From Candidatus Hydrogenedentota bacterium (GTDB lineage: Bacteria; Hydrogenedentota; Hydrogenedentia; Hydrogenedentales; JAEUWI01): DNA of 64,000 nucleotides. The notes beneath the pieces are model-generated. The model was given only the letters and a program-made list of their open reading frames with translations, was not told the DNA's origin and made no database searches. Location: the NCBI GenBank assembly GCA_019637335.1, contig JAHBVV010000022.1, forward strand, positions 1 through 64,000, written 5' to 3'. Of the stretch, positions 1-64,000 are shown piece after piece (positions within the stretch are counted from its first letter, which is position 1; every line of letters begins with the position of its first letter). The translations under genes were made by a program, and so were the position numbers.

Positions 1-61
1 GTGCCGAAAGAGATAGTCGGTATAGCTCCGAGTTGCCCAGACTTGAAAAACCGATGGTTCC

Positions 62-97
62 TTGTCGTTTAAGTCCTTTCTGTCGTTTAGGTCTTTT
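62..97. repeat. 9-nt-period GTC-core repeat, four degenerate units
   Basis: Four consecutive 9-mers (ttgtcgttt, aagtccttt, ctgtcgttt, aggtctttt) share a GTC at the same position of each unit. The period and core match the better arrays at 24801-24943, 29821-29937 and 52630-52656. It lies in the gene-free first 480 bp of the window. Confidence 0.5.
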
Positions 98-117
98 TTC
101 TGGCATCGCGCCGGAAA

Positions 118-306
118 GCGCAAGTAAGCTTGCGCAGTCCAATGTCGTCTCTATCGCTTCGCCGCGTCCCACGAGAAAAGGAACGGCGCTCTCTGGACTG
201 CGGTGGCTTGCCACCGCTCTTTCTGCGGGAGCTTGCTCCTATGCCGGACAGCTTCACCCGCCGCCGCGAGCAAGCTCGCTGGGATGAAGCGCAAGCAAGC
301 TTGCGC
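118..306. repeat. Cluster of five short REP-like hairpins
   Basis: Five perfect small inverted repeats stand in a row: 118-124/129-135, 200-206/211-217, 228-232/235-239, 266-271/274-279 and 289-295/300-306. Most are built round an AGCTTGC or AGCAAGC core. The first and last are followed by the same GCGCAGTCC, and the second is preceded by its complement, GGACTGC. This looks like degraded repetitive extragenic palindrome material. No gene can be supported in positions 1-484. Confidence 0.6.
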
Positions 307-484
307 AGTCCAAAGCGGAGCCCTTTACTACACGGCATCCGATTACGAGGGGCGCGTCTTTCTCTGGCATACCGACGATTGGTTATAGGCCCAAGGCAAG
401 CGTTATCATCAAGACGTATTGCGGAATTTTCGGTATACCGGCCCTTCCGTTGCGAAGCCAGAGTACCACCAAGGAGATCCTGCC

Positions 485-1354
485 ATGACAGGTTGCTGGA
501 ACTGGTCACAACGATTGGGGTGGAGTCTGGCGATAATGCTGGGCCTGTCGCAAGGAAGTTTTGGTCAAGCCATCGGGGACAACCCCTTTTTCGCCATGTG
601 CACCGGCACGAAAGACGAGGCTCACGCCACGCCCGCCGCGCAGGTGGCTATGGTGAAGGAACTGGGCTATGCGGGCACGGATCTTATCGGCGTGGCTGGA
701 TTGAAGGACGTTCTGGAGGCCATTGACGGGGAGGGCAGCCGATTCTTCGCCCTTTACACGCCCGTCCGGATAGACCCGGAACAGCCGCAATGGGAGGAGG
801 GTCTGGAGGACGCCCTGGCGCTGCTGGAAGGGCGGGATTGTGTCTTGTGGGTGCCCATGACGAGTACGATTCATCCGCCGTCTTCGCCGGAGGGCGATGA
901 GGCCGCCGTGGCTGTGGTGCGCCGCCTGGCGGACCTGGCGGCGGCGAAGGGGCTCCGCGTTGCCCTCTATCCTCACACCAACGACTGGATGGAGCGTGTG
1001 GAGGATGCGGTGCGCGTGGCGCGAAAGGTGAATCGGCCCAATGTGGGGGTGACCTTCAATCTCTGCCACTGGCTGAAGGTGGACGGCGAAAATCTCCGGG
1101 AACGGATCGTGGAGGCCCGGCCCCACCTCTTCATGGTGACCATCAACGGGGCCGACGCGGGCGGCGACAACTGGAAGGCGCTGATCCAGCCCCTGGGCGA
1201 CGGCGCCTACGACGTGCGCCCGCTGCTCGCGCTCCTGGAGGAGCTGAACTACGAGGGCCCCATCGGCCTCCAGGGCTACGGCATCGGCGGCGACGTGGCC
1301 GAGAATCTGCGCCGTTCCATGGCGGCCTGGCGCAGCCTGACGAACGTGGAGTGA
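485..1354 (+). CDS. Secreted sugar phosphate isomerase/epimerase-like TIM-barrel protein
   Basis: The 289-residue protein begins with a short basic N-region and a hydrophobic stretch ending in ...GSFGQA, so it is probably exported. The body fits the xylose isomerase-like TIM-barrel family (AP_endonuc_2 type): helix 'AMVKELGYAGTDL', 'KGLRVALYPHTNDW', 'NVGVTFNLCHWL' and the C-terminal 'YEGPIGLQGYG'. Such proteins isomerise or epimerise sugars; the substrate is not readable here. I chose ATG 485 because AAGGAG lies about 8 nt upstream and because it opens the signal peptide; an in-frame ATG at 419 lacks both. It stands alone, facing away from the repeat region and converging on the pectate lyase gene. 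Confidence 0.75.
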   Translation: MTGCWNWSQRLGWSLAIMLGLSQGSFGQAIGDNPFFAMCTGTKDEAHATPAAQVAMVKELGYAGTDLIGVAGLKDVLEAIDGEGSRFFALYTPVRIDPEQPQWEEGLEDALALLEGRDCVLWVPMTSTIHPPSSPEGDEAAVAVVRRLADLAAAKGLRVALYPHTNDWMERVEDAVRVARKVNRPNVGVTFNLCHWLKVDGENLRERIVEARPHLFMVTINGADAGGDNWKALIQPLGDGAYDVRPLLALLEELNYEGPIGLQGYGIGGDVAENLRRSMAAWRSLTNVE

Positions 1355-1433
1355 GGCGGGGGAGCGGGTAGGGCCGCCTGCCCTCCCGACCCAACAAGAT
1401 CCCCACAGGCCGCGATGCCCTCCAACACCGCTA

Positions 1434-2948
1434 TTACGCCGCGATGAAGCGCGCGAGGGTGACGATGTTTCGGCTGAACGTCCGCGCGTCCAGCATGGGC
1501 GTTCCTTTTTCGATGCGGCTGCGGTCGCGGGCGGGGGCGGGTTCGACCCAGGCGCCATCTTCGCGCTGCGCCTTGAGGATTTTCGCGGCCTGATCCGCGA
1601 GCACATCGGAGGTCTTGCCGGGGGTCGCGGGACGCACAAGACGGCGCGGGGTCCATTCGCCCTCGGGGATGGCGGCGAGTTGCTCGTAATGCGCTTCGAT
1701 GGCGTCCAGTTGGCTCGGGCTCTTGAAGCTGTAGTGCGTGGGCATATCCGCGTCGCTGTAGGTCACTTCATAGTCTTTCGTGAAGTAGAGCGGCGTGTTG
1801 GTTTTGAGTTCGTAGAAGCGCGCGAGGCGTCCGTCTTCCAGGAGGGAGGCCTTGTAATAGGTTAGGGCGCGGGGGAGGGGCGCCAGGTACTTGCGGTCGC
1901 CGGTCAACTCGTAGACCCGCAGCAGCGAGCGCATGACGCCCTGGGACTCGCCGCCGGTGATGGATGCGGGTTCGAATTTCCGGGCCCAGGCGGGGTGCAT
2001 GTCCGCGTTGTACTGTTGCGCCCAGCCGGGCTGCGGGTCGGGCATCTGCGCGAGGATCATGAAATCGCCAGCACGCCTGCCGGACCGCGTGTAGGCGTCG
2101 TTCTGGTAGATTTCGCCCGCCATGAACATGACTTCCAGCGTATCCGCCAGGGTGTTGTCGTTGAACGTGTAGAAGTCGGCGTAGGGCGCATTGGGATAGG
2201 CTTTCGGCCAGTCCTCGGGATAGGACGCCGGCTTCACGGGGTAGTTCGCGGGGTCTGGAGGCCCCGAGAAGCGCTGGGGCCACGCGCCATTGGGGTATTG
2301 CGCCTCCATCAGTTTTTTCAGGGCGTAGGTCGCGGCTTCGTGAATGGCTCTGTCCGAGAATTCGAGCGCCTGGTCCACCCGCATGAGGCAGCGCAACGCC
2401 GCCTGGGTCGTATCGTCGTCCAGCGTGCTGGTGTTTCGCGCATTCTCGTTGTGATCGGACTCCACGCGGTACCGGTACTTCTTGCGGTCCTCCGGCGCGA
2501 ACTCCAGGCGATAATCCCAGCCGCCCGAGTCCAGTTGTGTGCGCACCAGCGCGGTGGCGGTTTCGCGGGCGGCCTCCAGGTAATAGGGATCGCGCGTGAG
2601 CTCGTACACCGTGACGTAGGCCAGCCCCACGCTCGGCGTGCCCGGCGGCTGCGCCCAGGCGGCGGTGCGCGTCGCGGGCACTTCACCTTCGACTTCGGAG
2701 AAATCGGCGGCATAACGCCAGAGGTAGCCGCCTTCGATGGAGACCGTGTCGCGGAAATACGCCACGCCGCGCCGGAGCGCGTCGGCGGCCTCGTCGCGCG
2801 ACGGCGCCGGATCGGCCCAGGCCAGCGGGTGAAGAAGGCAAATGAAGAGGCCAGCGAAGCAACAGGAGACGACGCCAAACCGCCCTCTGGATGCGCGAAT
2901 TGCAGCGATTTCCTGAAAGAAGCGGGATATAAGAGGTCGGGGTGGCAT
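1434..2948 (-). CDS. Secreted pectate lyase, PL10-like
   Basis: The 504-residue protein has an N-terminal signal (hydrophobic core 'CCFAGLFICLLHPLAWA'). It then has the alpha-helical toroid pattern of family 10 polysaccharide lyases: 'QYPNGAWPQRFSG' near residue 216, 'TFNDNTLADTLEVMF', 'QMPDPQPGWAQQYN' and 'ARKFEPASITGGESQGV'. These enzymes cleave polygalacturonate by beta-elimination outside the cytoplasm. AGGAG sits 7 nt before ATG 2948. It is divergent from the phospholipase D gene and appears monocistronic. Its presence, with the RIFT-barrel protein at 39-41.7 kb, suggests use of plant or algal pectin-like polymers. Family assignment is good; the exact substrate is inferred. Confidence 0.82.
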   Translation of the reverse strand: MPPRPLISRFFQEIAAIRASRGRFGVVSCCFAGLFICLLHPLAWADPAPSRDEAADALRRGVAYFRDTVSIEGGYLWRYAADFSEVEGEVPATRTAAWAQPPGTPSVGLAYVTVYELTRDPYYLEAARETATALVRTQLDSGGWDYRLEFAPEDRKKYRYRVESDHNENARNTSTLDDDTTQAALRCLMRVDQALEFSDRAIHEAATYALKKLMEAQYPNGAWPQRFSGPPDPANYPVKPASYPEDWPKAYPNAPYADFYTFNDNTLADTLEVMFMAGEIYQNDAYTRSGRRAGDFMILAQMPDPQPGWAQQYNADMHPAWARKFEPASITGGESQGVMRSLLRVYELTGDRKYLAPLPRALTYYKASLLEDGRLARFYELKTNTPLYFTKDYEVTYSDADMPTHYSFKSPSQLDAIEAHYEQLAAIPEGEWTPRRLVRPATPGKTSDVLADQAAKILKAQREDGAWVEPAPARDRSRIEKGTPMLDARTFSRNIVTLARFIAA

Positions 2949-3170
2949 TGAAATCTCCTGCGTGGGATACCATAATGGCTTTTGGTTCGCGTGCCGCCCC
3001 TCGCGCCCTGCTGGCCCGCGCCGGCCTGATTGTATTGAATCAGAAGCTTTTCGGGCAGTTCAAGGGCATGTGCGCCTTTTCGAAATTCCGCGCCGCATCC
3101 ATCTCGGGTGGCTTCGCCGTGCAGCAGTACGTCTTGCGCTCTACGCGCGGACAAACACCGCGGAGAATGA

Positions 3171-5387
3171 ATGAACTATCGTGATGAAGGTCCCGAATGG
3201 CGCGTAGCGGCGGGGCGCCTATCGCCCCTCGTGGACGGTGAGGAATATTATCCGGCGCTCCGGGACGCCCTGATCGGGGCGCGTAAGCAGATCTTCATCG
3301 TCGGGTGGGACCTGCACACGGAAGTCCTGCTGCTTCGCGGGGACGCGGCGGAAGAAGCGGCCCGGGAAAGCGAGTGGCCGATCCGGCTTGCGGATCTGCT
3401 GCTTGCGCTGGTGCGGGAGCGCGCGGACCTCCACATCCGGCTGCTCATCTGGGAGGGATCCCCGCTTTTTGTTTTCGAGCGCCAGCATATCCCGCGCATG
3501 CACTGGCCGTGGGCCAAACACCCGCGGATCGAGATTGTCTGGGATCGCGATACGCCACGGCTCTCTTCGCACCACCAGAAATTCGTGGTGATAGACGGCG
3601 CGATGGCCTTTGCGGGGGGGATGGACCTGACCTCGGGCCGGTGGGACACGCACGCGCATCACCGGGAGGACCCGCGCCGCAAGACGCCGGGACTGTTCGC
3701 CGGGGAAGGCCAGCCCTACCACGACATCATGCTCGCGCTGGACGGCGAGGCGGCGCGCACGCTGGGCGGGTGGGCGCGGGAGCGCTGGCTGCGCGCGACC
3801 GGAGAGCGGGTGTCGCCTTGCGAAATCGAGGTCGAGGCGGATTCGCACTGGCCCGTGAACCTCAAGCCGGTTTTTCGGGATCAGGAGGTGGAGATTGCGC
3901 TTACGCAGCCGCTGTACGGGGGACGGCCCGAAAAGCGCCAGGTGGAGTCCACCTATCTGGCGCAAATCGCGGCGGCGCGGAGGCTGATCTACATTGAGTC
4001 TCAGTACCTCACGTGTGCGCCTATTGTGGATGCGCTCTGTGATCGGCTCCGGGAACAGGGTGGGCCGGAAGTCATAATAATCCTGCCGTGGGGTTGCCCG
4101 GGATCGCTTCAGGCGATGAGCATGGATCCCCGGCGCGACGAACTGCTTGATCGGCTGCGCGATACGGGCGGTCGCGTCCAGGCCTATTGGGCGACGCTGC
4201 GCGGCGGCGAACTTGAAAGCATCGCGTGCGACGCGGTCTACATACACGCAAAGACGTTGGTCATCGACGACAGGATGATGCGCGTGGGATCGGCCAACCT
4301 GAACAACCGATCCATGGGGCTCGACACGGAGTTGGACCTTTCGATTTGGTTGAAGGACGGCGACGAGGCGGGCGCGCGGGCGATCCGGGATTTCCGGCGG
4401 CGATTGATGGCCTACCTGCTCGGCGTGGACGTAGACGCGGTGTCGCGCGCGGAGGCGGAGACCGGTTCCGTAGTCGGCGCGATTGAAGCGCTCCGCGGGG
4501 GCGAGCGGACGCTGCATCCCTTTGCGCACCGGGCGACCCCGCTCCAGTCCTCCCTGGTGCTGCCGCGGGAACTTTCGGATCCGGACCGGCCGCTGGATGA
4601 CATCGACGCCGATCGCGTGCTTCGGGTCATCGCGGAACTCGGGGGCGGCGAACCGCCCCTGCGCCGCCCGCTGTATTCGGCAATCGGGATGCTGAAACGG
4701 CGTCGCGGCGGCATCATCGCGCTTGGATGCCTGCTGGCGCTGATCGCGCTCTGGGCGCTGTCGCCATTGCGCGGCCTTATCGACTCGGAAGCCCTGCAAA
4801 CCTCGCTCGAACGCATCCGATCCAGTCCAGCCGGCGCGGCGGGCGTGACGTTGGCGTTTGCGTTGCTCGCCACCGCCGGCGTTCCCGTGAGCATGCTTGC
4901 AACGGCGACCGGCGCCGTTTTCAGCGTCGCGCTGGCGCTCCCGGTGTGCCTGGCGGCGACAACGCTTTCGGCGTACCTGAGCTTCAGTGCGGGCCAGTTT
5001 GCGCCCGACCGATTGCGGGCCTTTATATCGGGCCGCATGCCGGAGGAACTGGAGCGCCGGCTTTCGAACTTGAGCGTCCTCGGTGTGGTAATCCTCCGCC
5101 ACATTCCCGTAGCGCCGTTCGCCATCGTCAACCTTGCGTGCGGGCTGGTTGGCGTGCCCCGGGGGCGCTTTCTTGCGGGAACCGCGCTGGGGATGCTTCC
5201 GGGCATGCTGATGCTCGCGTGGCTCGGACAGGAGACGGTCGAGGTGCTCCTTAATCCGGGTTCGGGGGGCGCGGTGAAACTCGCGGCCATCGCGGCCTTC
5301 GTTATCGGCATGGCTTTCGCCGCCGAACGCGTGCTGCGGCGCTATGACCCGGATTCGTACGACTCCTCCGGCGCGGGCGCGGAGTAG
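3171..5387 (+). CDS. Phospholipase D-family protein fused to a VTT (SNARE-associated) membrane domain
   Basis: The 738-residue fusion has an N-terminal half with two phospholipase D HxK active sites: 'SSHHQKFVVIDG' near residue 134 and 'YIHAKTLVIDDRMMRVGSANLNN' near residue 359. The C-terminal third (about 510-735) has several membrane segments and the VTT/TVP38-DedA pattern ('VVILRHIPVAPFAIVNLACGLVGVPRGRFL'). PLD members transfer phosphatidyl groups or hydrolyse phosphodiesters; VTT proteins are membrane proteins linked to lipid scrambling. The combination suggests phospholipid remodelling at the inner membrane. CGGAG lies just before ATG 3171. The EEP gene begins 4 nt after the stop. Confidence 0.88.
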   Translation: MNYRDEGPEWRVAAGRLSPLVDGEEYYPALRDALIGARKQIFIVGWDLHTEVLLLRGDAAEEAARESEWPIRLADLLLALVRERADLHIRLLIWEGSPLFVFERQHIPRMHWPWAKHPRIEIVWDRDTPRLSSHHQKFVVIDGAMAFAGGMDLTSGRWDTHAHHREDPRRKTPGLFAGEGQPYHDIMLALDGEAARTLGGWARERWLRATGERVSPCEIEVEADSHWPVNLKPVFRDQEVEIALTQPLYGGRPEKRQVESTYLAQIAAARRLIYIESQYLTCAPIVDALCDRLREQGGPEVIIILPWGCPGSLQAMSMDPRRDELLDRLRDTGGRVQAYWATLRGGELESIACDAVYIHAKTLVIDDRMMRVGSANLNNRSMGLDTELDLSIWLKDGDEAGARAIRDFRRRLMAYLLGVDVDAVSRAEAETGSVVGAIEALRGGERTLHPFAHRATPLQSSLVLPRELSDPDRPLDDIDADRVLRVIAELGGGEPPLRRPLYSAIGMLKRRRGGIIALGCLLALIALWALSPLRGLIDSEALQTSLERIRSSPAGAAGVTLAFALLATAGVPVSMLATATGAVFSVALALPVCLAATTLSAYLSFSAGQFAPDRLRAFISGRMPEELERRLSNLSVLGVVILRHIPVAPFAIVNLACGLVGVPRGRFLAGTALGMLPGMLMLAWLGQETVEVLLNPGSGGAVKLAAIAAFVIGMAFAAERVLRRYDPDSYDSSGAGAE

Positions 5388-5391
5388 GCAC

Positions 5392-6108
5392 GTGCGGCGC
5401 CGGGCGGCCAGCTGGAATATTCACGGGTGCGTCGGCCCGGGAGGGCAGCACGATGTTGATCGGGTTGCTCGGGTGTTGCGCACGCTGGACGCGGATGTAA
5501 TCGGCCTTCAGGAAGTGGATTGGCGGCATCCGGCCGGCGAGAAGAAGGAAGTGCTGGCGTATCTGGCCGACGCCCTGGGTATGCACGCCGTCGAGGGGCC
5601 GAACCTCCATGATCACCGGGGCCGGTACGGCAACGGGCTTCTGACGCGCCTGCCCGTACTCGGATACCGCCAGCGATCCCTCGCCTGCGACGGGCGGGAG
5701 CCGCGCGGCGCCATTGACGCCACCCTGGACACGGGCGACGGGCGCTTGCGGGTGATCGTGACCCACCTGGGGCTCAACGCGCGCGAGCGCCGGATGCAAC
5801 TGAACTGGCTGCGCGAGGCGGCGTCCGCGCACACGCGGGGAGACTATATGTTGCTGTTGGGCGACCTGAACGAGTGGTTCGGAACCCGCACCGTGCGGCG
5901 CGCGCTGACGCCGCAGCCATTTTCGGCCCTGTTTACCGGGCGCACGTTTCCGAGCCGCTGGCCGCTTTTTTCGCTCGACTGCATTCTTGCGGAACCCGCG
6001 CCGCGGGCGCTGTCGGGCCGGGTAGTTCGCACGCCGGAAGCACGGCTCGCCTCGGATCATCTCCCCGTGGTGGCGGACATCGCGTGGGACCCATGCGGGG
6101 CCCCGTAA
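5392..6108 (+). CDS. Endonuclease/exonuclease/phosphatase (EEP) family protein
   Basis: About 238 residues from GTG 5392, preceded by GGAG 7 nt upstream. ATG 5344 is in frame but lies inside the phospholipase D gene and adds only basic, unconserved residues. The EEP fold is clear: 'SWNIHGCVG' at the start, 'DVIGLQEVDW', 'VIVTHLGL', 'LLGDLNEWFG' and the terminal 'ASDHLPVVADI' with the catalytic Asp-His. The family hydrolyses phosphodiesters in nucleic acids, lipids or inositol phosphates. Its tight coupling to a PLD/VTT protein makes a phospholipid or headgroup substrate more likely than DNA; that is inference. No signal peptide is seen. Confidence 0.83.
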   Translation: MRRRAASWNIHGCVGPGGQHDVDRVARVLRTLDADVIGLQEVDWRHPAGEKKEVLAYLADALGMHAVEGPNLHDHRGRYGNGLLTRLPVLGYRQRSLACDGREPRGAIDATLDTGDGRLRVIVTHLGLNARERRMQLNWLREAASAHTRGDYMLLLGDLNEWFGTRTVRRALTPQPFSALFTGRTFPSRWPLFSLDCILAEPAPRALSGRVVRTPEARLASDHLPVVADIAWDPCGAP

Positions 6109-6136
6109 CGGGCGCCGCCCCGGCCTGGAGCCCACG

Positions 6137-6835
6137 ATGCGCATGGGGCGGGGTCAGGCTGTGATTAGCTTTTCGATACATCCCGCCGGCGCCGTGGCGC
6201 TGTTCACCGCGACGGCGCTGCTCGCGGCGGTTCCGGGCGCCAGCGTGATCGCGGTAAGCGCCCGCGCGGCGGCCGGAGGATTCAGGCATGGCCTCTACAC
6301 GGCGCTGGGGGTGACGGCCGGGGATTTGGTTTTCCTGATCACCGCGTTTGTTGGACTATCGGCTGTGTCGAATGTCCTCGGAGAAGCGGGCGCCGCCTGG
6401 CTCTCCCTGGCGTGCGGCGCGTATCTGATCGTCCTCGGGGGGCTGTTGTTACGCCCTCCGCCGAAATTTGCGCCAGAACAAGGGATTCCCGGCGGCGGAG
6501 CGGCGGCGTCGTTTCTTCTTGGCCTGGCCATTACCCTCGGCGATCAGAAGGCGGTGCTTTTCTATGCGGGCTTTCTTCCGGCTTTCGTGGATGTCCATGT
6601 GCTCACTCGGTGGGATTGTGCGCTGATTGCGGTGGCGATACTGACGCCACTGACTCTGGTCAAGCTCCTGTACGCCGCCGCCGCCAGCCGCGCGGGTGTG
6701 CGCGTTTCACCCCGCCTGGCGGGAAGGCTGGGAAAAGTCGCCTCTTGCGTTCTCGTGGCCGTGGGGGTATGGTTGGTGGTGCGGGCGCTTCCGGGACTTC
6801 TGCGCGTGTATGCCGGGGTCGGAATGGAACTATAG
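6137..6835 (+). CDS. LysE/RhtB family translocator
   Basis: The 232-residue membrane protein has about six hydrophobic segments and the LysE pattern: an N-terminal 'AVPGASVIAVSARAAAGGFRHG', then 'ALGVTAGDLVFLITAFVGLSAV', and a central 'GLAITLGDQKAVLFYAGFLPAFV' (usually NPKA in the family, here DQKA). Members export amino acids or related small metabolites. The start could be ATG 6137, ATG 6143 or GTG 6161. It follows the EEP gene by 28 bp and probably shares its transcript. The D-Q in place of N-P in the signature places it among the divergent LysE members. Confidence 0.78.
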   Translation: MRMGRGQAVISFSIHPAGAVALFTATALLAAVPGASVIAVSARAAAGGFRHGLYTALGVTAGDLVFLITAFVGLSAVSNVLGEAGAAWLSLACGAYLIVLGGLLLRPPPKFAPEQGIPGGGAAASFLLGLAITLGDQKAVLFYAGFLPAFVDVHVLTRWDCALIAVAILTPLTLVKLLYAAAASRAGVRVSPRLAGRLGKVASCVLVAVGVWLVVRALPGLLRVYAGVGMEL

Positions 6836-6877
6836 TCCGGCTATGCGGCACGAAACAAAGATAAGGAGGCAGGGATC

Positions 6878-7594
6878 ATGATTCGATTTGTGTGCGGTGT
6901 TACCATCTTGTTGCTGCTTGCGGGATGCGCCAGCCGCCCCATTTCGAATTCGGGCTATTCCCGGCACGGGTATGGCGGCGGGAACCCGATGTACCGGGGC
7001 GAGCTGAGCGAATTCGACGTGCTGGGGGTTCGGGCGGGGACAGACGTTTCCGAGGAGGCCATTCGCGCGGCGCTCGACGAGGGTCCGGAGCGAATCACCT
7101 TGCGCCGGGGCGATCCGGTGCTCCTGATCCAGTCCGGGGCGCTGATGCCGGATGAGGAGATGATCGCACACCTGGAGCGCGACTTGAGCGTCACGGTTTT
7201 CACGGGAATTCCAGAGCGCGAGAAGGACGAGGACGCGAGCTACGCCAGTTCGCTGCGACTGGCCGCCGCGCGGGGCGGTATCGGGACGATTCTGGTGTAT
7301 TGGGGCGTGCTGGAATCGGGCACGCAGAATCTGGCGACGAAGACCGTGTCCTGGGCGCCGATCGTGGGGTATGCGGTGCCGGACGAAACCCAGCGCATGC
7401 GGATCCGGCTGAAGGTGGCCGCAATCGACGTGCGTACGGGCCATTGGGAGATGTTTACGCCGGAGACCTTCGAGGACAAGAGCATGAGCGCGCGGGTCAA
7501 CCGCCGGAACAGCGATCAGGCGCAGGTCGCAACGCTCAAATCGCAGGCCTACGAGAAGGCGGCGGGCGAGATCGCGTCGCGCTATATCCGGTAG
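6878..7594 (+). CDS. Outer-membrane-type lipoprotein of unknown function
   Basis: The 238-residue protein has a lipobox LLAGC with Cys17, so it should be lipidated after export. The mature part begins with a Gly/Tyr-rich linker, followed by an alpha/beta domain: 'ILVYWGVLESGTQNLATKT', then 'MRIRLKVAAIDVRTGHWEMFTPETFED'. This arrangement resembles lipoproteins that sense or assemble envelope components. I cannot place it in a named family with certainty. AAGGAGG lies 7-8 nt before ATG 6878. A TATAGT hexamer occurs at 6831-6836 without a good -35. It converges on hemH with a 5-bp gap. Confidence 0.7.
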   Translation: MIRFVCGVTILLLLAGCASRPISNSGYSRHGYGGGNPMYRGELSEFDVLGVRAGTDVSEEAIRAALDEGPERITLRRGDPVLLIQSGALMPDEEMIAHLERDLSVTVFTGIPEREKDEDASYASSLRLAAARGGIGTILVYWGVLESGTQNLATKTVSWAPIVGYAVPDETQRMRIRLKVAAIDVRTGHWEMFTPETFEDKSMSARVNRRNSDQAQVATLKSQAYEKAAGEIASRYIR

Positions 7595-7599
7595 ACCGG

Positions 7600-8622
7600 C
7601 TAGACGGCGCGGATTAGATCGGCCATGGCCCGCACCCATGTCGGGTGGGTGTTGAGGGAAGGGATCAATTCGAACGCCTCTCCGCCATGTTCGAGGAAGC
7701 TTTCCTTCGCCTGCATCCCGATTTCCTCGAGGGTCTCGAGGCAATCCGCCGTAAACGCGGGCGAGAGGATCGCCAGCCGCTTCACGCCTTCGTTCGCCAG
7801 CCGTTCGACCGTCTCGTCGGTGGCCGGGGTAAGCCACGGATCGCGGCCCAGCCGGGACTGGAAAGTCAGCGTGCAATTGTCGTCCGTCAGGCCCAGCCGC
7901 TCCATGATCGCGCGGGCGGTGAAGGCGCAATGACGCCGGTAACAGTGCTTGTTGGCGGAATTAAGGACGCTGCAGCAGTCCGGAACCTTCAGGCAGTGCT
8001 CGCCGGAGGGGTCGCCCTTCTCGATTTGACGCTCGGGGAGGCCGTGGTAGCTCAGCACGACGTGATCCGGTTTGAAGGCCTCCAGGCGCTCCGCGGCGAC
8101 TTCGCGCCAGGCGTCCAGGTAGCCCTCGTCGTCGTAGTAGGGCGGGAGGATCGAGAAAAACGGGACGTTCCACTGTTTCGCGGCGTAGCGGTAGCAGCGC
8201 TCCATTACCGCGCCGGTCGTCGCCGAAGCGTACTGGGGAAACATGGGCACGACGATGATCCGGTCCACGTCCTTTTCCAGGAGTTCCTCTATGCCGTCTT
8301 CAATCGAGGGCACGCCATAGGCCATGCCCAGGGCGATGGGCATGTCGGGGAGTTCTTTGGCGAGGGCCTCGGCGAAATCCTCGCTGATGCTGATCAGGGG
8401 GGAGCCGCGGTCCGTCCAGATGGCCTTGTAGGCCTCCGCGGTCTGTTTCGGCCGGAACGGGAGGATGAAGCAATTCACGATAATCCAGCGCTTCCAGGCC
8501 GCAATGTCGATAATCCGCGGATCGGACAGGAACTGGCGGAGATATTCGCGGGTCTCGGCGGTTTCGGGCGCCGAGGACGATCCGGTGTTCAGGAGCAGGA
8601 TGCCGGTGGAAAATTCTTTCAT
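7600..8622 (-). CDS. hemH: Ferrochelatase
   Basis: The 340-residue protein matches ferrochelatase through its whole length: 'GILLLNTGSSSAPE' at the start, 'RIIVVPMFPQYASATTGAV', the catalytic-His segment 'SYHGLPERQIEKGDP' (His183) and 'LSPAFTADCLETLEEIG' with the second conserved acid. It inserts iron (or another divalent metal) into a porphyrin at the last step of haem synthesis. Several cysteines occur ('HCL', 'DCC', 'HCYRRHC'), so an Fe-S cluster is possible but not established. Gene-starting ATG is at 8622. No other haem gene is adjacent. Confidence 0.95.
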   Translation of the reverse strand: MKEFSTGILLLNTGSSSAPETAETREYLRQFLSDPRIIDIAAWKRWIIVNCFILPFRPKQTAEAYKAIWTDRGSPLISISEDFAEALAKELPDMPIALGMAYGVPSIEDGIEELLEKDVDRIIVVPMFPQYASATTGAVMERCYRYAAKQWNVPFFSILPPYYDDEGYLDAWREVAAERLEAFKPDHVVLSYHGLPERQIEKGDPSGEHCLKVPDCCSVLNSANKHCYRRHCAFTARAIMERLGLTDDNCTLTFQSRLGRDPWLTPATDETVERLANEGVKRLAILSPAFTADCLETLEEIGMQAKESFLEHGGEAFELIPSLNTHPTWVRAMADLIRAV

Positions 8623-8764
8623 CTGATAGCGGGTCCATTCGTTCTAACGGCCAATGCCCAATACGGTGAGGGGTGGCTGGCGTCCCCCTCGTTTGCCTGC
8701 CGCGGACGCTATCCCCTGACGCGCCGGCGGGTGGCCTGCGCGGGAGACGCTTGCGCGCCGCTTA

Positions 8765-9688
8765 TTATCTTGTATTCCAATGACGCCAGGAAATAAGGCA
8801 GAAACTCCCCCAGAGTATAGCAGTTATTACGGCCACCTCCAACGCGAGCGCGGCCGTCAGCACGTTGTAGGGCACGCCACCGTGCTTGTGGAGCAGCCAG
8901 GCGGCGGCGACGAAGGGCGCGCCGGTGGCGTCGGGGGTGACGGGTATGGCGCTGACGAGCCCGTGGGCGCAGCGGGCGGCGCAAACGAGCAGAAACGAGA
9001 CTTCGTAGCCAAAGGCGTCGCAAAGCAAGATTACGGCGAAGATATCGGTGAGTTTTGCGGCGGCGGTAAGCGCCATGATCACCGGCAGCTTCCGTTTAAA
9101 CAGGGCGACCTCCCGGCGGAGGCGTTGAAGCAGTCGCAAGAGCCGGCGGCTCCAGTTCGAGGCCGTCTTTTCGTCGGCGTCCGCAAGCGATACCGTGGCA
9201 CACCACCACCAGAGGGCCGCGGCCAGCGCCGCGCCCGCAACGAGTAAGCCGGCGGCGGCGGGCAATGACAGAAAGCCGATTGCCGCGACGCCGAGGACGC
9301 CCAGGCCCAGCGTCCAGGCGACCTCCACGGCGCGATCCAGCCCGATCCAGGCGGCGATCCGGACATTTCGATGGTCCCGCAGGAGGAGGGGCGCCAGTTC
9401 TCCCGCCCGTCCTGGGGTCCAGTGGCCGGCGGTCTTTGCGAGGAAGAAGAGGAAGACGCCGCTTTGCCCCGGACCGAGGGCATGGCCCCACTTGGCGGCG
9501 CGAATCCAGAAGCCGGCCACGATGAGCAGGGCCATGGCGGCGAGGGGAAGCTTTTCGGCGCCGCGCACGAGCGCGGCAAGGTTGCCGACGCCGAAATACC
9601 AGCCCAGAAACGCCGCCAGCACCATCCCCGCGAGGATGAGGTAGCGGTTCCAGCCGGGGCCGCGCGCGTTGGTGGACGCGCGCTTCAT
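8765..9688 (-). CDS. YbhN/lysylphosphatidylglycerol synthase-type membrane protein (flippase-like domain)
   Basis: About 307 residues from ATG 9688, with seven to eight hydrophobic segments and the 'AKTAGHWTPGRAGELAPLLLRDH' segment typical of the LPG-synthase transmembrane region/YbhN superfamily, which carries P-G-x-G-E in early loops. A second mark is 'VSAIPVTPDATGAPFVAAAWLL'. The family moves or modifies lipid-linked substrates. Its ATG overlaps the GT39 stop in an ATGA arrangement, so the two are translationally coupled. This suggests it handles the lipid-linked sugar product or donor for that transferase. An in-frame ATG at 9733 would lie inside the upstream gene. Confidence 0.8.
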   Translation of the reverse strand: MKRASTNARGPGWNRYLILAGMVLAAFLGWYFGVGNLAALVRGAEKLPLAAMALLIVAGFWIRAAKWGHALGPGQSGVFLFFLAKTAGHWTPGRAGELAPLLLRDHRNVRIAAWIGLDRAVEVAWTLGLGVLGVAAIGFLSLPAAAGLLVAGAALAAALWWWCATVSLADADEKTASNWSRRLLRLLQRLRREVALFKRKLPVIMALTAAAKLTDIFAVILLCDAFGYEVSFLLVCAARCAHGLVSAIPVTPDATGAPFVAAAWLLHKHGGVPYNVLTAALALEVAVITAILWGSFCLISWRHWNTR

Positions 9689-11337
9689 GGAATTTCCACC
9701 GCGCCATCGTCGCGGAGGAAGTCCCAGCGCCACACGGTCACGTCGTCCGAGCAGGCCTCGTCAATGCGCGTCATGTGCGTCTCCACCCAGTCCACCTCGC
9801 GCCCGAGGTCCTTCACCAGCGCCCCATGGTGGCGCCACATCAGGAAGCGGGAGGCCTCTGCGATGAAGTAGCCCCGGGGGTGATCGGCGAGAAAGGCCTT
9901 CAGGGCCTCCAGGGAATCGAGCCCTTCGAGGCCGGATTCCTGGTATTCCCATCGGGTGTAGCGGTTGGGGAACCAGTTGTCGACGTGACCGACATAGTGG
10001 TGGACGGGCAGGAAAGTTGTGGTGAGGACCGCTTCGCCCGGCTGCCGGCGTTCGCGCACCCAGCGCGTTGGAAGTTTCCATTGCGGGTGGCGCACCGCCA
10101 GGGTGGTGTGGGCCCCGCGCGCCGCTTCGAGGCTATCCCCCAGGAGTGTCGCCGAGCTCCAGGCCAGGCGGGAGAGGAAGATCACGATCAGAGCGGCGCA
10201 GAGGCCATGCAACAGGCTGCGCCGCGCGCCACGCAACACGCCCAGGAGGGCGAGTAGACCGCAGGAACCGAGCATGACATACAGGGGGTAGGCGAAGAAG
10301 ATGAACCGGAAGCGGCGGTAGCCAATGAGGTAGGTGAGAACGAAGAGGGGCACGAAAAAGCCGAGCAGTACCCAAATCGAGGCCCGATCCCGGCGCCAGA
10401 GCAGGAGCGCGGCCCCGAGGATAGCGACGGCAAGATAACCGATGCTCAGGTTGTTGGCGAAGAAGCGGACGTAGTAGTAGCGATCGGTTCGGAGTTGATC
10501 GAGAAGTGTCCCGCCCAGACCGGTCTGGAAGACGGCCGCGCGGTCCACGGGGTTTGGGTTGAGCCAGAGCGCGATGATGGTGATCGCGCCCAGGGCCGCA
10601 CAGCCGGTGAGCGCCCAGGCCCAGCGCGTATCGCGACGTCTATCTCGCCAGCCGAGGCCCAGGGCGAAGAGGCCGGGGGCGCCGAGGAAGAGAATGGAGT
10701 GAAACGAGGTCAGCAGGCCGAGCAGGTAGGCCGCCACGGCGCCGAGTCCCCAGTAGGGCGCGCTGGCCCTCGCGCCCGCGAAATAGCGCCAGGCGCAATA
10801 GAGGAAAGCCAGGTAGGCGGTCACCTGAAGCTCGTACATGCGCGCCTGTCGCGACCAGGCCACCTGCCAGGGGGAGGTGGCGAATAGCAGCGCGGCGAGG
10901 AGGGCCACCGGACGCCCGAGCCAGACCCGTGCGAGAAAATACACGAGCAGGGTGTTGCACGCCGCGAGGAGCACGGAGGGGAACCGCGCGGCGACCTCGC
11001 TGTCACCGAGCAGCGCCACGAAGGCCGCCAGCAGGTAGTTGTATGCGGTGGAACTGGGGTAGACGTTGCCGCTGGGGAGGGCGGGCCAGCCCACTTCCGC
11101 GATATTCTTCGCCACGTAAAGGTGGACCAGCTCATCGTGCCAGAGGCTCGGGACGCCCAGGTTGGGGAGCCCAAAGGCCAGGGCGGTGGCGGCCAGCAGG
11201 CCGATGGCGGCCCATTCCCAGCGCGCCAGGGCGGGCGGGGCCGGGCGGAGCGGCGCCAGGGCGAGGGCGTGGAGCTCGCGGGCGAATCGGATCAGGGGTT
11301 GAAGCGGGCGCATGGGTGCTGGTGAATTCCGTGACAT
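9685..11337 (-). CDS. GT39/ArnT-type membrane glycosyltransferase (GT-C fold)
   Basis: About 550 residues from ATG 11337 (ATG 11313 is possible). It has a GT-C arrangement: first membrane helix, then the periplasmic acidic motif in 'LGVPSLWHDELVHLYVAKNI', then about ten more hydrophobic helices and a soluble C-terminal periplasmic domain ('VLTTTFLPVHHYVGHVDNWF'). These enzymes transfer a sugar from a polyprenyl-phosphate donor to protein, lipid A or glycan outside the membrane. An upstream in-frame ATG at 11448 would overlap the divergent Alg14-like gene, so I prefer the later start. It is coupled by ATGA to the YbhN-type gene. Confidence 0.85.
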   Translation of the reverse strand: MSRNSPAPMRPLQPLIRFARELHALALAPLRPAPPALARWEWAAIGLLAATALAFGLPNLGVPSLWHDELVHLYVAKNIAEVGWPALPSGNVYPSSTAYNYLLAAFVALLGDSEVAARFPSVLLAACNTLLVYFLARVWLGRPVALLAALLFATSPWQVAWSRQARMYELQVTAYLAFLYCAWRYFAGARASAPYWGLGAVAAYLLGLLTSFHSILFLGAPGLFALGLGWRDRRRDTRWAWALTGCAALGAITIIALWLNPNPVDRAAVFQTGLGGTLLDQLRTDRYYYVRFFANNLSIGYLAVAILGAALLLWRRDRASIWVLLGFFVPLFVLTYLIGYRRFRFIFFAYPLYVMLGSCGLLALLGVLRGARRSLLHGLCAALIVIFLSRLAWSSATLLGDSLEAARGAHTTLAVRHPQWKLPTRWVRERRQPGEAVLTTTFLPVHHYVGHVDNWFPNRYTRWEYQESGLEGLDSLEALKAFLADHPRGYFIAEASRFLMWRHHGALVKDLGREVDWVETHMTRIDEACSDDVTVWRWDFLRDDGAVEIP

Positions 11338-11438
11338 GGCGGTGGGCGTATTGTATACAGGCGCCCGCGCGTTTGACGAATCGCCCCCCGTTTGGTTTAG
11401 TCTCAGCGCGGCGACAACCGAGCGCCATTGGAAACGCG

Positions 11439-11909
11439 ATGACAACACCGATCAAGATATGTTGCGCCTGCTCCCATGGCGGCCACCTGAACGAGCTGCT
11501 TCAGATCCAGGAGGCCTTCACGGGGCACGAGGTCTTTTTCTTCTGTTACGAGGCGGAAACCACCCGGCGCCTTGAACGGGCGTATCTCGTGCCGAACATG
11601 GCTCGAAATCCGATTGAATTCCTCAAGAATCTCGGCCGCGTCTGGCGCATTTTCCGCCGGGAAGAGCCGAAATTGATCGTCTCCACGGGGGCCGAGATAG
11701 CCATTCCGGTCGTGCTCGTGGGGAAGCTCCTGCGGATCCCCGCGCTCTATGTTGAATGCGGTGCGCAGGTGGTCCGGCCTTCTGTCACGGGGCGTGTGAT
11801 GTACTGGCTGGCGGACGAATTCTACGTGCAGTGGCCCGAGTTGCTCCAGGCCTACGGTCCCCGGGCCCGCTACGCGGGATCCCTCATCGACGAGACGCCC
11901 GCGCCGTGA
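11439..11909 (+). CDS. Alg14/PssD-like glycosyltransferase subunit
   Basis: The 156-residue protein has the Alg14-type fold: 'ICCACSHGGHLNELLQI' glycine motif at the N-terminus, 'FFFCYEAETT', 'LIVSTGAEIAIPVVLVGKLL', then 'PALYVECGAQVVRPSVTGR'. Alg14/PssD proteins anchor and recruit the catalytic Alg13/PssE partner to form one UDP-sugar transferase acting on a polyprenyl-linked acceptor at the cytoplasmic membrane face. The partner gene follows in a GTGA overlap. The start at ATG 11439 removes a long non-homologous upstream extension of the open frame. Confidence 0.88.
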   Translation: MTTPIKICCACSHGGHLNELLQIQEAFTGHEVFFFCYEAETTRRLERAYLVPNMARNPIEFLKNLGRVWRIFRREEPKLIVSTGAEIAIPVVLVGKLLRIPALYVECGAQVVRPSVTGRVMYWLADEFYVQWPELLQAYGPRARYAGSLIDETPAP

Positions 11910-12385
11910 TCTACGTGACCCTCGGCACCATGTTTCTCGGTTTTGACCGGCTCGTTGAGGCTGTTGACCGCATCGCGGAGACCTCGGGGGAGCAGGTCGT
12001 TGTCCAGACCGGTCTCTCCCAAAAGCGGCCCCGGCACTGTGCCTGGTTCGACTTCCTGCCGCACGAGGACGTGCTTGCCATTCAACGGCGCGCGCGGGTC
12101 ATCGTGGGGCACGCGGGGATCGGCACCGTGCTCGACGCACTGGCGGTGAAGCGCCCGCTGATCGTGGTTCCGCGGCTGAAACGGTATGGCGAGCACATGA
12201 ACGACCACCAGATGGAAATTGCGGAAGCGGTCGCGCGGCGGGGCTGGGGGCGGATGGTGCTGGATGTGGAGGAACTTGCGGAGGCCTGCGCCCGCCCGCC
12301 TGCCGCGCCCGTGGATTATCGGCCCAATAAGGCGCCGCTGATTGCGGCTATACGTAACGCGGTTGAGCGCGTTGCGGGGGCGTAG
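11906..12385 (+). CDS. Alg13/PssE-like glycosyltransferase catalytic subunit (GT28 C-terminal type)
   Basis: The 159-residue protein starts at GTG 11906 and overlaps the Alg14-like stop (GTGA). It reads as the C-terminal half of a GT28 enzyme: 'IYVTLGTMFLGFDRLVEAVD' at the start, 'CAWFDFLPHEDVLAIQRRARVIVGHAGIGTVLDALAV' and 'RPLIVVPRLKRYGEHMNDHQMEIAEA', which holds the nucleotide-sugar contacts. It should bind a UDP-sugar and work only with the preceding membrane subunit. The split pair is known for exopolysaccharide synthesis in bacteria and N-glycan precursor synthesis in eukaryotes. Confidence 0.88.
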   Translation: MIYVTLGTMFLGFDRLVEAVDRIAETSGEQVVVQTGLSQKRPRHCAWFDFLPHEDVLAIQRRARVIVGHAGIGTVLDALAVKRPLIVVPRLKRYGEHMNDHQMEIAEAVARRGWGRMVLDVEELAEACARPPAAPVDYRPNKAPLIAAIRNAVERVAGA

Positions 12386-12528
12386 GGGGGACTCTTCGAG
12401 GAGTGGCGCCCACATTCTTTTGGAGCCGCTCGCGTGGGGCAGTGCTGGCTGGGTTGTGGGCCTCTTGCTCCAGGCACACGAAGGCGCTGGGGCGCCATCG
12501 CGTGGCACGGAGGTTTTGGGGTGGATTG

Positions 12529-12579
12529 TGGGATAGCGAGCGTGCGTTGGCTTTCCAGGGTTCCGTGGGAGCTATCCCA
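12529..12579. repeat. 9-bp perfect inverted repeat in the gap between transferase genes
   Basis: TGGGATAGC at 12529-12537 is complementary to GCTATCCCA at 12571-12579, with a 33-nt loop. It sits in the 279-bp gap between the Alg13-like and GT2 genes. No T-run follows either arm, so it is not a standard terminator. I see no gene in this gap. Confidence 0.5.
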
Positions 12580-12664
12580 TGCGCGAATTCTTTATTCGCC
12601 GTGCGGTGGCGCGGCATAATGCGGCGGGAATGGCGGCTGTGACCTGGAAGGGAATCGATTCGCG

Positions 12665-13654
12665 GTGCGGGCGAGCATCATCATACCGGCGCACAACGCG
12701 CAGCGAACGCTGGCGCGGTGTGTCGGGGCGTGTCTTTCCCAGGAGTATCCGGATTTCGAGGTGATCGTGGTGGACGATGGGTCCACGGACGCGACGGCGT
12801 CGATTGCCCGGGAGATCGCGGGAATCACCCGCATCCAGCAGGAAAACCAGGGGCCCGCGGCGGCGCGCAACCGGGGCGCGGGGGCCGCGACGGGAGAGAT
12901 TCTGGTATTCACCGATGCGGACTGCGTACCCGAGCCGGGTTGGCTTGCGCGGCTGCTCTCGGCCTTCGATGATGGGGTCGCGGGCGTGGGGGGGACGTAC
13001 ACGTGCGCGAACCCGGAGCGCCGTCTGGCCCGGGTGATTCAGGCGGAAATCGCGCGGCGCCACGCGCAGTTTGGCGATCGGGTGGATTTCCTGGGTTCGT
13101 TTAACGTGGCGTATCGCGCCGAAAACTTCCGCAACGTTGGGGGCTTTGATGAATCCTACCGCCAGGCTTCGGGGGAGGACAACGATCTCGCGTATCGTGT
13201 TGAGGCGTCGGGCGGCCTGCTGCGATTCACTTCGGAGGCCGCCGTGGCGCATTATCACCCCGACCGCTTATGGCGCTATCTGCGCACCCAGGCGCGCCAC
13301 GGCTACTGGCGGATTAAGCTGTACCGCGACCACCCCGCACGCGCACGGGGCGACCAGTACGCCGGCTTGCCGGACCTGATCGCGCCGCCGCTCGCCCTTT
13401 TGGGGGCCGCGCTCGCCCCCGCACTGGCAGCCGCGCAGGCGCTGGGCTGGAACGGGATCCGCCTCCTGCCGGCCCTGGCGTCGGTGTGGACGGTGACGGC
13501 GCTGCTGCACGCGCCTTTGATCCGGCAAATGCGCGGCGCGCTCGCCCCCGCCGACCTGCTATACTTCGGCCTCGTGCTTTTGTTGCGCGATGTGGCCCGG
13601 GCGGCGGGCCTGTGTCGCGGATTCTGGGACTTTCAGGTGCGGGGAGGGAGTTGA
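12665..13654 (+). CDS. Glycosyltransferase family 2 with C-terminal membrane segments
   Basis: The 329-residue protein starts at GTG 12665. The GT-A domain is clear: 'SIIIPAHNAQRTLARCV', 'FEVIVVDDGSTDATASIA', 'GPAAARNRGAGAATGEILVFTDADC' (metal-binding DAD) and 'GGFDESYRQASGEDNDLAYRV' carrying the catalytic-base ED. The last 100 residues contain two or three hydrophobic stretches. It probably extends a lipid-linked or surface glycan. The next gene starts 6 nt after its stop, so the two GT2 genes are probably coupled. Confidence 0.88.
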   Translation: MRASIIIPAHNAQRTLARCVGACLSQEYPDFEVIVVDDGSTDATASIAREIAGITRIQQENQGPAAARNRGAGAATGEILVFTDADCVPEPGWLARLLSAFDDGVAGVGGTYTCANPERRLARVIQAEIARRHAQFGDRVDFLGSFNVAYRAENFRNVGGFDESYRQASGEDNDLAYRVEASGGLLRFTSEAAVAHYHPDRLWRYLRTQARHGYWRIKLYRDHPARARGDQYAGLPDLIAPPLALLGAALAPALAAAQALGWNGIRLLPALASVWTVTALLHAPLIRQMRGALAPADLLYFGLVLLLRDVARAAGLCRGFWDFQVRGGS

Positions 13655-13659
13655 GCATC

Positions 13660-14388
13660 GTGGCGCGCGTCCTGGTGATAGTGCCGGCATACAACGAGGA
13701 AGCAACGATCGCGGATGTGATCGCGCAGGTGCGGGCCGCGCTCCCGGACGGCGATATTGTGGTCGTGGATGACGGGTCCCGAGATGCGACAGCGGCGCGC
13801 GTGCGGAAGTCCGGCGCCGCCACGCTCCTGTCGCTCCCGTTCAACCTGGGCATCGGCGGCGCCATGCAGACGGGCTACAAATACGCGCTGCGGCACGGGT
13901 ATGACGTGGCCGTGCAATGCGACGCGGACGGGCAGCACCCCGCGGGCGAGATCGGGCGGCTTGTCGAGCGCATCGCCGATGGCACGGCGGATGTCGTCAT
14001 TGGATCGCGGTATGTGGCCGACCGAGGGTATACGCCAACGCTGATTCGCCGGATCGGGAAGTCGCTGCTCTCGCGCTGGATCGATTTCTTCATTGGCGGG
14101 GGCATTACCGACACCACGAGCGGATTCCGGGCGATGAACCGCGCCACGATTGCGGTGGTGGCCGAGCGTTACCCGGAAGACTACCCCGAGCCGGAAGTGC
14201 TGGTGATCCTGCATAAGCACGGCCTGAAGGCCGTCGAGATTCCCGTCACCATGCGCGCGCGGCAGGGGGGAATCAGCTCTATTCGCCCCCACGGCGCCGC
14301 CTATTACATGATCAAGGTCGGCCTCGCGGTTTTCATCGATCTTTTCCGCCAGTACGCCCCGCCGCGCGCGAACCAGCAGGAGCATTAG
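13660..14388 (+). CDS. Polyprenyl-phosphate hexose synthase-like GT2 (DPM1-like)
   Basis: About 242 residues from GTG 13660; GGGAGGGAG lies about 10 nt upstream. A TTG at 13651 overlapping the previous stop is too close to that ribosome site. Motifs are 'VLVIVPAYNEEATIADVI', 'DGDIVVVDDGSRDATAARV', 'GIGGAMQTGYKYAL', 'VQCDADGQHP' and 'GSRYVADRGYTPTLIRRIGKSLLSRWI'. This subgroup makes polyprenyl-phosphate sugars or acts beside DUF2304 proteins in polysaccharide clusters; the DUF2304 gene follows after 3 nt. It may supply the lipid-phosphate donor used by the GT39 enzyme on the other strand; that link is inferred. Confidence 0.88.
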   Translation: MARVLVIVPAYNEEATIADVIAQVRAALPDGDIVVVDDGSRDATAARVRKSGAATLLSLPFNLGIGGAMQTGYKYALRHGYDVAVQCDADGQHPAGEIGRLVERIADGTADVVIGSRYVADRGYTPTLIRRIGKSLLSRWIDFFIGGGITDTTSGFRAMNRATIAVVAERYPEDYPEPEVLVILHKHGLKAVEIPVTMRARQGGISSIRPHGAAYYMIKVGLAVFIDLFRQYAPPRANQQEH

Positions 14389-14391
14389 ACT

Positions 14392-14784
14392 GTGGACGAG
14401 CAATCCGCCGAGATCATCGGATTCTACTGGTCGCACCGGGTGGGCCTTCTTTGCGTGAGCATGGCGTTCATGGGGCTTGTGCTCGAACTGGTCCGCCGGG
14501 GGCATTTGAAGGAGCGTTACGCCCTGCTCTGGCTCGCGGCGGCCGTGGCCGGGCTTTTCGTTGGTCTGTTTCCCCGGTTAATTGTGTGGATGTCCGGCGC
14601 TTTCGGCTTCCAATACTTGACCGTGTTTTACGTGACTTCCTTCCTTTTTTTGCTTTTGCTGGTGCTGGCGTTCACCGTGATTATCTCGAAGCTCTCCGAT
14701 CGGAACCGCGCGCTCGCGCAGGAGATCGCCCTGCTTGCGCAGCGCCTGGATGCCTTGGAGGAGGCGCGCTGTGACTCCCGGTGA
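14392..14784 (+). CDS. DUF2304 membrane protein
   Basis: The 130-residue protein begins at GTG 14392. It has two to three hydrophobic helices ('ALLWLAAAVAGLFVGLFP', 'VFYVTSFLFLLLLVLAFTVIISKL') followed by a short coiled-coil-like C-terminus ('LAQEIALLAQRLDALEEA'). This matches DUF2304, small proteins nearly always found next to DPM1-like GT2 enzymes, where they probably serve as membrane anchor or subunit. Coupling to the preceding GT2 (3-nt gap) supports the same partnership here. Confidence 0.85.
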   Translation: MDEQSAEIIGFYWSHRVGLLCVSMAFMGLVLELVRRGHLKERYALLWLAAAVAGLFVGLFPRLIVWMSGAFGFQYLTVFYVTSFLFLLLLVLAFTVIISKLSDRNRALAQEIALLAQRLDALEEARCDSR

Positions 14785-14938
14785 GCCGGCATTTCCCGGC
14801 CCGGCGGGGTGGCGCGCGTGGCTCCATCGCCTGCTTGCGGCGTGGGCCGTGTTCGTCGCCCTGTTTTTTCTGGTGCGGTTCAGTTTCGCCTTTTACTTCG
14901 CCAATCAGGCGGCGATTGAGGCCTTTTTTTCGCGCTGA
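14771..14938 (+). CDS. Small single-pass membrane protein
   Basis: A 55-residue open frame starts at GTG 14771 inside the end of the DUF2304 gene (14-nt overlap). It carries one strong hydrophobic helix, 'AAWAVFVALFFLVRFSFAFYF', with a short polar tail. No family is recognised. Its position at the end of the glycan operon and the overlap favour a real gene, but the length is short and a start farther upstream (14735) is possible. Confidence 0.5.
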   Translation: MTPGEPAFPGPAGWRAWLHRLLAAWAVFVALFFLVRFSFAFYFANQAAIEAFFSR

Positions 14939-14980
14939 TCGGCGAACTCCCGGCGGCATCGGTCGGCGGCGCGTTAATTC

Positions 14981-15009
14981 GTGACAACGAGCGGGAATCG
15001 TGCTAAAGT
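14981..15009 (+). promoter_or_regulatory. Sigma-70-like promoter for glgC
   Basis: GTGACA (14981-14986) and TAAAGT (15004-15009) are spaced by exactly 17 nt, about 130 nt before the glgC start. The same -10 hexamer is used by the pseudopilin promoter at 52707. Prediction from spacing and hexamers only. Confidence 0.5.
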
Positions 15010-15137
15010 GTAGGGGCTGCGTTCCGAATCGTCACCCGGTCCGGGATGTGGCCGAAGAGGCGCGGTGCGGGCGCCTGGGGTCGATTCAGGGCGTTCACCG
15101 AGGCCCCAGTGGCCGTTGATGGAATCGAGGGAAACCA

Positions 15138-16364
15138 GTGAATCGTGTGCTGACCATCATCCTCGCGGGCGGAGCGGGCGAACGGCTTTACCCGCTGACC
15201 CGGCACCGCGCGAAACCGGCGGTCCCCTTTGGCGGCTGCTACCGAATCATCGATTTTGCGATGGCCAACTGCGTCAACTCCAATTGCCGCCGCATTCATA
15301 TCCTGACCCAGTACAAATCCCAATCGCTGGCGCGGCACATCCGGCACAGCTGGGACATCACCCGCCCGGAACTTGGGGAATCCATCGAGATCATCCCGCC
15401 GCAGATGCGCGTGAACGACAGCTGGTATCGCGGGACGGCGGACGCGCTCTACCACAACCTCTACTCCATCGATCGGGAAGCGCCCGACGAGGTGCTGGTG
15501 CTTTCGTCGGATCACATTTACAAGATGGATTATCAGAAGATGGTCCAGTTCCACCGGCAGACCGAGGCGGGGGCCACGGTGGCCACGATACCGGTGCCGC
15601 TGCTCGAAGCGCCGCGTTACGGCGTTGTTTCCGTCGACCGGGACAGCCGCATTATTGGTTTCGACGAGAAACCGTCCGAGCCGCGGCCTGATCCGGGCAA
15701 TCCGGAGTGCGCGATGGCGTCCATGGGGATCTATGTCTTTAATATGGAGGTGCTTCGGGAGGCGCTGCTGGCCGACGCCAACCTGAATACGTCGCACGAT
15801 TTCGGCAAGGACATTCTTCCGGCCCTGCTGAGCCGGGCGAGCGTCTACGCCTACCCGTTTCAGGACGAGAACAAGAAGTCCGCGCGCTACTGGCGCGATG
15901 TGGGCACGCTTGACGCCTACTGGGAGGCGAATATGGACCTCGCCAGCGTGGACCCGCTTTTCAACCTGTATGATCGCAACTGGCCGATGCTGATCCGCAT
16001 GCCGGCCTATCCGCCCGCGAAGTTCGTGTTTGGCACGCCCGGCGATCGTTATGGCGTGGCCGTCGATTCCATCATCAGCCCGGGATGCATCATCAGCGGC
16101 GGCCAGGTGGTCCGATCCGTGCTTTCGCCCGAGGTCCGGGTGAACAGCTACGCCCATGTTGAGGAGTCCGTGCTGTTCAACGATGTCCACATCGGGCGCC
16201 ATGCCCGGCTTCGCCGGGTGATCGTGGAAAAACATGTCCGGATCCCGCCCCACGCCGAGATTGGCTTCGATCTGGAGCGGGACGCGCGCCATTTCCGGGT
16301 CACGCCCAACGGGGTGGTGGTGGTGGAATCCGGCGACGCGATTCCGGTTGCGGCGGCGTTTTGA
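15138..16364 (+). CDS. glgC: Glucose-1-phosphate adenylyltransferase
   Basis: The 408-residue protein starts at GTG 15138. N-terminal nucleotidyltransferase motifs are 'ILAGGAGERLYPLTRHRAKPAVPFGG' (with the substrate-binding GGxGxRL loop), 'IIPPQMR' and 'WYRGTADALYHNLYSI', then 'LSSDHIYKMDY'. The C-terminal 110 residues form the left-handed beta-helix ('SIISPGCIISGGQVVRSVLSPEVRVNSYAHVEESVLF'). It makes ADP-glucose from glucose-1-phosphate and ATP, the committed step of glycogen synthesis. No glycogen synthase gene is in view. The upstream promoter and a 200-bp gap separate it from the glycan operon. Confidence 0.95.
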   Translation: MNRVLTIILAGGAGERLYPLTRHRAKPAVPFGGCYRIIDFAMANCVNSNCRRIHILTQYKSQSLARHIRHSWDITRPELGESIEIIPPQMRVNDSWYRGTADALYHNLYSIDREAPDEVLVLSSDHIYKMDYQKMVQFHRQTEAGATVATIPVPLLEAPRYGVVSVDRDSRIIGFDEKPSEPRPDPGNPECAMASMGIYVFNMEVLREALLADANLNTSHDFGKDILPALLSRASVYAYPFQDENKKSARYWRDVGTLDAYWEANMDLASVDPLFNLYDRNWPMLIRMPAYPPAKFVFGTPGDRYGVAVDSIISPGCIISGGQVVRSVLSPEVRVNSYAHVEESVLFNDVHIGRHARLRRVIVEKHVRIPPHAEIGFDLERDARHFRVTPNGVVVVESGDAIPVAAAF

Positions 16365-16477
16365 GCCCCCGGCGGGCGCCCTGACTTGCGATTTCCGGGG
16401 CCACGAATGCAATAGCAGCCCCATAGCCGCCCCAGGGAGCAGCCCGGTATGGGACTTCATGGCATACGAGGGTGTTC

Positions 16478-16506
16478 TTGTATGATGACGCGCTCGCGGT
16501 TATACT
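16478..16506 (+). promoter_or_regulatory. Sigma-70-like promoter for the TPR protein gene
   Basis: TTGTAT (16478-16483) and TATACT (16501-16506) lie 17 nt apart, 58 nt before ATG 16564. The -10 matches five of six consensus positions and the -35 three. Confidence 0.45.
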
Positions 16507-16563
16507 GCCTCCCCTCGGAATAAGCGAACATTGGCACTACAGCCCGGAAAGGCGTGTCTTGTG

Positions 16564-17550
16564 ATGATTAGAACGGCACTTCAGATTCTCTGTGCACTGG
16601 CCGCCCTGGCGATTGCCCCGTACGCGCTTGCCCAGGCCGATGCTCCGGAGCCGCCCGCGCCGCCCGTGGCGGGGGGGCCGGACGAGGCCGAGTTGGCCGC
16701 CTATCTGGAGCCTCTCAAGGCGCTGGAAGGAGACCAGGCCGCCTTCGCGGACCGGGTGTGGGACATGGGGAACGCGGAGTTCAAGAAGCTCGACGAGAAC
16801 CGGACCATCCTGGCCAATCCGCAGTCGAGCAACGACAGCAAGATCGCGGCCAGCCGCGAGATCCGTGTAAACGTGGCGCGCCTGGAGGCGCTGGCGGCGT
16901 ACGGCGTTGAACGATTCGAGAACAATCCCCGTCTCCGCAACTTCCGCGGCAATGTTTACTACGACGTCCTGGACAAACAGGTTGAGGGCGTGAAAGAGTG
17001 GCACACGGCGGTGTCCCTGGACAGCAAGTACGCCGATCCGTACAACAACCTCGGCATGCACTACTTCCACGTGGGCCGATATCCGCTGGGCTTTCAGAAC
17101 ATGGATATGGCGCTCAAGCTCGACCCGAAGAGCCCGGATTTCTGCTTTAACATGGCCCAGAACTACCTTATTTACCGCCCGCAGACGGAATCCCACCGCG
17201 GGTGGCCCGCGGAGAAGGTGTATAAAGAGGCCATGAAACTCTCGAAGAAAGCCGTGAAACTGGCTCCGAAAGATTACGAACTCCTGCAGGACTACGCCGT
17301 GAACTTTCTGGCGGCGCAAAATTTTGGCGTTGAGCCCAACTGGAAAGAGGCGGTGAAAGCGTGGCGCGCCGCGCGCGTATACGCCCGAACGGACGAGGAG
17401 CGTTTTTTTACGTGGATGAATGAAGGCCGCGCCTGGCGCTCAATGGGGAAGAAGGGCGAGGCCATTGCGGCGTTCCAGGAAGCCCTCAAGATCATTCCGG
17501 AAAGCGAGGTGGCCCGCAACAATATCGCGCGGCTGGAGGCCGGGGAATGA
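16564..17550 (+). CDS. Secreted or periplasmic TPR-repeat protein
   Basis: About 328 residues from ATG 16564, with a signal peptide ending ...APYALAQA. After a Pro-rich linker come tetratricopeptide-type helices: 'YADPYNNLGMHYFHVGRYPLGFQNMDMALKLDPKSPDFCFNMAQNYL', 'YKEAMKLSKKAVKLAPKDYELLQDYAVNFLA' and a last pair ending 'GEAIAAFQEALKIIPESEVARNNIARLEAGE'. TPR domains bind partner proteins; the partner is unknown. The leading TTG at 16531 is less likely because it lies before the signal sequence. Signal peptidase I follows 49 nt downstream and may be cotranscribed. Confidence 0.82.
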   Translation: MIRTALQILCALAALAIAPYALAQADAPEPPAPPVAGGPDEAELAAYLEPLKALEGDQAAFADRVWDMGNAEFKKLDENRTILANPQSSNDSKIAASREIRVNVARLEALAAYGVERFENNPRLRNFRGNVYYDVLDKQVEGVKEWHTAVSLDSKYADPYNNLGMHYFHVGRYPLGFQNMDMALKLDPKSPDFCFNMAQNYLIYRPQTESHRGWPAEKVYKEAMKLSKKAVKLAPKDYELLQDYAVNFLAAQNFGVEPNWKEAVKAWRAARVYARTDEERFFTWMNEGRAWRSMGKKGEAIAAFQEALKIIPESEVARNNIARLEAGE

Positions 17551-17599
17551 CAGCCGCACGCATGAGCGCCGCCGCGCCTCCGGAGCCTGGCCCGCGGCT

Positions 17600-18148
17600 G
17601 TGAACACCTTGCGATCCCTATTGACCAGCCGCAAGGCGGGCAATGTCGCCGTTGTCGCCTTCCTGCTGGTGTGCGCGTACCTTTTCGTTATCCGCGAAAT
17701 GCGCTTCTTCCGGATCCCTTCCTCCTCGATGGAGCCCACCCTGTTGCGCGCCGACCAGATTGCGACGCTTTCCGAGCCCGCGTACCGGCGCGGGGACATC
17801 ATCGTCACGAAGGACAACGCCAATGGGGGCTTCATGGTCAAGCGAATCGTCGGGCTGGGGGGGGACGCCATTGCGGTGCGCCGGGGCGCGCTGTTCGTAA
17901 ACGGAGAGTACGCCTCCGAGCCCTATATCCTGGAGCCCATTGGCTACGAGATTCCCGCGCCGGTCATCGTGCCCGAGAATCATGTTTTTCTGCTGGGCGA
18001 CAACCGTAACAACAGTTCGGACAGCCACGATCATCTCGAGACCTTTCCCGAGGCAGACATCATAGGCCGCGTTCGATTCATTTATTTCCCGTACGACCGC
18101 TGGGGGGTGGTGCGGTCGTATCCCCTGACAAACCGGCACGGCCAGTAG
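17600..18148 (+). CDS. lepB: Signal peptidase I
   Basis: The 182-residue protein from GTG 17600 has one N-terminal membrane anchor ('VAVVAFLLVCAYLFVI'). It has the nucleophile motif 'RIPSSSMEPTLL' (Ser43) and the general-base Lys in 'GGFMVKRIVGLGGDAIAV' (Lys81). 'ENHVFLLGDNRNNSSDSH' marks box E. It cleaves signal peptides from exported proteins on the outer face of the membrane. The open frame extends upstream to 17420, but that part overlaps the TPR gene and is not homologous. A single anchor is at the small end for the family and resembles Gram-positive-type enzymes. Confidence 0.93.
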   Translation: MNTLRSLLTSRKAGNVAVVAFLLVCAYLFVIREMRFFRIPSSSMEPTLLRADQIATLSEPAYRRGDIIVTKDNANGGFMVKRIVGLGGDAIAVRRGALFVNGEYASEPYILEPIGYEIPAPVIVPENHVFLLGDNRNNSSDSHDHLETFPEADIIGRVRFIYFPYDRWGVVRSYPLTNRHGQ

Positions 18149-18288
18149 CGATTTCGGGCCCTTCCGTGGCGTGGCCGGGCGCAAATGCGGTACAATCAGC
18201 GGGTGGCGGCCCGGCCCGGCGAAGGCGGGCGCCGCGGCAGCAATGCGTGCGAGTTGGATGGGCTTAACCAGGAAGACCCCCGGAGCGG

Positions 18289-19062
18289 ATGAGCCAGTAC
18301 GAATACAGTTTTGGAAGCGGCGCCTCGGGGCGCCCGGGCATTACCTGGGCCACACAGCGCCTGATCCTGGCGAACGTGATCGTGTTCGCGCTTCAGCTCG
18401 TTTCCGATCCCCTGTTCAAGAGCGCCGGCGTACATTCCGGGTATTTCGGCGGCGGCTTCGGCCTCTGGTTCGGATTTTACCAGCCCGCCTTCCTCCAGGG
18501 CTTTGTATGGACCCCCTTCACCTACCAGTTTCTGCACAGCACGCTGCTGCATCTTTTTCTGAACATGCTCTGGCTGTTTTTCTTCGGCCCGGACGTCGAG
18601 CGGGTGCTGGGCACGCGCAATTTCTTTCGCTTCTACCTCATCTGCGGGGCCGGCGGGGTGCTGGCGACCTTCATTCCCTATTTCGTGAACGGATCCGCCA
18701 CCAATGTGGTCGGCGCGAGCGGCGCGGTCATGGGGGTGCTGGTTGCTTTCGCCCTGATCGAGCCGGACCGCCAGGTCTTTCTGTTTCCGTTCCCGTGGCC
18801 CCTGAACGCGCGCGCCCTGGTCATGATCGTGGTGGTGATGAACATCATCACCGCCCTGAGCGCGGCGCCGGTGTCGGTGATGACGCATTTCGGGGGGATG
18901 GTCATGGGGTTCCTGTACATGAAATCCCTGCCCCTGATCTTAAATTTCCAGCGGAACCGCCGCCGCCGCGCGAGCGAGGCGAAAAAGAAGACCAAGCCCT
19001 CGGAAAAGGTGGGGGAGGCGGTGGACAATATCTTCAAGTTTGACGACCGGAAGCGCCGGTAG
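18289..19062 (+). CDS. Rhomboid family intramembrane serine protease
   Basis: The 257-residue protein has six hydrophobic segments with the rhomboid catalytic dyad: Ser144 in 'VVGASGAVMGVLVAFAL' and His200 in 'VSVMTHFGGMVMGFLYM'. Loop 1 has 'FLQGFVWTPFTYQFLHSTLLHLFLNMLWLFFFGPDVERVLGT', with the conserved HxxxxHxxxN. It cleaves membrane-spanning substrates. A basic tail of about 35 residues extends into the cytoplasm. It follows lepB by 140 bp and precedes a DnaJ-domain gene by 23 bp. Confidence 0.93.
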   Translation: MSQYEYSFGSGASGRPGITWATQRLILANVIVFALQLVSDPLFKSAGVHSGYFGGGFGLWFGFYQPAFLQGFVWTPFTYQFLHSTLLHLFLNMLWLFFFGPDVERVLGTRNFFRFYLICGAGGVLATFIPYFVNGSATNVVGASGAVMGVLVAFALIEPDRQVFLFPFPWPLNARALVMIVVVMNIITALSAAPVSVMTHFGGMVMGFLYMKSLPLILNFQRNRRRRASEAKKKTKPSEKVGEAVDNIFKFDDRKRR

Positions 19063-19085
19063 GCGAATACGGGAATGCACGGATC

Positions 19086-19418
19086 ATGACCGGTTTCTCC
19101 GAGCTACTCTGGGTCAGCGCGATCATCCTGGTGCTCAGCGCCACGGGGGTTTGGCCCACCATCATGCGCGGCCTGCGCGAACTGCGTGGCGAGCCCCCGC
19201 TGGACGACGACCCGCGCCGCCATCCGGGCGCGCCGCCGGGCGACCTGGACATGTGCTTCCGGATGCTGGGGATCTCGCCCTCCTCGAACTGGGACGAGAT
19301 AGAGAAAGCGTACAAGCGCAAGGCCAAGATCCACCATCCGGATCGCGGCGGCGACGAAGATACCATGCGCGCCTTGAACGAGGCCTACAACCGATTGAAA
19401 CGCCTTCGCAAACGCTGA
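19086..19418 (+). CDS. Membrane-anchored DnaJ-domain protein
   Basis: The 110-residue protein has an N-terminal hydrophobic helix ('LLWVSAIILVLSATGVWP') and a C-terminal J domain of about 60 residues ending the protein. The J domain has the essential HPD in 'KAKIHHPDRGGDEDTMRALNEAYNRLKRLRKR'. J domains stimulate ATP hydrolysis by Hsp70/DnaK. A membrane-tethered J protein just after a rhomboid protease suggests recruitment of DnaK to the membrane, perhaps to handle membrane protease substrates; this is inference. The small size resembles Djl-type or TIM14-like proteins. Confidence 0.85.
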   Translation: MTGFSELLWVSAIILVLSATGVWPTIMRGLRELRGEPPLDDDPRRHPGAPPGDLDMCFRMLGISPSSNWDEIEKAYKRKAKIHHPDRGGDEDTMRALNEAYNRLKRLRKR

Positions 19419-19454
19419 CACGTTGCGGGCGTCCACCTGGCAAAGGGTTCAACC

Positions 19455-20468
19455 ATGACTGAGTTTGTTCGCCGGATCGCCCTGGGAGCGGCCGTGACCG
19501 CCCTGTTCTCCACGGCCGCGCTGGCCGCGGGCATCACGTACGAGGGGGGCGAGGGCCCCGGAAAAGGCAAGCACATTGTGTTTGTCACGGGCGACGAGGA
19601 ATACCGCTCGGAGGAGGGCATGCCCCAGCTGGCGAAGATCCTGGCGGTGCGCCACGGCTTCAAATGCACGGTGCTGTTTTCCATCAACAAGGAAACCGGC
19701 GAAATCGACCCGGGCACGCTGGACAACATCCCGGGCCTGGAGGCGCTGCGGGATGCCGACCTGATGGTGCTGTTCACCCGCTTCCGCGAACTGCCGGACG
19801 CGGACATGAAGCATATTGTGGATTACACCAACTCCGGGCGCCCGATCATTGCGCTGCGCACGGCGACCCACCCCTTCTTTTACCGGGAGAACCCGGACAG
19901 CCCCTACGCGAAATGGACCTGGAACAACCCCGATCCGGATTTCCAGGGCGGCTACGGGCGCCAGGTGCTCGGCGAAACGTGGGTGAGCCACTACGGCAAA
20001 CACGGCACGGAAAGCACCCGGGGCGAGATCGTGCCGGAGATGAAGGACCACCCCATCGTTCAAGGCTGCGAGGACATCTGGGGGGACACGGATGTGTACG
20101 GGATCAACAGCCTGACCGGGGACAGCCAGCCGCTGGTGAACGGCATCGTGCTTACCGGCATGAACCCGGACGACCCGCCCGGCACGGAGAAGACCGAGAA
20201 GCAGCCGATCGCGTGGATCAAGACCTGGACCGGGGAGTCCGGAACGCCCGCCCGCGTATTCACCACGACCATGGGCGCCTCGCGGGACCTGCTGAGCGAG
20301 GGCCTGCGCCGCTTGCTGGTGAACGCGGCGTACTGGTGCACCGGGCTGGAAGAGCAGATCCCGCCCCGCGCGAACGTCGATATCGTCGGCGAATACAACC
20401 CGACGCCATTCGGCTTCAACGAACACCAGAAAGGCCTCAAGCCCGAAGACCACGCCCTGGCGGAATAG
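19455..20468 (+). CDS. Secreted ThuA-like domain protein
   Basis: The 337-residue protein has a signal peptide ending ...ALAAG. The class I glutamine amidotransferase-like ThuA fold shows in 'KHIVFVTGDEEYRSEEGMPQLAKILA', 'ALRDADLMVLFTRFRELPDADMKHIVDYTNSGRPIIALRTATHPF' and 'HPIVQGCEDIWGDTDVYG'. ThuA-like proteins are linked to sugar metabolism and often occur in secreted forms in planctomycete-like genomes; the biochemical role is unsettled. The C-terminal 'ARVFTTTMGASRDLLSEGLRRLLVNAAYW' is a common ending of this secreted subgroup. The gene ends 2 bp before a direct repeat. Confidence 0.82.
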   Translation: MTEFVRRIALGAAVTALFSTAALAAGITYEGGEGPGKGKHIVFVTGDEEYRSEEGMPQLAKILAVRHGFKCTVLFSINKETGEIDPGTLDNIPGLEALRDADLMVLFTRFRELPDADMKHIVDYTNSGRPIIALRTATHPFFYRENPDSPYAKWTWNNPDPDFQGGYGRQVLGETWVSHYGKHGTESTRGEIVPEMKDHPIVQGCEDIWGDTDVYGINSLTGDSQPLVNGIVLTGMNPDDPPGTEKTEKQPIAWIKTWTGESGTPARVFTTTMGASRDLLSEGLRRLLVNAAYWCTGLEEQIPPRANVDIVGEYNPTPFGFNEHQKGLKPEDHALAE

Positions 20469-20470
20469 GG

Positions 20471-20546
20471 CAAGGGGGACCGCATGGGGCGGGCAGGTGT
20501 GCGAGTTCCCATAATACAGGATCCCGAACCAGCCAGAGGCTGTGCC
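20471..20546. repeat. Left copy of direct repeat flanking toxin-antitoxin cassette
   Basis: About 76 bp starting CAAGGGGGACCGCATGGGGC and ending near GGCTGTGCC recur in the same orientation at 21328-21403 with roughly 80 percent identity. The second block, GGGCAGGTGTGCGAG, is identical in both. The left copy starts immediately after the ThuA-like gene, and the right copy immediately after the antitoxin gene. Confidence 0.8.
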
Positions 20547-20552
20547 TTGGCA

Positions 20553-20581
20553 TTGACTGAATACACCATTTCAGGTATAGT
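20553..20581 (+). promoter_or_regulatory. Strong sigma-70-like promoter of the toxin-antitoxin pair
   Basis: TTGACT (20553-20558) and TATAGT (20576-20581) are separated by exactly 17 nt, each matching five of six consensus positions. They sit 36 nt before the toxin start and just inside the left direct repeat. Antitoxin autoregulation at this site would be usual for the family. Confidence 0.7.
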
Positions 20582-20616
20582 TCTTCTGTGCTCAATTAAA
20601 AACTGGGGGCGCACGC

Positions 20617-20958
20617 ATGAAGGAACTGTCATTCGAATTTGATACCCGAAAGCGTCTGAAAGCGTTCCCCTATGATGTCCGACGAGAGGTAGCACATGCA
20701 CTATACGAGGCACAGCGAGGCGGAAAACACGAGAAGGTAAAGGTCCTCACCGGGTTTCATGGCGCGGGCGTACTGGAGATCCGGGACCGGTACGAGGGTT
20801 GTGCCTATCGCGTTTTCTATACGACGCTGATCCCATCTCGAATATGTATTTTGCACGCGGTTAAGAAGAAGTCGAAGCGAGGAATCTCCACGCCCAAACA
20901 AGAACTTGACCTGCTCCGGCAACGCTTGATCGCGACCAGAGAGAAATATGGCGGTTGA
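20617..20958 (+). CDS. RelE/HigB-superfamily toxin (phage Gp49-like)
   Basis: The 113-residue basic protein fits the Gp49-like/HigB toxin family: 'LKAFPYDVRREVAHALYEAQRGG', 'VKVLTGFHGAGVLEIRDRYEGCAYRVFYT' and 'RICILHAVKKKSKRGISTPKQELDLLRQRL'. Such toxins are mRNA interferases that act on the ribosome. It is the first gene of a toxin-first pair, with the HTH antitoxin starting 27 nt after its stop. The promoter is strong, the ribosome site (GGGGG) modest. The cassette is bracketed by direct repeats, so recent acquisition is plausible. Confidence 0.88.
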   Translation: MKELSFEFDTRKRLKAFPYDVRREVAHALYEAQRGGKHEKVKVLTGFHGAGVLEIRDRYEGCAYRVFYTTLIPSRICILHAVKKKSKRGISTPKQELDLLRQRLIATREKYGG

Positions 20959-20985
20959 CAATATCCGCCTTGGGAGTAACACACC

Positions 20986-21327
20986 ATGAATCAGGCCAGG
21001 GACAGTCGGACTCGGGATACCATGGTGGAGCGTTGTGGGAACGTTTTTGCGGACTTGGGAATCAGAAATCCCGAGCTGGCAAGACTGAAGGCCGATGTCG
21101 CCATCGAAATAAAAGCGGCCATCGAACGTCGGGGGATTACCCAGAAAGAGGCCGGGAAACTCCTCGGCCTGCCGGCGCAAAAGGTAAGCGATATCGTCTG
21201 CGGGCGCCTGAAAGGCTATACCCTCGATCGCCTTTTCACCTACCTGAACCGCTTGGACATCGACGTGTACGTCAGGATGGCTTCCAAGCCGGCGCGGCGC
21301 GAGAAGGCCGAATTGCGGGCTGTTTAA
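20986..21327 (+). CDS. HTH (XRE/HigA-like) antitoxin
   Basis: The 113-residue protein has an XRE-type helix-turn-helix at about residues 45-90 ('KAAIERRGITQKEAGKLLGLPAQKVSDIVCGRLKGYTLDRLFTYLNRL'), the pattern of antitoxins paired with Gp49-like toxins. It should bind and neutralise the toxin and repress the promoter at 20553. GGGAG lies 9 nt before ATG 20986. The N-terminal 40 residues are probably the toxin-contact region. The right direct repeat begins directly at the end of the gene. Confidence 0.9.
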   Translation: MNQARDSRTRDTMVERCGNVFADLGIRNPELARLKADVAIEIKAAIERRGITQKEAGKLLGLPAQKVSDIVCGRLKGYTLDRLFTYLNRLDIDVYVRMASKPARREKAELRAV

Positions 21328-21403
21328 CAAGGGGACCGCATCGGGCGGGCAGGTGTGCGAGCTCCCGTGATTCAGAATCCCGCACCGGCCCAAGGCTCTG
21401 CCC
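21328..21403. repeat. Right copy of direct repeat flanking toxin-antitoxin cassette
   Basis: This is the direct copy of 20471-20546, starting CAAGGGGACCGCATCGGGC and ending in GGCTCTGCCC. It starts one base after the antitoxin stop. The two copies enclose about 780 bp that hold only the promoter and the two genes. Confidence 0.8.
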
Positions 21404-21790
21404 CCCAAGCCCCCTCCGCTCGCCTGGCCGCCGCGAATTGAATAAACCGCGCGCTCCCGCGTCCGTTTCCGCGAAGACACGGTAGTTCCCGTATCGGGAC
21501 GGGCGCCCTGTAACAAAGGGCTGCCCCAGTGGTATCCCTTAGCAGGACACCCCCGGGCCAGGGGGGAAGAGGAGCGCAGGCGGACCATGTTTGAGGCGAT
21601 CGCGGAATCGACCCAGTCGACGGTGGACATGTTGTTGCGGCTGTTTGGCGGCGCCTTCCGGAGGGCGGGGCGGCTTATCCGGGGGCGGTAGCGGCGTCCA
21701 TCGGGCCGGTGGCGGGCGCCGGGATCCTGTGCGCGTTGCGGGGCCGCCCGGGAAATGGATGGCGTGAGGGCCAGAGGGGACCGATTGCGG
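21404..21790. other. Intergenic stretch without a supported gene
   Basis: This holds short GC-rich inverted repeats around 21500-21530 and a 34-codon frame at 21587-21691 (MFEAIAESTQ..., with GAGGAG upstream) that I do not accept as a gene on present evidence. I see no promoter of quality. It may be decayed repeat material adjoining the right direct repeat. Confidence 0.4.
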
Positions 21791-23014
21791 ATGATGAAAA
21801 CCGGAATGGAAGCCAGAAAGCGGCGCGTCCTTTTGGCGGGACTGATACTTGGCCTGTTGATCGTGCTTGGCGTATGGATGGCCCGAACGAGCCCTTCCAC
21901 CCTCGAGAATCATAGCGTCGTGGCGGCGAACGACGCACCAGCGCGCGAATCGACGCGCCCCGAACGGGAGATAGCGCCGGAAAAGGGCGCGGGTGACCCC
22001 GGCGAGAACGAAGGGGAAAGGGCGACCCTGGCTGACCTGAAGCATGGGTGGCGGAACGACAGCCTTTTTGAAATTGACGCTATTCGGAACGAGACCCCGG
22101 CGGAGACCTTGTACGATCTCGCCGACCGGATGAACACGTTCTATATGGTGGGCAATTTCACCGGTAACGGGACGCCGGGCACCCGCGGTAATCTCATGGT
22201 CCTTTCCCTTTCCCGGCGGTTTGCGCGGCTCGTGGCCGAATTTGATCCGGCGCCGGACGCCGGCCAGATCGCCCTGGTGCTGGATCAGCTGCGAAGCGAC
22301 ACCGAGAAGCTCTCCCGGATGATTGAGGAGCGCGGCGTTCGAGAAGTAATCGAGCACGAGGGCAACGTGTATCCTACGGGACTTCGTATCCCTGGCGATG
22401 CGGTGCACCGGCCCTCTCTTGAGGATCAGTCCGATCTGCCGACCCCGCTGGGGTTCAGAATCAATGTGGCGGGACTGCTGATCGCGCGGTATTCGATCGC
22501 CGAGGGCTTGCCGGCCTATCTGGATGCATTCGAGACGGCGTTTGAGCTTTCCAGCTACTCGAACGAGACGCTCATGTTCCGGATTGTGGACCGCGTTATC
22601 GGGGATGGTGACGCTTCGAACTGGACGCCGGAACAACAGGCCATCCAGTCGGAGTATCTGGCGTGGTTTGAGGGGCTGCCTGAAGTGGAGCCCGACGGGA
22701 AACCCGGCCTGGAACGCGAGGCGATGACCTGGGAGACGCGCGCGTTGCCGCCGTGGGATTCGCCGGCGCGTCCGGGTGAACGGGCCGTATCCACTGGCAC
22801 GCCGGTCGCGATGGACCAGGAGGGCACGATTACGGTCGCCTTTCCGACCTACAAGCCCGCCTGGAATTTTCGAATGGACGGTGGTCAGGCTCACCGAATG
22901 AACAACCCGGACATGATCTGGCCTGACGACCGGTACGGGGACTGGGCGGCTATGATGATGGATTTTGCGCGGCGCTTCAGCGAGGCAACACGCGGGGCGA
23001 CTCCGGCGAATTGA
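21791..23014 (+). CDS. Membrane-anchored protein of unknown function
   Basis: About 407 residues from ATG 21791 (or ATG 21794). A single N-terminal anchor or uncleaved signal ('VLLAGLILGLLIVLGVWMA') is followed by a low-complexity acidic linker of about 60 residues. The rest is a soluble, mostly helical region, for example 'PAETLYDLADRMNTFYMVGNF' and 'INVAGLLIARYSIAEGLPAYLDAFETAFEL'. The C-terminus is rich in Trp, Asp and Met ('NNPDMIWPDDRYGDWAAMMMDFARRF'). No family is recognised. It converges on the YgfZ-TPR gene with 12 bp between stops. Codon use looks like its neighbours, so it is not obviously foreign. Confidence 0.65.
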   Translation: MMKTGMEARKRRVLLAGLILGLLIVLGVWMARTSPSTLENHSVVAANDAPARESTRPEREIAPEKGAGDPGENEGERATLADLKHGWRNDSLFEIDAIRNETPAETLYDLADRMNTFYMVGNFTGNGTPGTRGNLMVLSLSRRFARLVAEFDPAPDAGQIALVLDQLRSDTEKLSRMIEERGVREVIEHEGNVYPTGLRIPGDAVHRPSLEDQSDLPTPLGFRINVAGLLIARYSIAEGLPAYLDAFETAFELSSYSNETLMFRIVDRVIGDGDASNWTPEQQAIQSEYLAWFEGLPEVEPDGKPGLEREAMTWETRALPPWDSPARPGERAVSTGTPVAMDQEGTITVAFPTYKPAWNFRMDGGQAHRMNNPDMIWPDDRYGDWAAMMMDFARRFSEATRGATPAN

Positions 23015-23026
23015 CTATGGCGCTTC

Positions 23027-24757
23027 TCAGCCCAACTGCTTCAACCGCCGCTCCATTTCGCGCATGGGCATGAGGTCGCCTTTGCGTCCGGCGACTTCGA
23101 TGCCGGTTTTGTAGGCTTCGCGGGCGGCTTCGGTGTTGCCGAGGACTTCGTGGCATTTGCCGAGGTTGAGGTAGGCGGCGGAGAAGTCCTTCTGGACGCG
23201 GGTGGCGGTTTCGAGGTGGGGGATGGCGTCGGCGTGGCGGTCGAGCTGGATGTAGGCCTGGCCGAGGCCCATGGTGGCGACGGGGTCCTCGGGGTCGATT
23301 TCGAGGACTTCGAGGAACATGCCGATGCGCTGTTCGGCTTCGGCCTGGATGCGCGCGCGCTCGGCCTGGGCGGCTTTTTCGGCCTGGCGCGCGTCGAGCT
23401 GCTGCTTGAATTCGAGTTGGTGGGCGATGGCCTTCTCGTCTTCCGCCTCCTGGATGCGGCCCTGGGTCATGTAGAAGACGGAGAGGTTGGTGTGGGCCAT
23501 GACGCAGTTGGGATTGAGTTCGGCGAGCTTTTTCATGAAGCGGATGGCCTCCTCGACGCGGTGGTGCCGGTGGAGGATGACGCCGAGGGCCTCGTAGGCG
23601 TCCTCGAAATCCGGCGCGAGGAGCAGGACTTCCATGAGGATTTGTATGGCGGTGTCGTCCTCGTCGCGCGCGTCGGCCTCGAAATGGCCCAGGGCTTCGT
23701 CGTAGTAGCGCTGCGCATTCTCCCGGCGCGACGGCGGCTGCCAGGCGGGCAGATGCGCGAGCACGCCGCGGATCGGGGCGTCGCCGCCCTCCGGCTGAAG
23801 GGTGTAGCGCGCGCCGGAGGTCCGGTGGTCGCGGTCGAGGTAGGCGTGCAGCAGCCAGGCGTTGAGCGTGGGGGAGAAGCCGCCGCGCGCGGCGCGCCCG
23901 GCTTTCCGGTCGCCGTCGCGCAGGATTGCGCCGGGCGGCGGCATGGGGGCGCCGTCGTCGTCCACGAGCAGTGCGACGAGCCGCTGTTTCGGGCTGCCGT
24001 AGGCCTTGAGCCGCGCCACGACCTCCTGGCCCAGGTAGCAGCCCTTTTCATAGCTCACCGCGCAATCGGCCAGGGGTGTTTCCGCGATGATGCACTCGCC
24101 GTCGATGCCGCCGTTCCAGCGCGGCATGCCGGATTCTAGGATGAGGGTGTCGCGCGCCTCGGGGCCGACCGGCATCAGAAAGAAGTCGTAGCCGGCGTCC
24201 TCGATCTTCTGGTAGAGCGATTCCGCCTCGCCGGGCGCGGGGAGGAGGAGGAATCCGTCCTCGCCGGATTCGGTCTGGCGGAACACGAGCACCTCGTGAT
24301 CGAAGATGCGTATGGGGGCGAAGGCGTGCAACGCGGTCGGAAGATGCCGCGCGGCTTCGAGGGGATCCTCGTGCTGGTTCGCGAGCAGCACGACGGTGCG
24401 GGGGCCTTCCAGGAGGATTTGGGGGGTGTCCGCGCCAACCTCCTCGACCGCGACGTCCTCCAGAAAGAGGTGGGACTCCACGCGCGCCATCAGGGCCGGG
24501 AACTGCGCCTTCTCGATGATTGCCCAGAACTCGTCTTCCCAGCGGTGCAGCGAGAAAAAGGCCTGCACGCGCCCCTGGCGATCGAGGATCGCCTGCATGT
24601 TCCCCTGGCCGGAGCGAAGGCCGACCACATCGTTCGAGGTCTGCGCGTGAAGCCAGGCGCCCGCGTCCTTGCCGGTGAACTGCACGACGGTGTAGTCGTC
24701 GCGCATCCAAATGCCGGCGTTCTTGCGGACTGCTTCTATTTCTCGGAGGATGGGCAT
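23027..24757 (-). CDS. YgfZ/GcvT-like folate-binding domain fused to TPR repeats
   Basis: About 576 residues from ATG 24757. The N-terminal 330 residues match the YgfZ/aminomethyltransferase-like family: 'VVQFTGKDAGAWLHAQTSNDV', 'MPRWNGGID' and the signature 'EKGCYLGQEVVAR' with the conserved Cys240. From about 340 to the end are TPR-type repeats, broken by a Glu/Ala/Gln-rich coiled segment near residues 440-475. YgfZ is a folate-dependent factor for Fe-S cluster repair and tRNA modification. The fusion to TPRs is unusual; the IscA-type and DUF1858 genes just upstream support an Fe-S role. Upstream in-frame codons to 24880 are not conserved-looking. Confidence 0.83.
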   Translation of the reverse strand: MPILREIEAVRKNAGIWMRDDYTVVQFTGKDAGAWLHAQTSNDVVGLRSGQGNMQAILDRQGRVQAFFSLHRWEDEFWAIIEKAQFPALMARVESHLFLEDVAVEEVGADTPQILLEGPRTVVLLANQHEDPLEAARHLPTALHAFAPIRIFDHEVLVFRQTESGEDGFLLLPAPGEAESLYQKIEDAGYDFFLMPVGPEARDTLILESGMPRWNGGIDGECIIAETPLADCAVSYEKGCYLGQEVVARLKAYGSPKQRLVALLVDDDGAPMPPPGAILRDGDRKAGRAARGGFSPTLNAWLLHAYLDRDHRTSGARYTLQPEGGDAPIRGVLAHLPAWQPPSRRENAQRYYDEALGHFEADARDEDDTAIQILMEVLLLAPDFEDAYEALGVILHRHHRVEEAIRFMKKLAELNPNCVMAHTNLSVFYMTQGRIQEAEDEKAIAHQLEFKQQLDARQAEKAAQAERARIQAEAEQRIGMFLEVLEIDPEDPVATMGLGQAYIQLDRHADAIPHLETATRVQKDFSAAYLNLGKCHEVLGNTEAAREAYKTGIEVAGRKGDLMPMREMERRLKQLG

Positions 24758-24800
24758 CGGGGGGAAGTCTGAAGGGTGAAGGGTGAAATGGACGCGGGTT

Positions 24801-24943
24801 GCAGGGACTTCAGGGACGGCAGCGACAACAGGGACTATAATCATACAGGATTGCGATGGGATTAGCCGACGTAAGCGCATAAGGAGAATTTATCTAATCG
24901 TCCCTGGCGCCGCTGAAGCCCCTGCTGTCCCTGAAGCCTCCCG
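24801..24943. repeat. Inverted pair of 9-nt-period repeats
   Basis: The left arm (24801-24836) reads as four 9-mers: gcagggact, tcagggacg, gcagcgaca, acagggact. The right arm (24899-24943) reads as five 9-mers of the complementary type: cgtccctgg, cgccgctga, agcccctgc, tgtccctga, agcctcccg. The arms can pair imperfectly across a 62-nt loop. The element separates the IscA-type gene from the YgfZ-TPR gene and could form a transcript hairpin between them. Confidence 0.65.
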
Positions 24944-24947
24944 GGCG

Positions 24948-25310
24948 CTATACCGAGAACGATTCCCCGCAGCCGCAGGTGCTTGTGGCGTTGGGGTTCT
25001 GGAAGACGAAGCCTTTTCCCTGCAGGCCGGCGCGGTAGTCGAGCACGATGCCCTTGAGATAGATCGCGGACTTGCGGTCCATGAAGAACTTCACGCCGTC
25101 CTGCTCCAGGGTGTTGTCGCCTTCGCGCGGGTTATCGAAATCGAGCACGTACGAAAAGCCGGAACAGCCGCCGCCCTTAACCCCGAGCCGCACGCCTTCC
25201 TTGCCGGCGGCCTCGGGCCCGTCCTTCATGGCGCGGAGCGCGGCAATGGCGTCGGGCGTGGCCTTCACCAGCGCCTTGGGCGGTTCCATCGTCGTGTCGG
25301 TGGCGGTCAT
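24948..25310 (-). CDS. IscA/HesB-type iron-sulfur carrier protein
   Basis: The 120-residue protein has the A-type carrier fold with three conserved cysteines: 'GVKGGGCSGFSYVLDF' and the C-terminal 'NPNATSTCGCGESFSV'. It delivers Fe-S clusters to target proteins. AGGAG lies 6 nt before ATG 25310; longer frames run into the DUF1858 gene. It is 49 nt downstream of the DUF1858 gene and precedes the YgfZ-TPR gene, so the three probably work in cluster assembly or repair. Without SufBCD or IscSU nearby, the branch (ErpA, IscA or SufA) cannot be told. Confidence 0.93.
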   Translation of the reverse strand: MTATDTTMEPPKALVKATPDAIAALRAMKDGPEAAGKEGVRLGVKGGGCSGFSYVLDFDNPREGDNTLEQDGVKFFMDRKSAIYLKGIVLDYRAGLQGKGFVFQNPNATSTCGCGESFSV

Positions 25311-25359
25311 TTCTGTCTCCTGTGGCGCGCAGTGCGCCTCGCGGTGTGGGTTTTCTGGT

Positions 25360-25644
25360 TTACTCGGCGTCCGCGCCGGATTCGCCCGGGCTGGTGGACG
25401 GGGCCGCGGCGGCATGCTCCTGCGGGTCGTGCTCCATGAGGCCCTCAAGGACCTCCAGCAGCACTTCGGCGTCCACGCCATAGCCCATGCACACCTGTTC
25501 GATGGTTTCATAGTGGGCGATACCACAGTGCGAGCATCCGCCCAGGTGAAACGCCGCAAAGACCTCGGCAACGCGGGGATGCATCGCCATCGCCTCGGCC
25601 ACCGGCATATCGAGCCGGAAGTACTTGTCTTTCGCTTCGAGCAT
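25360..25644 (-). CDS. DUF1858 domain protein
   Basis: About 94 residues from ATG 25644, with GAGGTG just upstream. The DUF1858 domain reads 'YFRLDMPVAEAMAMHPRVAEVFAAFHLGGCSHCGIAHYETIEQVCMGYGVDAEVLLEVLEGL', including the Cys-x-x-Cys of GCSHCG and a third Cys. The tail is acidic and Ala/Pro-rich. The domain occurs with hybrid-cluster and Fe-S or redox proteins; its action is not established. Position ahead of the IscA-type carrier supports an Fe-S or redox-sensing role. Confidence 0.83.
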   Translation of the reverse strand: MLEAKDKYFRLDMPVAEAMAMHPRVAEVFAAFHLGGCSHCGIAHYETIEQVCMGYGVDAEVLLEVLEGLMEHDPQEHAAAAPSTSPGESGADAE

Positions 25645-25735
25645 GGAGCACCTCATTTCCAGGGGTCGGACGGCGCGCGATATGCCGCGCCATCGCAGGT
25701 ACAAGCAGCACGGCGCCGAAAAGCTATCCGCTTGT

Positions 25736-25741
25736 ATTATA
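25736..25741 (-). promoter_or_regulatory. Perfect -10 box upstream of the DUF1858-IscA genes
   Basis: On the minus strand TATAAT occupies 25741-25736, about 90 nt before the DUF1858 start. No good -35 is visible at 16-18 nt. It faces away from another perfect -10 at 25830, so the 225-bp gap probably holds divergent promoters. Confidence 0.4.
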
Positions 25742-25829
25742 ACGAATTACGCCGGCTCGCGCCAACGTTGCGCCCCCCGACAATCCGCCTGATCAGCCGG
25801 CACACTGGCTGTTAACCCCTGTAAACACG

Positions 25830-25835
25830 TATAAT
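25830..25835 (+). promoter_or_regulatory. Perfect -10 box upstream of the Rieske gene
   Basis: TATAAT at 25830-25835 lies 33 nt before GTG 25869. The -35 region (TGGCTG) is weak, so an activator may be needed. Confidence 0.4.
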
Positions 25836-25868
25836 CCCCGAAACATTCCTTCCGCAGAGATCGCCGCC

Positions 25869-26225
25869 GTGGATTACGTCAAACTTGCCCACATACAGGA
25901 CTTCGCACATACGCGCATCCGATCGTACCGGCTGCTGGCGCGCCCGGTGGGCATTATCAAGCTGCCCGACGGCTCGTTCATCGCCACGGAGGTGGGCTGC
26001 AAGCACGAAAACGCCGATCTCACCCAGGGCCGGATGGAGGGGGATGTCGTGACCTGCCCCTGGCACGGCTGGAAGTACAACCTGGTGACCGGCGAATGCC
26101 TCCGCGGCAGCAGCGCGTGCCTCCGGCGCCACGGGATCCGGATTGAGGGGGACGATATCTACGTTTCGCTCCGTCCGCTGGATGCGGAGCCGATTCCGGA
26201 GGACTGGGGGCCCCCGTTGCGGTAG
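25869..26225 (+). CDS. Rieske [2Fe-2S] domain protein
   Basis: The 118-residue protein from GTG 25869 contains both ligand pairs of the Rieske cluster: Cys-x-His in 'EVGCKHENADLTQGRM' and Cys-x-x-His in 'VVTCPWHGWKYNLVTGECL'. Stand-alone proteins of this size act as ferredoxin-like electron carriers for oxygenases or nitrite-reductase-type enzymes; no oxygenase is adjacent. It is divergent from the Fe-S assembly genes, which fits a consumer of such clusters. It converges on the CPBP-like gene, 9 bp apart. Confidence 0.9.
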   Translation: MDYVKLAHIQDFAHTRIRSYRLLARPVGIIKLPDGSFIATEVGCKHENADLTQGRMEGDVVTCPWHGWKYNLVTGECLRGSSACLRRHGIRIEGDDIYVSLRPLDAEPIPEDWGPPLR

Positions 26226-26234
26226 GGCGGGGCG

Positions 26235-26999
26235 CTACCCGAAGAAGGTGAGGAACAGCAGCAGTTCCACCTCGATGATCAGGTGCACAACCAGCGCTAG
26301 CAGCCAGTTTCGCCGCCGCAGGCACCACCACGTCAGCACGAGGGAAAGCGCGAACATCCCCGCCGCCTCCAGCCAGGCTTTCTGCAGGTGGTAGAGCGTC
26401 TCGGCCAGGGGAACCAGCAGCCACCCCCATTGGGACCCGCGCCATCCCGGCAGCCCGCCGTCCAGCGGCTCCCGCTGCACCGCTCGCAGGAGGGCGTAGC
26501 GGTGGAGAAACTCCCAGCCGACGACCCACGAAAGGGTCCAGACCAGTTGGATGGCGAAAAAATGCAGGCGGACCGCCAGGGGCAGGTCGGATCGGGGTGG
26601 GTAGAACTCGCGCAGGGCCGGCACGAGGGGAATGAGGAACATGGCCGCCATGCCGGCGGCGGCGATCGCGGCGAGAAAGACGAGATCGGGGCGTTTCCAG
26701 GGCCCCCGGAGGAGATAGGCCCAGTCCATGCGCGGCAGGCAGGCGCAAACGGGGATCAAAAGCCAGAATATAAACTTAAACAGATCAAAACGCGCAAAAA
26801 AACCGCTTTGAGTCGCCGGGAGGATGTTGCCCAGATGCCAGGAGAACATGCCCCAGTTCAGCGGCCACGCAGTTCGGGTCGCGGCGAGGGTGTCGACGGT
26901 GAGTACGACGGCGACATACAGCAGCACCACCAGGGTCCGCCCGGGCGCTATCGTCGCGCCCCCGGTATCTGTATGTGTTGGTTTGGCGCTACTTGGCAA
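26235..26999 (-). CDS. CPBP-like (CAAX protease-related) membrane protein, motifs degenerate
   Basis: The 254-residue protein has seven to eight hydrophobic segments. The last third matches the layout of CPBP intramembrane proteases: 'VGWEFLHRYALLRA' in place of EExxxR, 'ETLYHLQKAWLEAAGMFALSLVLTWWCLRRRN' in place of FxxxH, and 'ALVVHLIIEVELLLF' in place of HxxxN/D. The first glutamate of EE is replaced by Trp, so activity is uncertain. ATG 26999 lies 11 nt inside the end of nth, so it is the last gene of fluC-polX-nth. The function in that operon is unknown. Confidence 0.65.
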   Translation of the reverse strand: MPSSAKPTHTDTGGATIAPGRTLVVLLYVAVVLTVDTLAATRTAWPLNWGMFSWHLGNILPATQSGFFARFDLFKFIFWLLIPVCACLPRMDWAYLLRGPWKRPDLVFLAAIAAAGMAAMFLIPLVPALREFYPPRSDLPLAVRLHFFAIQLVWTLSWVVGWEFLHRYALLRAVQREPLDGGLPGWRGSQWGWLLVPLAETLYHLQKAWLEAAGMFALSLVLTWWCLRRRNWLLALVVHLIIEVELLLFLTFFG

Positions 27000-27666
27000 T
27001 CTTCTTGCCTTCCGCCGTGTCCGGGAAGGGGCAGAGGTCCCGGAGGGCGCATTGTGAGCATTTCGGGGCCCGCGCCGTGCATACCGCCCGTCCGTGGAAC
27101 ACCATGAAGTGGGAAAACAGCGTCCAGTGCTCAGGCGGCCAAACCTTCATGAGGTCCTTTTCGATCTTGACGGCGTCCTGGTTCTTGGTGAAGCCGAGCC
27201 GGTTCGTGAGGCGCGTGCAGTGGGTATCCACGATGACCCCCTGATGTCCGAAGCACTCCCCGAGCACCACATTGGCGGTCTTTCGGCCCACCCCCGCCAG
27301 CTGGACGAGTTCCTCCATGGTCTGGGGCACCTCGCCGCCGAATTGTTCCACGAGGCTCTTGCAGGTGGCCATGATGTTCTTCGCCTTCTGCCGGTAGAAG
27401 CCGCAGGAGTGGATCATACGCTCGATATCCTTGATATCGGCGTCGAGGAAGGCCTGGGGCGTGGGGTATTTGGGGAAAAGATCCTGGCAGACGATGTTCA
27501 CGCGGGCATCCGTGCACTGGGCCGCGAGCGCGGTCATTATGAGGAGCTGGAAGGGGCTGTGGTAATCCAGGGTGCAGCGGATGTCGGGGTAAAGATCGAC
27601 GAGCCGGGCGTAGACCTCCCGGGCGCGCGCCTGCTGCGCTGCTTTCGACCGGCTTACTTTCGCCAC
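26989..27666 (-). CDS. nth: Endonuclease III
   Basis: The 225-residue protein has all endonuclease III marks: 'LIMTALAAQCTDARVN', the helix-hairpin-helix 'LVQLAGVGRKTANVVLGE' with the catalytic Lys, the catalytic Asp in 'GVIVDTHCTRLTNRLG', and the C-terminal [4Fe-4S] set C-x6-C-x2-C-x5-C in 'CTARAPKCSQCALRDLC'. It removes oxidised pyrimidines and nicks the abasic site in base excision repair. Its start overlaps the end of polX by 13 nt, so two repair genes are translationally coupled. Confidence 0.96.
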   Translation of the reverse strand: MAKVSRSKAAQQARAREVYARLVDLYPDIRCTLDYHSPFQLLIMTALAAQCTDARVNIVCQDLFPKYPTPQAFLDADIKDIERMIHSCGFYRQKAKNIMATCKSLVEQFGGEVPQTMEELVQLAGVGRKTANVVLGECFGHQGVIVDTHCTRLTNRLGFTKNQDAVKIEKDLMKVWPPEHWTLFSHFMVFHGRAVCTARAPKCSQCALRDLCPFPDTAEGKKIAK

Positions 27667-29354
27667 GCGAGCAATTCCTCGGCCGTCCAGCAGTTGATAC
27701 AGTGTTCCTTCTCCAGCCAGCCTTTGCGCGCGATGCCGACGCCGTAGCGGACGAAGTCCAGCCCCGCGACGCTGTGGGCATCCGGGCCGATGGAGAAAAG
27801 CACGCCTTTGTCACGCCCATGGCGGATGTGGCGCCAGTCGATGTCGAGGCGTTTGCAGTTCGCGTTGATCTCAACCGCCACTTTGTTGGCCACGCAGGCG
27901 TCGAAGACCTTCTCGTAATCGAGCGGAAAGCCCTTGCGCGACAGGAGCAGACGGCCGGAGGGGTGGCCGAGGATCGCGGTGTAGGGATTCTCGATGGCCG
28001 CGATGACGCGTTTGGTGGCCTCTTCCTCGTCCATGTCGAGCTTGTTGTGCACCGACGCGATCACCAGGTCAAAAGTAGCCAGCACGTCCTCGTCGTAATC
28101 GAGCGAGCCATCGATGCGGATGTCCGACTCAATCCCCGAGAGCACGCGAAAGCCCTTGAGTTTATTGTTGAGTGCGGCGATTTCCGCCTGCTGTTTTTTC
28201 ACGCGATCCGGCTTCAGGCCGCCGGCGTAGCCCGCGGACTGGCTGTGATCGGTGATGAGCATGTATTCATAGCCACGCTCCCGGGTGGCCTCCACCATTT
28301 CGTCGAGGGTGTTCTTGCCGTCGCTGTAGGTGGTGTGGCAGTGGATGAGCCCCCTGAGGTCCTTTTCCTCCAGCAGGCGGGGCGTCTTCTTCGGCTCGAA
28401 TTCGCCGCGATCCTCGCGTAATTCCGGCGGGATGAAGGGGAGGTCGAGCGTCTTGTAGATTTCCTTCTCGGATTTGCACTGGACCAGCGCGTCATCGCTC
28501 GTGAACAGGCCGTACTCGTTCAGCTTGAGATCGCGCTCTTTTGCGCGCTGGCGCAGGACGACGTTGTGCTCCTTGCTGCCGGTGAAGTGGAGCAGGGTGT
28601 AGGGGAATTCCGCCGCATCCACCACGCGCAGATCCGCGCCGATGCCGGTTTCGAAGCGCACGGAGGATTTCGTCTCGCCATGGCCGACGACCTGCTTCAC
28701 TCCAGGCGCCTCCACAAACGCCCGCATAAGCGCGGCGGGGTCCTTTGCGACCGCCACCAGGTCGATGTCCTTAATCACTTCCTTGCGCCGCCGCAGGCTC
28801 CCGGTCACGGCGATTTCCGCCACCAGACCGGAGTCCTTCAGGAACGCCACGAGCGCCTCGGCCTGGGCCTCGGCCTTATCGAAATGGAAGGAGCCGGTGT
28901 GTGCGCGCGCGAATTCGATGCCCTCCAGGATTTTCGCCTGCATCTTCGCGCCGATGCCCTTGAGGGGCTTGAGTTCATCGTTCCGGCAGGCGGCCTCCAG
29001 CTTGTCGAGCGAATCGATGCCCAGCGCTTGGTAGACCTGCTTGATGCGCTTCGGCCCGAGCCCGGGAATGGCGAAGAGCTCGTAGATGCTCTCCGGAAAC
29101 TCGGCGCGCAGGCTCTTCAAATCCGCGCTCTCGCCGGTTTCCACGAGCTCGGTGATGATCGCGGCAAGCCCCTCGCCAATGCCCTTGATTTCGCGCAGGC
29201 GTCCTTCCGCCACGATGGTGGCCAGGTCCTCTTGCAGGCCCTCCAGCGTTCGGGCGCCGTTGGTGTAGGAGCGGACGCGAAACGGGTTCTCGCCCTTGAG
29301 CTCCATGAGCATGGCGATTTCGTCGAGGGCCGACGCCACCGCTTTCTTATCCAT
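27654..29354 (-). CDS. polX: Family X DNA polymerase with PHP domain
   Basis: About 566 residues from ATG 29354. Domains in order: the 8-kDa helix-hairpin-helix region ('DEIAMLMELKGENPFRVRSYTNGARTLEGL', 'LFAIPGLGPKRIKQVYQALGI'), the nucleotidyltransferase palm ('EIAVTGSLRRRKEVIKDIDLVAVAKDP') and the PHP 3'-5' exonuclease/phosphoesterase ('GLIHCHTTYSDGKNTLDEM', 'MLITDHSQSAGYAGG', 'IGPDAHSVAG'). It fills gaps during base excision repair. The start overlaps the fluC stop by 8 nt. In-frame codons up to 29381 lie inside fluC. Confidence 0.95.
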   Translation of the reverse strand: MDKKAVASALDEIAMLMELKGENPFRVRSYTNGARTLEGLQEDLATIVAEGRLREIKGIGEGLAAIITELVETGESADLKSLRAEFPESIYELFAIPGLGPKRIKQVYQALGIDSLDKLEAACRNDELKPLKGIGAKMQAKILEGIEFARAHTGSFHFDKAEAQAEALVAFLKDSGLVAEIAVTGSLRRRKEVIKDIDLVAVAKDPAALMRAFVEAPGVKQVVGHGETKSSVRFETGIGADLRVVDAAEFPYTLLHFTGSKEHNVVLRQRAKERDLKLNEYGLFTSDDALVQCKSEKEIYKTLDLPFIPPELREDRGEFEPKKTPRLLEEKDLRGLIHCHTTYSDGKNTLDEMVEATRERGYEYMLITDHSQSAGYAGGLKPDRVKKQQAEIAALNNKLKGFRVLSGIESDIRIDGSLDYDEDVLATFDLVIASVHNKLDMDEEEATKRVIAAIENPYTAILGHPSGRLLLSRKGFPLDYEKVFDACVANKVAVEINANCKRLDIDWRHIRHGRDKGVLFSIGPDAHSVAGLDFVRYGVGIARKGWLEKEHCINCWTAEELLAWRK

Positions 29355-29751
29355 GGGTGACTCCCACATAGCGGCCCGCATACAACCCGAGGAAAATCAG
29401 GCCGATGCCGAGCGCGTTCTGGCCGATAACGTAGACCGCGGCGAGGCCGACCTGGCCCTCCCGCAGCAATGCGCCAGCGTCCACGGCGAAAGTGGAAAAG
29501 GTGGTGAAGGAGCCCATGAACCCCACGAGGACCGCCAGTTTCGTGTGATCCGCGAAGGGAATGCGGTGCTCCGCCACGGACACGAAGATGCCGAAGAGCA
29601 GGCACCCGATCATATTCACGAGGAAGGTGGCCCACGGAAAGCCCTGCCAGCCCAGGTGGCGGACGAGGCCGTAGACGCCGTAGCGGGCGAGCGCGCCCAA
29701 GGCGCCCGACAGGGCGACGACGAGGATATTGAAGGAGAGACTGCTGTTCAC
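29347..29751 (-). CDS. crcB: Fluoride efflux channel (CrcB/Fluc)
   Basis: The 134-residue protein has four membrane helices and the Fluc marks: 'GALGALARYGVYGLVRHLG', 'FPWATFLVNMIGCLLFGIF' with the conserved Asn, and 'LVGFMGSFTTFSTFAVDAGALL' with the paired Phe and Thr/Ser of the pore. It works as a dimer to let fluoride leave the cell. It heads the fluC-polX-nth-CPBP operon. I looked upstream for a fluoride riboswitch and found none. The upstream gap holds the 9-nt tandem array. Confidence 0.95.
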   Translation of the reverse strand: MNSSLSFNILVVALSGALGALARYGVYGLVRHLGWQGFPWATFLVNMIGCLLFGIFVSVAEHRIPFADHTKLAVLVGFMGSFTTFSTFAVDAGALLREGQVGLAAVYVIGQNALGIGLIFLGLYAGRYVGVTHG

Positions 29752-29820
29752 GGGGGACTTTCCAGGGAGGATCCAGCAGCCACAAGTCTAGGGCGTCGGG
29801 ACAAAAAAATGCAAACCACC

Positions 29821-29937
29821 CCGTCCACTCTGTCCACCCCGTCCACCCCGTCCACCCCGTCCACTCCGTCCACCCCGTCCACTCTGTCCACCCCGTCCAC
29901 TCTGTCCACTCTGTCCACCCCGTCCAGGCTGTCAACG
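29821..29937. repeat. 9-nt tandem repeat array, about 13 units
   Basis: Twelve clean consecutive units of form (c/t)(c/t)GTCCAC(c/t), such as ctgtccacc, ccgtccact and ccgtccacc, run from 29821 to 29928, with a degenerate thirteenth unit to 29937. The array lies between the divergent fluC and Cys/Met PLP enzyme genes, within 70 nt of both starts. The unit ctgtccact is also present at 52648-52656. Confidence 0.9.
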
Positions 29938-29990
29938 CTCCACGCCCAACTGCTACAATGCCGCGCAAACCCCGATTCAGGAGAAACCCC

Positions 29991-31127
29991 GTGCAATTCC
30001 GTACCCGCGCCATCCACGCCGGCCAGGGCCCCGACCCGCTCCACGGCGCCGTGATGACCCCGGTCTATCAGACCTCCACCTTCGCCTTCAACGCCCCCGA
30101 CGACGCCGGCGAATTCGACTATTCGCGCTCCGGCAACCCGACGCGCAAGGCGCTGGAGGAATGCCTGGCGTCGCTGGAAAACGGGACGCGAGGCTTCGCG
30201 TTCGCCACGGGCATGGCGGCGGAGACGACGCTGCTCATGCTGCTGGAGGCGGGGGACCACCTGATCGCGAGCAACGAGTGCTACGGCGGCACCTACCGGG
30301 TGCTCATGAGCGTGATGAAGAACAAGGGCATCGAGATCGATCTGATCAACCTCAATGATCTGCCCGCCGTGCGCCACGCGATTAAGCCGAACACGAAGAT
30401 GATCTGGATCGAATCGCCCACAAACCCGCTGATGACCGTGGTGGACCTGGAGGCGCTGGGGAAGATCGGGCAGGCGAACAATATCCTCACCGTGGTGGAC
30501 AACACGTTTCTGTCGCCCTACCTGCAGAACCCCCTCGACCTCGGCATCGACATCGTGGTGCATTCGACGACCAAGTACATCAACGGCCACTCCGACGTGG
30601 TTGGCGGCGGCGTGGTGGTGAAAGATGCCGCGCTCGGCGAGCGCATCTACTTCCTGCAGAACGCCATCGGCGCGGTGCAGGGGCCCTGGGACTGCTTTCT
30701 CGTGCTGCGCGGCATCAAGACGCTCGCCCTGCGCATGGAAGCGCACGTGAAGAACGCGCAGGCCCTCGCGGAATACCTCGAGGCGCACCCGAAGATCGAA
30801 AAAGTGCTCTATCCCGGACTGCCGAGCCACCCGCAGTATGAATTAAACAAGAAACAGGCGCGCGGCGCGGGGGGGACTTTTTCGTTCTACGTGAAGGGCG
30901 GCGTGGACGAGGCCTACGCCCTCCTCGGCAAGCTGGAGCTCTTCTCGCAGGCTGTGTCCCTCGGCGGCGTTGAATCGCTGATCGAATACCCCTGGACCAT
31001 GACCCACGGGACGATCCCCGAGCAGGCGCGCAGGGACATGGGCATCGCCGCGAACCTCGTGCGCGTGTCCGTGGGCCTGGAGGACATTGACGACCTGATC
31101 GCCGATTTCGCGCGGGCGCTGGGATAG
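29991..31127 (+). CDS. Cys/Met metabolism PLP-dependent enzyme (cystathionine gamma-synthase/lyase type)
   Basis: About 378 residues from GTG 29991, with AGGAG 7 nt upstream; ATG 29958 lacks a ribosome site. Family motifs: 'TRAIHAGQGPDPLHGAVMTPVYQTSTF', 'YSRSGNPTRKALEECLASLE', 'ESPTNPLMTVVDL' and the PLP lysine in 'VHSTTKYINGHSDVVGGGVV' (about Lys195). The C-terminal 'SLGGVESLIEYPWTMTHG' is also typical. It could make cystathionine (MetB) or cleave cystathionine or methionine; the sequence as read does not settle which. It appears monocistronic. Confidence 0.92.
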   Translation: MQFRTRAIHAGQGPDPLHGAVMTPVYQTSTFAFNAPDDAGEFDYSRSGNPTRKALEECLASLENGTRGFAFATGMAAETTLLMLLEAGDHLIASNECYGGTYRVLMSVMKNKGIEIDLINLNDLPAVRHAIKPNTKMIWIESPTNPLMTVVDLEALGKIGQANNILTVVDNTFLSPYLQNPLDLGIDIVVHSTTKYINGHSDVVGGGVVVKDAALGERIYFLQNAIGAVQGPWDCFLVLRGIKTLALRMEAHVKNAQALAEYLEAHPKIEKVLYPGLPSHPQYELNKKQARGAGGTFSFYVKGGVDEAYALLGKLELFSQAVSLGGVESLIEYPWTMTHGTIPEQARRDMGIAANLVRVSVGLEDIDDLIADFARALG

Positions 31128-31171
31128 GCGGGTACGCACGGTCAGAGTCCTTGTTGGGCGCTTCCTGTTGA

Positions 31172-31200
31172 TTGACTCGCGCGCGGCCACGTGTCAGTAT
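31172..31200 (+). promoter_or_regulatory. Possible promoter of the beta-propeller protein gene
   Basis: TTGACT (31172-31177) has five of six -35 matches, with CAGTAT (31195-31200) 17 nt downstream and only three -10 matches. AAGGAG and the start codon follow at 31220-31235. Confidence 0.35.
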
Positions 31201-31232
31201 GTCGCCAATACGTCTATCGAAGGAGCCGCAGC

Positions 31233-32849
31233 ATGCGTGCAATTGGACTACCCGCCCTGATTCTTCTTGCAATCGTTGTGCATCCGCCGCCCGCGATGGC
31301 GGAGGCGGCCGGCTGGCGGGAGGCATACTTCTCGGGCGCGCCGCTGCGCATCGGCAACAAGCCCCAGTTCCTGGTGGACGATTTCCTGGTTGAGGACCGG
31401 TATGCGCTGGATCGCGTGGTCGGCCCGGTGGAGAAGTACGCCGGGAATCCACTCCGCATCGGGGAAACGATGCCCTGGGAGGAGGCGTCGCTGAACTTCT
31501 CCGGGGCCAACCTCCGCCACGTTGTCTATGATCCCGAGGAGGCGGTGTTTAAGGGCTGGTACGTCACCTACCGCATTGAGCCGGACCGGAACGGATCCGG
31601 GACGAACTACAACTATGACACCCTCTACGCGGAGAGCCGGGACGGGATCACGTGGGAAAAGCCCGCGCTGGACCTGTTCCCCTTCGACGGCCGCCCCACC
31701 AACACCGTGCTGCACGCCGATCGGGAAACGGCCCTGCTGGAGGAAGTGATTCTCGATCCCGCCGCCGCGGATCCGTCCCGGCGGTATACCGCGCTTGTGA
31801 AGACGGTTCCGCCGGGAGAGTCGATCCGCTGCATCGTGCGGATGCACTCCCCGGATGGCAAGCGCTGGACCCTGGACGAGGATCCCGTCCTCTTCCGCGG
31901 GGCCTCGGACGGCTCGTATTCGCTGGTCCGGGATGGCGCGCGGGATCGCTGGCTGCTTTTCCGGCGCCCGCCGGCGCGCGCGCTGGAGAATCGCGACGAT
32001 CCGTTCTACGGCCACCGCAACAACAAGCGGCGCTTTTCCGTGTCGTCCAGCGAAGACGGCCACACGTGGACTTACCCGCGCGCGATCCCTATCCTGGACG
32101 AGGTGGACGACGCGCGCCTCGAGCAGGTAGGCAACCGGATGGACATCGACTGGGCCACGGCCTTCGCGCGGCACGGCATGTTCTTCGGGTTCCTGAGCCT
32201 GATGGACAACCTGAAGATTGCGGCGCCCGTGCACAACCAACTGATGTGGAGCCGCGACGGGTTTCGCTGGGAGCGGCTGCCCGCGCGCCCCGCGTTCATT
32301 CCCAACGGGCCACGGGGCGACTGGGACGCGCAGTCGATCCACGCCGGATCGATCATACCGCACGGGGATCGCTTTCACCTCTACTACAGCGGCAGCAACA
32401 CCACACAGTCGTTCCACGGCCGCGAGGGCGAGACGAACATTCCGCGTTTCACCGGGACGGGACTGGCGTTTATCGGGCGCGATCGGTTCGCCGGGCTGGC
32501 GGCGGGCCCGGAGGGCGGCTACCTGCTGACCCGGCAGATCCTCCTGGAAGGGGACCGCTTGCACGTGAACATCCGCCCGCACGAGGGCAATCCGCCGCCA
32601 GGCCAGGAGAGCCGCATCATCGCGGAGATTCTCCGGCCGGCGGAGGAGCACTACGGCGCGTCGCCGTACCCCGGGTTCGGATTCCACGACTGCGACGTGG
32701 AACCGCTGGGCGATTTCTACGAGCACGCCATCACCTGGAACGGTTCCGGCGATCTCTCCACTCTCCAGGGCAAGCCGGTTTACATCCGCTTCAACATCAA
32801 GAACGCCACCCTGTATACCTTCACCATCGTGAATACGCCCGGCGCCTGA
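31233..32849 (+). CDS. Secreted five-bladed beta-propeller, glycosidase-like protein
   Basis: About 538 residues from ATG 31233, with AAGGAG 7 nt upstream and a signal peptide ending ...PPPAMAEA. It has repeated blade-like segments such as 'YDTLYAESRDGITWEKPALDLF', 'SIRCIVRMHSPDGKRWTLDEDPVLFRG', 'RRFSVSSSEDGHTWTYPRAI' and 'NQLMWSRDGFRWERLPARPAF', followed by 'GDRFHLYYSG'. These 'S.DG..W' blades are typical of GH32/43/130-like propellers and of secreted sugar-binding or hydrolysing proteins in planctomycete-like genomes. The catalytic acids cannot be assigned, so glycosidase activity is inferred. It stands alone. Confidence 0.72.
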   Translation: MRAIGLPALILLAIVVHPPPAMAEAAGWREAYFSGAPLRIGNKPQFLVDDFLVEDRYALDRVVGPVEKYAGNPLRIGETMPWEEASLNFSGANLRHVVYDPEEAVFKGWYVTYRIEPDRNGSGTNYNYDTLYAESRDGITWEKPALDLFPFDGRPTNTVLHADRETALLEEVILDPAAADPSRRYTALVKTVPPGESIRCIVRMHSPDGKRWTLDEDPVLFRGASDGSYSLVRDGARDRWLLFRRPPARALENRDDPFYGHRNNKRRFSVSSSEDGHTWTYPRAIPILDEVDDARLEQVGNRMDIDWATAFARHGMFFGFLSLMDNLKIAAPVHNQLMWSRDGFRWERLPARPAFIPNGPRGDWDAQSIHAGSIIPHGDRFHLYYSGSNTTQSFHGREGETNIPRFTGTGLAFIGRDRFAGLAAGPEGGYLLTRQILLEGDRLHVNIRPHEGNPPPGQESRIIAEILRPAEEHYGASPYPGFGFHDCDVEPLGDFYEHAITWNGSGDLSTLQGKPVYIRFNIKNATLYTFTIVNTPGA

Positions 32850-32944
32850 TGCACCAGCGAAGCAAGTCGCGGCGCGATATTGACTCCCCACGCCGCCCGT
32901 GGCACCATAATCTTTACGGCAGCCCTTCGCCGCGGAGTACTACT

Positions 32945-33238
32945 ATGATTCAAGCCCAAGAATCCTATACCCTGGTCGAGTTCACCCAACACGCCATGGA
33001 CCACATCGCCCGGCTCAAGTCCAGCGGCCAGCCCGAAGTTTTGACGGTGGACGGCAAAGCTGAGGTGGTCGTACAGGATGCCGCAGCCTACCAGGCCCTT
33101 CTGGATCGGCTGGATTCCATCGAGGCCATCGCGTCGGTAAAGGCGTCCATGGCCGAATTCGAGCGCGGCGAAGGAATACCGTTTCAAGAGGGCATCGCCG
33201 CCCTTCGAGAAAAGCATGGAATTCCGAGTCTCGATTAG
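32945..33238 (+). CDS. Phd/YefM family antitoxin
   Basis: The 97-residue protein from ATG 32945 matches Phd/YefM: 'YTLVEFTQHAMDHIARLKSSGQPEVLTVDGKAEVVVQDAAAYQALLDRLD'. This is the N-terminal DNA-binding and dimer domain, followed by an extended helical tail that wraps the toxin. It overlaps the toxin gene by 23 nt. The larger frame to its left belongs to the shadow of the propeller gene. A weak TTGACT/CATAAT pair lies upstream at 32880-32911 with 20-nt spacing. Confidence 0.9.
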   Translation: MIQAQESYTLVEFTQHAMDHIARLKSSGQPEVLTVDGKAEVVVQDAAAYQALLDRLDSIEAIASVKASMAEFERGEGIPFQEGIAALREKHGIPSLD

Positions 33239-33542
33239 TCCTACAGCACTCGCGGACATCGAGGCATTATTGCTCGGTAAAGCCGAACGCTCTCTGGAAT
33301 TCGCCGCTATCTGGTTGCTTGATTTGGAAGTTGCTACAAAGGCGCTCTCAGAGCTACCGTTGCGATGCGGCCTTGCATACGAGGCACGCGCGTTTAACAT
33401 ACAGGTCCGCCAATTTATCTACGGGAAGGGACGCGATACGTATCGAGTGCTCTTTACCGTCGAGGGAGATGAGGTTCGAGTTCATCACGTACGCCATACG
33501 CGCCAGAAACCGCTCGAAAAAGACGACTTCCCCAGAAAGTAG
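33216..33542 (+). CDS. RelE/ParE family toxin
   Basis: The 108-residue protein shows the RelE/ParE fold: 'VSISPTALADIEALLLGKAERSLEFAAIWLLDLEVATKAL', 'EARAFNIQVRQFIYGKGRDTYRVLFTVEGDEVRVHHVRHTRQKPL'. The C-terminal strand pair with basic residues is the usual active-site side. It acts on ribosome-bound mRNA or on gyrase, depending on the subfamily; this cannot be settled by eye. The 23-nt overlap with the antitoxin gives coupled translation. The alarmone hydrolase-like gene starts 13 nt after its stop. Confidence 0.9.
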   Translation: MEFRVSISPTALADIEALLLGKAERSLEFAAIWLLDLEVATKALSELPLRCGLAYEARAFNIQVRQFIYGKGRDTYRVLFTVEGDEVRVHHVRHTRQKPLEKDDFPRK

Positions 33543-33555
33543 ATCAAGGTACCCC

Positions 33556-33990
33556 ATGGCCACACTCGAACGCGCGCTCGTTATCGCCGCAGAGGCACAC
33601 GCGGGCATGACCGACAAGGGCGGCGCACCCTATATCCTCCACCCGCTGCGGCTCATGCACCAGATGACTACGGCCGACGAACGGATTGTCGCCCTGCTCC
33701 ACGATGTGGTGGAAGACTCCCCCTGGACGCTTGAGGCCCTCCGCGCGGAAGGCTTCTCCGAGAACGTCGTGGCGGCGGTGGACGGCCTCACCCGCCGCGA
33801 AGGCGAGCCCTACGAAGACTTCATCGCGCGCGGCGCGGCCAACCCGCTCGCGCGGCGGGTCAAGCTGGCGGACATTGAAGACAACCTGGACCTGCGCCGA
33901 TTGGGGGAGCTGGAGGAGAAGGACCTGGCGCGCCTGCAACGCTACCAGCGCGCGCGGCGGGTGATCCTGGCGGCAATCGCCGGCGAATAA
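33556..33990 (+). CDS. HD-domain small alarmone hydrolase-like protein (MESH1/SpoT-HD type)
   Basis: The 144-residue protein from ATG 33556 (AAGG upstream) fits the single-domain (p)ppGpp hydrolase group. It has the family metal and substrate residues: His in 'GGAPYILHPLRLMHQM', the HD pair in 'IVALLHDVVEDSPWTLEAL' and the distal Asp in 'RRVKLADIEDNLDL'. These enzymes remove pyrophosphate from ppGpp-like alarmones. It lies 13 nt downstream of the RelE-type toxin and so could be the third gene of the same unit. A general HD phosphohydrolase role is an alternative. Confidence 0.85.
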   Translation: MATLERALVIAAEAHAGMTDKGGAPYILHPLRLMHQMTTADERIVALLHDVVEDSPWTLEALRAEGFSENVVAAVDGLTRREGEPYEDFIARGAANPLARRVKLADIEDNLDLRRLGELEEKDLARLQRYQRARRVILAAIAGE

Positions 33991-34005
33991 CGCGCCTACC
34001 TCCCG

Positions 34006-35895
34006 TTACCGCGGTCCACACCACAACGCAAACATCAACACGGCAAACAGCGCGTGTCCATGGTCACGCCGGCGTGCCGCATGCTCCCGCCACACCGCCT
34101 CGACCGCCGCCACGTCCAGATAGTCCCGCGCAACGCTGTCCCCGCGGCCGAGCTCGTCAAAGAGCAAGTCCCGCATCTTCGGCTGCCGCATCCAGGCCTC
34201 CAGGGGGATGTTGAATCCGGCTTTGGGGCGTTCGAGGAGGGCGTCGGGGTAGAAGCCGCGGAGGGACTCGCGCAGGATGTGCTTGCGCACCTTGCCGCGG
34301 TGAAGTTTCGCGTCGGCGGGCAGGTTGGCGCAGAAGGCGACGAGATCCGTATCGAGAAAGGGCACCCGCACTTCCAGCCCGTGCGCCATGCTCATGCGAT
34401 CGACCTTCACGAGCATGTCGTTGGGCAGGTGAAAGTGCAGATCCGCGTGGAGCCGCGCCCCGAGCCGGCCAAAGTTCGCGGGGACCTCGTCCATGAGCGA
34501 CGCGTAGCGCGCCACCGGGTCGAAGGCGGCGCACCGCGCGCGGAAGTCCGCCGTATAGATCCGGCCCTTCACGCGCTCCCCGCAGGCGAGCCGCCAGGAG
34601 GCATGATCGCGGTTCGGCCCCGCCTCGGCGCCGTCGACGAAGCGCGTGGCGACCTGGTGCAGGTTGTATTTTCGGTCGGCCACGGGGATGCGGTGGGACA
34701 GCGGCGCGATCAGGCCGCGCCGCACGGGGCCGGGGATCATCCGGTAATACCGTGCCCATTCGCTCGCGCGGTAGGTCTCGTAGCCCGCCAGGAGTTCGTC
34801 CGCGCCGTCGCCCGCGAGCACCACCTTCACGTGCCGCGCGGTCATGCGCGAAAGCAGGTATACCGGCAACATCGAAGAGTCCGCGGTGGGCTCGTCCATA
34901 TGCCGGGCGATTTCCGGCAGCAGCGCGACGCTGTCGATATCCAGGACTTCCTCGATCAGATCCACGCCCGCCGCGTCCGCCGCGATCCGCGCCTGGGGCC
35001 GCTCATCGTAGGCGCGCTCCGCAAAGCCCGCGCTGAAGGCCTGGAGGCGGGCGCCGCCCGAGCGCGCAACCGAGGCCGCCACGGTGCTGGAATCCAGCCC
35101 GCCGGAAAGAAACAGCCCCACGGGCACATCGCTCACGAGCTGGCGGGTCACGGCGCGGTCGAGCAGCGCGCGGAACTCCTCCAATTGCTCGCCGAAGGGG
35201 CGTGAATCCGGGGTATCGCGGTAGGGGATTTCCCAGTAGCGCGTCTCTACGCAGCCCTTCGCGTCCACCACGGCGTAATGGCCGGGGGGGATCTGCCGCA
35301 CCGCGCGCCAGCCGGTCAGCGGGGCGGCGGAATAGCTGAAGGTGAAGAACGCGTCCAGGCCCTCGTCGCTCGGCGTACGGTCCACGCGGGGGTCCCGGAG
35401 GATCGCCTTGATCTCCGACGCGAAGTGAAAGCGCCGCCCGTCATCGGCGTAAAACAAGGGCTTGACGCCCAGGGGATCGCGCGCGAGGAACAACTGCTGT
35501 TCCGCCGCGTCCCACAGCGCGAACGCGAATATCCCCGAGAAGCGCGCGAGGCAGTCCGCGCCCCATTCCATCCAGGCCCGCGCAACCACTTCGGTGTCGC
35601 CCCGCGTGGTGAAACGGTGCCCCTTCGCCTCCAGCGCCGCGCGCAATTCGCGGTAGTTGTAGATCTCGCCGTTGTAGGTCAGGACGGCGCGATCCCGGTC
35701 GGCGCGCAACGGCTGGTTCGAGGCCTCCGTGGGATCGAGGATGGAAAGGCGGCGGTGGCCCAGGCCGATGGGCCCTTCAACCCAGGTCCCCCCGGCGTCG
35801 GGGCCCCGGTGCGCGAGGGATGCCGCCATGGCCTCGACGAGTTCCGGCGAGGCCCGCCCGCCGGCGTATTCAAACAGGCCGGCTATGCCACACAC
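34006..35895 (-). CDS. asnB: Asparagine synthase (glutamine-hydrolysing)
   Basis: The 629-residue protein begins MCGIAGLFEY, with Cys2 the glutaminase nucleophile. Domains in order: class II glutamine amidotransferase ('SLAHRGPDAGGTW', 'YNGEIYNYRELR', 'FSGIFAFALWD'), then the synthetase with the PP-loop 'LFLSGGLDSSTVAAS'. 'VKVVLAGDGADELLAGYETYR' and 'HGLEVRVPFLDTDLVAF' follow. It makes asparagine from aspartate, glutamine and ATP. This subgroup (about 630 residues) is also common in surface polysaccharide and peptide clusters, where the real substrate may differ. It follows lon by 22 nt. Confidence 0.93.
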   Translation of the reverse strand: MCGIAGLFEYAGGRASPELVEAMAASLAHRGPDAGGTWVEGPIGLGHRRLSILDPTEASNQPLRADRDRAVLTYNGEIYNYRELRAALEAKGHRFTTRGDTEVVARAWMEWGADCLARFSGIFAFALWDAAEQQLFLARDPLGVKPLFYADDGRRFHFASEIKAILRDPRVDRTPSDEGLDAFFTFSYSAAPLTGWRAVRQIPPGHYAVVDAKGCVETRYWEIPYRDTPDSRPFGEQLEEFRALLDRAVTRQLVSDVPVGLFLSGGLDSSTVAASVARSGGARLQAFSAGFAERAYDERPQARIAADAAGVDLIEEVLDIDSVALLPEIARHMDEPTADSSMLPVYLLSRMTARHVKVVLAGDGADELLAGYETYRASEWARYYRMIPGPVRRGLIAPLSHRIPVADRKYNLHQVATRFVDGAEAGPNRDHASWRLACGERVKGRIYTADFRARCAAFDPVARYASLMDEVPANFGRLGARLHADLHFHLPNDMLVKVDRMSMAHGLEVRVPFLDTDLVAFCANLPADAKLHRGKVRKHILRESLRGFYPDALLERPKAGFNIPLEAWMRQPKMRDLLFDELGRGDSVARDYLDVAAVEAVWREHAARRRDHGHALFAVLMFALWCGPR

Positions 35896-35917
35896 GGCCC
35901 CGTCCTCCCGCGGCCGC

Positions 35918-38302
35918 TCAAACCTTCAAGCCCAGCGCGATTTCCAGCACTTCGTGCATGCGCGAGACGAAATGCACCGTGAGTTTCCCGCGCACGTTGT
36001 CCGGGACTTCCTCCTCGAACATCGCGCGGCAGGATTCCGGCAGGATGACTTCCTTCACCTTCGCGCGGGACGCCGCCAGGACCTTCTCCTTGATGCCGCC
36101 GACCGGCAGCACGGAACCGCGCAGGGTGATTTCGCCGGTCATGGCGAGGGCGGGCTTCACGCGTTTGCCCAGCAGGAGGGAGCACATGGCGGTGAGCATC
36201 GCCACACCCGCGCTGGGGCCGTCTTTCGGGGTGGCGCCCGCCGGAACGTGGACGTGCAGGTTGTACTTCGTGAAGGACTCCTCGTCGACGCCGAACTGGG
36301 CCGCGTTGGCGTGGAGGTAGCTCAGCGCGGCGCGCGCGGACTCCTTCATCACGTCGCCGAGCTGCCCGGTGAGGATCAGTTCGCCGCTTCCCGGCATGCG
36401 GGTCGCCTCGATGAAGAGGATGTCGCCGCCGACCGCCGTCCACGCGAGCCCGATGACCACGCCCGGCAGGCGCGTGCGCTCGGCCATGTCGTATTGGACC
36501 TTTTTCGGCCCCAGGTGTTCGCGGAGCGCCTCGACGGTGATGCTGACGGGCTTTTTCCGGCGGCCGGCGAATTTCCGGGCGCACCCGCGGCAGACGTGGC
36601 CGATTTCGCGCTCCAGGTTGCGCACGCCGGCCTCGCGCGTGTAGGAGGCGATGATTTCCTTCAGCGCTGCGGGCGTGAACTTGAGCTGCGCGGCCTTGAG
36701 GCCGTGCGCTTCGAGCTGCCGCGGCACGAGGTAGCGCTTCGCGATTTCGAACTTCTCCTCCTGGGTGTAGCCGGCGATCTCGATGATCTCCATGCGGTCG
36801 CGCAGCGCCCAGGGGATGGTATCGCCGACATTCGCCGTGGCGATGAACATGAACTTCGACAGGTCGAAGGGCAGGTTCAGGTAGTTGTCCGTAAAGGTGT
36901 TGTTTTGCGCGGGATCCAGCACCTCCAGGAGGGCGGACGAGGGATCGCCCCGAAAATCGCTTCCCAGTTTGTCGAGCTCGTCGAGCATGATCACGGGGTT
37001 CATGGTCTGGACTTTCCGGGCCATCTGGATGATGCGGCCGGGCATCGCCCCGACGTAGGTGCGCCGGTGCCCGCGGATCTCCGCCTCGTCGCGCATGCCG
37101 CCGAGGGCCATACGCCCGAACTCGCGCCCGAGCGCCCGCGCGATCGACTTGCCCAGCGAGGTCTTGCCGACGCCCGGCGGTCCGATGAAGCAGAGGATCG
37201 GCCCGTGCGCGTCGGGCTTGAGCTTCCGCACGGCCAGGTACTCCAGGATCCGCTTTTTCACGCGATCCAGGCCGTAGTGGTCCTCGTTCAGGATGGCCTC
37301 GGCCCGCTTGATGTTGAGGCGGTCGCGCGTGGACTTATTCCAGGGCAGTTCCAGCGCGGTGTCCAGGTAGGTGAGGATGACGTGGTAGTCCGAGCTGGAC
37401 TCGTGCAGCCGCGCCAGGCGATCGACCTCGCGCAGCAGCTCCTTGCGCACCTCGGGAACCACCTCCAGCGCCTCCACGCGCGTCCGGTAGGCCTCCGCGT
37501 CGGACCGCTCCGATTCGCCCTCACCGAGCTCCTCCTGGATCGCGCGGAGCTGCTGCCGCAGGAAGAACTCGCGCTGGCCCTTGTCGAAGGCGTTCTTCAC
37601 GTTCTGGTGCAGTTTGCTGGAGAGCTCCATGATCTCCAGCTCCCGCTGCAACACGTACATCAGCCGCGTGATCCGCTCCTGCGGCTCCGGCAGCGCCAGG
37701 ATCTTCTGCTTTTCCTCGTTGGAAATCGAGAGGTTCCCCGCCACCATGTCCGCCAGGTAGCTCGGATTCTCCACGGACTCGATGATCACCTGGACCCCGT
37801 CCGGGATGTTGGGGGAGAGGGAGATGAGCTGCGCCATCTGCGTTTTGATGGTCGCGGCGAGCGCATCCAGCTTCTGCTTGTCCTTGATCACGTCCTCCAT
37901 GGGGAGGATGCGCGCGACGGGATAGGGCTCGCGGCGGATGAAGCCCGTGATGCGGCAGCGCTTGAGCGTCTGCAACATCACGTTCAGCGTGCCGTTGGGC
38001 GGCTGCTGCACCTGCACGATCCGCGCGATGCAGCCCACGTCGTAGATGTCGGCCAGGTTCCCTTCCTTGCCGCCGGTCTCCTTCGCCGCGCAGATCGCCA
38101 CCAGGTGCTCGCCGTTGTGCACGTCGTTGATCAGCCGGAACTCCGATTCCGATCGCACCGCGATCGGCACCAGCGCCAGCGGGAACACCACCTGATCCTG
38201 CAACACAACCAACGGGAGCGCATCGGGAAAATCGCGCGGAACCGGCACCGGAAGGCCGGAATCTTTCGAATCATTCTCGGACACAGTCGCAAAAAACCTC
38301 AT
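35918..38302 (-). CDS. lon: ATP-dependent Lon protease
   Basis: About 794 residues from ATG 38302. The N-terminal substrate domain ('LPLVVLQDQVVFPLALVPIAV') is followed by a coiled-coil. Walker A 'ILCFIGPPGVGKTSLGKSIA', Walker B 'PVIMLDELDKLGSDFRGDPSSALLEVLDP' and sensor motifs follow. The peptidase domain has catalytic Ser in 'ATPKDGPSAGVAMLTAM' and Lys in 'VGGIKEKVLAASRAKVKEV'. It degrades misfolded and regulatory proteins, including antitoxins of type II systems in other bacteria, which is relevant to the two modules in this window. The in-frame extension to 38377 has no ribosome site. Confidence 0.97.
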   Translation of the reverse strand: MRFFATVSENDSKDSGLPVPVPRDFPDALPLVVLQDQVVFPLALVPIAVRSESEFRLINDVHNGEHLVAICAAKETGGKEGNLADIYDVGCIARIVQVQQPPNGTLNVMLQTLKRCRITGFIRREPYPVARILPMEDVIKDKQKLDALAATIKTQMAQLISLSPNIPDGVQVIIESVENPSYLADMVAGNLSISNEEKQKILALPEPQERITRLMYVLQRELEIMELSSKLHQNVKNAFDKGQREFFLRQQLRAIQEELGEGESERSDAEAYRTRVEALEVVPEVRKELLREVDRLARLHESSSDYHVILTYLDTALELPWNKSTRDRLNIKRAEAILNEDHYGLDRVKKRILEYLAVRKLKPDAHGPILCFIGPPGVGKTSLGKSIARALGREFGRMALGGMRDEAEIRGHRRTYVGAMPGRIIQMARKVQTMNPVIMLDELDKLGSDFRGDPSSALLEVLDPAQNNTFTDNYLNLPFDLSKFMFIATANVGDTIPWALRDRMEIIEIAGYTQEEKFEIAKRYLVPRQLEAHGLKAAQLKFTPAALKEIIASYTREAGVRNLEREIGHVCRGCARKFAGRRKKPVSITVEALREHLGPKKVQYDMAERTRLPGVVIGLAWTAVGGDILFIEATRMPGSGELILTGQLGDVMKESARAALSYLHANAAQFGVDEESFTKYNLHVHVPAGATPKDGPSAGVAMLTAMCSLLLGKRVKPALAMTGEITLRGSVLPVGGIKEKVLAASRAKVKEVILPESCRAMFEEEVPDNVRGKLTVHFVSRMHEVLEIALGLKV

Positions 38303-38545
38303 AACGGACGTGGGCGGGACCGGGAGGGGGCGCCCTGCCGCGGGCCCGCCCGCCAGACAGTACACGGGGCCATGCACATGCGCATAGTATACCGCCCGCC
38401 CCGCCGCCGCGCCAAAACGGAGCGAGGGCGCGAGGGCGCCTGCGGGACATCGTGTAACGTTTCAGCCGTCTGGAGCAGCGGCGCCCAACCAGGGATCGCG
38501 GACACTCATGTCTGCGGCAGGGCGAGCCAGCGTTCCCGAAAAAAA

Positions 38546-38857
38546 GGGTGCGGTTCTGATATTACCGCGCCCAGACTGTGGGGAAGTAAGAAAAGTCTCG
38601 GTTTTTGCAGTTCGCCGGAAACCCACCATGATACGGGCTTTCAGCCCTGGCCGAAATCGTCGTCACTCTTCCTGGGCCTGCGGCCCAGGCTGATATGATC
38701 GTGCGCCACCGGCGCTGAAGAAACGATATTCAGGGCCGAAGGCCTTTTTCAAACCAGCCTGGGCCATCGGCCCAGGCAAAGGGATCCGATATACCATGAG
38801 GGCTGAAGGCCCGCTCCATAGCGCTGGTAATTCATCGGCAATATCAGAACTCCACCC
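38546..38857. repeat. 312-bp imperfect palindromic element with 22-bp terminal inverted repeats
   Basis: The left end 38546-38567 and the right end 38836-38857 are inverted copies matching at 19 of 22 positions (core GTTCTGATATT). Inside are several hairpins of the form GGGCTTTCAGCCC, CCTGGGCCTGCGGCCCAGG, AGGGCCGAAGGCCT, CCTGGGCCATCGGCCCAGG and AGGGCTGAAGGCCC. A poly-A tract lies outside each end. It fills most of the 661-bp gap between lon and the RIFT-barrel gene, with no open frame of note, and resembles a REPIN or miniature non-autonomous element. Confidence 0.75.
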
Positions 38858-38963
38858 GAAAAAAAACAGTCCGAATTGACCACGTCCCTAGTTTCACTCA
38901 CCTTCAAAACATCCGATACACACACCACCAAACAAGGCCGTTATTTTCACCCGGCGTCCCCCG

Positions 38964-41732
38964 TCACGGCGCGACGGCTTCCAAGTCATCCCCCGAAATC
39001 CCCGCCACCCACGAATTCAGCCACGGCCAGTGCCACCACAGGTTGAACACCGATCCGAATTCCGGCGCGCTGTTCCAGTGCGCCCACTGCGCGCGGGCCG
39101 CCTCCTCAAACCGGCTGTCCCCCGTTAGCTCGCCCGCAGCCGCGATAAGCGGAATAATGAACGGATCGAGCGACGCCACCCGCGGGTAGCGCGGGTTCGG
39201 CGAATACGTCGCCATTGCGCCGGGCGGCTCCCACGGCCCCCCCTCGCAGATCAGCGATTCCGCCAGGCCCACCAGCAATTGCGCCGCCTCCACATCGCCC
39301 GTCATCTGGTACCAGCTCCATAGCGGCCCCGCCAACTGCGCCGCCATCCAGGGAACATTCCCGGGATAGCTTTCGGATCCGTGCCATTCGATCCAGACGC
39401 CCCGCCGGCGATCGGCGCGCGTCAGCATTGTCGCAAGCCGCTCCGCCCCCGCCTCCAGGAACGTCATTTCGCCGGTCTCCCGGTACGCGGCCACAACCGT
39501 GGCGAAGGGAGCCGCCGCATGCCGCGCTGTCTCGCCGCGCAGGCCCGCGCGCGACCGGACGCAATAGTCGGCCACCCCCAGGAACGCCTCGTTCGCTTCC
39601 GGATTCGCCGCGAGCCGCGCGTATAGTCCGAAGCCCTCGCCGCGCAGCATCGGGCTCCAGGGCCCGCCCCGGTGGTCCGGGCCGGGGCCCAGCATCGCGC
39701 CGATCCAGTTCTCGTCCGGAACCTCGGTATGCGCCACCGCCACATCCATCAGGTGCGCGCACATCGCTGTCGCCCGGTCAAACCACGCCCGGTCTCCCGT
39801 TATGAGCCACGCCATCCACAGCCCCATCATGCGGCCGTTGTAGTTGTTGGACCAGACCCGGGGGTTGTCCAGGTACGCGCTGTCCGGAAAATGGCGCAGC
39901 CCCAGCGACTGACCGAGATCGCGCCACGACTTCCCCTCATAGGTGTCCGCCAGGTGGCGCGCAAGCGCGCTTTCCGCCGTGATGGGCGCCGCGGGCCCGA
40001 ATACGCCGGTATTGCAGTAATATTCCGGCGCCTGGAATATCGGCGACTCGGCCACGGCCGACGCCAGCGCCCTGCCGTCCACCGCGCCGAGCCCCAGCCA
40101 GACTTCGTGGCTCTTGGCTTCGCCGGGGTGCAGCGTAATCGGAGACGCGCCTCCCGCAAACAAGTCCAACGCGATCGTGTTTCCGGCCCGCGACAGGCCT
40201 TTCGGAAACAGCTCGTAAAAATGCTTCACCGCCAGCGCGCCCGTCGCCCACTGCGCGTAAAACAGGCCGTCCGCCGTGTGCTCCTTATCCGATGCCCGGT
40301 AGCCATCCGGCCCGGCCGCAATGAGGTCAAAATCACCGGCCACGTCGCCGTGGGGCAGCGTCAGGGATTCCGGCGGATCCGCCAGCGCCAGTTCCAGCCG
40401 CAGGTGCGCGATATTAAGCGGGGCCGCCGTGTCGTTGAAGACCCGCAGCCACAGCTTCAGCCACGGCAGATCCCGGTATGCCGAAACGTACAGCACGAAG
40501 GACCCGTGCGCGCGCTCCAGCCCCTCAAAGCGCCCGTCGATCGCGATGACGGTGCAGAACGGCCCTTCCTCCACCACCCGCCAGGCATCCGCCGTCCCGG
40601 GAATCACCACGCCACCGCGCTCCATCGCTATCCCGGCGCGCTCCACCACGGGTTTGCCTTTCCACGCCACCGCCTGAATCGGATCGCCCGCGCCCAGCGC
40701 CAGCGCAACCGTTCCAAGCGCAATCTGCGCCGTCCCATCACCCTCGTCCCGAATCTCGGGGGCCGCCGGGGCCCTCGCCGTATCCTCCCGAAAACTCAAC
40801 TCCAGCGTGCGTTCGCCCGGCTTCACCGGCAGTCGGACCGTGGCCCAGCGCACGCTGCCGTCCGGCCAGGTCGACTCGACCGTCTTCTGTGCATAGACCG
40901 GCGCGCCGCCCCGCCGCAACCGAAAATCGCCCGGCCCCGGAACCGCGCCTTCGGGAAACGGGATGCCCATCTCCAGCGGGAAACCGGGCGCGGGCAGATG
41001 CTCGGGCGCCGCAATGGAAAGCGCGACCGTTTTTCCCCGCCACGATGCCGCGTCCGGAACCGGCGGCCACGTTTCGTGATGTCGCGCCAGCACCCGCCGT
41101 TCGCTCGGGCGCGGGCGTGGCGTCAGCGTTTCTTCGCCCGAGATGAGCGCCAGATCGCCCCAGTACACCGTGGTGCGGAAGCGTGTCGCGTCCGGATCGG
41201 TTTCGCGCGCCAGCCCGGGAGTGGGGGGGCGGTAGTAGTCGCCCCGGGCCGTCTCCGCGGACGCGCGCGAATCGAAGGCCACAAGCTGAATGCGCAACGT
41301 CCGTGATTCCGGAAGCTCGGGCAGCGCCACTTCGACCCACGGCGATTCCCCCGGGACGGCGGGATCGCTCACATCGACGCTCCAGACCAGCGCGTCGTTC
41401 ACCAGCACCTGCTTGCGGCGGTGCGCGGTAAACGCATCCGCCGCAGGCGCCCCGGGAACCGCGCCGGTATGGTAGTCATCGCTGACGTAGAACCCGAGCC
41501 GCACGGGCCCTTCCCAGTCCGCCGGCGCCTGCACGGTGCGCGTCGCCATCGCGAAGTTGCCCTCCTCGCTAGGGGTCCAGGGGTGCCGCATGGCCAGCAG
41601 ATCGCGCTGGTCCACCCGCATCGACCACGGGCCCCGCACCGTGTGTTCCCAGCCCTCCGCCAACTCGATATACTGCACGGCGGCGGCGACTGACGCCAGG
41701 AACAGCGGAACGCTCAATGCGGTGCTCACCAT
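38964..41732 (-). CDS. Secreted RIFT-barrel/YetA-like protein (possible PL26 rhamnogalacturonan lyase)
   Basis: About 922 residues from ATG 41732, with AAGGGAG upstream and a signal peptide. An N-terminal beta-sandwich region is followed by a RIFT-barrel-like segment ('FPLEMGIPFPEGAVPGPGDFRLRRGGAPVYAQKTVESTWPDGSVRWATVRLPV'), then a large beta domain and a C-terminal alpha/alpha toroid ('YNGRMMGLWMAWLITGDRAWFDRATAMCAHLMD'). The order matches PcRGLX/YetA-like exo-rhamnogalacturonan lyases; the family call rests on pattern only. It is the last gene after the sulfatase-like and metallophosphoesterase genes, with a 25-bp gap. Confidence 0.7.
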   Translation of the reverse strand: MVSTALSVPLFLASVAAAVQYIELAEGWEHTVRGPWSMRVDQRDLLAMRHPWTPSEEGNFAMATRTVQAPADWEGPVRLGFYVSDDYHTGAVPGAPAADAFTAHRRKQVLVNDALVWSVDVSDPAVPGESPWVEVALPELPESRTLRIQLVAFDSRASAETARGDYYRPPTPGLARETDPDATRFRTTVYWGDLALISGEETLTPRPRPSERRVLARHHETWPPVPDAASWRGKTVALSIAAPEHLPAPGFPLEMGIPFPEGAVPGPGDFRLRRGGAPVYAQKTVESTWPDGSVRWATVRLPVKPGERTLELSFREDTARAPAAPEIRDEGDGTAQIALGTVALALGAGDPIQAVAWKGKPVVERAGIAMERGGVVIPGTADAWRVVEEGPFCTVIAIDGRFEGLERAHGSFVLYVSAYRDLPWLKLWLRVFNDTAAPLNIAHLRLELALADPPESLTLPHGDVAGDFDLIAAGPDGYRASDKEHTADGLFYAQWATGALAVKHFYELFPKGLSRAGNTIALDLFAGGASPITLHPGEAKSHEVWLGLGAVDGRALASAVAESPIFQAPEYYCNTGVFGPAAPITAESALARHLADTYEGKSWRDLGQSLGLRHFPDSAYLDNPRVWSNNYNGRMMGLWMAWLITGDRAWFDRATAMCAHLMDVAVAHTEVPDENWIGAMLGPGPDHRGGPWSPMLRGEGFGLYARLAANPEANEAFLGVADYCVRSRAGLRGETARHAAAPFATVVAAYRETGEMTFLEAGAERLATMLTRADRRRGVWIEWHGSESYPGNVPWMAAQLAGPLWSWYQMTGDVEAAQLLVGLAESLICEGGPWEPPGAMATYSPNPRYPRVASLDPFIIPLIAAAGELTGDSRFEEAARAQWAHWNSAPEFGSVFNLWWHWPWLNSWVAGISGDDLEAVAP

Positions 41733-41757
41733 GCGCGGCTCCCTTCCGGCGGCGCGA

Positions 41758-42696
41758 TCACTCCGCCGCGGCCGGTTCGTCCGGAATGCGCCCTTCGGGT
41801 ATTTCCAGGGCCACATAGCGGTGCGAAAGCGCGCCATCGCCGCCCAGCGTCCAGACCCGGAATCCATACGGCGCCCCGTCGAAGTTCTTGCTCGTCGTGG
41901 CCGACGCGATCACGGGGATTCCCTCGAAATCACGCTCCAGATTCTTGTGCACGTGTCCGGCGAGCCACGCCTTCACCCCGGCGCCCTTCGCCAGTTCCAA
42001 CACCTCCGCCCGGGTGGCGGGGGGGAGGTTGTAGTAATTCTCGTCCTCGCCCGGGTTGTCCGTAAACGGCGGGTAATGGCTCACGAGCAACGTTGGCGCG
42101 CCGCTGGCCTGGCTTTCGGCCAACTCCTCCCGGAACCAGCGGTCGTGCGCCTCGCTTTCACCGGCCACCGGCGCCTTCCACAACTGCGTGTTGACGATCA
42201 TCAGCTTCACGCCGCCCTCGCGGACCGCGTAATAATCCGGGCCATACTGGTCCCGATACCGCTTCAGGCTTTCCAACGTGGGTTCGTTGCCCACATCGTG
42301 GTTGCCCGGCGCGAGATGGCACGGCATCTCGAAACCCCGCGCAATCGCCTGAAAATCGGCCACCGCCTGATCGTTGTTGCCGTCGTTCACCAGATCCCCG
42401 CAAATCACCACCCAATCCGCCTTCAGCGCATTGATGGACTCCACCGCAATCTCGAAGCGCGACTGATCCGCCGCGTAGCCGCCCATGCCCAGCTGCGTGT
42501 CGCACAGCTGCACAAATGTGGCGGCGGGTTCGGCGGCGCCCGCGGCCAGGCGGATCAGCGCAAACCCGATGCAAGCGAGAACGCGCTTTATCGCGCCGCC
42601 GTGGCCGCCGAAAGATGCGGCTGCAGATAGTCCTCGATCACACGGGTCAGCGTGCGCACCACTTGTGGCTCCTGCTGTTGGAATTCCTTGTTCCAT
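41758..42696 (-). CDS. Secreted calcineurin-like metallophosphoesterase; start codon in doubt
   Basis: The calcineurin-type motifs are complete: 'QLCDTQLG' (D-x-Q form of DxH), 'WVVICGDLVNDGNND', 'LAPGNHDVGNE', 'LLVSHYPPF' and 'WLAGHVHKNLERDFEG'. These enzymes use two metals to hydrolyse phosphoesters. The only canonical start in frame is ATG 42696, which overlaps the sulfatase gene by 109 nt and adds about 35 unconserved residues before a good signal peptide ('KRVLACIGFALIRLAAGAAE'). The peptide itself begins at an ATA codon (42591-42589) that overlaps the sulfatase stop as ATAA. The asparagine and aspartate metal ligands look intact. Confidence 0.8.
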   Translation of the reverse strand: MEQGIPTAGATSGAHADPCDRGLSAAASFGGHGGAIKRVLACIGFALIRLAAGAAEPAATFVQLCDTQLGMGGYAADQSRFEIAVESINALKADWVVICGDLVNDGNNDQAVADFQAIARGFEMPCHLAPGNHDVGNEPTLESLKRYRDQYGPDYYAVREGGVKLMIVNTQLWKAPVAGESEAHDRWFREELAESQASGAPTLLVSHYPPFTDNPGEDENYYNLPPATRAEVLELAKGAGVKAWLAGHVHKNLERDFEGIPVIASATTSKNFDGAPYGFRVWTLGGDGALSHRYVALEIPEGRIPDEPAAAE

Positions 42697-44798
42697 TTTG
42701 TCTCCCGGTAGTCCTTGATGTTATACAGCGCCCCGGGCGCCGGAGAGCCTACACGCTCCAGGCTGCCCGGACGCCGGCCCGACTGCCAATTCATTCGCCA
42801 TTCCGTGGTCCGAAGCGAGAATTCCATCGGATCTCCGAACACCGATATCGGATCCTCCGGCGGCGTGTGGTCCAGCAGGCTTCGATCGGAGAGCGCCGTC
42901 CGCAACGTGACGCCGCCCAGCGACGCCAGCGTCGATCCGAGCCCCTCCAGCGATACCGCCCCCCGCCGCGTACGGCCGATGCCCTCGGGAAGCGACACGA
43001 TCAGCGGCACCCGCAGCGACTCTTCCGTAAGCCGCGCCACGCCCGGCCCGCCGCGGCGCCACACGCCACGCCCCGGCTCCGAGAAATCCAGGCCGTAGGG
43101 CGACGTGATCGCCACTACGGTATCGTTCAAAGCGCCCATTTCGCGCAGGCGGTCGAGGAATATTCCCAATTGCTTATCAATATCCAGGACCGCCGTGTCA
43201 TACACGTCCAGCGGCTGCGGCACGCGTTCCCAGGGCTTGATAAAGCCCTGTCCGTAACGCTTCAGGGGCATCGGGCGGCGTAATTCCCGCAGCCGGATGA
43301 ATAGGAAATGCCGCTCGTGTTCGCGGTGCGTCTGGATCCACTCCGCCGCCTTCGTAAGCGTCACGCGCGACCCCTCCGGCGCCAGGGGGGCCGGACCCGC
43401 GCCGTCGTGCGGCAACGGTCGTTGCGCGTACCGCGGGTTGAACAGCTGGAATCCGCGTTCCACCCCGGATCCATGCACGAGATCCCGCACCTCCGCGCCC
43501 TCGGCCTCCGTGAATGCAATCGTCGCGTAGCCGGCCTCCGCCAGGCGCTCGGGCAGATAATCCGTTCCCGGCGGCAGGGGCGTCGCCTCCCCGCCGGTGT
43601 TCCCGTGCATAATCGGCGGAAGCCCCGAAAACAGGCTCATCACCGTGCTGAACGTATCCGGGCACGGCGTAAACGCATTCTCCCACACGATGCCGCGGCC
43701 GGCCAGCGCCCGCAACTGGGGCGACGTCTCGCGCTCATAGCCGAACAGCTCCATGTGGTCGGCGCCCAGCCCCTCCACCAGGATCACCACCAGGTTCGGC
43801 CGCTGGGAAGACGCCGGCGCGGGGTGGCGGTAGGGCCCCGACAGATACATTTGCTTGCCGGAGGTATACGCCGGGCGCAAACCCGTTCGCCGCACCCATT
43901 CGGGTTCCTCGTCGGCGTTCCAGAACAGGCCGATGGACGCTGTGCCCTCCGGGGCCGCCCCCGCCGGAATCCGGTATTCGAACCAGCCCTCCTCCGCCAG
44001 CGCCAGGCTCTCCGCGACCGTCGCGATCGGCGTATCCGAATCCGCGCCGTAGAAACTGCACGTTACAACGATCGTGTCCTGCGGCGCCACGCCGTCGCCC
44101 GGATTCGCCCACCGCATCGTCAGGTGTTCGTCCTGGCGCGGCGCGGCGTCGAGCCGGTAGAGCAGGCCCTCGGTCAGCGCCCGCGCGTCCGCAAACGTCT
44201 CGCCCACGCGGACCGGCGCCGCTTCGGGCAGCGGAGCGGATCGCACCACGCTCAACGCGCTGTGCCATCGATCGAAGCCCTGCTGCGCGCTGATCGTGGC
44301 CACAAAGGCAATCGCCACATAGGGTATCGCGCGCACGGGCGTACCCGGCACGGCCTGGGTCGCGGCGAACAGCGTCGCCAGCTTGAAAAAACCGTGCAGC
44401 GCCAGAAAGACGAAAAAATAGATCGCCGGTTCCAGTTCGGCGAGCTTCGGGTGGGGCCACGGGACCGGGAAATTCATGAGATACGGAACCAGCGCCAACG
44501 CCATCAGCAGCGAAAGGCATTCCGTCAGGTGGGGCCCTTTGCTCTTGAAGGGCTTGATGGCCTGGATTAGCGCGCTGTAGGCCGCCTGCACGACGATATA
44601 CCCGCACGCCACCATCACCGCCGCCGCGATGCCGGTCTCGAAATCCGTGACGTAGCCGCCTAGCGCCACGATCCGGCGTCCGAAAGCGCCGACTATCCCG
44701 GCCGAAATGCCCAGTGCGGCGAGGTAGAGCGGAAAGAAACTCAATGGCTGCCCTCCGCGCGCCGAATTGGCCCGCGGCGTGACATCGTGCCTGTACAC
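42588..44798 (-). CDS. Membrane-anchored sulfatase/alkaline phosphatase superfamily protein
   Basis: The 736-residue protein has an N-terminal third with about five membrane segments, then a beta-rich linker, then a sulfatase domain from about residue 335: 'RPNLVVILVEGLGADHMELFGYERETSPQLRALAGRGIVWENAFTPCPDTFSTVMSLFSGLPP' and 'LNDTVVAITSPYGLDFSE'. The canonical Cys/Ser-x-Pro-Ser-Arg is absent; the aligned position appears to be Thr in 'PDTFSTV'. It is therefore closer to the phosphoethanolamine or phosphoglycerol transferase-type members than to formylglycine sulfatases. It may modify or hydrolyse an envelope polymer outside the membrane. It is the first gene of the three-gene operon. Confidence 0.78.
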   Translation of the reverse strand: MYRHDVTPRANSARGGQPLSFFPLYLAALGISAGIVGAFGRRIVALGGYVTDFETGIAAAVMVACGYIVVQAAYSALIQAIKPFKSKGPHLTECLSLLMALALVPYLMNFPVPWPHPKLAELEPAIYFFVFLALHGFFKLATLFAATQAVPGTPVRAIPYVAIAFVATISAQQGFDRWHSALSVVRSAPLPEAAPVRVGETFADARALTEGLLYRLDAAPRQDEHLTMRWANPGDGVAPQDTIVVTCSFYGADSDTPIATVAESLALAEEGWFEYRIPAGAAPEGTASIGLFWNADEEPEWVRRTGLRPAYTSGKQMYLSGPYRHPAPASSQRPNLVVILVEGLGADHMELFGYERETSPQLRALAGRGIVWENAFTPCPDTFSTVMSLFSGLPPIMHGNTGGEATPLPPGTDYLPERLAEAGYATIAFTEAEGAEVRDLVHGSGVERGFQLFNPRYAQRPLPHDGAGPAPLAPEGSRVTLTKAAEWIQTHREHERHFLFIRLRELRRPMPLKRYGQGFIKPWERVPQPLDVYDTAVLDIDKQLGIFLDRLREMGALNDTVVAITSPYGLDFSEPGRGVWRRGGPGVARLTEESLRVPLIVSLPEGIGRTRRGAVSLEGLGSTLASLGGVTLRTALSDRSLLDHTPPEDPISVFGDPMEFSLRTTEWRMNWQSGRRPGSLERVGSPAPGALYNIKDYRETKWNKEFQQQEPQVVRTLTRVIEDYLQPHLSAATAAR

Positions 44799-44986
44799 AT
44801 GTGCTCCAAACCCAACCCGGACGTTTCCTTACGCTGTCCACGGCCACACTCCCCCCCGGGCGGCCATAGAATTCCTTTCCTGCCCTTTGTTATCATGCGA
44901 TGGTAGCAGATAGGGCAAAACCGACACCAGATCCCGGTCTGGAGGCCATAGCGTACAATGCCTCACAAGGCGGAGACAGTTTCGTA

Positions 44987-47736
<2,750 letters not shown>

Positions 47737-47758
<22 letters not shown>

Positions 47759-49221
47759 TTGTTGCTTCCGCCATCACGGCCTTCTGGCTCGTGATGGTGG
47801 CGCTCTTCCTGGCGCGCCAGGGATGGTTCGCGGCGCCGCCCGATCCGCCCCCGGCGGCCCGCGCCGATCTCCCGCGCGAGCAGTGGATGGGAATCTTCCT
47901 GGAGGATGGCAAGCGCGTAGGCTACCTCCACCTGCGCACGGATCCCGCCGCCCGCGACGGCGTGCCCGGCCAGGATCTCGCCCTCGACGCCCGCCTCGAA
48001 ACACGCCTCTTCGGCATGAGCGCGGGCATGGCCATTTCCGGGGAGGCGTGGACGGCTGAAAACGGCGAAACCGCCAATTTCTCCTTCGCGCTTACCTCCG
48101 GCGACCACAAAATGGGGGCGGAGGGCGCGCTGTCGGGCGGGCGGCTGATCGCCACCCTCCAGACCGGCGGCCAGGCAATCCCGCTTGTATTCCCGGTCCA
48201 ATCGCCGCTCCTTCCGGCCTCCGCCATGGGCTTGACGCCCGCCGGCATGCCCGATCTGGAGCCCGGCGAAAGCGTCACCATCCCGGCATTCGACCCGCTC
48301 GCCATGAAAATGGGGGAGGCCCGCATCGAATGTGTGGGAAACGAGCTGATCGCGGCGGCCGGCGTGGAATACGGCACGCGGGTCTACGCCACCACCATCG
48401 GCGGCCTCACCAGCAAAGCCTGGGTCGCCACCGGCGGCGAAGTCATCCAGGCGACCACACCATTCGGCTTTACGCTCCGCAAGATCGCCCCGGAAACGCT
48501 CGCGGAAGCCACCCCCGAAGCCGATCAGGGCGACATTATCCAATCGCTGGCCATTTTTCCCACGGGGGAGACGGTCTGGATCGACGCAACACGCCTCCGC
48601 GTCCGGATTACCGGCATTGACCCCGAGAAGCTGCCCCACGATCCGCCCTGGCAAGTGCGCGAAGGCGACGTGCTCGAAATTCGCCAGCCCGCGCCCCTGC
48701 CCGCGCCGGGCGATCGCCCCGCCGGGCCGGAATTCGACACCGTACCGTACCTCGAATCGGATCCCTTCATCGCCGCCGATCACCCCGAGATTATCGAGCG
48801 CGCGCACGCGATCGCCGGGGACGAAACCGACCCCTGGGCCAGGGCCGTCCGCCTACACGAATGGATGTACGAAGAAATTGAGAAAATTCCCGTGCTCAGC
48901 GTGCCCAACGCCCTCGACGTGCTACGCACCGGCCAGGGCGACTGCAACGAGCACGCCGTGCTCTACGCCGCGCTCGCCCGCGCGCTCGGCATCCCCTGCC
49001 GTATCGCCATTGGGCTCGTGTACAGCGATATGCTCGGCGGCTTCGGCTACCACGCCTGGCCCGAGGTGTACCACGGCGAATGGTACCCCATCGACCCCAC
49101 CCTCGGGCAGCTCGCCGCCGACGCAACCCACATCAAACTCTTCAACGGCGGCCTCGACGCCTGGATGCAGCTCGCCGGATACATCGGGCAGATGGAAATC
49201 GAAGTGCTCGAAGTCGAATAA
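47737..49221 (+). CDS. Membrane-anchored transglutaminase-like protein
   Basis: About 494 residues from ATG 47737, which overlaps secA by 22 nt; GTG 47704 is the upstream alternative. An N-terminal membrane anchor ('IVASAITAFWLVMVALFLA') is followed by a beta-rich region with 'GKRVGYLHLRTDP'. A C-terminal transglutaminase/cysteine-protease fold has the triad Cys403 in 'LRTGQGDCNEHAVLYAALARALGIPCR', His in 'GGFGYHAWPEVYH' and Asp in 'WYPIDPTLGQ'. Such domains cleave or cross-link peptides in the envelope. The substrate is unknown. Confidence 0.83.
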
Positions 49222-49281
49222 CCGTCAGGACACAGATATTCGCGTCCGCAACAAAGTAGGATAGCCGTCCCGGCTGTCCAC

Positions 49282-49558
49282 GCGCCGAAGGCGCAATGGC
49301 TCGCGGACATTCCCCGCGGCAACGCAAGTTCGCCTCTCCCACAAAACCCTGCGCCACAACACGAGCCCGGACCAATGGGAGCGCGGGCGGCCCGCCCGCA
49401 AAGCGCCGAAGGCGCAAAGGATCGCGGACATTTCCGCCCAGGCGGACCCTCGGCCTGTCCGCGGCAACGCAAGTCCGCCTCTCCCACATAACCCAGCGCC
49501 ACAACACGACCCGGACCAATGGGAGCGCGCCCCCCCCCCCGCAAAGCGCCGAAGGCGC
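49282..49558. repeat. Intergenic tandem repeats of about 120-145 bp with a GCGCCGAAGGCGC hairpin
   Basis: The hairpin GCGCCGAAGGCGC recurs at 49282-49294, 49403-49415 and 49546-49558. Between them, a 70-nt core (49316-49385 and 49461-49529) is repeated with few changes, from GCGGCAACGCAAGT to GACCAATGGGAGCGCG. A run of eleven C lies at 49530-49540. Both ends have GTAGGATAGCCGTCC- or GTAGGACAGCCGTCC-type sequence. No gene lies in 49222-49775. Confidence 0.85.
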
Positions 49559-49775
49559 AAATGTAGGACAGCCGTCCCCGCAACCCCAGGCGCCAATCCT
49601 CCCTCACATGGCGCCAACATGCGTATCATTGCTACCCTGTACGCCGACGCATCAAGAATCCATGCCCGAGGAAAGAAGAAAGCCCCGGATGACATAATAC
49701 GCCCCGCCCCCCGCAATTATTGTAGACCCGCCCCGGGCGCTCCGCAAGGGGACGCTGAAACAGAATCGGATAGCC

Positions 49776-50516
49776 GTGATACAGACCGAACAACTTACCA
49801 AGCATTTCGGTGCAAAAATCGCCGTGTCCCCGCTGGACATGTTCATCCCCGAGGGCACGTTTTTCTGTTTTCTCGGCCCGAACGGCGCCGGCAAAACCAC
49901 CACCATCAAAATGCTCACCGGCCTGCTGCGCCCCAGCGGCGGCGTCGCCCGGGTGGGGGGGATAGACATCCAGCAAGACCCCGTCGCGGCCAAACGCCTC
50001 CTCGGCTATGTGCCGGATCACCCCTTTCTCTACGACAAACTCTCGGGACGCGAGTTTATGCGCTTCGTCGCCGGCCTCTACCAGCTCCCCGAGGCGCACT
50101 ACCGCGCCCACTGCGAGCCCCTGCTGGAAATGTTCGAAATAAGCCGCGTGGGGGACCAGCTCATCGAAGACTACAGCCACGGCATGCGCCAGAAGCTCTC
50201 GTTCGCCTCCTGCTTCCTTCACGACCCGAAGATCGTCATCGTCGACGAGCCCTGGGTCGGCCTCGACCCGAAAAACATCCGCTTCGTGAAAGACTTCCTC
50301 AAGCAGAAAACCCGCGAAGAGGGCCTGACCGTCTTCATGTCCACGCACACCCTCAGCATTGCCGAGGAAATCGCCGACCAGATCGGGATCATCAACGAGG
50401 GCAAGCTCCTCCACATGGGCACCGTCGCCGAGATCAAAGCCCTGCACAAAAACCCCGGATCCCTGGAGGAAGTCTTCCTCGAACTCACCAGCACCCGAGA
50501 CGAGGGAGCCGCATGA
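49776..50516 (+). CDS. ABC transporter ATP-binding protein
   Basis: The 246-residue protein from GTG 49776 has the complete ABC set: Walker A 'FLGPNGAGKTTTIKML', Q-loop replaced by 'YVPDHPFLYDKLSG', signature 'EDYSHGMRQKLSFAS' (SHGMRQK in place of SGGQ), Walker B 'KIVIVDEPWVGLDP' and H-loop 'FMSTHTLS'. Trp sits in the D-loop approach ('EPWVGLD'). It powers the permease encoded next in an ATGA overlap. The class is that of DUF4162-like exporters; the transported substrate cannot be told. Confidence 0.92.
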   Translation: MIQTEQLTKHFGAKIAVSPLDMFIPEGTFFCFLGPNGAGKTTTIKMLTGLLRPSGGVARVGGIDIQQDPVAAKRLLGYVPDHPFLYDKLSGREFMRFVAGLYQLPEAHYRAHCEPLLEMFEISRVGDQLIEDYSHGMRQKLSFASCFLHDPKIVIVDEPWVGLDPKNIRFVKDFLKQKTREEGLTVFMSTHTLSIAEEIADQIGIINEGKLLHMGTVAEIKALHKNPGSLEEVFLELTSTRDEGAA

Positions 50517-52207
50517 ACCAGGTCTGGACTGTACTCTGCGCCAAAGCCCGCATGGCCGGCCACCAGATCGCCGCCGTGCGCCACGAGTCCAAGCTCAAGG
50601 TCGCCGTCCTCAGCCTCTCCGCCGTGGGCCTCTGGTTCGCCGCCGTCGAACTCTTCCACCGCGGGTTCGGCTGGCTCATTGATTTCGGCGGAGCGGGCGG
50701 CAGCGAATTCGCCTTCGGCCTGGCGCTCCTGCGCCAGAGCCTCAGCATCTTCGCCCTCTCGATCTTCCTGCTTCTCATCTTCTCCAATACCCTCGTCGCC
50801 TTCTCCACGCTCTACCGCTCCCGCGAAGTGGTTTACCTGCTCCAGGGCCCGATCCGATTTACCGACTTCTTCTATGCCCGCTTCATCGAGAGCGCCGCCT
50901 TCAGTTCCTGGTCCCTCGCCTACCTCGGCTCGCCCCTCGTCATCGCATACGCCATGAGCACCGGCGCGGGACCCGCCTTCTACGCCGCCGCCGCCCTCGT
51001 ATTCCTGCCCTACGTCGTCATCCCCGCCTGCATCGGTTGCGCCATCACCATCGTGCTCGTGCGCTACTTCCCCCGCATGAAACTCCCCGCCGTCGCCCTG
51101 CTCGGCGGCGCCGCGCTCGCCGCCTTCTTCCTTTATATCCGGAGCATCATCCGCAGCGCGCGCGTCTCCGAAGACCGGACCTTCCAGGCGATACTCTCCG
51201 CGATGGAGCAAACCCAGGCGGATATCCTGCCCAGCTACTGGGCCACCGAGGCCATCCTCTCCGCCGCCGACGGCGACTTCGCCGACGCCGCGTTCTGGTT
51301 CCTCCTCCTCTTCTCCACGGCGCTCATGGCCCTCCAGTGCACCGCCTGGCTCGCCGGCCACATGTTCTACCCCGGATGGTCTTATCTTATGGGGCAGGAC
51401 CGCCAGCGCCTCAAACCGCTCGGACGCGGCCCGATGGCCTGGGCCGGCCGCGCGCTCCGGATTCTGCGCGAGCCCTATCAATCCCTCTTCCATAAGGACA
51501 TTAAGCTGTTCTGGCGCGACCCCACGCAGTGGTCACAGTTCGTCATCTTCTTCGGGATTATGGCCATCTATATCGCCAACATCCGCGGCTCCTCCCGGAT
51601 CTACGAGTCCGAGTTCTGGCGCGGCTGGATCGCCTGCCTCAACGTTGGCTCCGTCATGCTCATCCTCGCCACCCTCACCAGCCGCTTCGTATTTCCCCTC
51701 ATCAGCCTCGAAGGCCGCCGCATCTGGATCCTCGGCCTCGCCCCCCTGACCTTCCGCCAGCTTATCTGGCAGAAATTCTGGCTCAGCGTTACCCTCACCG
51801 CCTTCTTCACCGTCGGGATCGCCGTCCTCTCCGCATCCATGCTCCGGCTCGAACCCGTCTACTTCGGCCTCACCGTCTACAGCGTCCTCGTCTCCACCTT
51901 CGGCCTTTCCGGACTTGCCGTCGGGCTCGGCGCGCTATACCCCACCTTCACCGAAGACAACCCCGCGCGCATCGTCTCCGGCATGGGCGGCACCCTCAAC
52001 CTGCTGCTCAGCATCGCCTTCATCTCCTGCATCGTCGCCGCGCAAGTCGTCGTGCTACAGTCCAAAGCGCTCGGGCTCTTCCACTCCGAGGCCCAGTATC
52101 AGACCGCGCTCTTCTCCGCCGTCGCCGGCGTGACCTTGCTCAGCGGGCTCTGCGCCGCGCTCCCCATGCACCTCGGCCTCCGCAACCTCAACCAGCTGGA
52201 GCTCTGA
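50513..52207 (+). CDS. ABC transporter permease
   Basis: The 564-residue protein begins at ATG 50513, in an ATGA overlap with the ATPase stop. About twelve hydrophobic helices are visible. Notable stretches are 'SREVVYLLQGPIRFTDFFYARFIESAAFSSW' in the cytoplasmic coupling region, and 'SLFHKDIKLFWRDPTQWSQFVIFFGIMAIYIANI', the layout seen in large ABC-2-type exporter permeases. Substrate unknown. The gene ends 3 nt before yjbQ. Confidence 0.85.
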   Translation: MNQVWTVLCAKARMAGHQIAAVRHESKLKVAVLSLSAVGLWFAAVELFHRGFGWLIDFGGAGGSEFAFGLALLRQSLSIFALSIFLLLIFSNTLVAFSTLYRSREVVYLLQGPIRFTDFFYARFIESAAFSSWSLAYLGSPLVIAYAMSTGAGPAFYAAAALVFLPYVVIPACIGCAITIVLVRYFPRMKLPAVALLGGAALAAFFLYIRSIIRSARVSEDRTFQAILSAMEQTQADILPSYWATEAILSAADGDFADAAFWFLLLFSTALMALQCTAWLAGHMFYPGWSYLMGQDRQRLKPLGRGPMAWAGRALRILREPYQSLFHKDIKLFWRDPTQWSQFVIFFGIMAIYIANIRGSSRIYESEFWRGWIACLNVGSVMLILATLTSRFVFPLISLEGRRIWILGLAPLTFRQLIWQKFWLSVTLTAFFTVGIAVLSASMLRLEPVYFGLTVYSVLVSTFGLSGLAVGLGALYPTFTEDNPARIVSGMGGTLNLLLSIAFISCIVAAQVVVLQSKALGLFHSEAQYQTALFSAVAGVTLLSGLCAALPMHLGLRNLNQLEL

Positions 52208-52210
52208 ACC

Positions 52211-52606
52211 ATGCATCACCTCCGCGTCTCCTCGCGAAAGCACACCGAATTCATCAACATCGATCGGGAAATCCAGCACATTGTCACCACGGCGGGTATC
52301 CAGGAGGGCGCGGTCCAAGTCTTCGTCCCGCACACCACCGCCGGCGTCACCATCAATGAAAACGCCGATCCCGACGTCGTCGCCGACATGGCCCTGATCC
52401 TCGACCGCGCCATCCCCTGGGACGCCGGATACGCCCACGCCGAAGGCAACTCCGCCGCCCACGTCAAAGCCAGCATGATGGGCAGCTCCGTCACCGTGTT
52501 CATTGCCCAGGGCCGCCTCCAGCTCGGCGCCTGGCAATCCATCTACTTCTGCGAATTCGACGGCCCCCGAAACCGCCAGGTATGGGTACGCCTCAGCACA
52601 AGCTAG
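52211..52606 (+). CDS. yjbQ: YjbQ/UPF0047 family protein
   Basis: The 131-residue protein matches the YjbQ family throughout: 'INIDREIQHIVTTAGIQEGAVQVFVPHTTAGVTINENADPDVVADM', 'HAEGNSAAHVKASMMGSSVTVFIAQGRLQLGAWQSIYFCEFDGPR'. Conserved His and Glu residues form a metal or phosphate site. Members show thiamine-phosphate synthase side activity in E. coli; the main role is unsettled. It is the last gene after the ABC transporter with a 3-nt gap. Confidence 0.93.
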   Translation: MHHLRVSSRKHTEFINIDREIQHIVTTAGIQEGAVQVFVPHTTAGVTINENADPDVVADMALILDRAIPWDAGYAHAEGNSAAHVKASMMGSSVTVFIAQGRLQLGAWQSIYFCEFDGPRNRQVWVRLSTS

Positions 52607-52629
52607 AACCACAACCGCCCCCGCTGCCC

Positions 52630-52656
52630 CTGTCGTCCCTGTCGTCCCTGTCCACT
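52630..52656. repeat. Three-unit 9-nt repeat of the same family as 29821
   Basis: Units ctgtcgtcc, ctgtcgtcc and ctgtccact are consecutive. The last is identical to units in the 29821-29937 array. It lies just after the yjbQ stop. Confidence 0.7.
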
Positions 52657-52706
52657 GCCATTTTTCTATCACCACGCAAAATCAAAAAAAATCAAATAAT
52701 CCCCCG

Positions 52707-52735
52707 TTGACAATCCGGGTATATTGAACTAAAGT
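52707..52735 (+). promoter_or_regulatory. Promoter of the pseudopilin gene
   Basis: A perfect TTGACA (52707-52712) and TAAAGT (52730-52735) lie 17 nt apart, 209 nt before ATG 52944. They sit between an A-rich upstream segment and a long GC-rich leader. Confidence 0.65.
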
Positions 52736-52943
52736 AAAACTCGATTCGGATAACACGGGCAGTGTGACCACCGGGCGCGACGGCTTCACCCGTCGCTCCA
52801 GCGACCCACGCCAGGCGCCACACACCGCCTCGTGAACGCTGGGAGATTGGCTCCCGTAAGAGGAGAGGACCCACCCCCATAGTCCCATAGTGTATTCATC
52901 TATTATGCTTTAATGCCAATCTTATTGGAGGCTCTGTCTGAAC
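52736..52943 (+). ncRNA. Structured 5' leader of the pseudopilin mRNA (candidate cis-regulatory RNA)
   Basis: If transcription starts from the promoter at 52707, about 200 nt precede the pseudopilin ATG. The leader contains a perfect 7-bp hairpin at 52777-52783/52790-52796 (GCGACGG, loop CTTCAC) and a second at 52841-52845/52851-52855 (GGGAG, loop ATTGG), followed by an AGGAGAGG run. Its 3' third becomes AT-rich with TTGGAGG about 14 nt before the start. It matches no riboswitch I know. The function is inferred. Confidence 0.4.
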
Positions 52944-53957
52944 ATGAAGAAACGCGGATTCACCCTCATCGAACTGCTGGTGGTTATCGCGATCATCGGT
53001 ATCCTGGCCGCCATCCTGCTGCCCGCGCTGGCGCGCGCCCGCGAAGCCGCGCGCCGCGCCAGCTGTCAGAACAACCTCAAGCAGCTGGGCCTGGTCTGTA
53101 AGATGTTTGCAAACGAGTCAAGTGGCGAGCGCTACCCGCGCCTCGCCGTCTTGCGTTCCTGGGACGACACCGAAACCTATTCCCCCGCGGGCGCCTCAGT
53201 CACCACGAGCGCCGGTACCTTCACCGCACTCGGTTACAGCGAATGCGGCTACATCAACGGCATTGGCGTAGGCGGCCCCGCCAGCGCCGGGTCGGGCGAG
53301 GTCAACCTGGAATTCGTCATGGATGGCCAGCTGGTATACCCGGAATACCTCACCGACATGGGCGTGCTGATGTGCCCCTCCGATTCCAAGGGCAATGTCG
53401 TTGCGGATGGCAAATGGAATATTAACGGGGACCCCAATCTCGGCATCGACCGCTGCGCCCAGACCGCGGAGTCCTACACGTACGTCCCCTGGCTGGTCGA
53501 CCCCGTGTGGACCCACGTGACCAACGCCAGTCCGAACCAGCAGCCCCCCGCCCCGAAGATCCAGTTCATTCAGGACGTGGGCGCCGTTATCGTACAGCTT
53601 GTCGGCGCCGCGGCCACCAACAACGTCGCCGGCGCGGAGATGATTCTGGAGCGCGATATCAATCTGACGCTCACCGGGCCGACCCTCGACCCGCCGAGGC
53701 CCGGGCTCACCGCAATGCGGCTCCGCGAAGGCATTGAACGCTTTCTGATCACCGATATCAACAACCCCGGCGCCTCGGCGAAGGCCCAGAGCGAAGTGGT
53801 CATCATGTTCGACCTCATCAGCACGTTCGCCCAGGAATATAACCATATCCCGGGCGGGACCAATGTGCTCTTCCTCGACGGCCACGTCGAGTTCTCCAAG
53901 TTTCCCGGTGAATTTCCGGCGACGGTCGCCTTTGCGGACATCGTGTCGCGTTTTTAG
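52944..53957 (+). CDS. Type IV/type II pseudopilin-like protein (prepilin N-terminus, H-X9-DG type)
   Basis: The 337-residue protein starts '[50 protein letters not shown]', with the G/FTLIE prepilin cleavage site at Gly5-Phe6 and the hydrophobic helix. The body is a globular pilin domain, and the C-terminal '[22 protein letters not shown]' is the H-x(9)-DG motif of the DUF1559-type family common in planctomycete-like genomes. Prepilin peptidase should remove the leader; the protein then enters a pilus-like or secretion structure. It has its own promoter, leader and terminator. Confidence 0.92.
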
Positions 53958-53979
53958 GATACCGCTCCGGTTCCGATTC

Positions 53980-54016
53980 GGGCCGGGAGTCGCGCACTCC
54001 CGGCCCGGCTCGTTTT
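53980..54016 (+). terminator. Rho-independent terminator of the pseudopilin gene
   Basis: An 11-bp perfect stem (53980-53990 with 53996-54006; GGGCCGGGAGT) with a 5-nt loop is followed by GGCTCGTTTTG. It begins 22 nt after the stop. The T-run is only four bases, so termination efficiency is uncertain. Confidence 0.7.
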
Positions 54017-54215
54017 GCGGCTCCCGGTGCATTCGTGCGCGTCGGTGTTCAATCGTGGTTAGAAATGCGCCCGCATTCAAGCATCCATTCCATCTGCGTA
54101 CAAGAAATCACCCTGTGCGCTCTTTGTGGCTTCCACTCCAATCCGGGCGGTTGTGCCGGGACTGGCGGAGATGCGCTATACTCCGGCGGATGAACCTGAA
54201 ATACCGGAACGCGGA

Positions 54216-54989
54216 ATGATGCGACGCTTCCTATCCATACTTGCGGCGGTGGCCGCTTCGCTGGCCGCTCCGAGAGACTCCGCGGCAAGCGCTACCCTTT
54301 CGCTTGCCGTCACGGCGGGGAATGTTCCGCCGGGCGGCCTGATTGGATTGCAGGTCCGGTGCGAAGGGGCCGCGCCCGACGCCCTGGTCGTGAAGATCGC
54401 CTTCGACACCAACCGTCTATCCGTATGGGGCGCCGCAACCGGGGCCGCCGCCGCCGCGGCGGAGAAAGCGATGATCTGGCGCGCGACGGAGGACGGCGCG
54501 GCGCTGGTGCTCTATGCCGGCGCGGGGGAAATGTCGCCCGGCCACGCGGCCACGGTGTACCTGGAGGCGGAAAGCGGCGCGGCCGCGGGTCCCGGACTGC
54601 TCGCCATTTCCGAAGCATCGGCGGCGACGTCCGACGCGCGCGCCCTTTCGGTACAGGCGGCGGCGGCCTCGCTCACCATTGCGCCGCTGCCGAACCGGCA
54701 CAGCGCGGACACCAACGCGAACGGCCGTATCGGGCTTGGGGAACTGTTGCGCGTTGTTCAGCTGTACAACACGGGCGCCTACGGCTGCGATCCAGGTTCG
54801 GAGGACGGATTCGCGCCCGGCGGCGCTGACCGGAGCTGCGGCCCGCACACACTGGACTTTCGGCCCCCCGCCTGGACCCTGGATCTCAGCGAACTCCTGC
54901 GGGCCATTCAGCTGTACAACGCGATCGGCGGGGCCTACCACGCGAATCCGGAGGGCGAGGACGGCTTCGCCCCGGGACTGCCGGACTGA
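54216..54989 (+). CDS. Secreted protein with cohesin-like domain and paired dockerin-like EF-hand segments
   Basis: About 257 residues from ATG 54216 (or ATG 54219), with a signal peptide ending ...PRDSAASA. Residues to about 150 form a beta-sandwich of cohesin type ('LSLAVTAGNVPPGGLIGLQVRC', 'LVVKIAFDTNRLSVWGAA', 'MSPGHAATVYLEAES'). The C-terminus has two related segments: 'HSADTNANGRIGLGELLRVVQLYN' with a calcium-type D-x-N-x-N loop, and 'DLSELLRAIQLYNAIGG', each followed by '(G/S)EDGFAPG'. They resemble the repeated ends of secreted proteins in Hydrogenedentes-like genomes. It probably binds a surface or matrix partner. It converges on the next gene with 9 bp between. Confidence 0.72.
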   Translation: MMRRFLSILAAVAASLAAPRDSAASATLSLAVTAGNVPPGGLIGLQVRCEGAAPDALVVKIAFDTNRLSVWGAATGAAAAAAEKAMIWRATEDGAALVLYAGAGEMSPGHAATVYLEAESGAAAGPGLLAISEASAATSDARALSVQAAAASLTIAPLPNRHSADTNANGRIGLGELLRVVQLYNTGAYGCDPGSEDGFAPGGADRSCGPHTLDFRPPAWTLDLSELLRAIQLYNAIGGAYHANPEGEDGFAPGLPD

Positions 54990-54998
54990 ATCCGCGGG

Positions 54999-55880
54999 CT
55001 ATCGGGCGTACATTCCGCGGCGGTAACGCTTGGTGGTCCAGAGCGAATCGTCCCAGAAGGCGTCCACCTCATACGTGTCCCCCGCGGGCTTCACGGCCCA
55101 GTGGTAGTGCTGGGCCGGCGTCACCGCGTCGTTGAGGCCGATGCGTACACAACGCCCGGCGATATCGTTCCGCATGGCCGCGTGAAAGTACAACTCCACA
55201 TTGTCTGAATGGGCGGGCGGGATTCGGTCCGGAACGATCTCGGCAAACGCATCAACAAAGCGATTGGCCGCCGCTTCCAATTGCGGATCGACTTTCCAGG
55301 CGTAAACAATTCGCGGCTGCAGCCGGGCCGCGCCAAGCAAGACACCCGCGTACAGTACGGTGGACTCGCGCAGTGCGGCAATGCATATCGGATCGCGTGC
55401 GCGGCAGGCCAGCCCGACCAGGGAGATGTCGTCTCGGGCGACGGCTTCGTCGCGGGCCACTTCGGTCAGCCGCAACACGTCCCAATGATCAATTGGAACC
55501 TTCTTCAACGCGAAATACAACGCGTCTGAACGGGACGGCAACAGGGATTCGTTGGAAGGGGCCACACCAAAAACGGGGGATTGCACAACGCGGAGCAATT
55601 CCGCAAATGCCGGGAGGGCGTCCACGCGCGATCGCGAGGACGCGGGTTTTCCCTGGAGTCCACGCATAATTCGAAAGTAGAGTTCGAGCTCGGGGCTCTC
55701 GGTGTAGTACCCCTCGATTGGGACATCCAGCGGATCCGCCCCGAGCGCGCCCGCGACTTCCCGCGCCAGGGGCAGCAGGCGCTCCACCTCGTGGGCCTTC
55801 ATGGCGTCCCGGTAGAATTCATCCAGACCGAGAATGAGCTCCCGGTCGCCCACGGTGCGCGTGATGGTGTCTCGAAACAC
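54999..55880 (-). CDS. Protein of unknown function
   Basis: The 293-residue protein is soluble with no signal or membrane segment. It is mostly helical with an acidic middle. Notable stretches are 'LILGLDEFYRDAMKAHEVERLLPLAREVAGALGADP', 'VPIDHWDVLRLTEVARDEAVARDDISLVGLACRARDP' and the C-terminal 'NVELYFHAAMRNDIAGRCVRIGLNDAVTPAQHYHWAVKPAGDTYEVDAFWDDSLW'. No family is recognised. It ends a minus-strand run after ispF with a 51-bp gap (55881-55931). Confidence 0.65.
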   Translation of the reverse strand: MFRDTITRTVGDRELILGLDEFYRDAMKAHEVERLLPLAREVAGALGADPLDVPIEGYYTESPELELYFRIMRGLQGKPASSRSRVDALPAFAELLRVVQSPVFGVAPSNESLLPSRSDALYFALKKVPIDHWDVLRLTEVARDEAVARDDISLVGLACRARDPICIAALRESTVLYAGVLLGAARLQPRIVYAWKVDPQLEAAANRFVDAFAEIVPDRIPPAHSDNVELYFHAAMRNDIAGRCVRIGLNDAVTPAQHYHWAVKPAGDTYEVDAFWDDSLWTTKRYRRGMYAR

Positions 55881-55931
55881 GGCGAATCTCCGGAGTCCAA
55901 GTAGCGTTGAAGCTGGCGGTGCTCACAGGAC

Positions 55932-56414
55932 CTAATACGGAATCACCGACACCAGCAACGCCACCGCCTGCGCACTGATGGCCTCTTCGCGCCCCTCCGG
56001 CCCGACGCCTTCGTTGGTCTTGGCCTTCACCGACACCATGTCCGCGGAAATATCCATCGCCGCCGCCAGTTTCGCACGAATAGCGTCGATATGGGGGTTG
56101 AGTTTGGGGCGTTGCGCGACGACGGTGCTGTCGATGTTTTCCACCCTCCAGCCCGCCTCCAGCACGCGGTCGCGGGCCAGCCGAAGCAGAACGAGGCTGT
56201 CCGCATCCTTGAACTTGGGATCGTTGTCGGGGAACAGCTGACCAATATTGCCAAGATTCGCCGCGCCAAGCAGGGCGTCGGTGATGGCGTGGGCAAGCAC
56301 ATCGGCGTCGGAATGGCCGGCGAGGCCCTTTTCGTGGGGGATTGTGACGCCGCCGAGGATCAAGGGCCGGCCCGCTTCGAGGCGGTGCAGATCGTAGCCC
56401 TGGCCTATACGCAT
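55932..56414 (-). CDS. ispF: 2-C-methyl-D-erythritol 2,4-cyclodiphosphate synthase
   Basis: The 160-residue protein from ATG 56414 has the zinc ligands Asp8, His10 and His42 in '[22 protein letters not shown]' and '[22 protein letters not shown]', and the C-terminal '[28 protein letters not shown]'. It closes the cyclic diphosphate in the non-mevalonate isoprenoid pathway. It overlaps ispD by 10 nt. Longer in-frame codons run back into ispD and are not homologous. Confidence 0.97.
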
Positions 56415-57100
56415 CCGATCCCCTTTCGGATGAAGGTCTCCGCGACATGCAGATCCGCCGGGCGCGTGACCTTCAGGTTCTCCGTCGAGCCCGGCACCAG
56501 CTTCACCGGATGGCCGCAATGGCGAACGAGCGTCGCGTCGTCGGTCCCCCGAAAGCCGCGCCGCACCGCCTCGGCATGCGCGCCGCGGATGATTTCCGCG
56601 CGAAAGGTCTGCGGCGTCTGGCAGGCCCAGAGCAGGCGCCGGTCGGGGGTCTCCCGAAGGAAACCGTCGCCGTCGTCCATCAAAATCGTATCGACCACGG
56701 GAATGGCCACGGTCGCGGCCCCGTAGGCGGCGGCCGCGTCGATGGAAGCCTGAATTATCTCCGGTGAGACGAAGGGGCGCGCGGCGTCGTGAATGGCGCA
56801 GATTTCGGTGTCCGGATCGAGCGCTTCGAGGCCCAGCCGCACGGAGTCCTGGCGCTCCGATCCGCCGGGGACGAAATGGAACGGCTCTCCGGGAAAGGCC
56901 GCGCGCAACGCCGACTCGAATTCCGGCCGAAACGGCTTGGGAACGACCACGACGGCGTTGCCGGCGATGCCCAGGCACGCGAACTGGCGCAACGCGCGCA
57001 CGATAAGCGGCACGCCTTCCACCGGCACCAGCGCCTTGGGTATGGCCTGCTCCAAACGTTCCCCCTGGCCGCCGGCGGGAATCAGCACCTGCACCTTCAT
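56405..57100 (-). CDS. ispD: 2-C-methyl-D-erythritol 4-phosphate cytidylyltransferase
   Basis: The 231-residue protein has the nucleotide-binding '[27 protein letters not shown]', '[15 protein letters not shown]', '[16 protein letters not shown]' and '[16 protein letters not shown]'. It transfers CMP to methylerythritol phosphate. Its start overlaps the PIN/TRAM gene stop in an ATGA arrangement and its end overlaps ispF by 10 nt. The order PIN/TRAM-ispD-ispF also occurs in Firmicutes. Confidence 0.96.
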
Positions 57101-58143
57101 GGCTGAACGTCGTTGAACCGCGTGAAAATCATCCGCCCGGCCGCGGTCTGGAGCACGCTCGTCACCACGACCTGAACCATCTTGCCCATGTGCGAGCGCC
57201 CGCCGTCGACCACCACCATGGTGCCATCATCCAGGTAGCCCACCCCCTGGCTGGGCTCTTTGCCCTCCTTGATAATCTTGACTTCCATCTGCTCGTCGGG
57301 CAGCACCGCCGGTTTCAGGGCGTTGGCAAGATCGTTGATATTCAGCACCACCACGCCCTCAATCTGCGCCACCTTGTTCAGATTGAAATCGTTGGTAAGA
57401 ACCTTGGCGTGGAACTTCTGCGCGAGGCGCACGAGCTTGCTGTCGACGTCCCGCACATCCTGGGGGTCGTCCTCGATGATCTCGATGACGACCTTGGAGG
57501 ATTCGCGCTGTAAATCCTTGAGAATATCCAGCCCGCGCCGGCCCTTGGCGCGGCGAAGCACATCGGAGGAATCGGCGATGTGCTGGAGTTCATGCAAAAC
57601 AAACCGGGGCACCAGCAGCGTTCCTTCGAGGAAGCCGCTGTCGCAGATGTCCGCGATGCGCCCGTCGATAATGACGCTCGTATCCACCAGCTTCAGCGAG
57701 ATCTTGCCCGCTTTGGATCGTTCGACGGCGGTCAGGAGCGACTGCATGCTCGACGCGCGGGTGAGCCCAAGATATATGCCCACGTAGCCGAATATCAGCA
57801 CGAAGGTTACGGTGATGAACAGGCGCAGGTTCGGGCTCGCGTCCGGAACCCAGATCAACAGCCACGTGGCGAGCGCGTACCCGAAAACCATCGCAATGAT
57901 AATGGCGACCATCGCGGGCGCAAGTTTCTCGTAGATATCCTGGGTGATGAAGCGTACAAGCCAGAGGACCAAAACCCCGACCCCGCCGCCGATGAGGCCG
58001 CCGATGATGTGCCACGGAAGCGCGCTGCCGTAGTTGTTACCCGGGTTGTTAGTTTCCACGGCCTCACGGGCGTATACGGCCCAGATAACCCCCATGATGA
58101 GACAAGAGAAGACAAAGATCAGCCGAATGATTTTTTCGGACAT
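57097..58143 (-). CDS. PIN/TRAM domain membrane protein (YacL type)
   Basis: The 348-residue protein has four membrane helices in its first 140 residues. A PIN nuclease-like domain follows ('[44 protein letters not shown]', '[30 protein letters not shown]'), with the acidic metal residues present. A C-terminal TRAM domain ends it ('[44 protein letters not shown]'). It probably cleaves or binds RNA at the membrane. It is the first gene of the ispD-ispF operon and is coupled by ATGA. Confidence 0.93.
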
Positions 58144-58249
58144 GTATACGCTCCAGTAACTCTACGTTCTGCCCAAACTGCGCAATCCGATCAAATCGCC
58201 ACATCCCGGTAAATCATTGACAGATATTAGCACAAACAACACCCGATTC

Positions 58250-59095
58250 CTAGAATACACTGCCGCCCGACGCGCGCAACCCCGCCAATACCGCTTCCAC
58301 CAATCGGGTCAAGCTGGGTTCCGCCGCATTTGCGGTCGCAATGATCCGCTCGATATCCACCGGTTCGAGTGCATCCGGCAAACATTCGTCGGTAATGACG
58401 GACACGCCGAGCACCTTCAATCCGGCGTGTACGGCCACAATGACCTCGGGAACCGTGCTCATGCCCACGGCATCCGCGCCGATAAGGCGCATGAAGCGGT
58501 ATTCCGCGCGGGTCTCGAGGCACGGGCCACTGCACGCGAGGTACACTCCGCGTTGTGTCTTAATACCCATTTCGAGCGCTTTGGTTTCCGCCAATTCGAG
58601 AAGGGCGGCCGTGTAGGGCTCGCACATGTCGGGGAATCGCGGACCCAGCGTGTCGTCGTTGGGCCCAATCAGCGGGTTGTCCCCGATGAGGTTGATGTGG
58701 TCGGAAATGAGCATCAGGTCGCCCGCGCGAAACTGGGGGTTCAGGCCGCCGGCCGCGTTGGATACGATCAGGGTGTGCACCCCGAGCGCCCGGGCCACCC
58801 GAACCGGAAAGGTCACCTGCTGCAGCGTGTAGCCCTCGTAGTAGTGAAAACGCCCCGAGAGCGCCACCACCGGCGTATCCGCCAGCGTGCCAAAGACCAA
58901 TTCGCCCGCGTGCGTATCCACGGTCGACGTGGGGAAGTGGGGGAGATCGCCGTAGGGAATCCGGGCCTCGACCTGGAGCCGATCCGCCAGGGAACCCAGC
59001 CCCGTCCCCAACACCACCGCGACTTCGGGATGGAGGGTGGCCCGCTCGCGCACCCTGGCGACCGCTTCCTGGACCATTTCACCAAGTGTAGCCAT
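58250..59095 (-). CDS. punA: Purine nucleoside phosphorylase (trimeric PNP type)
   Basis: The 281-residue protein has the class I PNP pattern: 'EVAVVLGTGLGSLADRL', 'VDTHAGELVFGTLADTPVVALSGRFHYYEGYT', 'LIVSNAAGGLNPQF', 'GVYLACSGPCLETRAEYRFMRLIGADAVGMSTVPEVIVA'. The Asn of 'DECL' in the base-binding region is not seen as in mammalian enzymes, so the base preference is open. It splits purine nucleosides with phosphate. It follows DUF167 by 68 bp in the accA run. Confidence 0.94.
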   Translation of the reverse strand: MATLGEMVQEAVARVRERATLHPEVAVVLGTGLGSLADRLQVEARIPYGDLPHFPTSTVDTHAGELVFGTLADTPVVALSGRFHYYEGYTLQQVTFPVRVARALGVHTLIVSNAAGGLNPQFRAGDLMLISDHINLIGDNPLIGPNDDTLGPRFPDMCEPYTAALLELAETKALEMGIKTQRGVYLACSGPCLETRAEYRFMRLIGADAVGMSTVPEVIVAVHAGLKVLGVSVITDECLPDALEPVDIERIIATANAAEPSLTRLVEAVLAGLRASGGSVF

Positions 59096-59163
59096 ACAAC
59101 CTCCTCAACCGCTCTTAAACGGGCCTGTTCGCCAATCCTGCAAGAGCGCGTCACGCAATCTCG

Positions 59164-59475
59164 CTACCGGCGCGCCCGCATCGCGCCATCCAGCGCGCGC
59201 CGCACCTCCGCCGCATCCACGCCATCAATACACAATGCCTTCATTCTGGAATGGCCACCCGCCGCCAGGGTGATGCGGCGGCGGCGGATCCCAGTCAAGT
59301 CCGCGAGAAACCGGATCAGCGCCTGATTCGCGGCGCCCTCCGCGGGAGGCGCGGCAATCGCAACCCGGTAGTAGTCCTCGGTAGCCTCCAGCACGGCGTT
59401 TCTCGCGGCCCCGGGCTGCACCTTTAAGCGCAACAGCGCGCCGCCCTCCCGATCTTCCACCGCACCGGCCGACAC
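59164..59475 (-). CDS. DUF167 (YggU family) protein
   Basis: The 103-residue protein from GTG 59475 matches DUF167: 'LRLKVQPGAARNAVL', 'YYRVAIAAPPAEGAANQALIRFLADL', 'ITLAAGGHSRMKALCIDG'. The role is unknown. It begins 2 nt after the accA stop, so the two are probably cotranscribed. Confidence 0.9.
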   Translation of the reverse strand: MSAGAVEDREGGALLRLKVQPGAARNAVLEATEDYYRVAIAAPPAEGAANQALIRFLADLTGIRRRRITLAAGGHSRMKALCIDGVDAAEVRRALDGAMRARR

Positions 59476-59477
59476 CG

Positions 59478-60605
59478 CTACTGGGCGGCCCGAGCCGCTT
59501 CCGCCTCGCGATCCGGAGCGCCGGCGGGTTCTTCTTCGGCGGGCGCCTCCTTTTCGCCGCTACCGAGGGCCTTTTCGGTGTGCGCGCCGCCGGCGGCCTC
59601 GGCAACCTCGGTCACGTCCGGCTCCGCGGGGGGCGCGGCGGGCGTTTCTTCCTCCAGCTCGGGCGCTTCTTCGAGCCAACGCCCCATCCGGCGGAATTTC
59701 TCCTGGCGTCGCTCCAGGGTCCATGCGCCCGCGTCGGCTTCGGCCAGAAAGGCGCGGATCTCCTCCGACACCGACTGGCAGGCCGCGTCGGGGTCGCGGT
59801 GTGCGCCGCCGTTCGGCTCGCGCAGCACCGAATCGATCACACCGAGGCCGAGCAAGTCGGTCGCCGAAACACGCAAGGCGGAAGCCGCCATTTCCTTTTT
59901 CTCCACATCGCGCCAGAGGATCTCCGCGCAACGTTCCGGCGGGCAGATGACATACACCGCGTGTTCAAACATGGCGATGCGATCGCCGATTGCGATGGCC
60001 AGTGCGCCGCCGCTTCCGCCCTCGCCCAGTATGATCGAGAGAATCGGCGTATTGATCGAGAAGCACTCGAGCAGATTGTTGGCGATGGCGAAACCCTGGC
60101 CATGCTTCTCCGCCTCGAGGCCGGGGTGCGCGGCCGGGGTGTCGACAAACGTAATGACCGGATGGCCGAGCCGCTCGGCCATCTTGAAAAGCCGCAGCGC
60201 CTTCCGGTAGCCCTCCGGATGCGACATGCCGAAGTTACACTTCACCTTCTCGTCGGTGTCCACGCCCTTCTGCTGGCCGGCCACGAAGACCGTGCGGCCC
60301 TGAAACCGGGCAATCCCACAGACCATCGCGGCGTCATCGCCCAGCGCCTTGTCGCCGTGAAGCTCCACGAAGTCCTCAAAGATCCGTTCCACGAACGTGC
60401 GCATGCGAGGCCGCTTGGGGTGGCGAGCAAGCTGCACGCGCTCCCACGGTGAAATATTCGCGAATATGGCCTCGCGCTGCGCATCCCGTTGCTCGCGCAA
60501 GGACTCGCGCTCTTCCTCGGTTTCAGCTTTCTCTATCTGCGCTTCGATGTCGTGCAACGGTTGCTCGAAGGGCAGGACGATCTCGGTGGTGTTCTTTGAT
60601 CGCAT
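59478..60605 (-). CDS. accA: Acetyl-CoA carboxylase carboxyltransferase alpha subunit
   Basis: About 375 residues from ATG 60605. The carboxyltransferase alpha pattern is clear: 'RTFVERIFEDFVELHGDKALGDD', 'PEGYRKALRLFKMAERLGHPVITFVDTPAAHPGLEAEKHGQGFAIANNLLE', 'SIILGEGGSGGALAIAIGDRIAMFEHAVYVICPPERCAEILW'. It transfers carboxyl from carboxybiotin to acetyl-CoA with AccD. An Ala/Glu-rich tail of about 65 residues after the conserved end is unusual and looks disordered. The start to 60659 adds a non-homologous leader. Confidence 0.95.
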   Translation of the reverse strand: MRSKNTTEIVLPFEQPLHDIEAQIEKAETEEERESLREQRDAQREAIFANISPWERVQLARHPKRPRMRTFVERIFEDFVELHGDKALGDDAAMVCGIARFQGRTVFVAGQQKGVDTDEKVKCNFGMSHPEGYRKALRLFKMAERLGHPVITFVDTPAAHPGLEAEKHGQGFAIANNLLECFSINTPILSIILGEGGSGGALAIAIGDRIAMFEHAVYVICPPERCAEILWRDVEKKEMAASALRVSATDLLGLGVIDSVLREPNGGAHRDPDAACQSVSEEIRAFLAEADAGAWTLERRQEKFRRMGRWLEEAPELEEETPAAPPAEPDVTEVAEAAGGAHTEKALGSGEKEAPAEEEPAGAPDREAEAARAAQ

Positions 60606-60744
60606 GATCTGCACGATTCGTTGATCCCATACGTGGTGAAAGGCGCGGCCAGAGGGCACAGGCGCCCGGGCAATCCCTACTGCGGGGCAAACACGCCTAT
60701 TGTAACACGGTCGCCCCCGGAATGCAGCCCGGCTTTTCCCGCCG

Positions 60745-60788
60745 GAGAAAATGGAAAACCTCGGCGGGGCGAGCGCCCGGCCGAGGTT
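60745..60788 (-). terminator. Rho-independent terminator of the small zinc-finger gene
   Basis: On the minus strand a 9-bp stem (60788-60780 with 60765-60757; AACCTCGGC/GCCGAGGTT) is followed by TTTTCCATTTTC. It lies 25 nt after the stop of the 45-residue gene. The two arms are perfectly complementary. Confidence 0.75.
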
Positions 60789-60812
60789 TAGAGTGGCGAT
60801 TGGTGTTTCGAG

Positions 60813-60950
60813 TTAAACCGTCTCAAGTATCTCGCCGAAGTATTCCTGGTAACATTCGGCATGCCAATACTCACCTTCAAGGTCCACGGCTTCACCAAAC
60901 TCGAAATCGACGTCCTCAATGTGCTCATTGCACAACGTGCACTGTTTCAT
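60813..60950 (-). CDS. 45-residue LIM-like zinc-finger protein
   Basis: The complete frame begins ATG 60950 with GGAGGTG 9 nt upstream and ends at TAA 60813-60815. The product is 'MKQCTLCNEHIEDVDFEFG' followed by an acidic stretch and 'GEYWHAECYQEYFG'. Cys4-x-x-Cys7 and His30-x-x-Cys33 are spaced as in a single LIM-type or treble-clef zinc site. It is too short for most gene callers. Its own sigma-70 promoter (61014-61042) and terminator make it an independent gene. No partner is visible. Function unknown; a zinc-binding adaptor is the natural guess. Confidence 0.85.
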   Translation of the reverse strand: MKQCTLCNEHIEDVDFEFGEAVDLEGEYWHAECYQEYFGEILETV

Positions 60951-61264
60951 GGTTCTATTCACCTCCATTTCATTCTGGTCTTAGTACGCTCTTGTGCACG
61001 CATACTTGAACGGCTTTTACCACAAGCGACGCAATAAGTCAAGAAAAAAAATACGAAACGGCGAATTTTTTTGAAATTAGGGATGACAAAAAAATCAGTT
61101 TGGTAAATTAATCAATATAAACCGTTCAAAATAAACTACTTCCAATGTGTTAAATTTCTGCGGATTTTCGCGTTCAGACCGGAATTCCGCAATCGGAAAT
61201 CTGCAATTTTTTCGCCGAATAGGTCCCGTATACCCCGCATGGCCGCCGAAAAACGGATCGCCGA
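60951..61264. other. AT-rich intergenic island with no gene
   Basis: This 314-bp gap is much more AT-rich than the rest, with poly-A/T tracts around 61043-61095 and 61205-61212. It holds the promoter of the zinc-finger gene at 61014-61042 and the stop-side flank of the secreted EEP gene. No other frame, hairpin or tRNA is seen. A regulatory-protein binding region or a decayed element is possible. Confidence 0.6.
61014..61042 (-). promoter_or_regulatory. Sigma-70 promoter of the zinc-finger gene
   Basis: On the minus strand TTGACT (61042-61037) and TAAAAG (61019-61014) are separated by 17 nt, about 64 nt before ATG 60950. The -35 matches five of six and the -10 four of six. Confidence 0.6.
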
Positions 61265-62113
61265 TCAGTCCAGTTCCGGCGGGACAATCCGCGCGATGAC
61301 GGGCATGTGATCGGACGGAAATCGGCCGTTTTCGTGGCGCGCGTCGATGGCGCACGCCGTCACCCGAGCGCCGGGCGAGACGAGGATCCAGTCAATCCGC
61401 CGGTATTGTTCCGGCGCGGGAATGGCAAAGCCGTTCCAGGTGTTCGGGTCCCCGGTTCGAACCGCCGCTTCATTCCACGTATCGAGGAGACCGCCCTCGG
61501 TAAGGGCCTTCCAGGGCGCGCTGGTTTCCGCGTTCGCGTTGAAATCGCCAGTGAGCACCACGAATTCGCCGGCGTGCAATTCCCGGATCCGGGCTTCCAG
61601 CATTCGCGCGCTTTCAAGGCGCGCCTGTTCGCCCCGGTGGTCGAAATGGGTGTTGTAGAAATAGAAGGTCCGCCCGGTGGCGCGCCGGTAGAACTTCACC
61701 CACGAGGCAATGCGCGGGAGGGACGAATCCCAGGACTTGGAGCCGGGCGCGCCGGCTGTTTCCGAAAGCCAGAAATGCCCCGATTCCAGGGGGATCAGGG
61801 CGTCCTTCCGGTAGAGAATCGCCGTCATCTCGCCGGTCGCGTCCTCCTGGCGTCCCAAGCCGATCCAGGCGTAATGCGGCAGCTGATCCGCGAGATACTG
61901 CGCCTGGAAGTCGAGGCATTCCTGCGTCCCGATGATGTCCGGATCGTATTCCTTAACGAGCGCGACCAGGCGGTCGCGGCGGAGATCCCAGGCGTCCGGA
62001 CCGTCATTTGCGGAACCATAGCGCAGGTTGTAAGACATCACAGAGAGTTCGGGGGCCGGGGCGCCGGTCGCCAGCAGGGCCGACGCGGACAGCAAGAGCG
62101 AAACGAGAGACAT
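61265..62113 (-). CDS. Secreted endonuclease/exonuclease/phosphatase (EEP) protein
   Basis: About 282 residues from ATG 62113 with a signal peptide ('MSLVSLLLSASALLATGAP'), GGAG 9 nt before. EEP motifs: 'LSVMSYNLRYGS', 'DIIGTQECLDFQAQYL', 'YNTHFDHRG', 'VVLTGDFNANAETSAPW', 'WILVSPGARV' and 'RFPSDHMPVIARI'. This group is common as secreted phosphodiesterases or nucleases. The substrate is not readable. It is distinct from the non-secreted EEP protein at 5392-6108. It is divergent from the FMN reductase gene. Confidence 0.87.
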   Translation of the reverse strand: MSLVSLLLSASALLATGAPAPELSVMSYNLRYGSANDGPDAWDLRRDRLVALVKEYDPDIIGTQECLDFQAQYLADQLPHYAWIGLGRQEDATGEMTAILYRKDALIPLESGHFWLSETAGAPGSKSWDSSLPRIASWVKFYRRATGRTFYFYNTHFDHRGEQARLESARMLEARIRELHAGEFVVLTGDFNANAETSAPWKALTEGGLLDTWNEAAVRTGDPNTWNGFAIPAPEQYRRIDWILVSPGARVTACAIDARHENGRFPSDHMPVIARIVPPELD

Positions 62114-62337
62114 GGAACAAACTCCGGGGGTGGAGGTTCGGATTGGCGCGCCACCGGCTATCCGGTGACGCCGCGCGCCGCCGATACCGGCCCGAACCCG
62201 CTGAGGCTGCGGTGTGATTGGAATCAACGCCGCCTATGCTGGCAGAATACCGCTGCTGGACGCAACCGCCCGCCGCGCGGCTCCGCCGCCGGCCCCGCGC
62301 GTAACCTTCCCCGTACCCGGTAAAGATCGGATGCCGC

Positions 62338-62907
62338 ATGACCCACAACGCCCCGCCCGCCATCCACCTCGTCGCTGTCTCGGGCAGCGTGCGCCGCGAT
62401 GGCTATACGCGCCGATTTCTTGATCTGATGATCGGCATGCTCGAAGCCTACCCCGGCGTTACCGTGGATTGCATCGATCCGGCGGATTTTCAGCTGGCCT
62501 TTCCCGGGCAGCCGGAGGCCGGCGCCTTCCAGCGGGCGCTTACGGACCGCGTGACGCCCGCCGACGGCATTCTGCTGTCCACGCCGGAATACCACGGCAG
62601 TTACAGCAGCGTGATCAAAGTTCTCATTGATAGCATGGGGTATCCATCGGTCATGGCGGGGAAGCCAGTATCCTTGCTGGGCATCGCCACCGGGCGGCTG
62701 GGCGCCATCAAGGCCCTGGAACACCTGCGCAGCGTCTGCTCCCATGCCGGCGCCATCGTGCTTCCCTACCCCGTTTCCGTGGCGGAAGCCCACAATCGAA
62801 TGGACGCGGCGGGGGCCTGCACCGACCCCGACATCAACGAACAGATGGCGCAATGCGCGCGCCAGCTCGTGGCCTATACCCGCTCGCATGCGAGCCTCAA
62901 GGGCTGA
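62338..62907 (+). CDS. NADPH-dependent FMN reductase
   Basis: The 189-residue protein has the flavodoxin-like fold: 'IHLVAVSGSVRRDGYTRRFLDLM' phosphate loop, 'ADGILLSTPEYHGSYSSVIKVLIDSM' and 'KPVSLLGIATGRLGAIKALEHLRSVC'. It reduces FMN or quinone-like compounds with NAD(P)H. No partner oxygenase is near. It converges on the lipoprotein with 7 bp between. Confidence 0.92.
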   Translation: MTHNAPPAIHLVAVSGSVRRDGYTRRFLDLMIGMLEAYPGVTVDCIDPADFQLAFPGQPEAGAFQRALTDRVTPADGILLSTPEYHGSYSSVIKVLIDSMGYPSVMAGKPVSLLGIATGRLGAIKALEHLRSVCSHAGAIVLPYPVSVAEAHNRMDAAGACTDPDINEQMAQCARQLVAYTRSHASLKG

Positions 62908-62914
62908 CCCGGCG

Positions 62915-63310
62915 CTACTCCGGGAGATCCTCCGCCACTTTCTCCACCACTTTTTTCTGGACGAAGCCGAGTTTGATGAAGGAGCCATCCGGGTTTTCCC
63001 AGATGTGCCACGCGGTAACCGTCGGCGCCACGTACGCCGACTCACCGGCGCTGTAGGTGGACTCCTGCCGGTCCGACTCCGCGCCGAGCACATCCCGCGC
63101 CTGCGGGTACGTCATCCCGTGGAGAATTTCCTCAAATTGCGCCTGGGTAAACGTCGGGCGCGCGGGCGGCGCGGGTTCCTGGGGAGCCGGCGGGGGAGGG
63201 GGCGGCGGCGGATCGCCGCAACCGGCCGCCAGCGACAAGGCAAGGCAAGCCCCAATCAGGCCGTTCCAGCGCCAATGACCGTTCCAGCGCGCATGACCCG
63301 GATTCTTCAT
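62915..63310 (-). CDS. Lipoprotein with SmpA/OmlA- or DUF3862-like domain
   Basis: The 131-residue protein has a signal peptide with lipobox LSLAAGC (Cys31) followed by a Pro run of about eight residues. The C-terminal domain ('FTQAQFEEILHGMTYPQARDVLGAES', then 'WENPDGSFIKLGFVQKKVVEKVAED') has the layout of small BLIP/OmlA-like lipoproteins, which bind partner proteins. It starts in an ATGA overlap with the diguanylate cyclase gene, so it may be coupled to that signalling protein. Confidence 0.75.
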   Translation of the reverse strand: MKNPGHARWNGHWRWNGLIGACLALSLAAGCGDPPPPPPPPAPQEPAPPARPTFTQAQFEEILHGMTYPQARDVLGAESDRQESTYSAGESAYVAPTVTAWHIWENPDGSFIKLGFVQKKVVEKVAEDLPE

Positions 63311-64000
63311 AGCCCATCGATCTCCACACGGTTTCTGCCGAGTTCCTTCGCGCGGTATAGAGCGCGATCAGCCGCTTCCACCAGCGCGGCGGGCGCGGCC
63401 AGATCGCGGCGGTGCTGCGCGACGCCAATGCTGGTGGTCACGTGAAGATCCTGTCCGGTGGCGCCTCGAAAGACGTGCGCACGGACCAGGGCGCACAGCT
63501 TGTTGGCAAGCAACGCGGCCTCCTGCAGGACGGTCTCGGGGAGTACTACGACCATCTCTTCCCCGCCATACCGGCAGCAAATGTCGGAATCGCGGGTGTT
63601 TTCCTCCAGCAACCGGGCAAACTGCTGCAAGACCAGATCTCCGGTCTGATGCCCGTGGGTATCATTAAACTTCTTGAAGTGGTCGATGTCAAACAACATG
63701 ATCGAGAAGGTGCGGCTATAGCGGTCGGCGGCCGCGAATTCCTCTTCGAGCCGCAGGTCGAAATAGCGGCGCACGAACAGCCCGGTCAGGCCATCGGTGA
63801 CGGCGAGGGCATAGAGTTTGGCGTTGTGGATCGCGATGGCGATCTGCGCGCCGAGCTGCCACAGGAGGATCTGGTCCTCCTCCTGGAATGGCTCGCCATC
63901 TTCCGGATCTTCGAGCACGAGGAGGCCAAGCGGCTCGTTCTTGGCAATAAGCGGAATCAACGCCGCGGCCCGGTTCCCGTCCCACTCGAGAACCGCCGCC
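63307..64000 (-). CDS. Diguanylate cyclase with GAF-like N-terminus (partial; start lies beyond the window)
   Basis: The frame stays open to base 64000, giving 'AAVLEWDGNRAAALIPL' before the visible part, so the gene is truncated by the window. A GAF-like region ('IAKNEPLGLLVLEDPEDGEPFQEEDQILLWQLGAQIAIAIHNAKLYALA') precedes a GGDEF domain ('DGLTGLFVRRYFDLRLEEEFAAADRYSRTFSIMLFDIDHFKKFNDTHGHQTGD', active site 'YGGEEMVVVLPET'). It makes cyclic di-GMP. The GGEEM form replaces the usual final Phe of GGDEF/GGEEF. No allosteric RxxD is obvious. It is coupled to the lipoprotein gene. Confidence 0.9.
   Translation of the reverse strand, partial: AAVLEWDGNRAAALIPLIAKNEPLGLLVLEDPEDGEPFQEEDQILLWQLGAQIAIAIHNAKLYALAVTDGLTGLFVRRYFDLRLEEEFAAADRYSRTFSIMLFDIDHFKKFNDTHGHQTGDLVLQQFARLLEENTRDSDICCRYGGEEMVVVLPETVLQEAALLANKLCALVRAHVFRGATGQDLHVTTSIGVAQHRRDLAAPAALVEAADRALYRAKELGRNRVEIDGL

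Follow-up and report, generated by a model that had tools for sequence, protein, structure and literature searches.

A HigBA-like operon between two decayed copies of a dispersed palindromic repeat in a Hydrogenedentota genome

In a stretch of 64,000 nucleotides from a Candidatus Hydrogenedentota bacterium (contig JAHBVV010000022.1, hereafter the window), a HigBA-like toxin-antitoxin operon and its predicted promoter lie exactly between two direct repeats. A first-pass annotation had seen in this arrangement a toxin-antitoxin cassette, open to loss or gain by recombination between the repeats, or else an insertion beside an existing repeat. The exact framing, the empty sites in relatives and the plausibility of an insertion beside an existing repeat have stood; the repeats as cassette ends have not. 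We conclude that the frame is probably a by-product of repeat multiplication and not a dedicated toxin-antitoxin cassette, and that the operon most likely landed among direct siblings, copied by a RAYT, behind a ThuA-like gene. Hereafter, G000 denotes the window's own genome, and G001, G002, G003, etc., the related genomes compared.

The framed operon and its borders

A repeat search of the window delimits a gapless core of 72 nt in both copies (20475-20546 and 21331-21402), 85% identical and with a start-to-start distance of 856, while the bounds set by the covariance model R1, described below, give 81% identity in a global alignment (Table 1). The size and likeness first proposed for the repeats framing the pair and its promoter, about 76 bp and about 80%, were thus right within a few bases. 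Each copy retrieves the other at E=2e-16 in a whole-genome search, which rules out a chance similarity of the two. The borders are as tight as had been claimed: the stop codon of the ThuA-like gene, with its last letter at 20468, is 4 nt ahead of copy 1, and that of the antitoxin gene, with its last letter at 21327, is 1 nt ahead of copy 2. The promoter-like site begins at 20553, 3 nt beyond copy 1. The GC content of the operon is 53%, against about 63% in its surroundings.

Table 1. Features of the framed locus and its flanks (positions in the window)
Feature	Position	Strand	Support
ThuA-like gene, 337 aa	19455..20468	+	PF06283 ThuA E=7.4e-8, 33.3 bits vs cut-off 33.4
Repeat copy 1, decayed member of the dispersed GGGGACTGC palindromic family	20473..20549	+	R1 37.1 bits, E=2.1e-6 in window
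Predicted sigma-70-like promoter, TTGACT-N17-TATAGT	20553..20581	+	10/12 consensus matches; 0.5 expected in shuffles
Toxin gene, Gp49/HigB type, 113 aa	20617..20958	+	PF05973 Gp49 E=8.6e-18
Antitoxin gene, HTH_37 (HigA type), 113 aa	20986..21327	+	PF13744 HTH_37 E=5.1e-15
Repeat copy 2, same family, decayed, direct orientation	21329..21405	+	R1 43.1 bits, E=8.2e-8 in window
Small conserved ORF, 34 aa, MFEAIAESTQSTVDMLLRLFGG..., right landmark of the empty site	21587..21691	+	Homologous 34-35 aa ORFs 3' of ThuA in G002 and G003

The operon unites a Gp49/HigB toxin domain (PF05973) and an HTH antitoxin domain (PF13744), both over cut-off. It shares with type II systems of the HigBA type (Gp49/PF05973 with HTH_37) a toxin gene that comes first, a toxin of the small RelE-like family, an Xre-type antitoxin, and a promoter of its own, and differs from them in location only. 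Known here from its genes, it would work as an ordinary type II toxin-antitoxin module. The search for a named relative of the toxin gave one weak match in the contig scan and none among solved structures; its nearest homologue is 51% identical. A HigA-type antitoxin paralogue, with 70% DNA identity to the window antitoxin over 283 nt, is found in G000 (C7:159330-159710), with no repeats nearby and no obvious adjoining toxin gene in the listed frames.

A dispersed repeat family and a RAYT gene embedded in it

Weak partial matches of the window copies elsewhere in the genome led to full-length relatives, 25 of which, the window copies being excluded, form the family alignment on which R1 is based. 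The family is an imperfect palindrome of about 75 bp. Aligned together with flanks, the units span 76-79 nt, and the consensus reads GGGGACTGCATC(C/G)GGC(T/G)GGC, a variable middle of about 33 nt, and CC(A/C)GCC(G/C)G(T/A)GGCTGTACCCC. The arms pair with each other except for a constant T-T mismatch and one additional A, and 91% of the cells in the family arms are paired. They also covary at three stem positions: both sides have changed together in 26 cases, while shuffles give 9.3 such double changes and sliding the partner gives none to three. None of 500 shuffles reaches the observed value.

In the 64-kb window, R1 has exactly two matches, i.e., the two framing copies. Over the whole genome, it finds at least 117 copies at E up to 0.002 (a lower bound, with 150 candidates scored and covariance-model E-values that are rough), in at least 42 clusters and on both strands. 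This count, which the first-pass annotation had proposed to make, is largely what it had named as the contrary case, i.e., a widespread repeat family not associated with cassettes. Indeed, a model built without the window copies recovers mostly arrays with nothing between their units, which speaks against a role of the repeats as ends of a cassette. Both window copies rank near the bottom of the members listed (43 and 37 bits, against 89 for the best) and their arms pair poorly, which points to old copies.

Several features indicate that the copies multiply locally as direct siblings. Among the matches listed, 196 of the 204 copy pairs less than 6 kb apart are direct, the median identity of local pairs is 91-94% against 69% for all pairs, and 87 of the 101 copies that have a neighbour find in it their best match. 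Such a local multiplication as direct siblings has been described for REPIN clusters (PMC3116915). The two window copies are, again among the matches listed, each other's best match (81%), the next best being at 73% and 69%. Most neighbouring copies are less than 200 bp apart and the arrays are mostly empty between copies; a dozen gaps, from 0.6 to 7 kb, enclose genes, including those for the RAYT, a WG-repeat protein, PQQ-like proteins, lipoproteins, and others. A repeat abutting a stop codon is usual as well, since in 22 of 53 clusters the stop codon of a long open frame is no more than 30 nt away from an edge. Pairs of direct siblings are the normal state of this family, and the direct frame around the window operon is unremarkable for it.

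Two side observations concern these arrays. On C6, C35, and C19, the intervals between copies repeatedly hold lipoprotein-like paralogues that have PQQ/SBBP-like repeats (FDGGYILAG-type motifs), which suggests segmental duplication through repeat arrays. A further dispersed element, a stretch around CTCAATGGATGACGCAACGCGTCATGAGC and AAGGAAGCGGCAAAGGCTGGGAGCGCAGG, is seen 3' of several repeat copies.

The family is linked to a transposase gene. Among the twelve Y1 transposase matches of G000, the RAYT gene at C3:67017-67649 (PF01797 over cut-off at C3:67287-67610) lies between direct copies, three upstream and three downstream, the nearest being 17 nt from the gene end. Its product, of 211 aa, contains MPNHVHI and YVELNPVRAG, i.e., the HUH and Y...LNP motifs, and matches the REP-associated tyrosine transposase model NF047646 at E=4.9e-18 with 65.4 bits, below the cut-off of 80. 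RAYT homologues in G005, G018, G022, and G057 have R1-type elements on both sides; the gap that encloses the gene measures 912 bp in G000 and 836 bp in G005. In G002, the closest homologue (56%) is inside an array of that genome's own 104-nt variant, GGGGACTGCCTCGCCC...GGCGGGGCTGTCCCC, for which a second model gives about 126 matches in G002 among the matches listed. Around the RAYT gene of G000 (C3:66500-68700), copies of the main repeat alternate with a palindrome of a second type, GGGGACTGGCTCCCGAGCCCC...CCTGTACCCG, which lies on the opposite strand. The earlier remark that no transposase is present holds beside the operon and fails for the genome, where a RAYT gene stands elsewhere amid copies of this family. 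Given this linkage and the published cases, the family probably owes its spread to a single-strand transposase that is encoded separately.

As judged from arms and gene context, the closest published kind would be the TIR repeats of TIRYT/RAYT genes. TIRtrons consist of RAYT-like genes (TIRYT, TIR-associated tyrosine transposases) flanked by inverted repeats with GGGGWSAS, and some TIR repeats are dispersed as families, as single, dimeric, or clustered elements (Di Nocera et al. 2013, PMC3733652). Likewise, the repeats described here are inverted repeats with GGGG-type ends, flank a Y1 tyrosine transposase gene on both sides, and are dispersed in many copies. The G002 right arm, GGGGACAG, fits GGGGWSAS exactly, and the G000 arms, GGGGACTG and GGGGTACAG, are one step away each. 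Unlike a TIRYT, the G000 transposase, at 211 aa, has no detected HTH tail. With the REPINs and REPs of RAYTs (Bertels and Rainey 2011, PMC3116915; Nunvar et al. 2010, PMC2817692), the family has in common short palindromic extragenic units in high copy number, tandem direct arrays of units near-identical including their flanks, clusters beside a RAYT gene, and covarying stems. However, the two halves of its units are not the same REP inverted. Moreover, canonical REPs have GT(A/G)G at the hairpin foot (PMC2817692, PMC6006769). This head is absent from the consensus arms GGGGACTGC and GGCTGTACCCC, and we have therefore not filed the family as REP or REPIN.

The locus behind ThuA in related genomes

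The gene order TPR, lepB-like, rhomboid, DnaJ, and ThuA is kept in three congeners (G001, G002, and G003), whose ThuA orthologues are 76-81% identical. Behind ThuA, none of the three has the operon or an R1 match. The empty sites that the first-pass annotation had suggested looking for do exist: in G002, a stretch of 280 bp, free of the repeat and of toxin-antitoxin genes, separates the ThuA stop from a conserved 35-aa ORF, while the corresponding distance in the window is 1118 bp, or 185 bp once the framed block is subtracted. In G003, a 244-aa PEP-CTERM-like gene fills the gap, and in G001 different genes follow ThuA. These differing contents indicate that the gap accepts inserts, and the absences in congeners that operon and repeats are both specific to the window lineage among the genomes seen.

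The single repeat that recombination between the copies would leave was also searched for at this site. R1 finds no single copy or repeat-only site behind ThuA in G001, G002, G003, or G018, and elements of the G002-variant kind occur at none of 29 ThuA loci. The longest identical run between the two window copies is 19 nt; given the minimal length of a RecA substrate, present-day homologous recombination between them is unlikely to be efficient.

The small ORF that serves as right landmark deserves a mention of its own. Frames of 34-35 aa (MFEAI/S..STQS.VDM.LR..G) are conserved 3' of ThuA in the window genome, G002, and G003, with a short conserved GGTAT.. about 45 nt upstream, and would be candidates for an unannotated small protein or a leader.

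Origin of the frame

The course of events that we favour would start from a single-strand transposase of RAYT/TIRYT type, encoded elsewhere in the genome, copying small palindromic repeats in trans. The family that it copies would habitually build direct sibling arrays just downstream of genes, and one sibling pair would have lain, or come to lie, behind the ThuA-like gene. The HigBA-like operon, with its own promoter, would then have ended up in the gap between the siblings.

Are toxin-antitoxin operons tied to such frames? A general association of the repeat with HigB-like loci was rejected. Indeed, no repeat copy lies near the four other Gp49-type loci of G000 (C1, C2, C8, and C10), and 17 of the 18 other HigB-like loci, counted over G000 and its relatives, are without the repeat. 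The framed one is in G002 (C413:2049), where a HigBA homologue, with a toxin 42% identical to that of the window, lies between two G002-family elements (C413:1653-2948); these are in inverted orientation, and the left one overlaps the upstream stop codon. In G000, another direct repeat frame (C2:284102-285201) encloses a 104-aa ORF of no known family, then the gene of an HTH protein that matches the MqsA type weakly (TIGR03830, 26.8 bits, cut-off 61.8, E=3.5e-6), possibly an unrecognised toxin-antitoxin pair. About a dozen short frames in two congeners thus hold two HigBA-like pairs, one possible MqsA-like operon, and, in two cases, the RAYT itself. The C413 and C2 frames might mean that the repeats and such operons come together by more than coincidence, on cases that are few and chosen after the fact. 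Toxin-antitoxin operons gather in permissive gaps anyway. Searches of the literature on toxin-antitoxin operons with REPINs returned nothing relevant.

These cases bear on the idea of a composite mobile unit, in which the repeats would be ends and either the RAYT would move the block in trans or arrays would exchange blocks by recombination. The RAYT gene sitting in the same geometry, with its gaps of 912 and 836 bp in G000 and G005, the G002 HigBA homologue between two elements of its own family with one of them overlapping the upstream stop, the lower GC content of the operon, and the congeners without the block would all suit such a unit. We nevertheless consider it unlikely, because only one of 18 other HigB-like loci is framed and none of the four others in G000, because the G002 pair is inverted and not direct, because no second repeat-flanked copy of the operon was found (the 51% homologue being the nearest to its toxin), and because the arms of the flanking copies have decayed. 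The broader proposal that toxin-antitoxin operons are a recurrent cargo of RAYT/TIRYT repeat pairs, with transposase or inter-array recombination moving repeat-operon-repeat blocks, seems to us quite improbable.

Two members of the same subfamily could also have inserted independently on either side of a pre-existing operon. The family favours places just after stop codons, and a WG-repeat gene is enclosed by two direct copies, 1.5 kb apart (C3:312328 and 313948), of a related subfamily whose spacer is partly similar. However, the two window copies are much closer to each other than to any other listed copy, as local duplicates would be, and the congeners are without the operon too; we hold this course to be unlikely. 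As for an integron gene cassette with attC-like repeats, it has the likeness of one repeat behind each reading frame, after the stop codon, and integrons are known to carry toxin-antitoxin cassettes. Its probability is nonetheless negligible. No attC core site (RYYYAAC/GTTRRRY) occurs in either copy on either strand, the one match close by falls across the antitoxin stop, and such matches are no commoner than by chance; no integrase is over the curated cut-off in the genome (the best TIGR02249 match has 89 bits against 265); and the family is scattered over at least 42 clusters on both strands. This candidate was rejected on the missing cores and the lack of an integrase over cut-off.

Multiplication of the repeats as direct siblings thus replaces an apparent toxin-antitoxin cassette by an ordinary cause. 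It also supplies, for a poorly known bacterial lineage, a well-supported repeat family and its probable transposase, of which sister species carry different repeat variants. If toxin-antitoxin operons were enriched in such frames, this would offer a simple route of spread for small operons of this kind that have no linked transposase.
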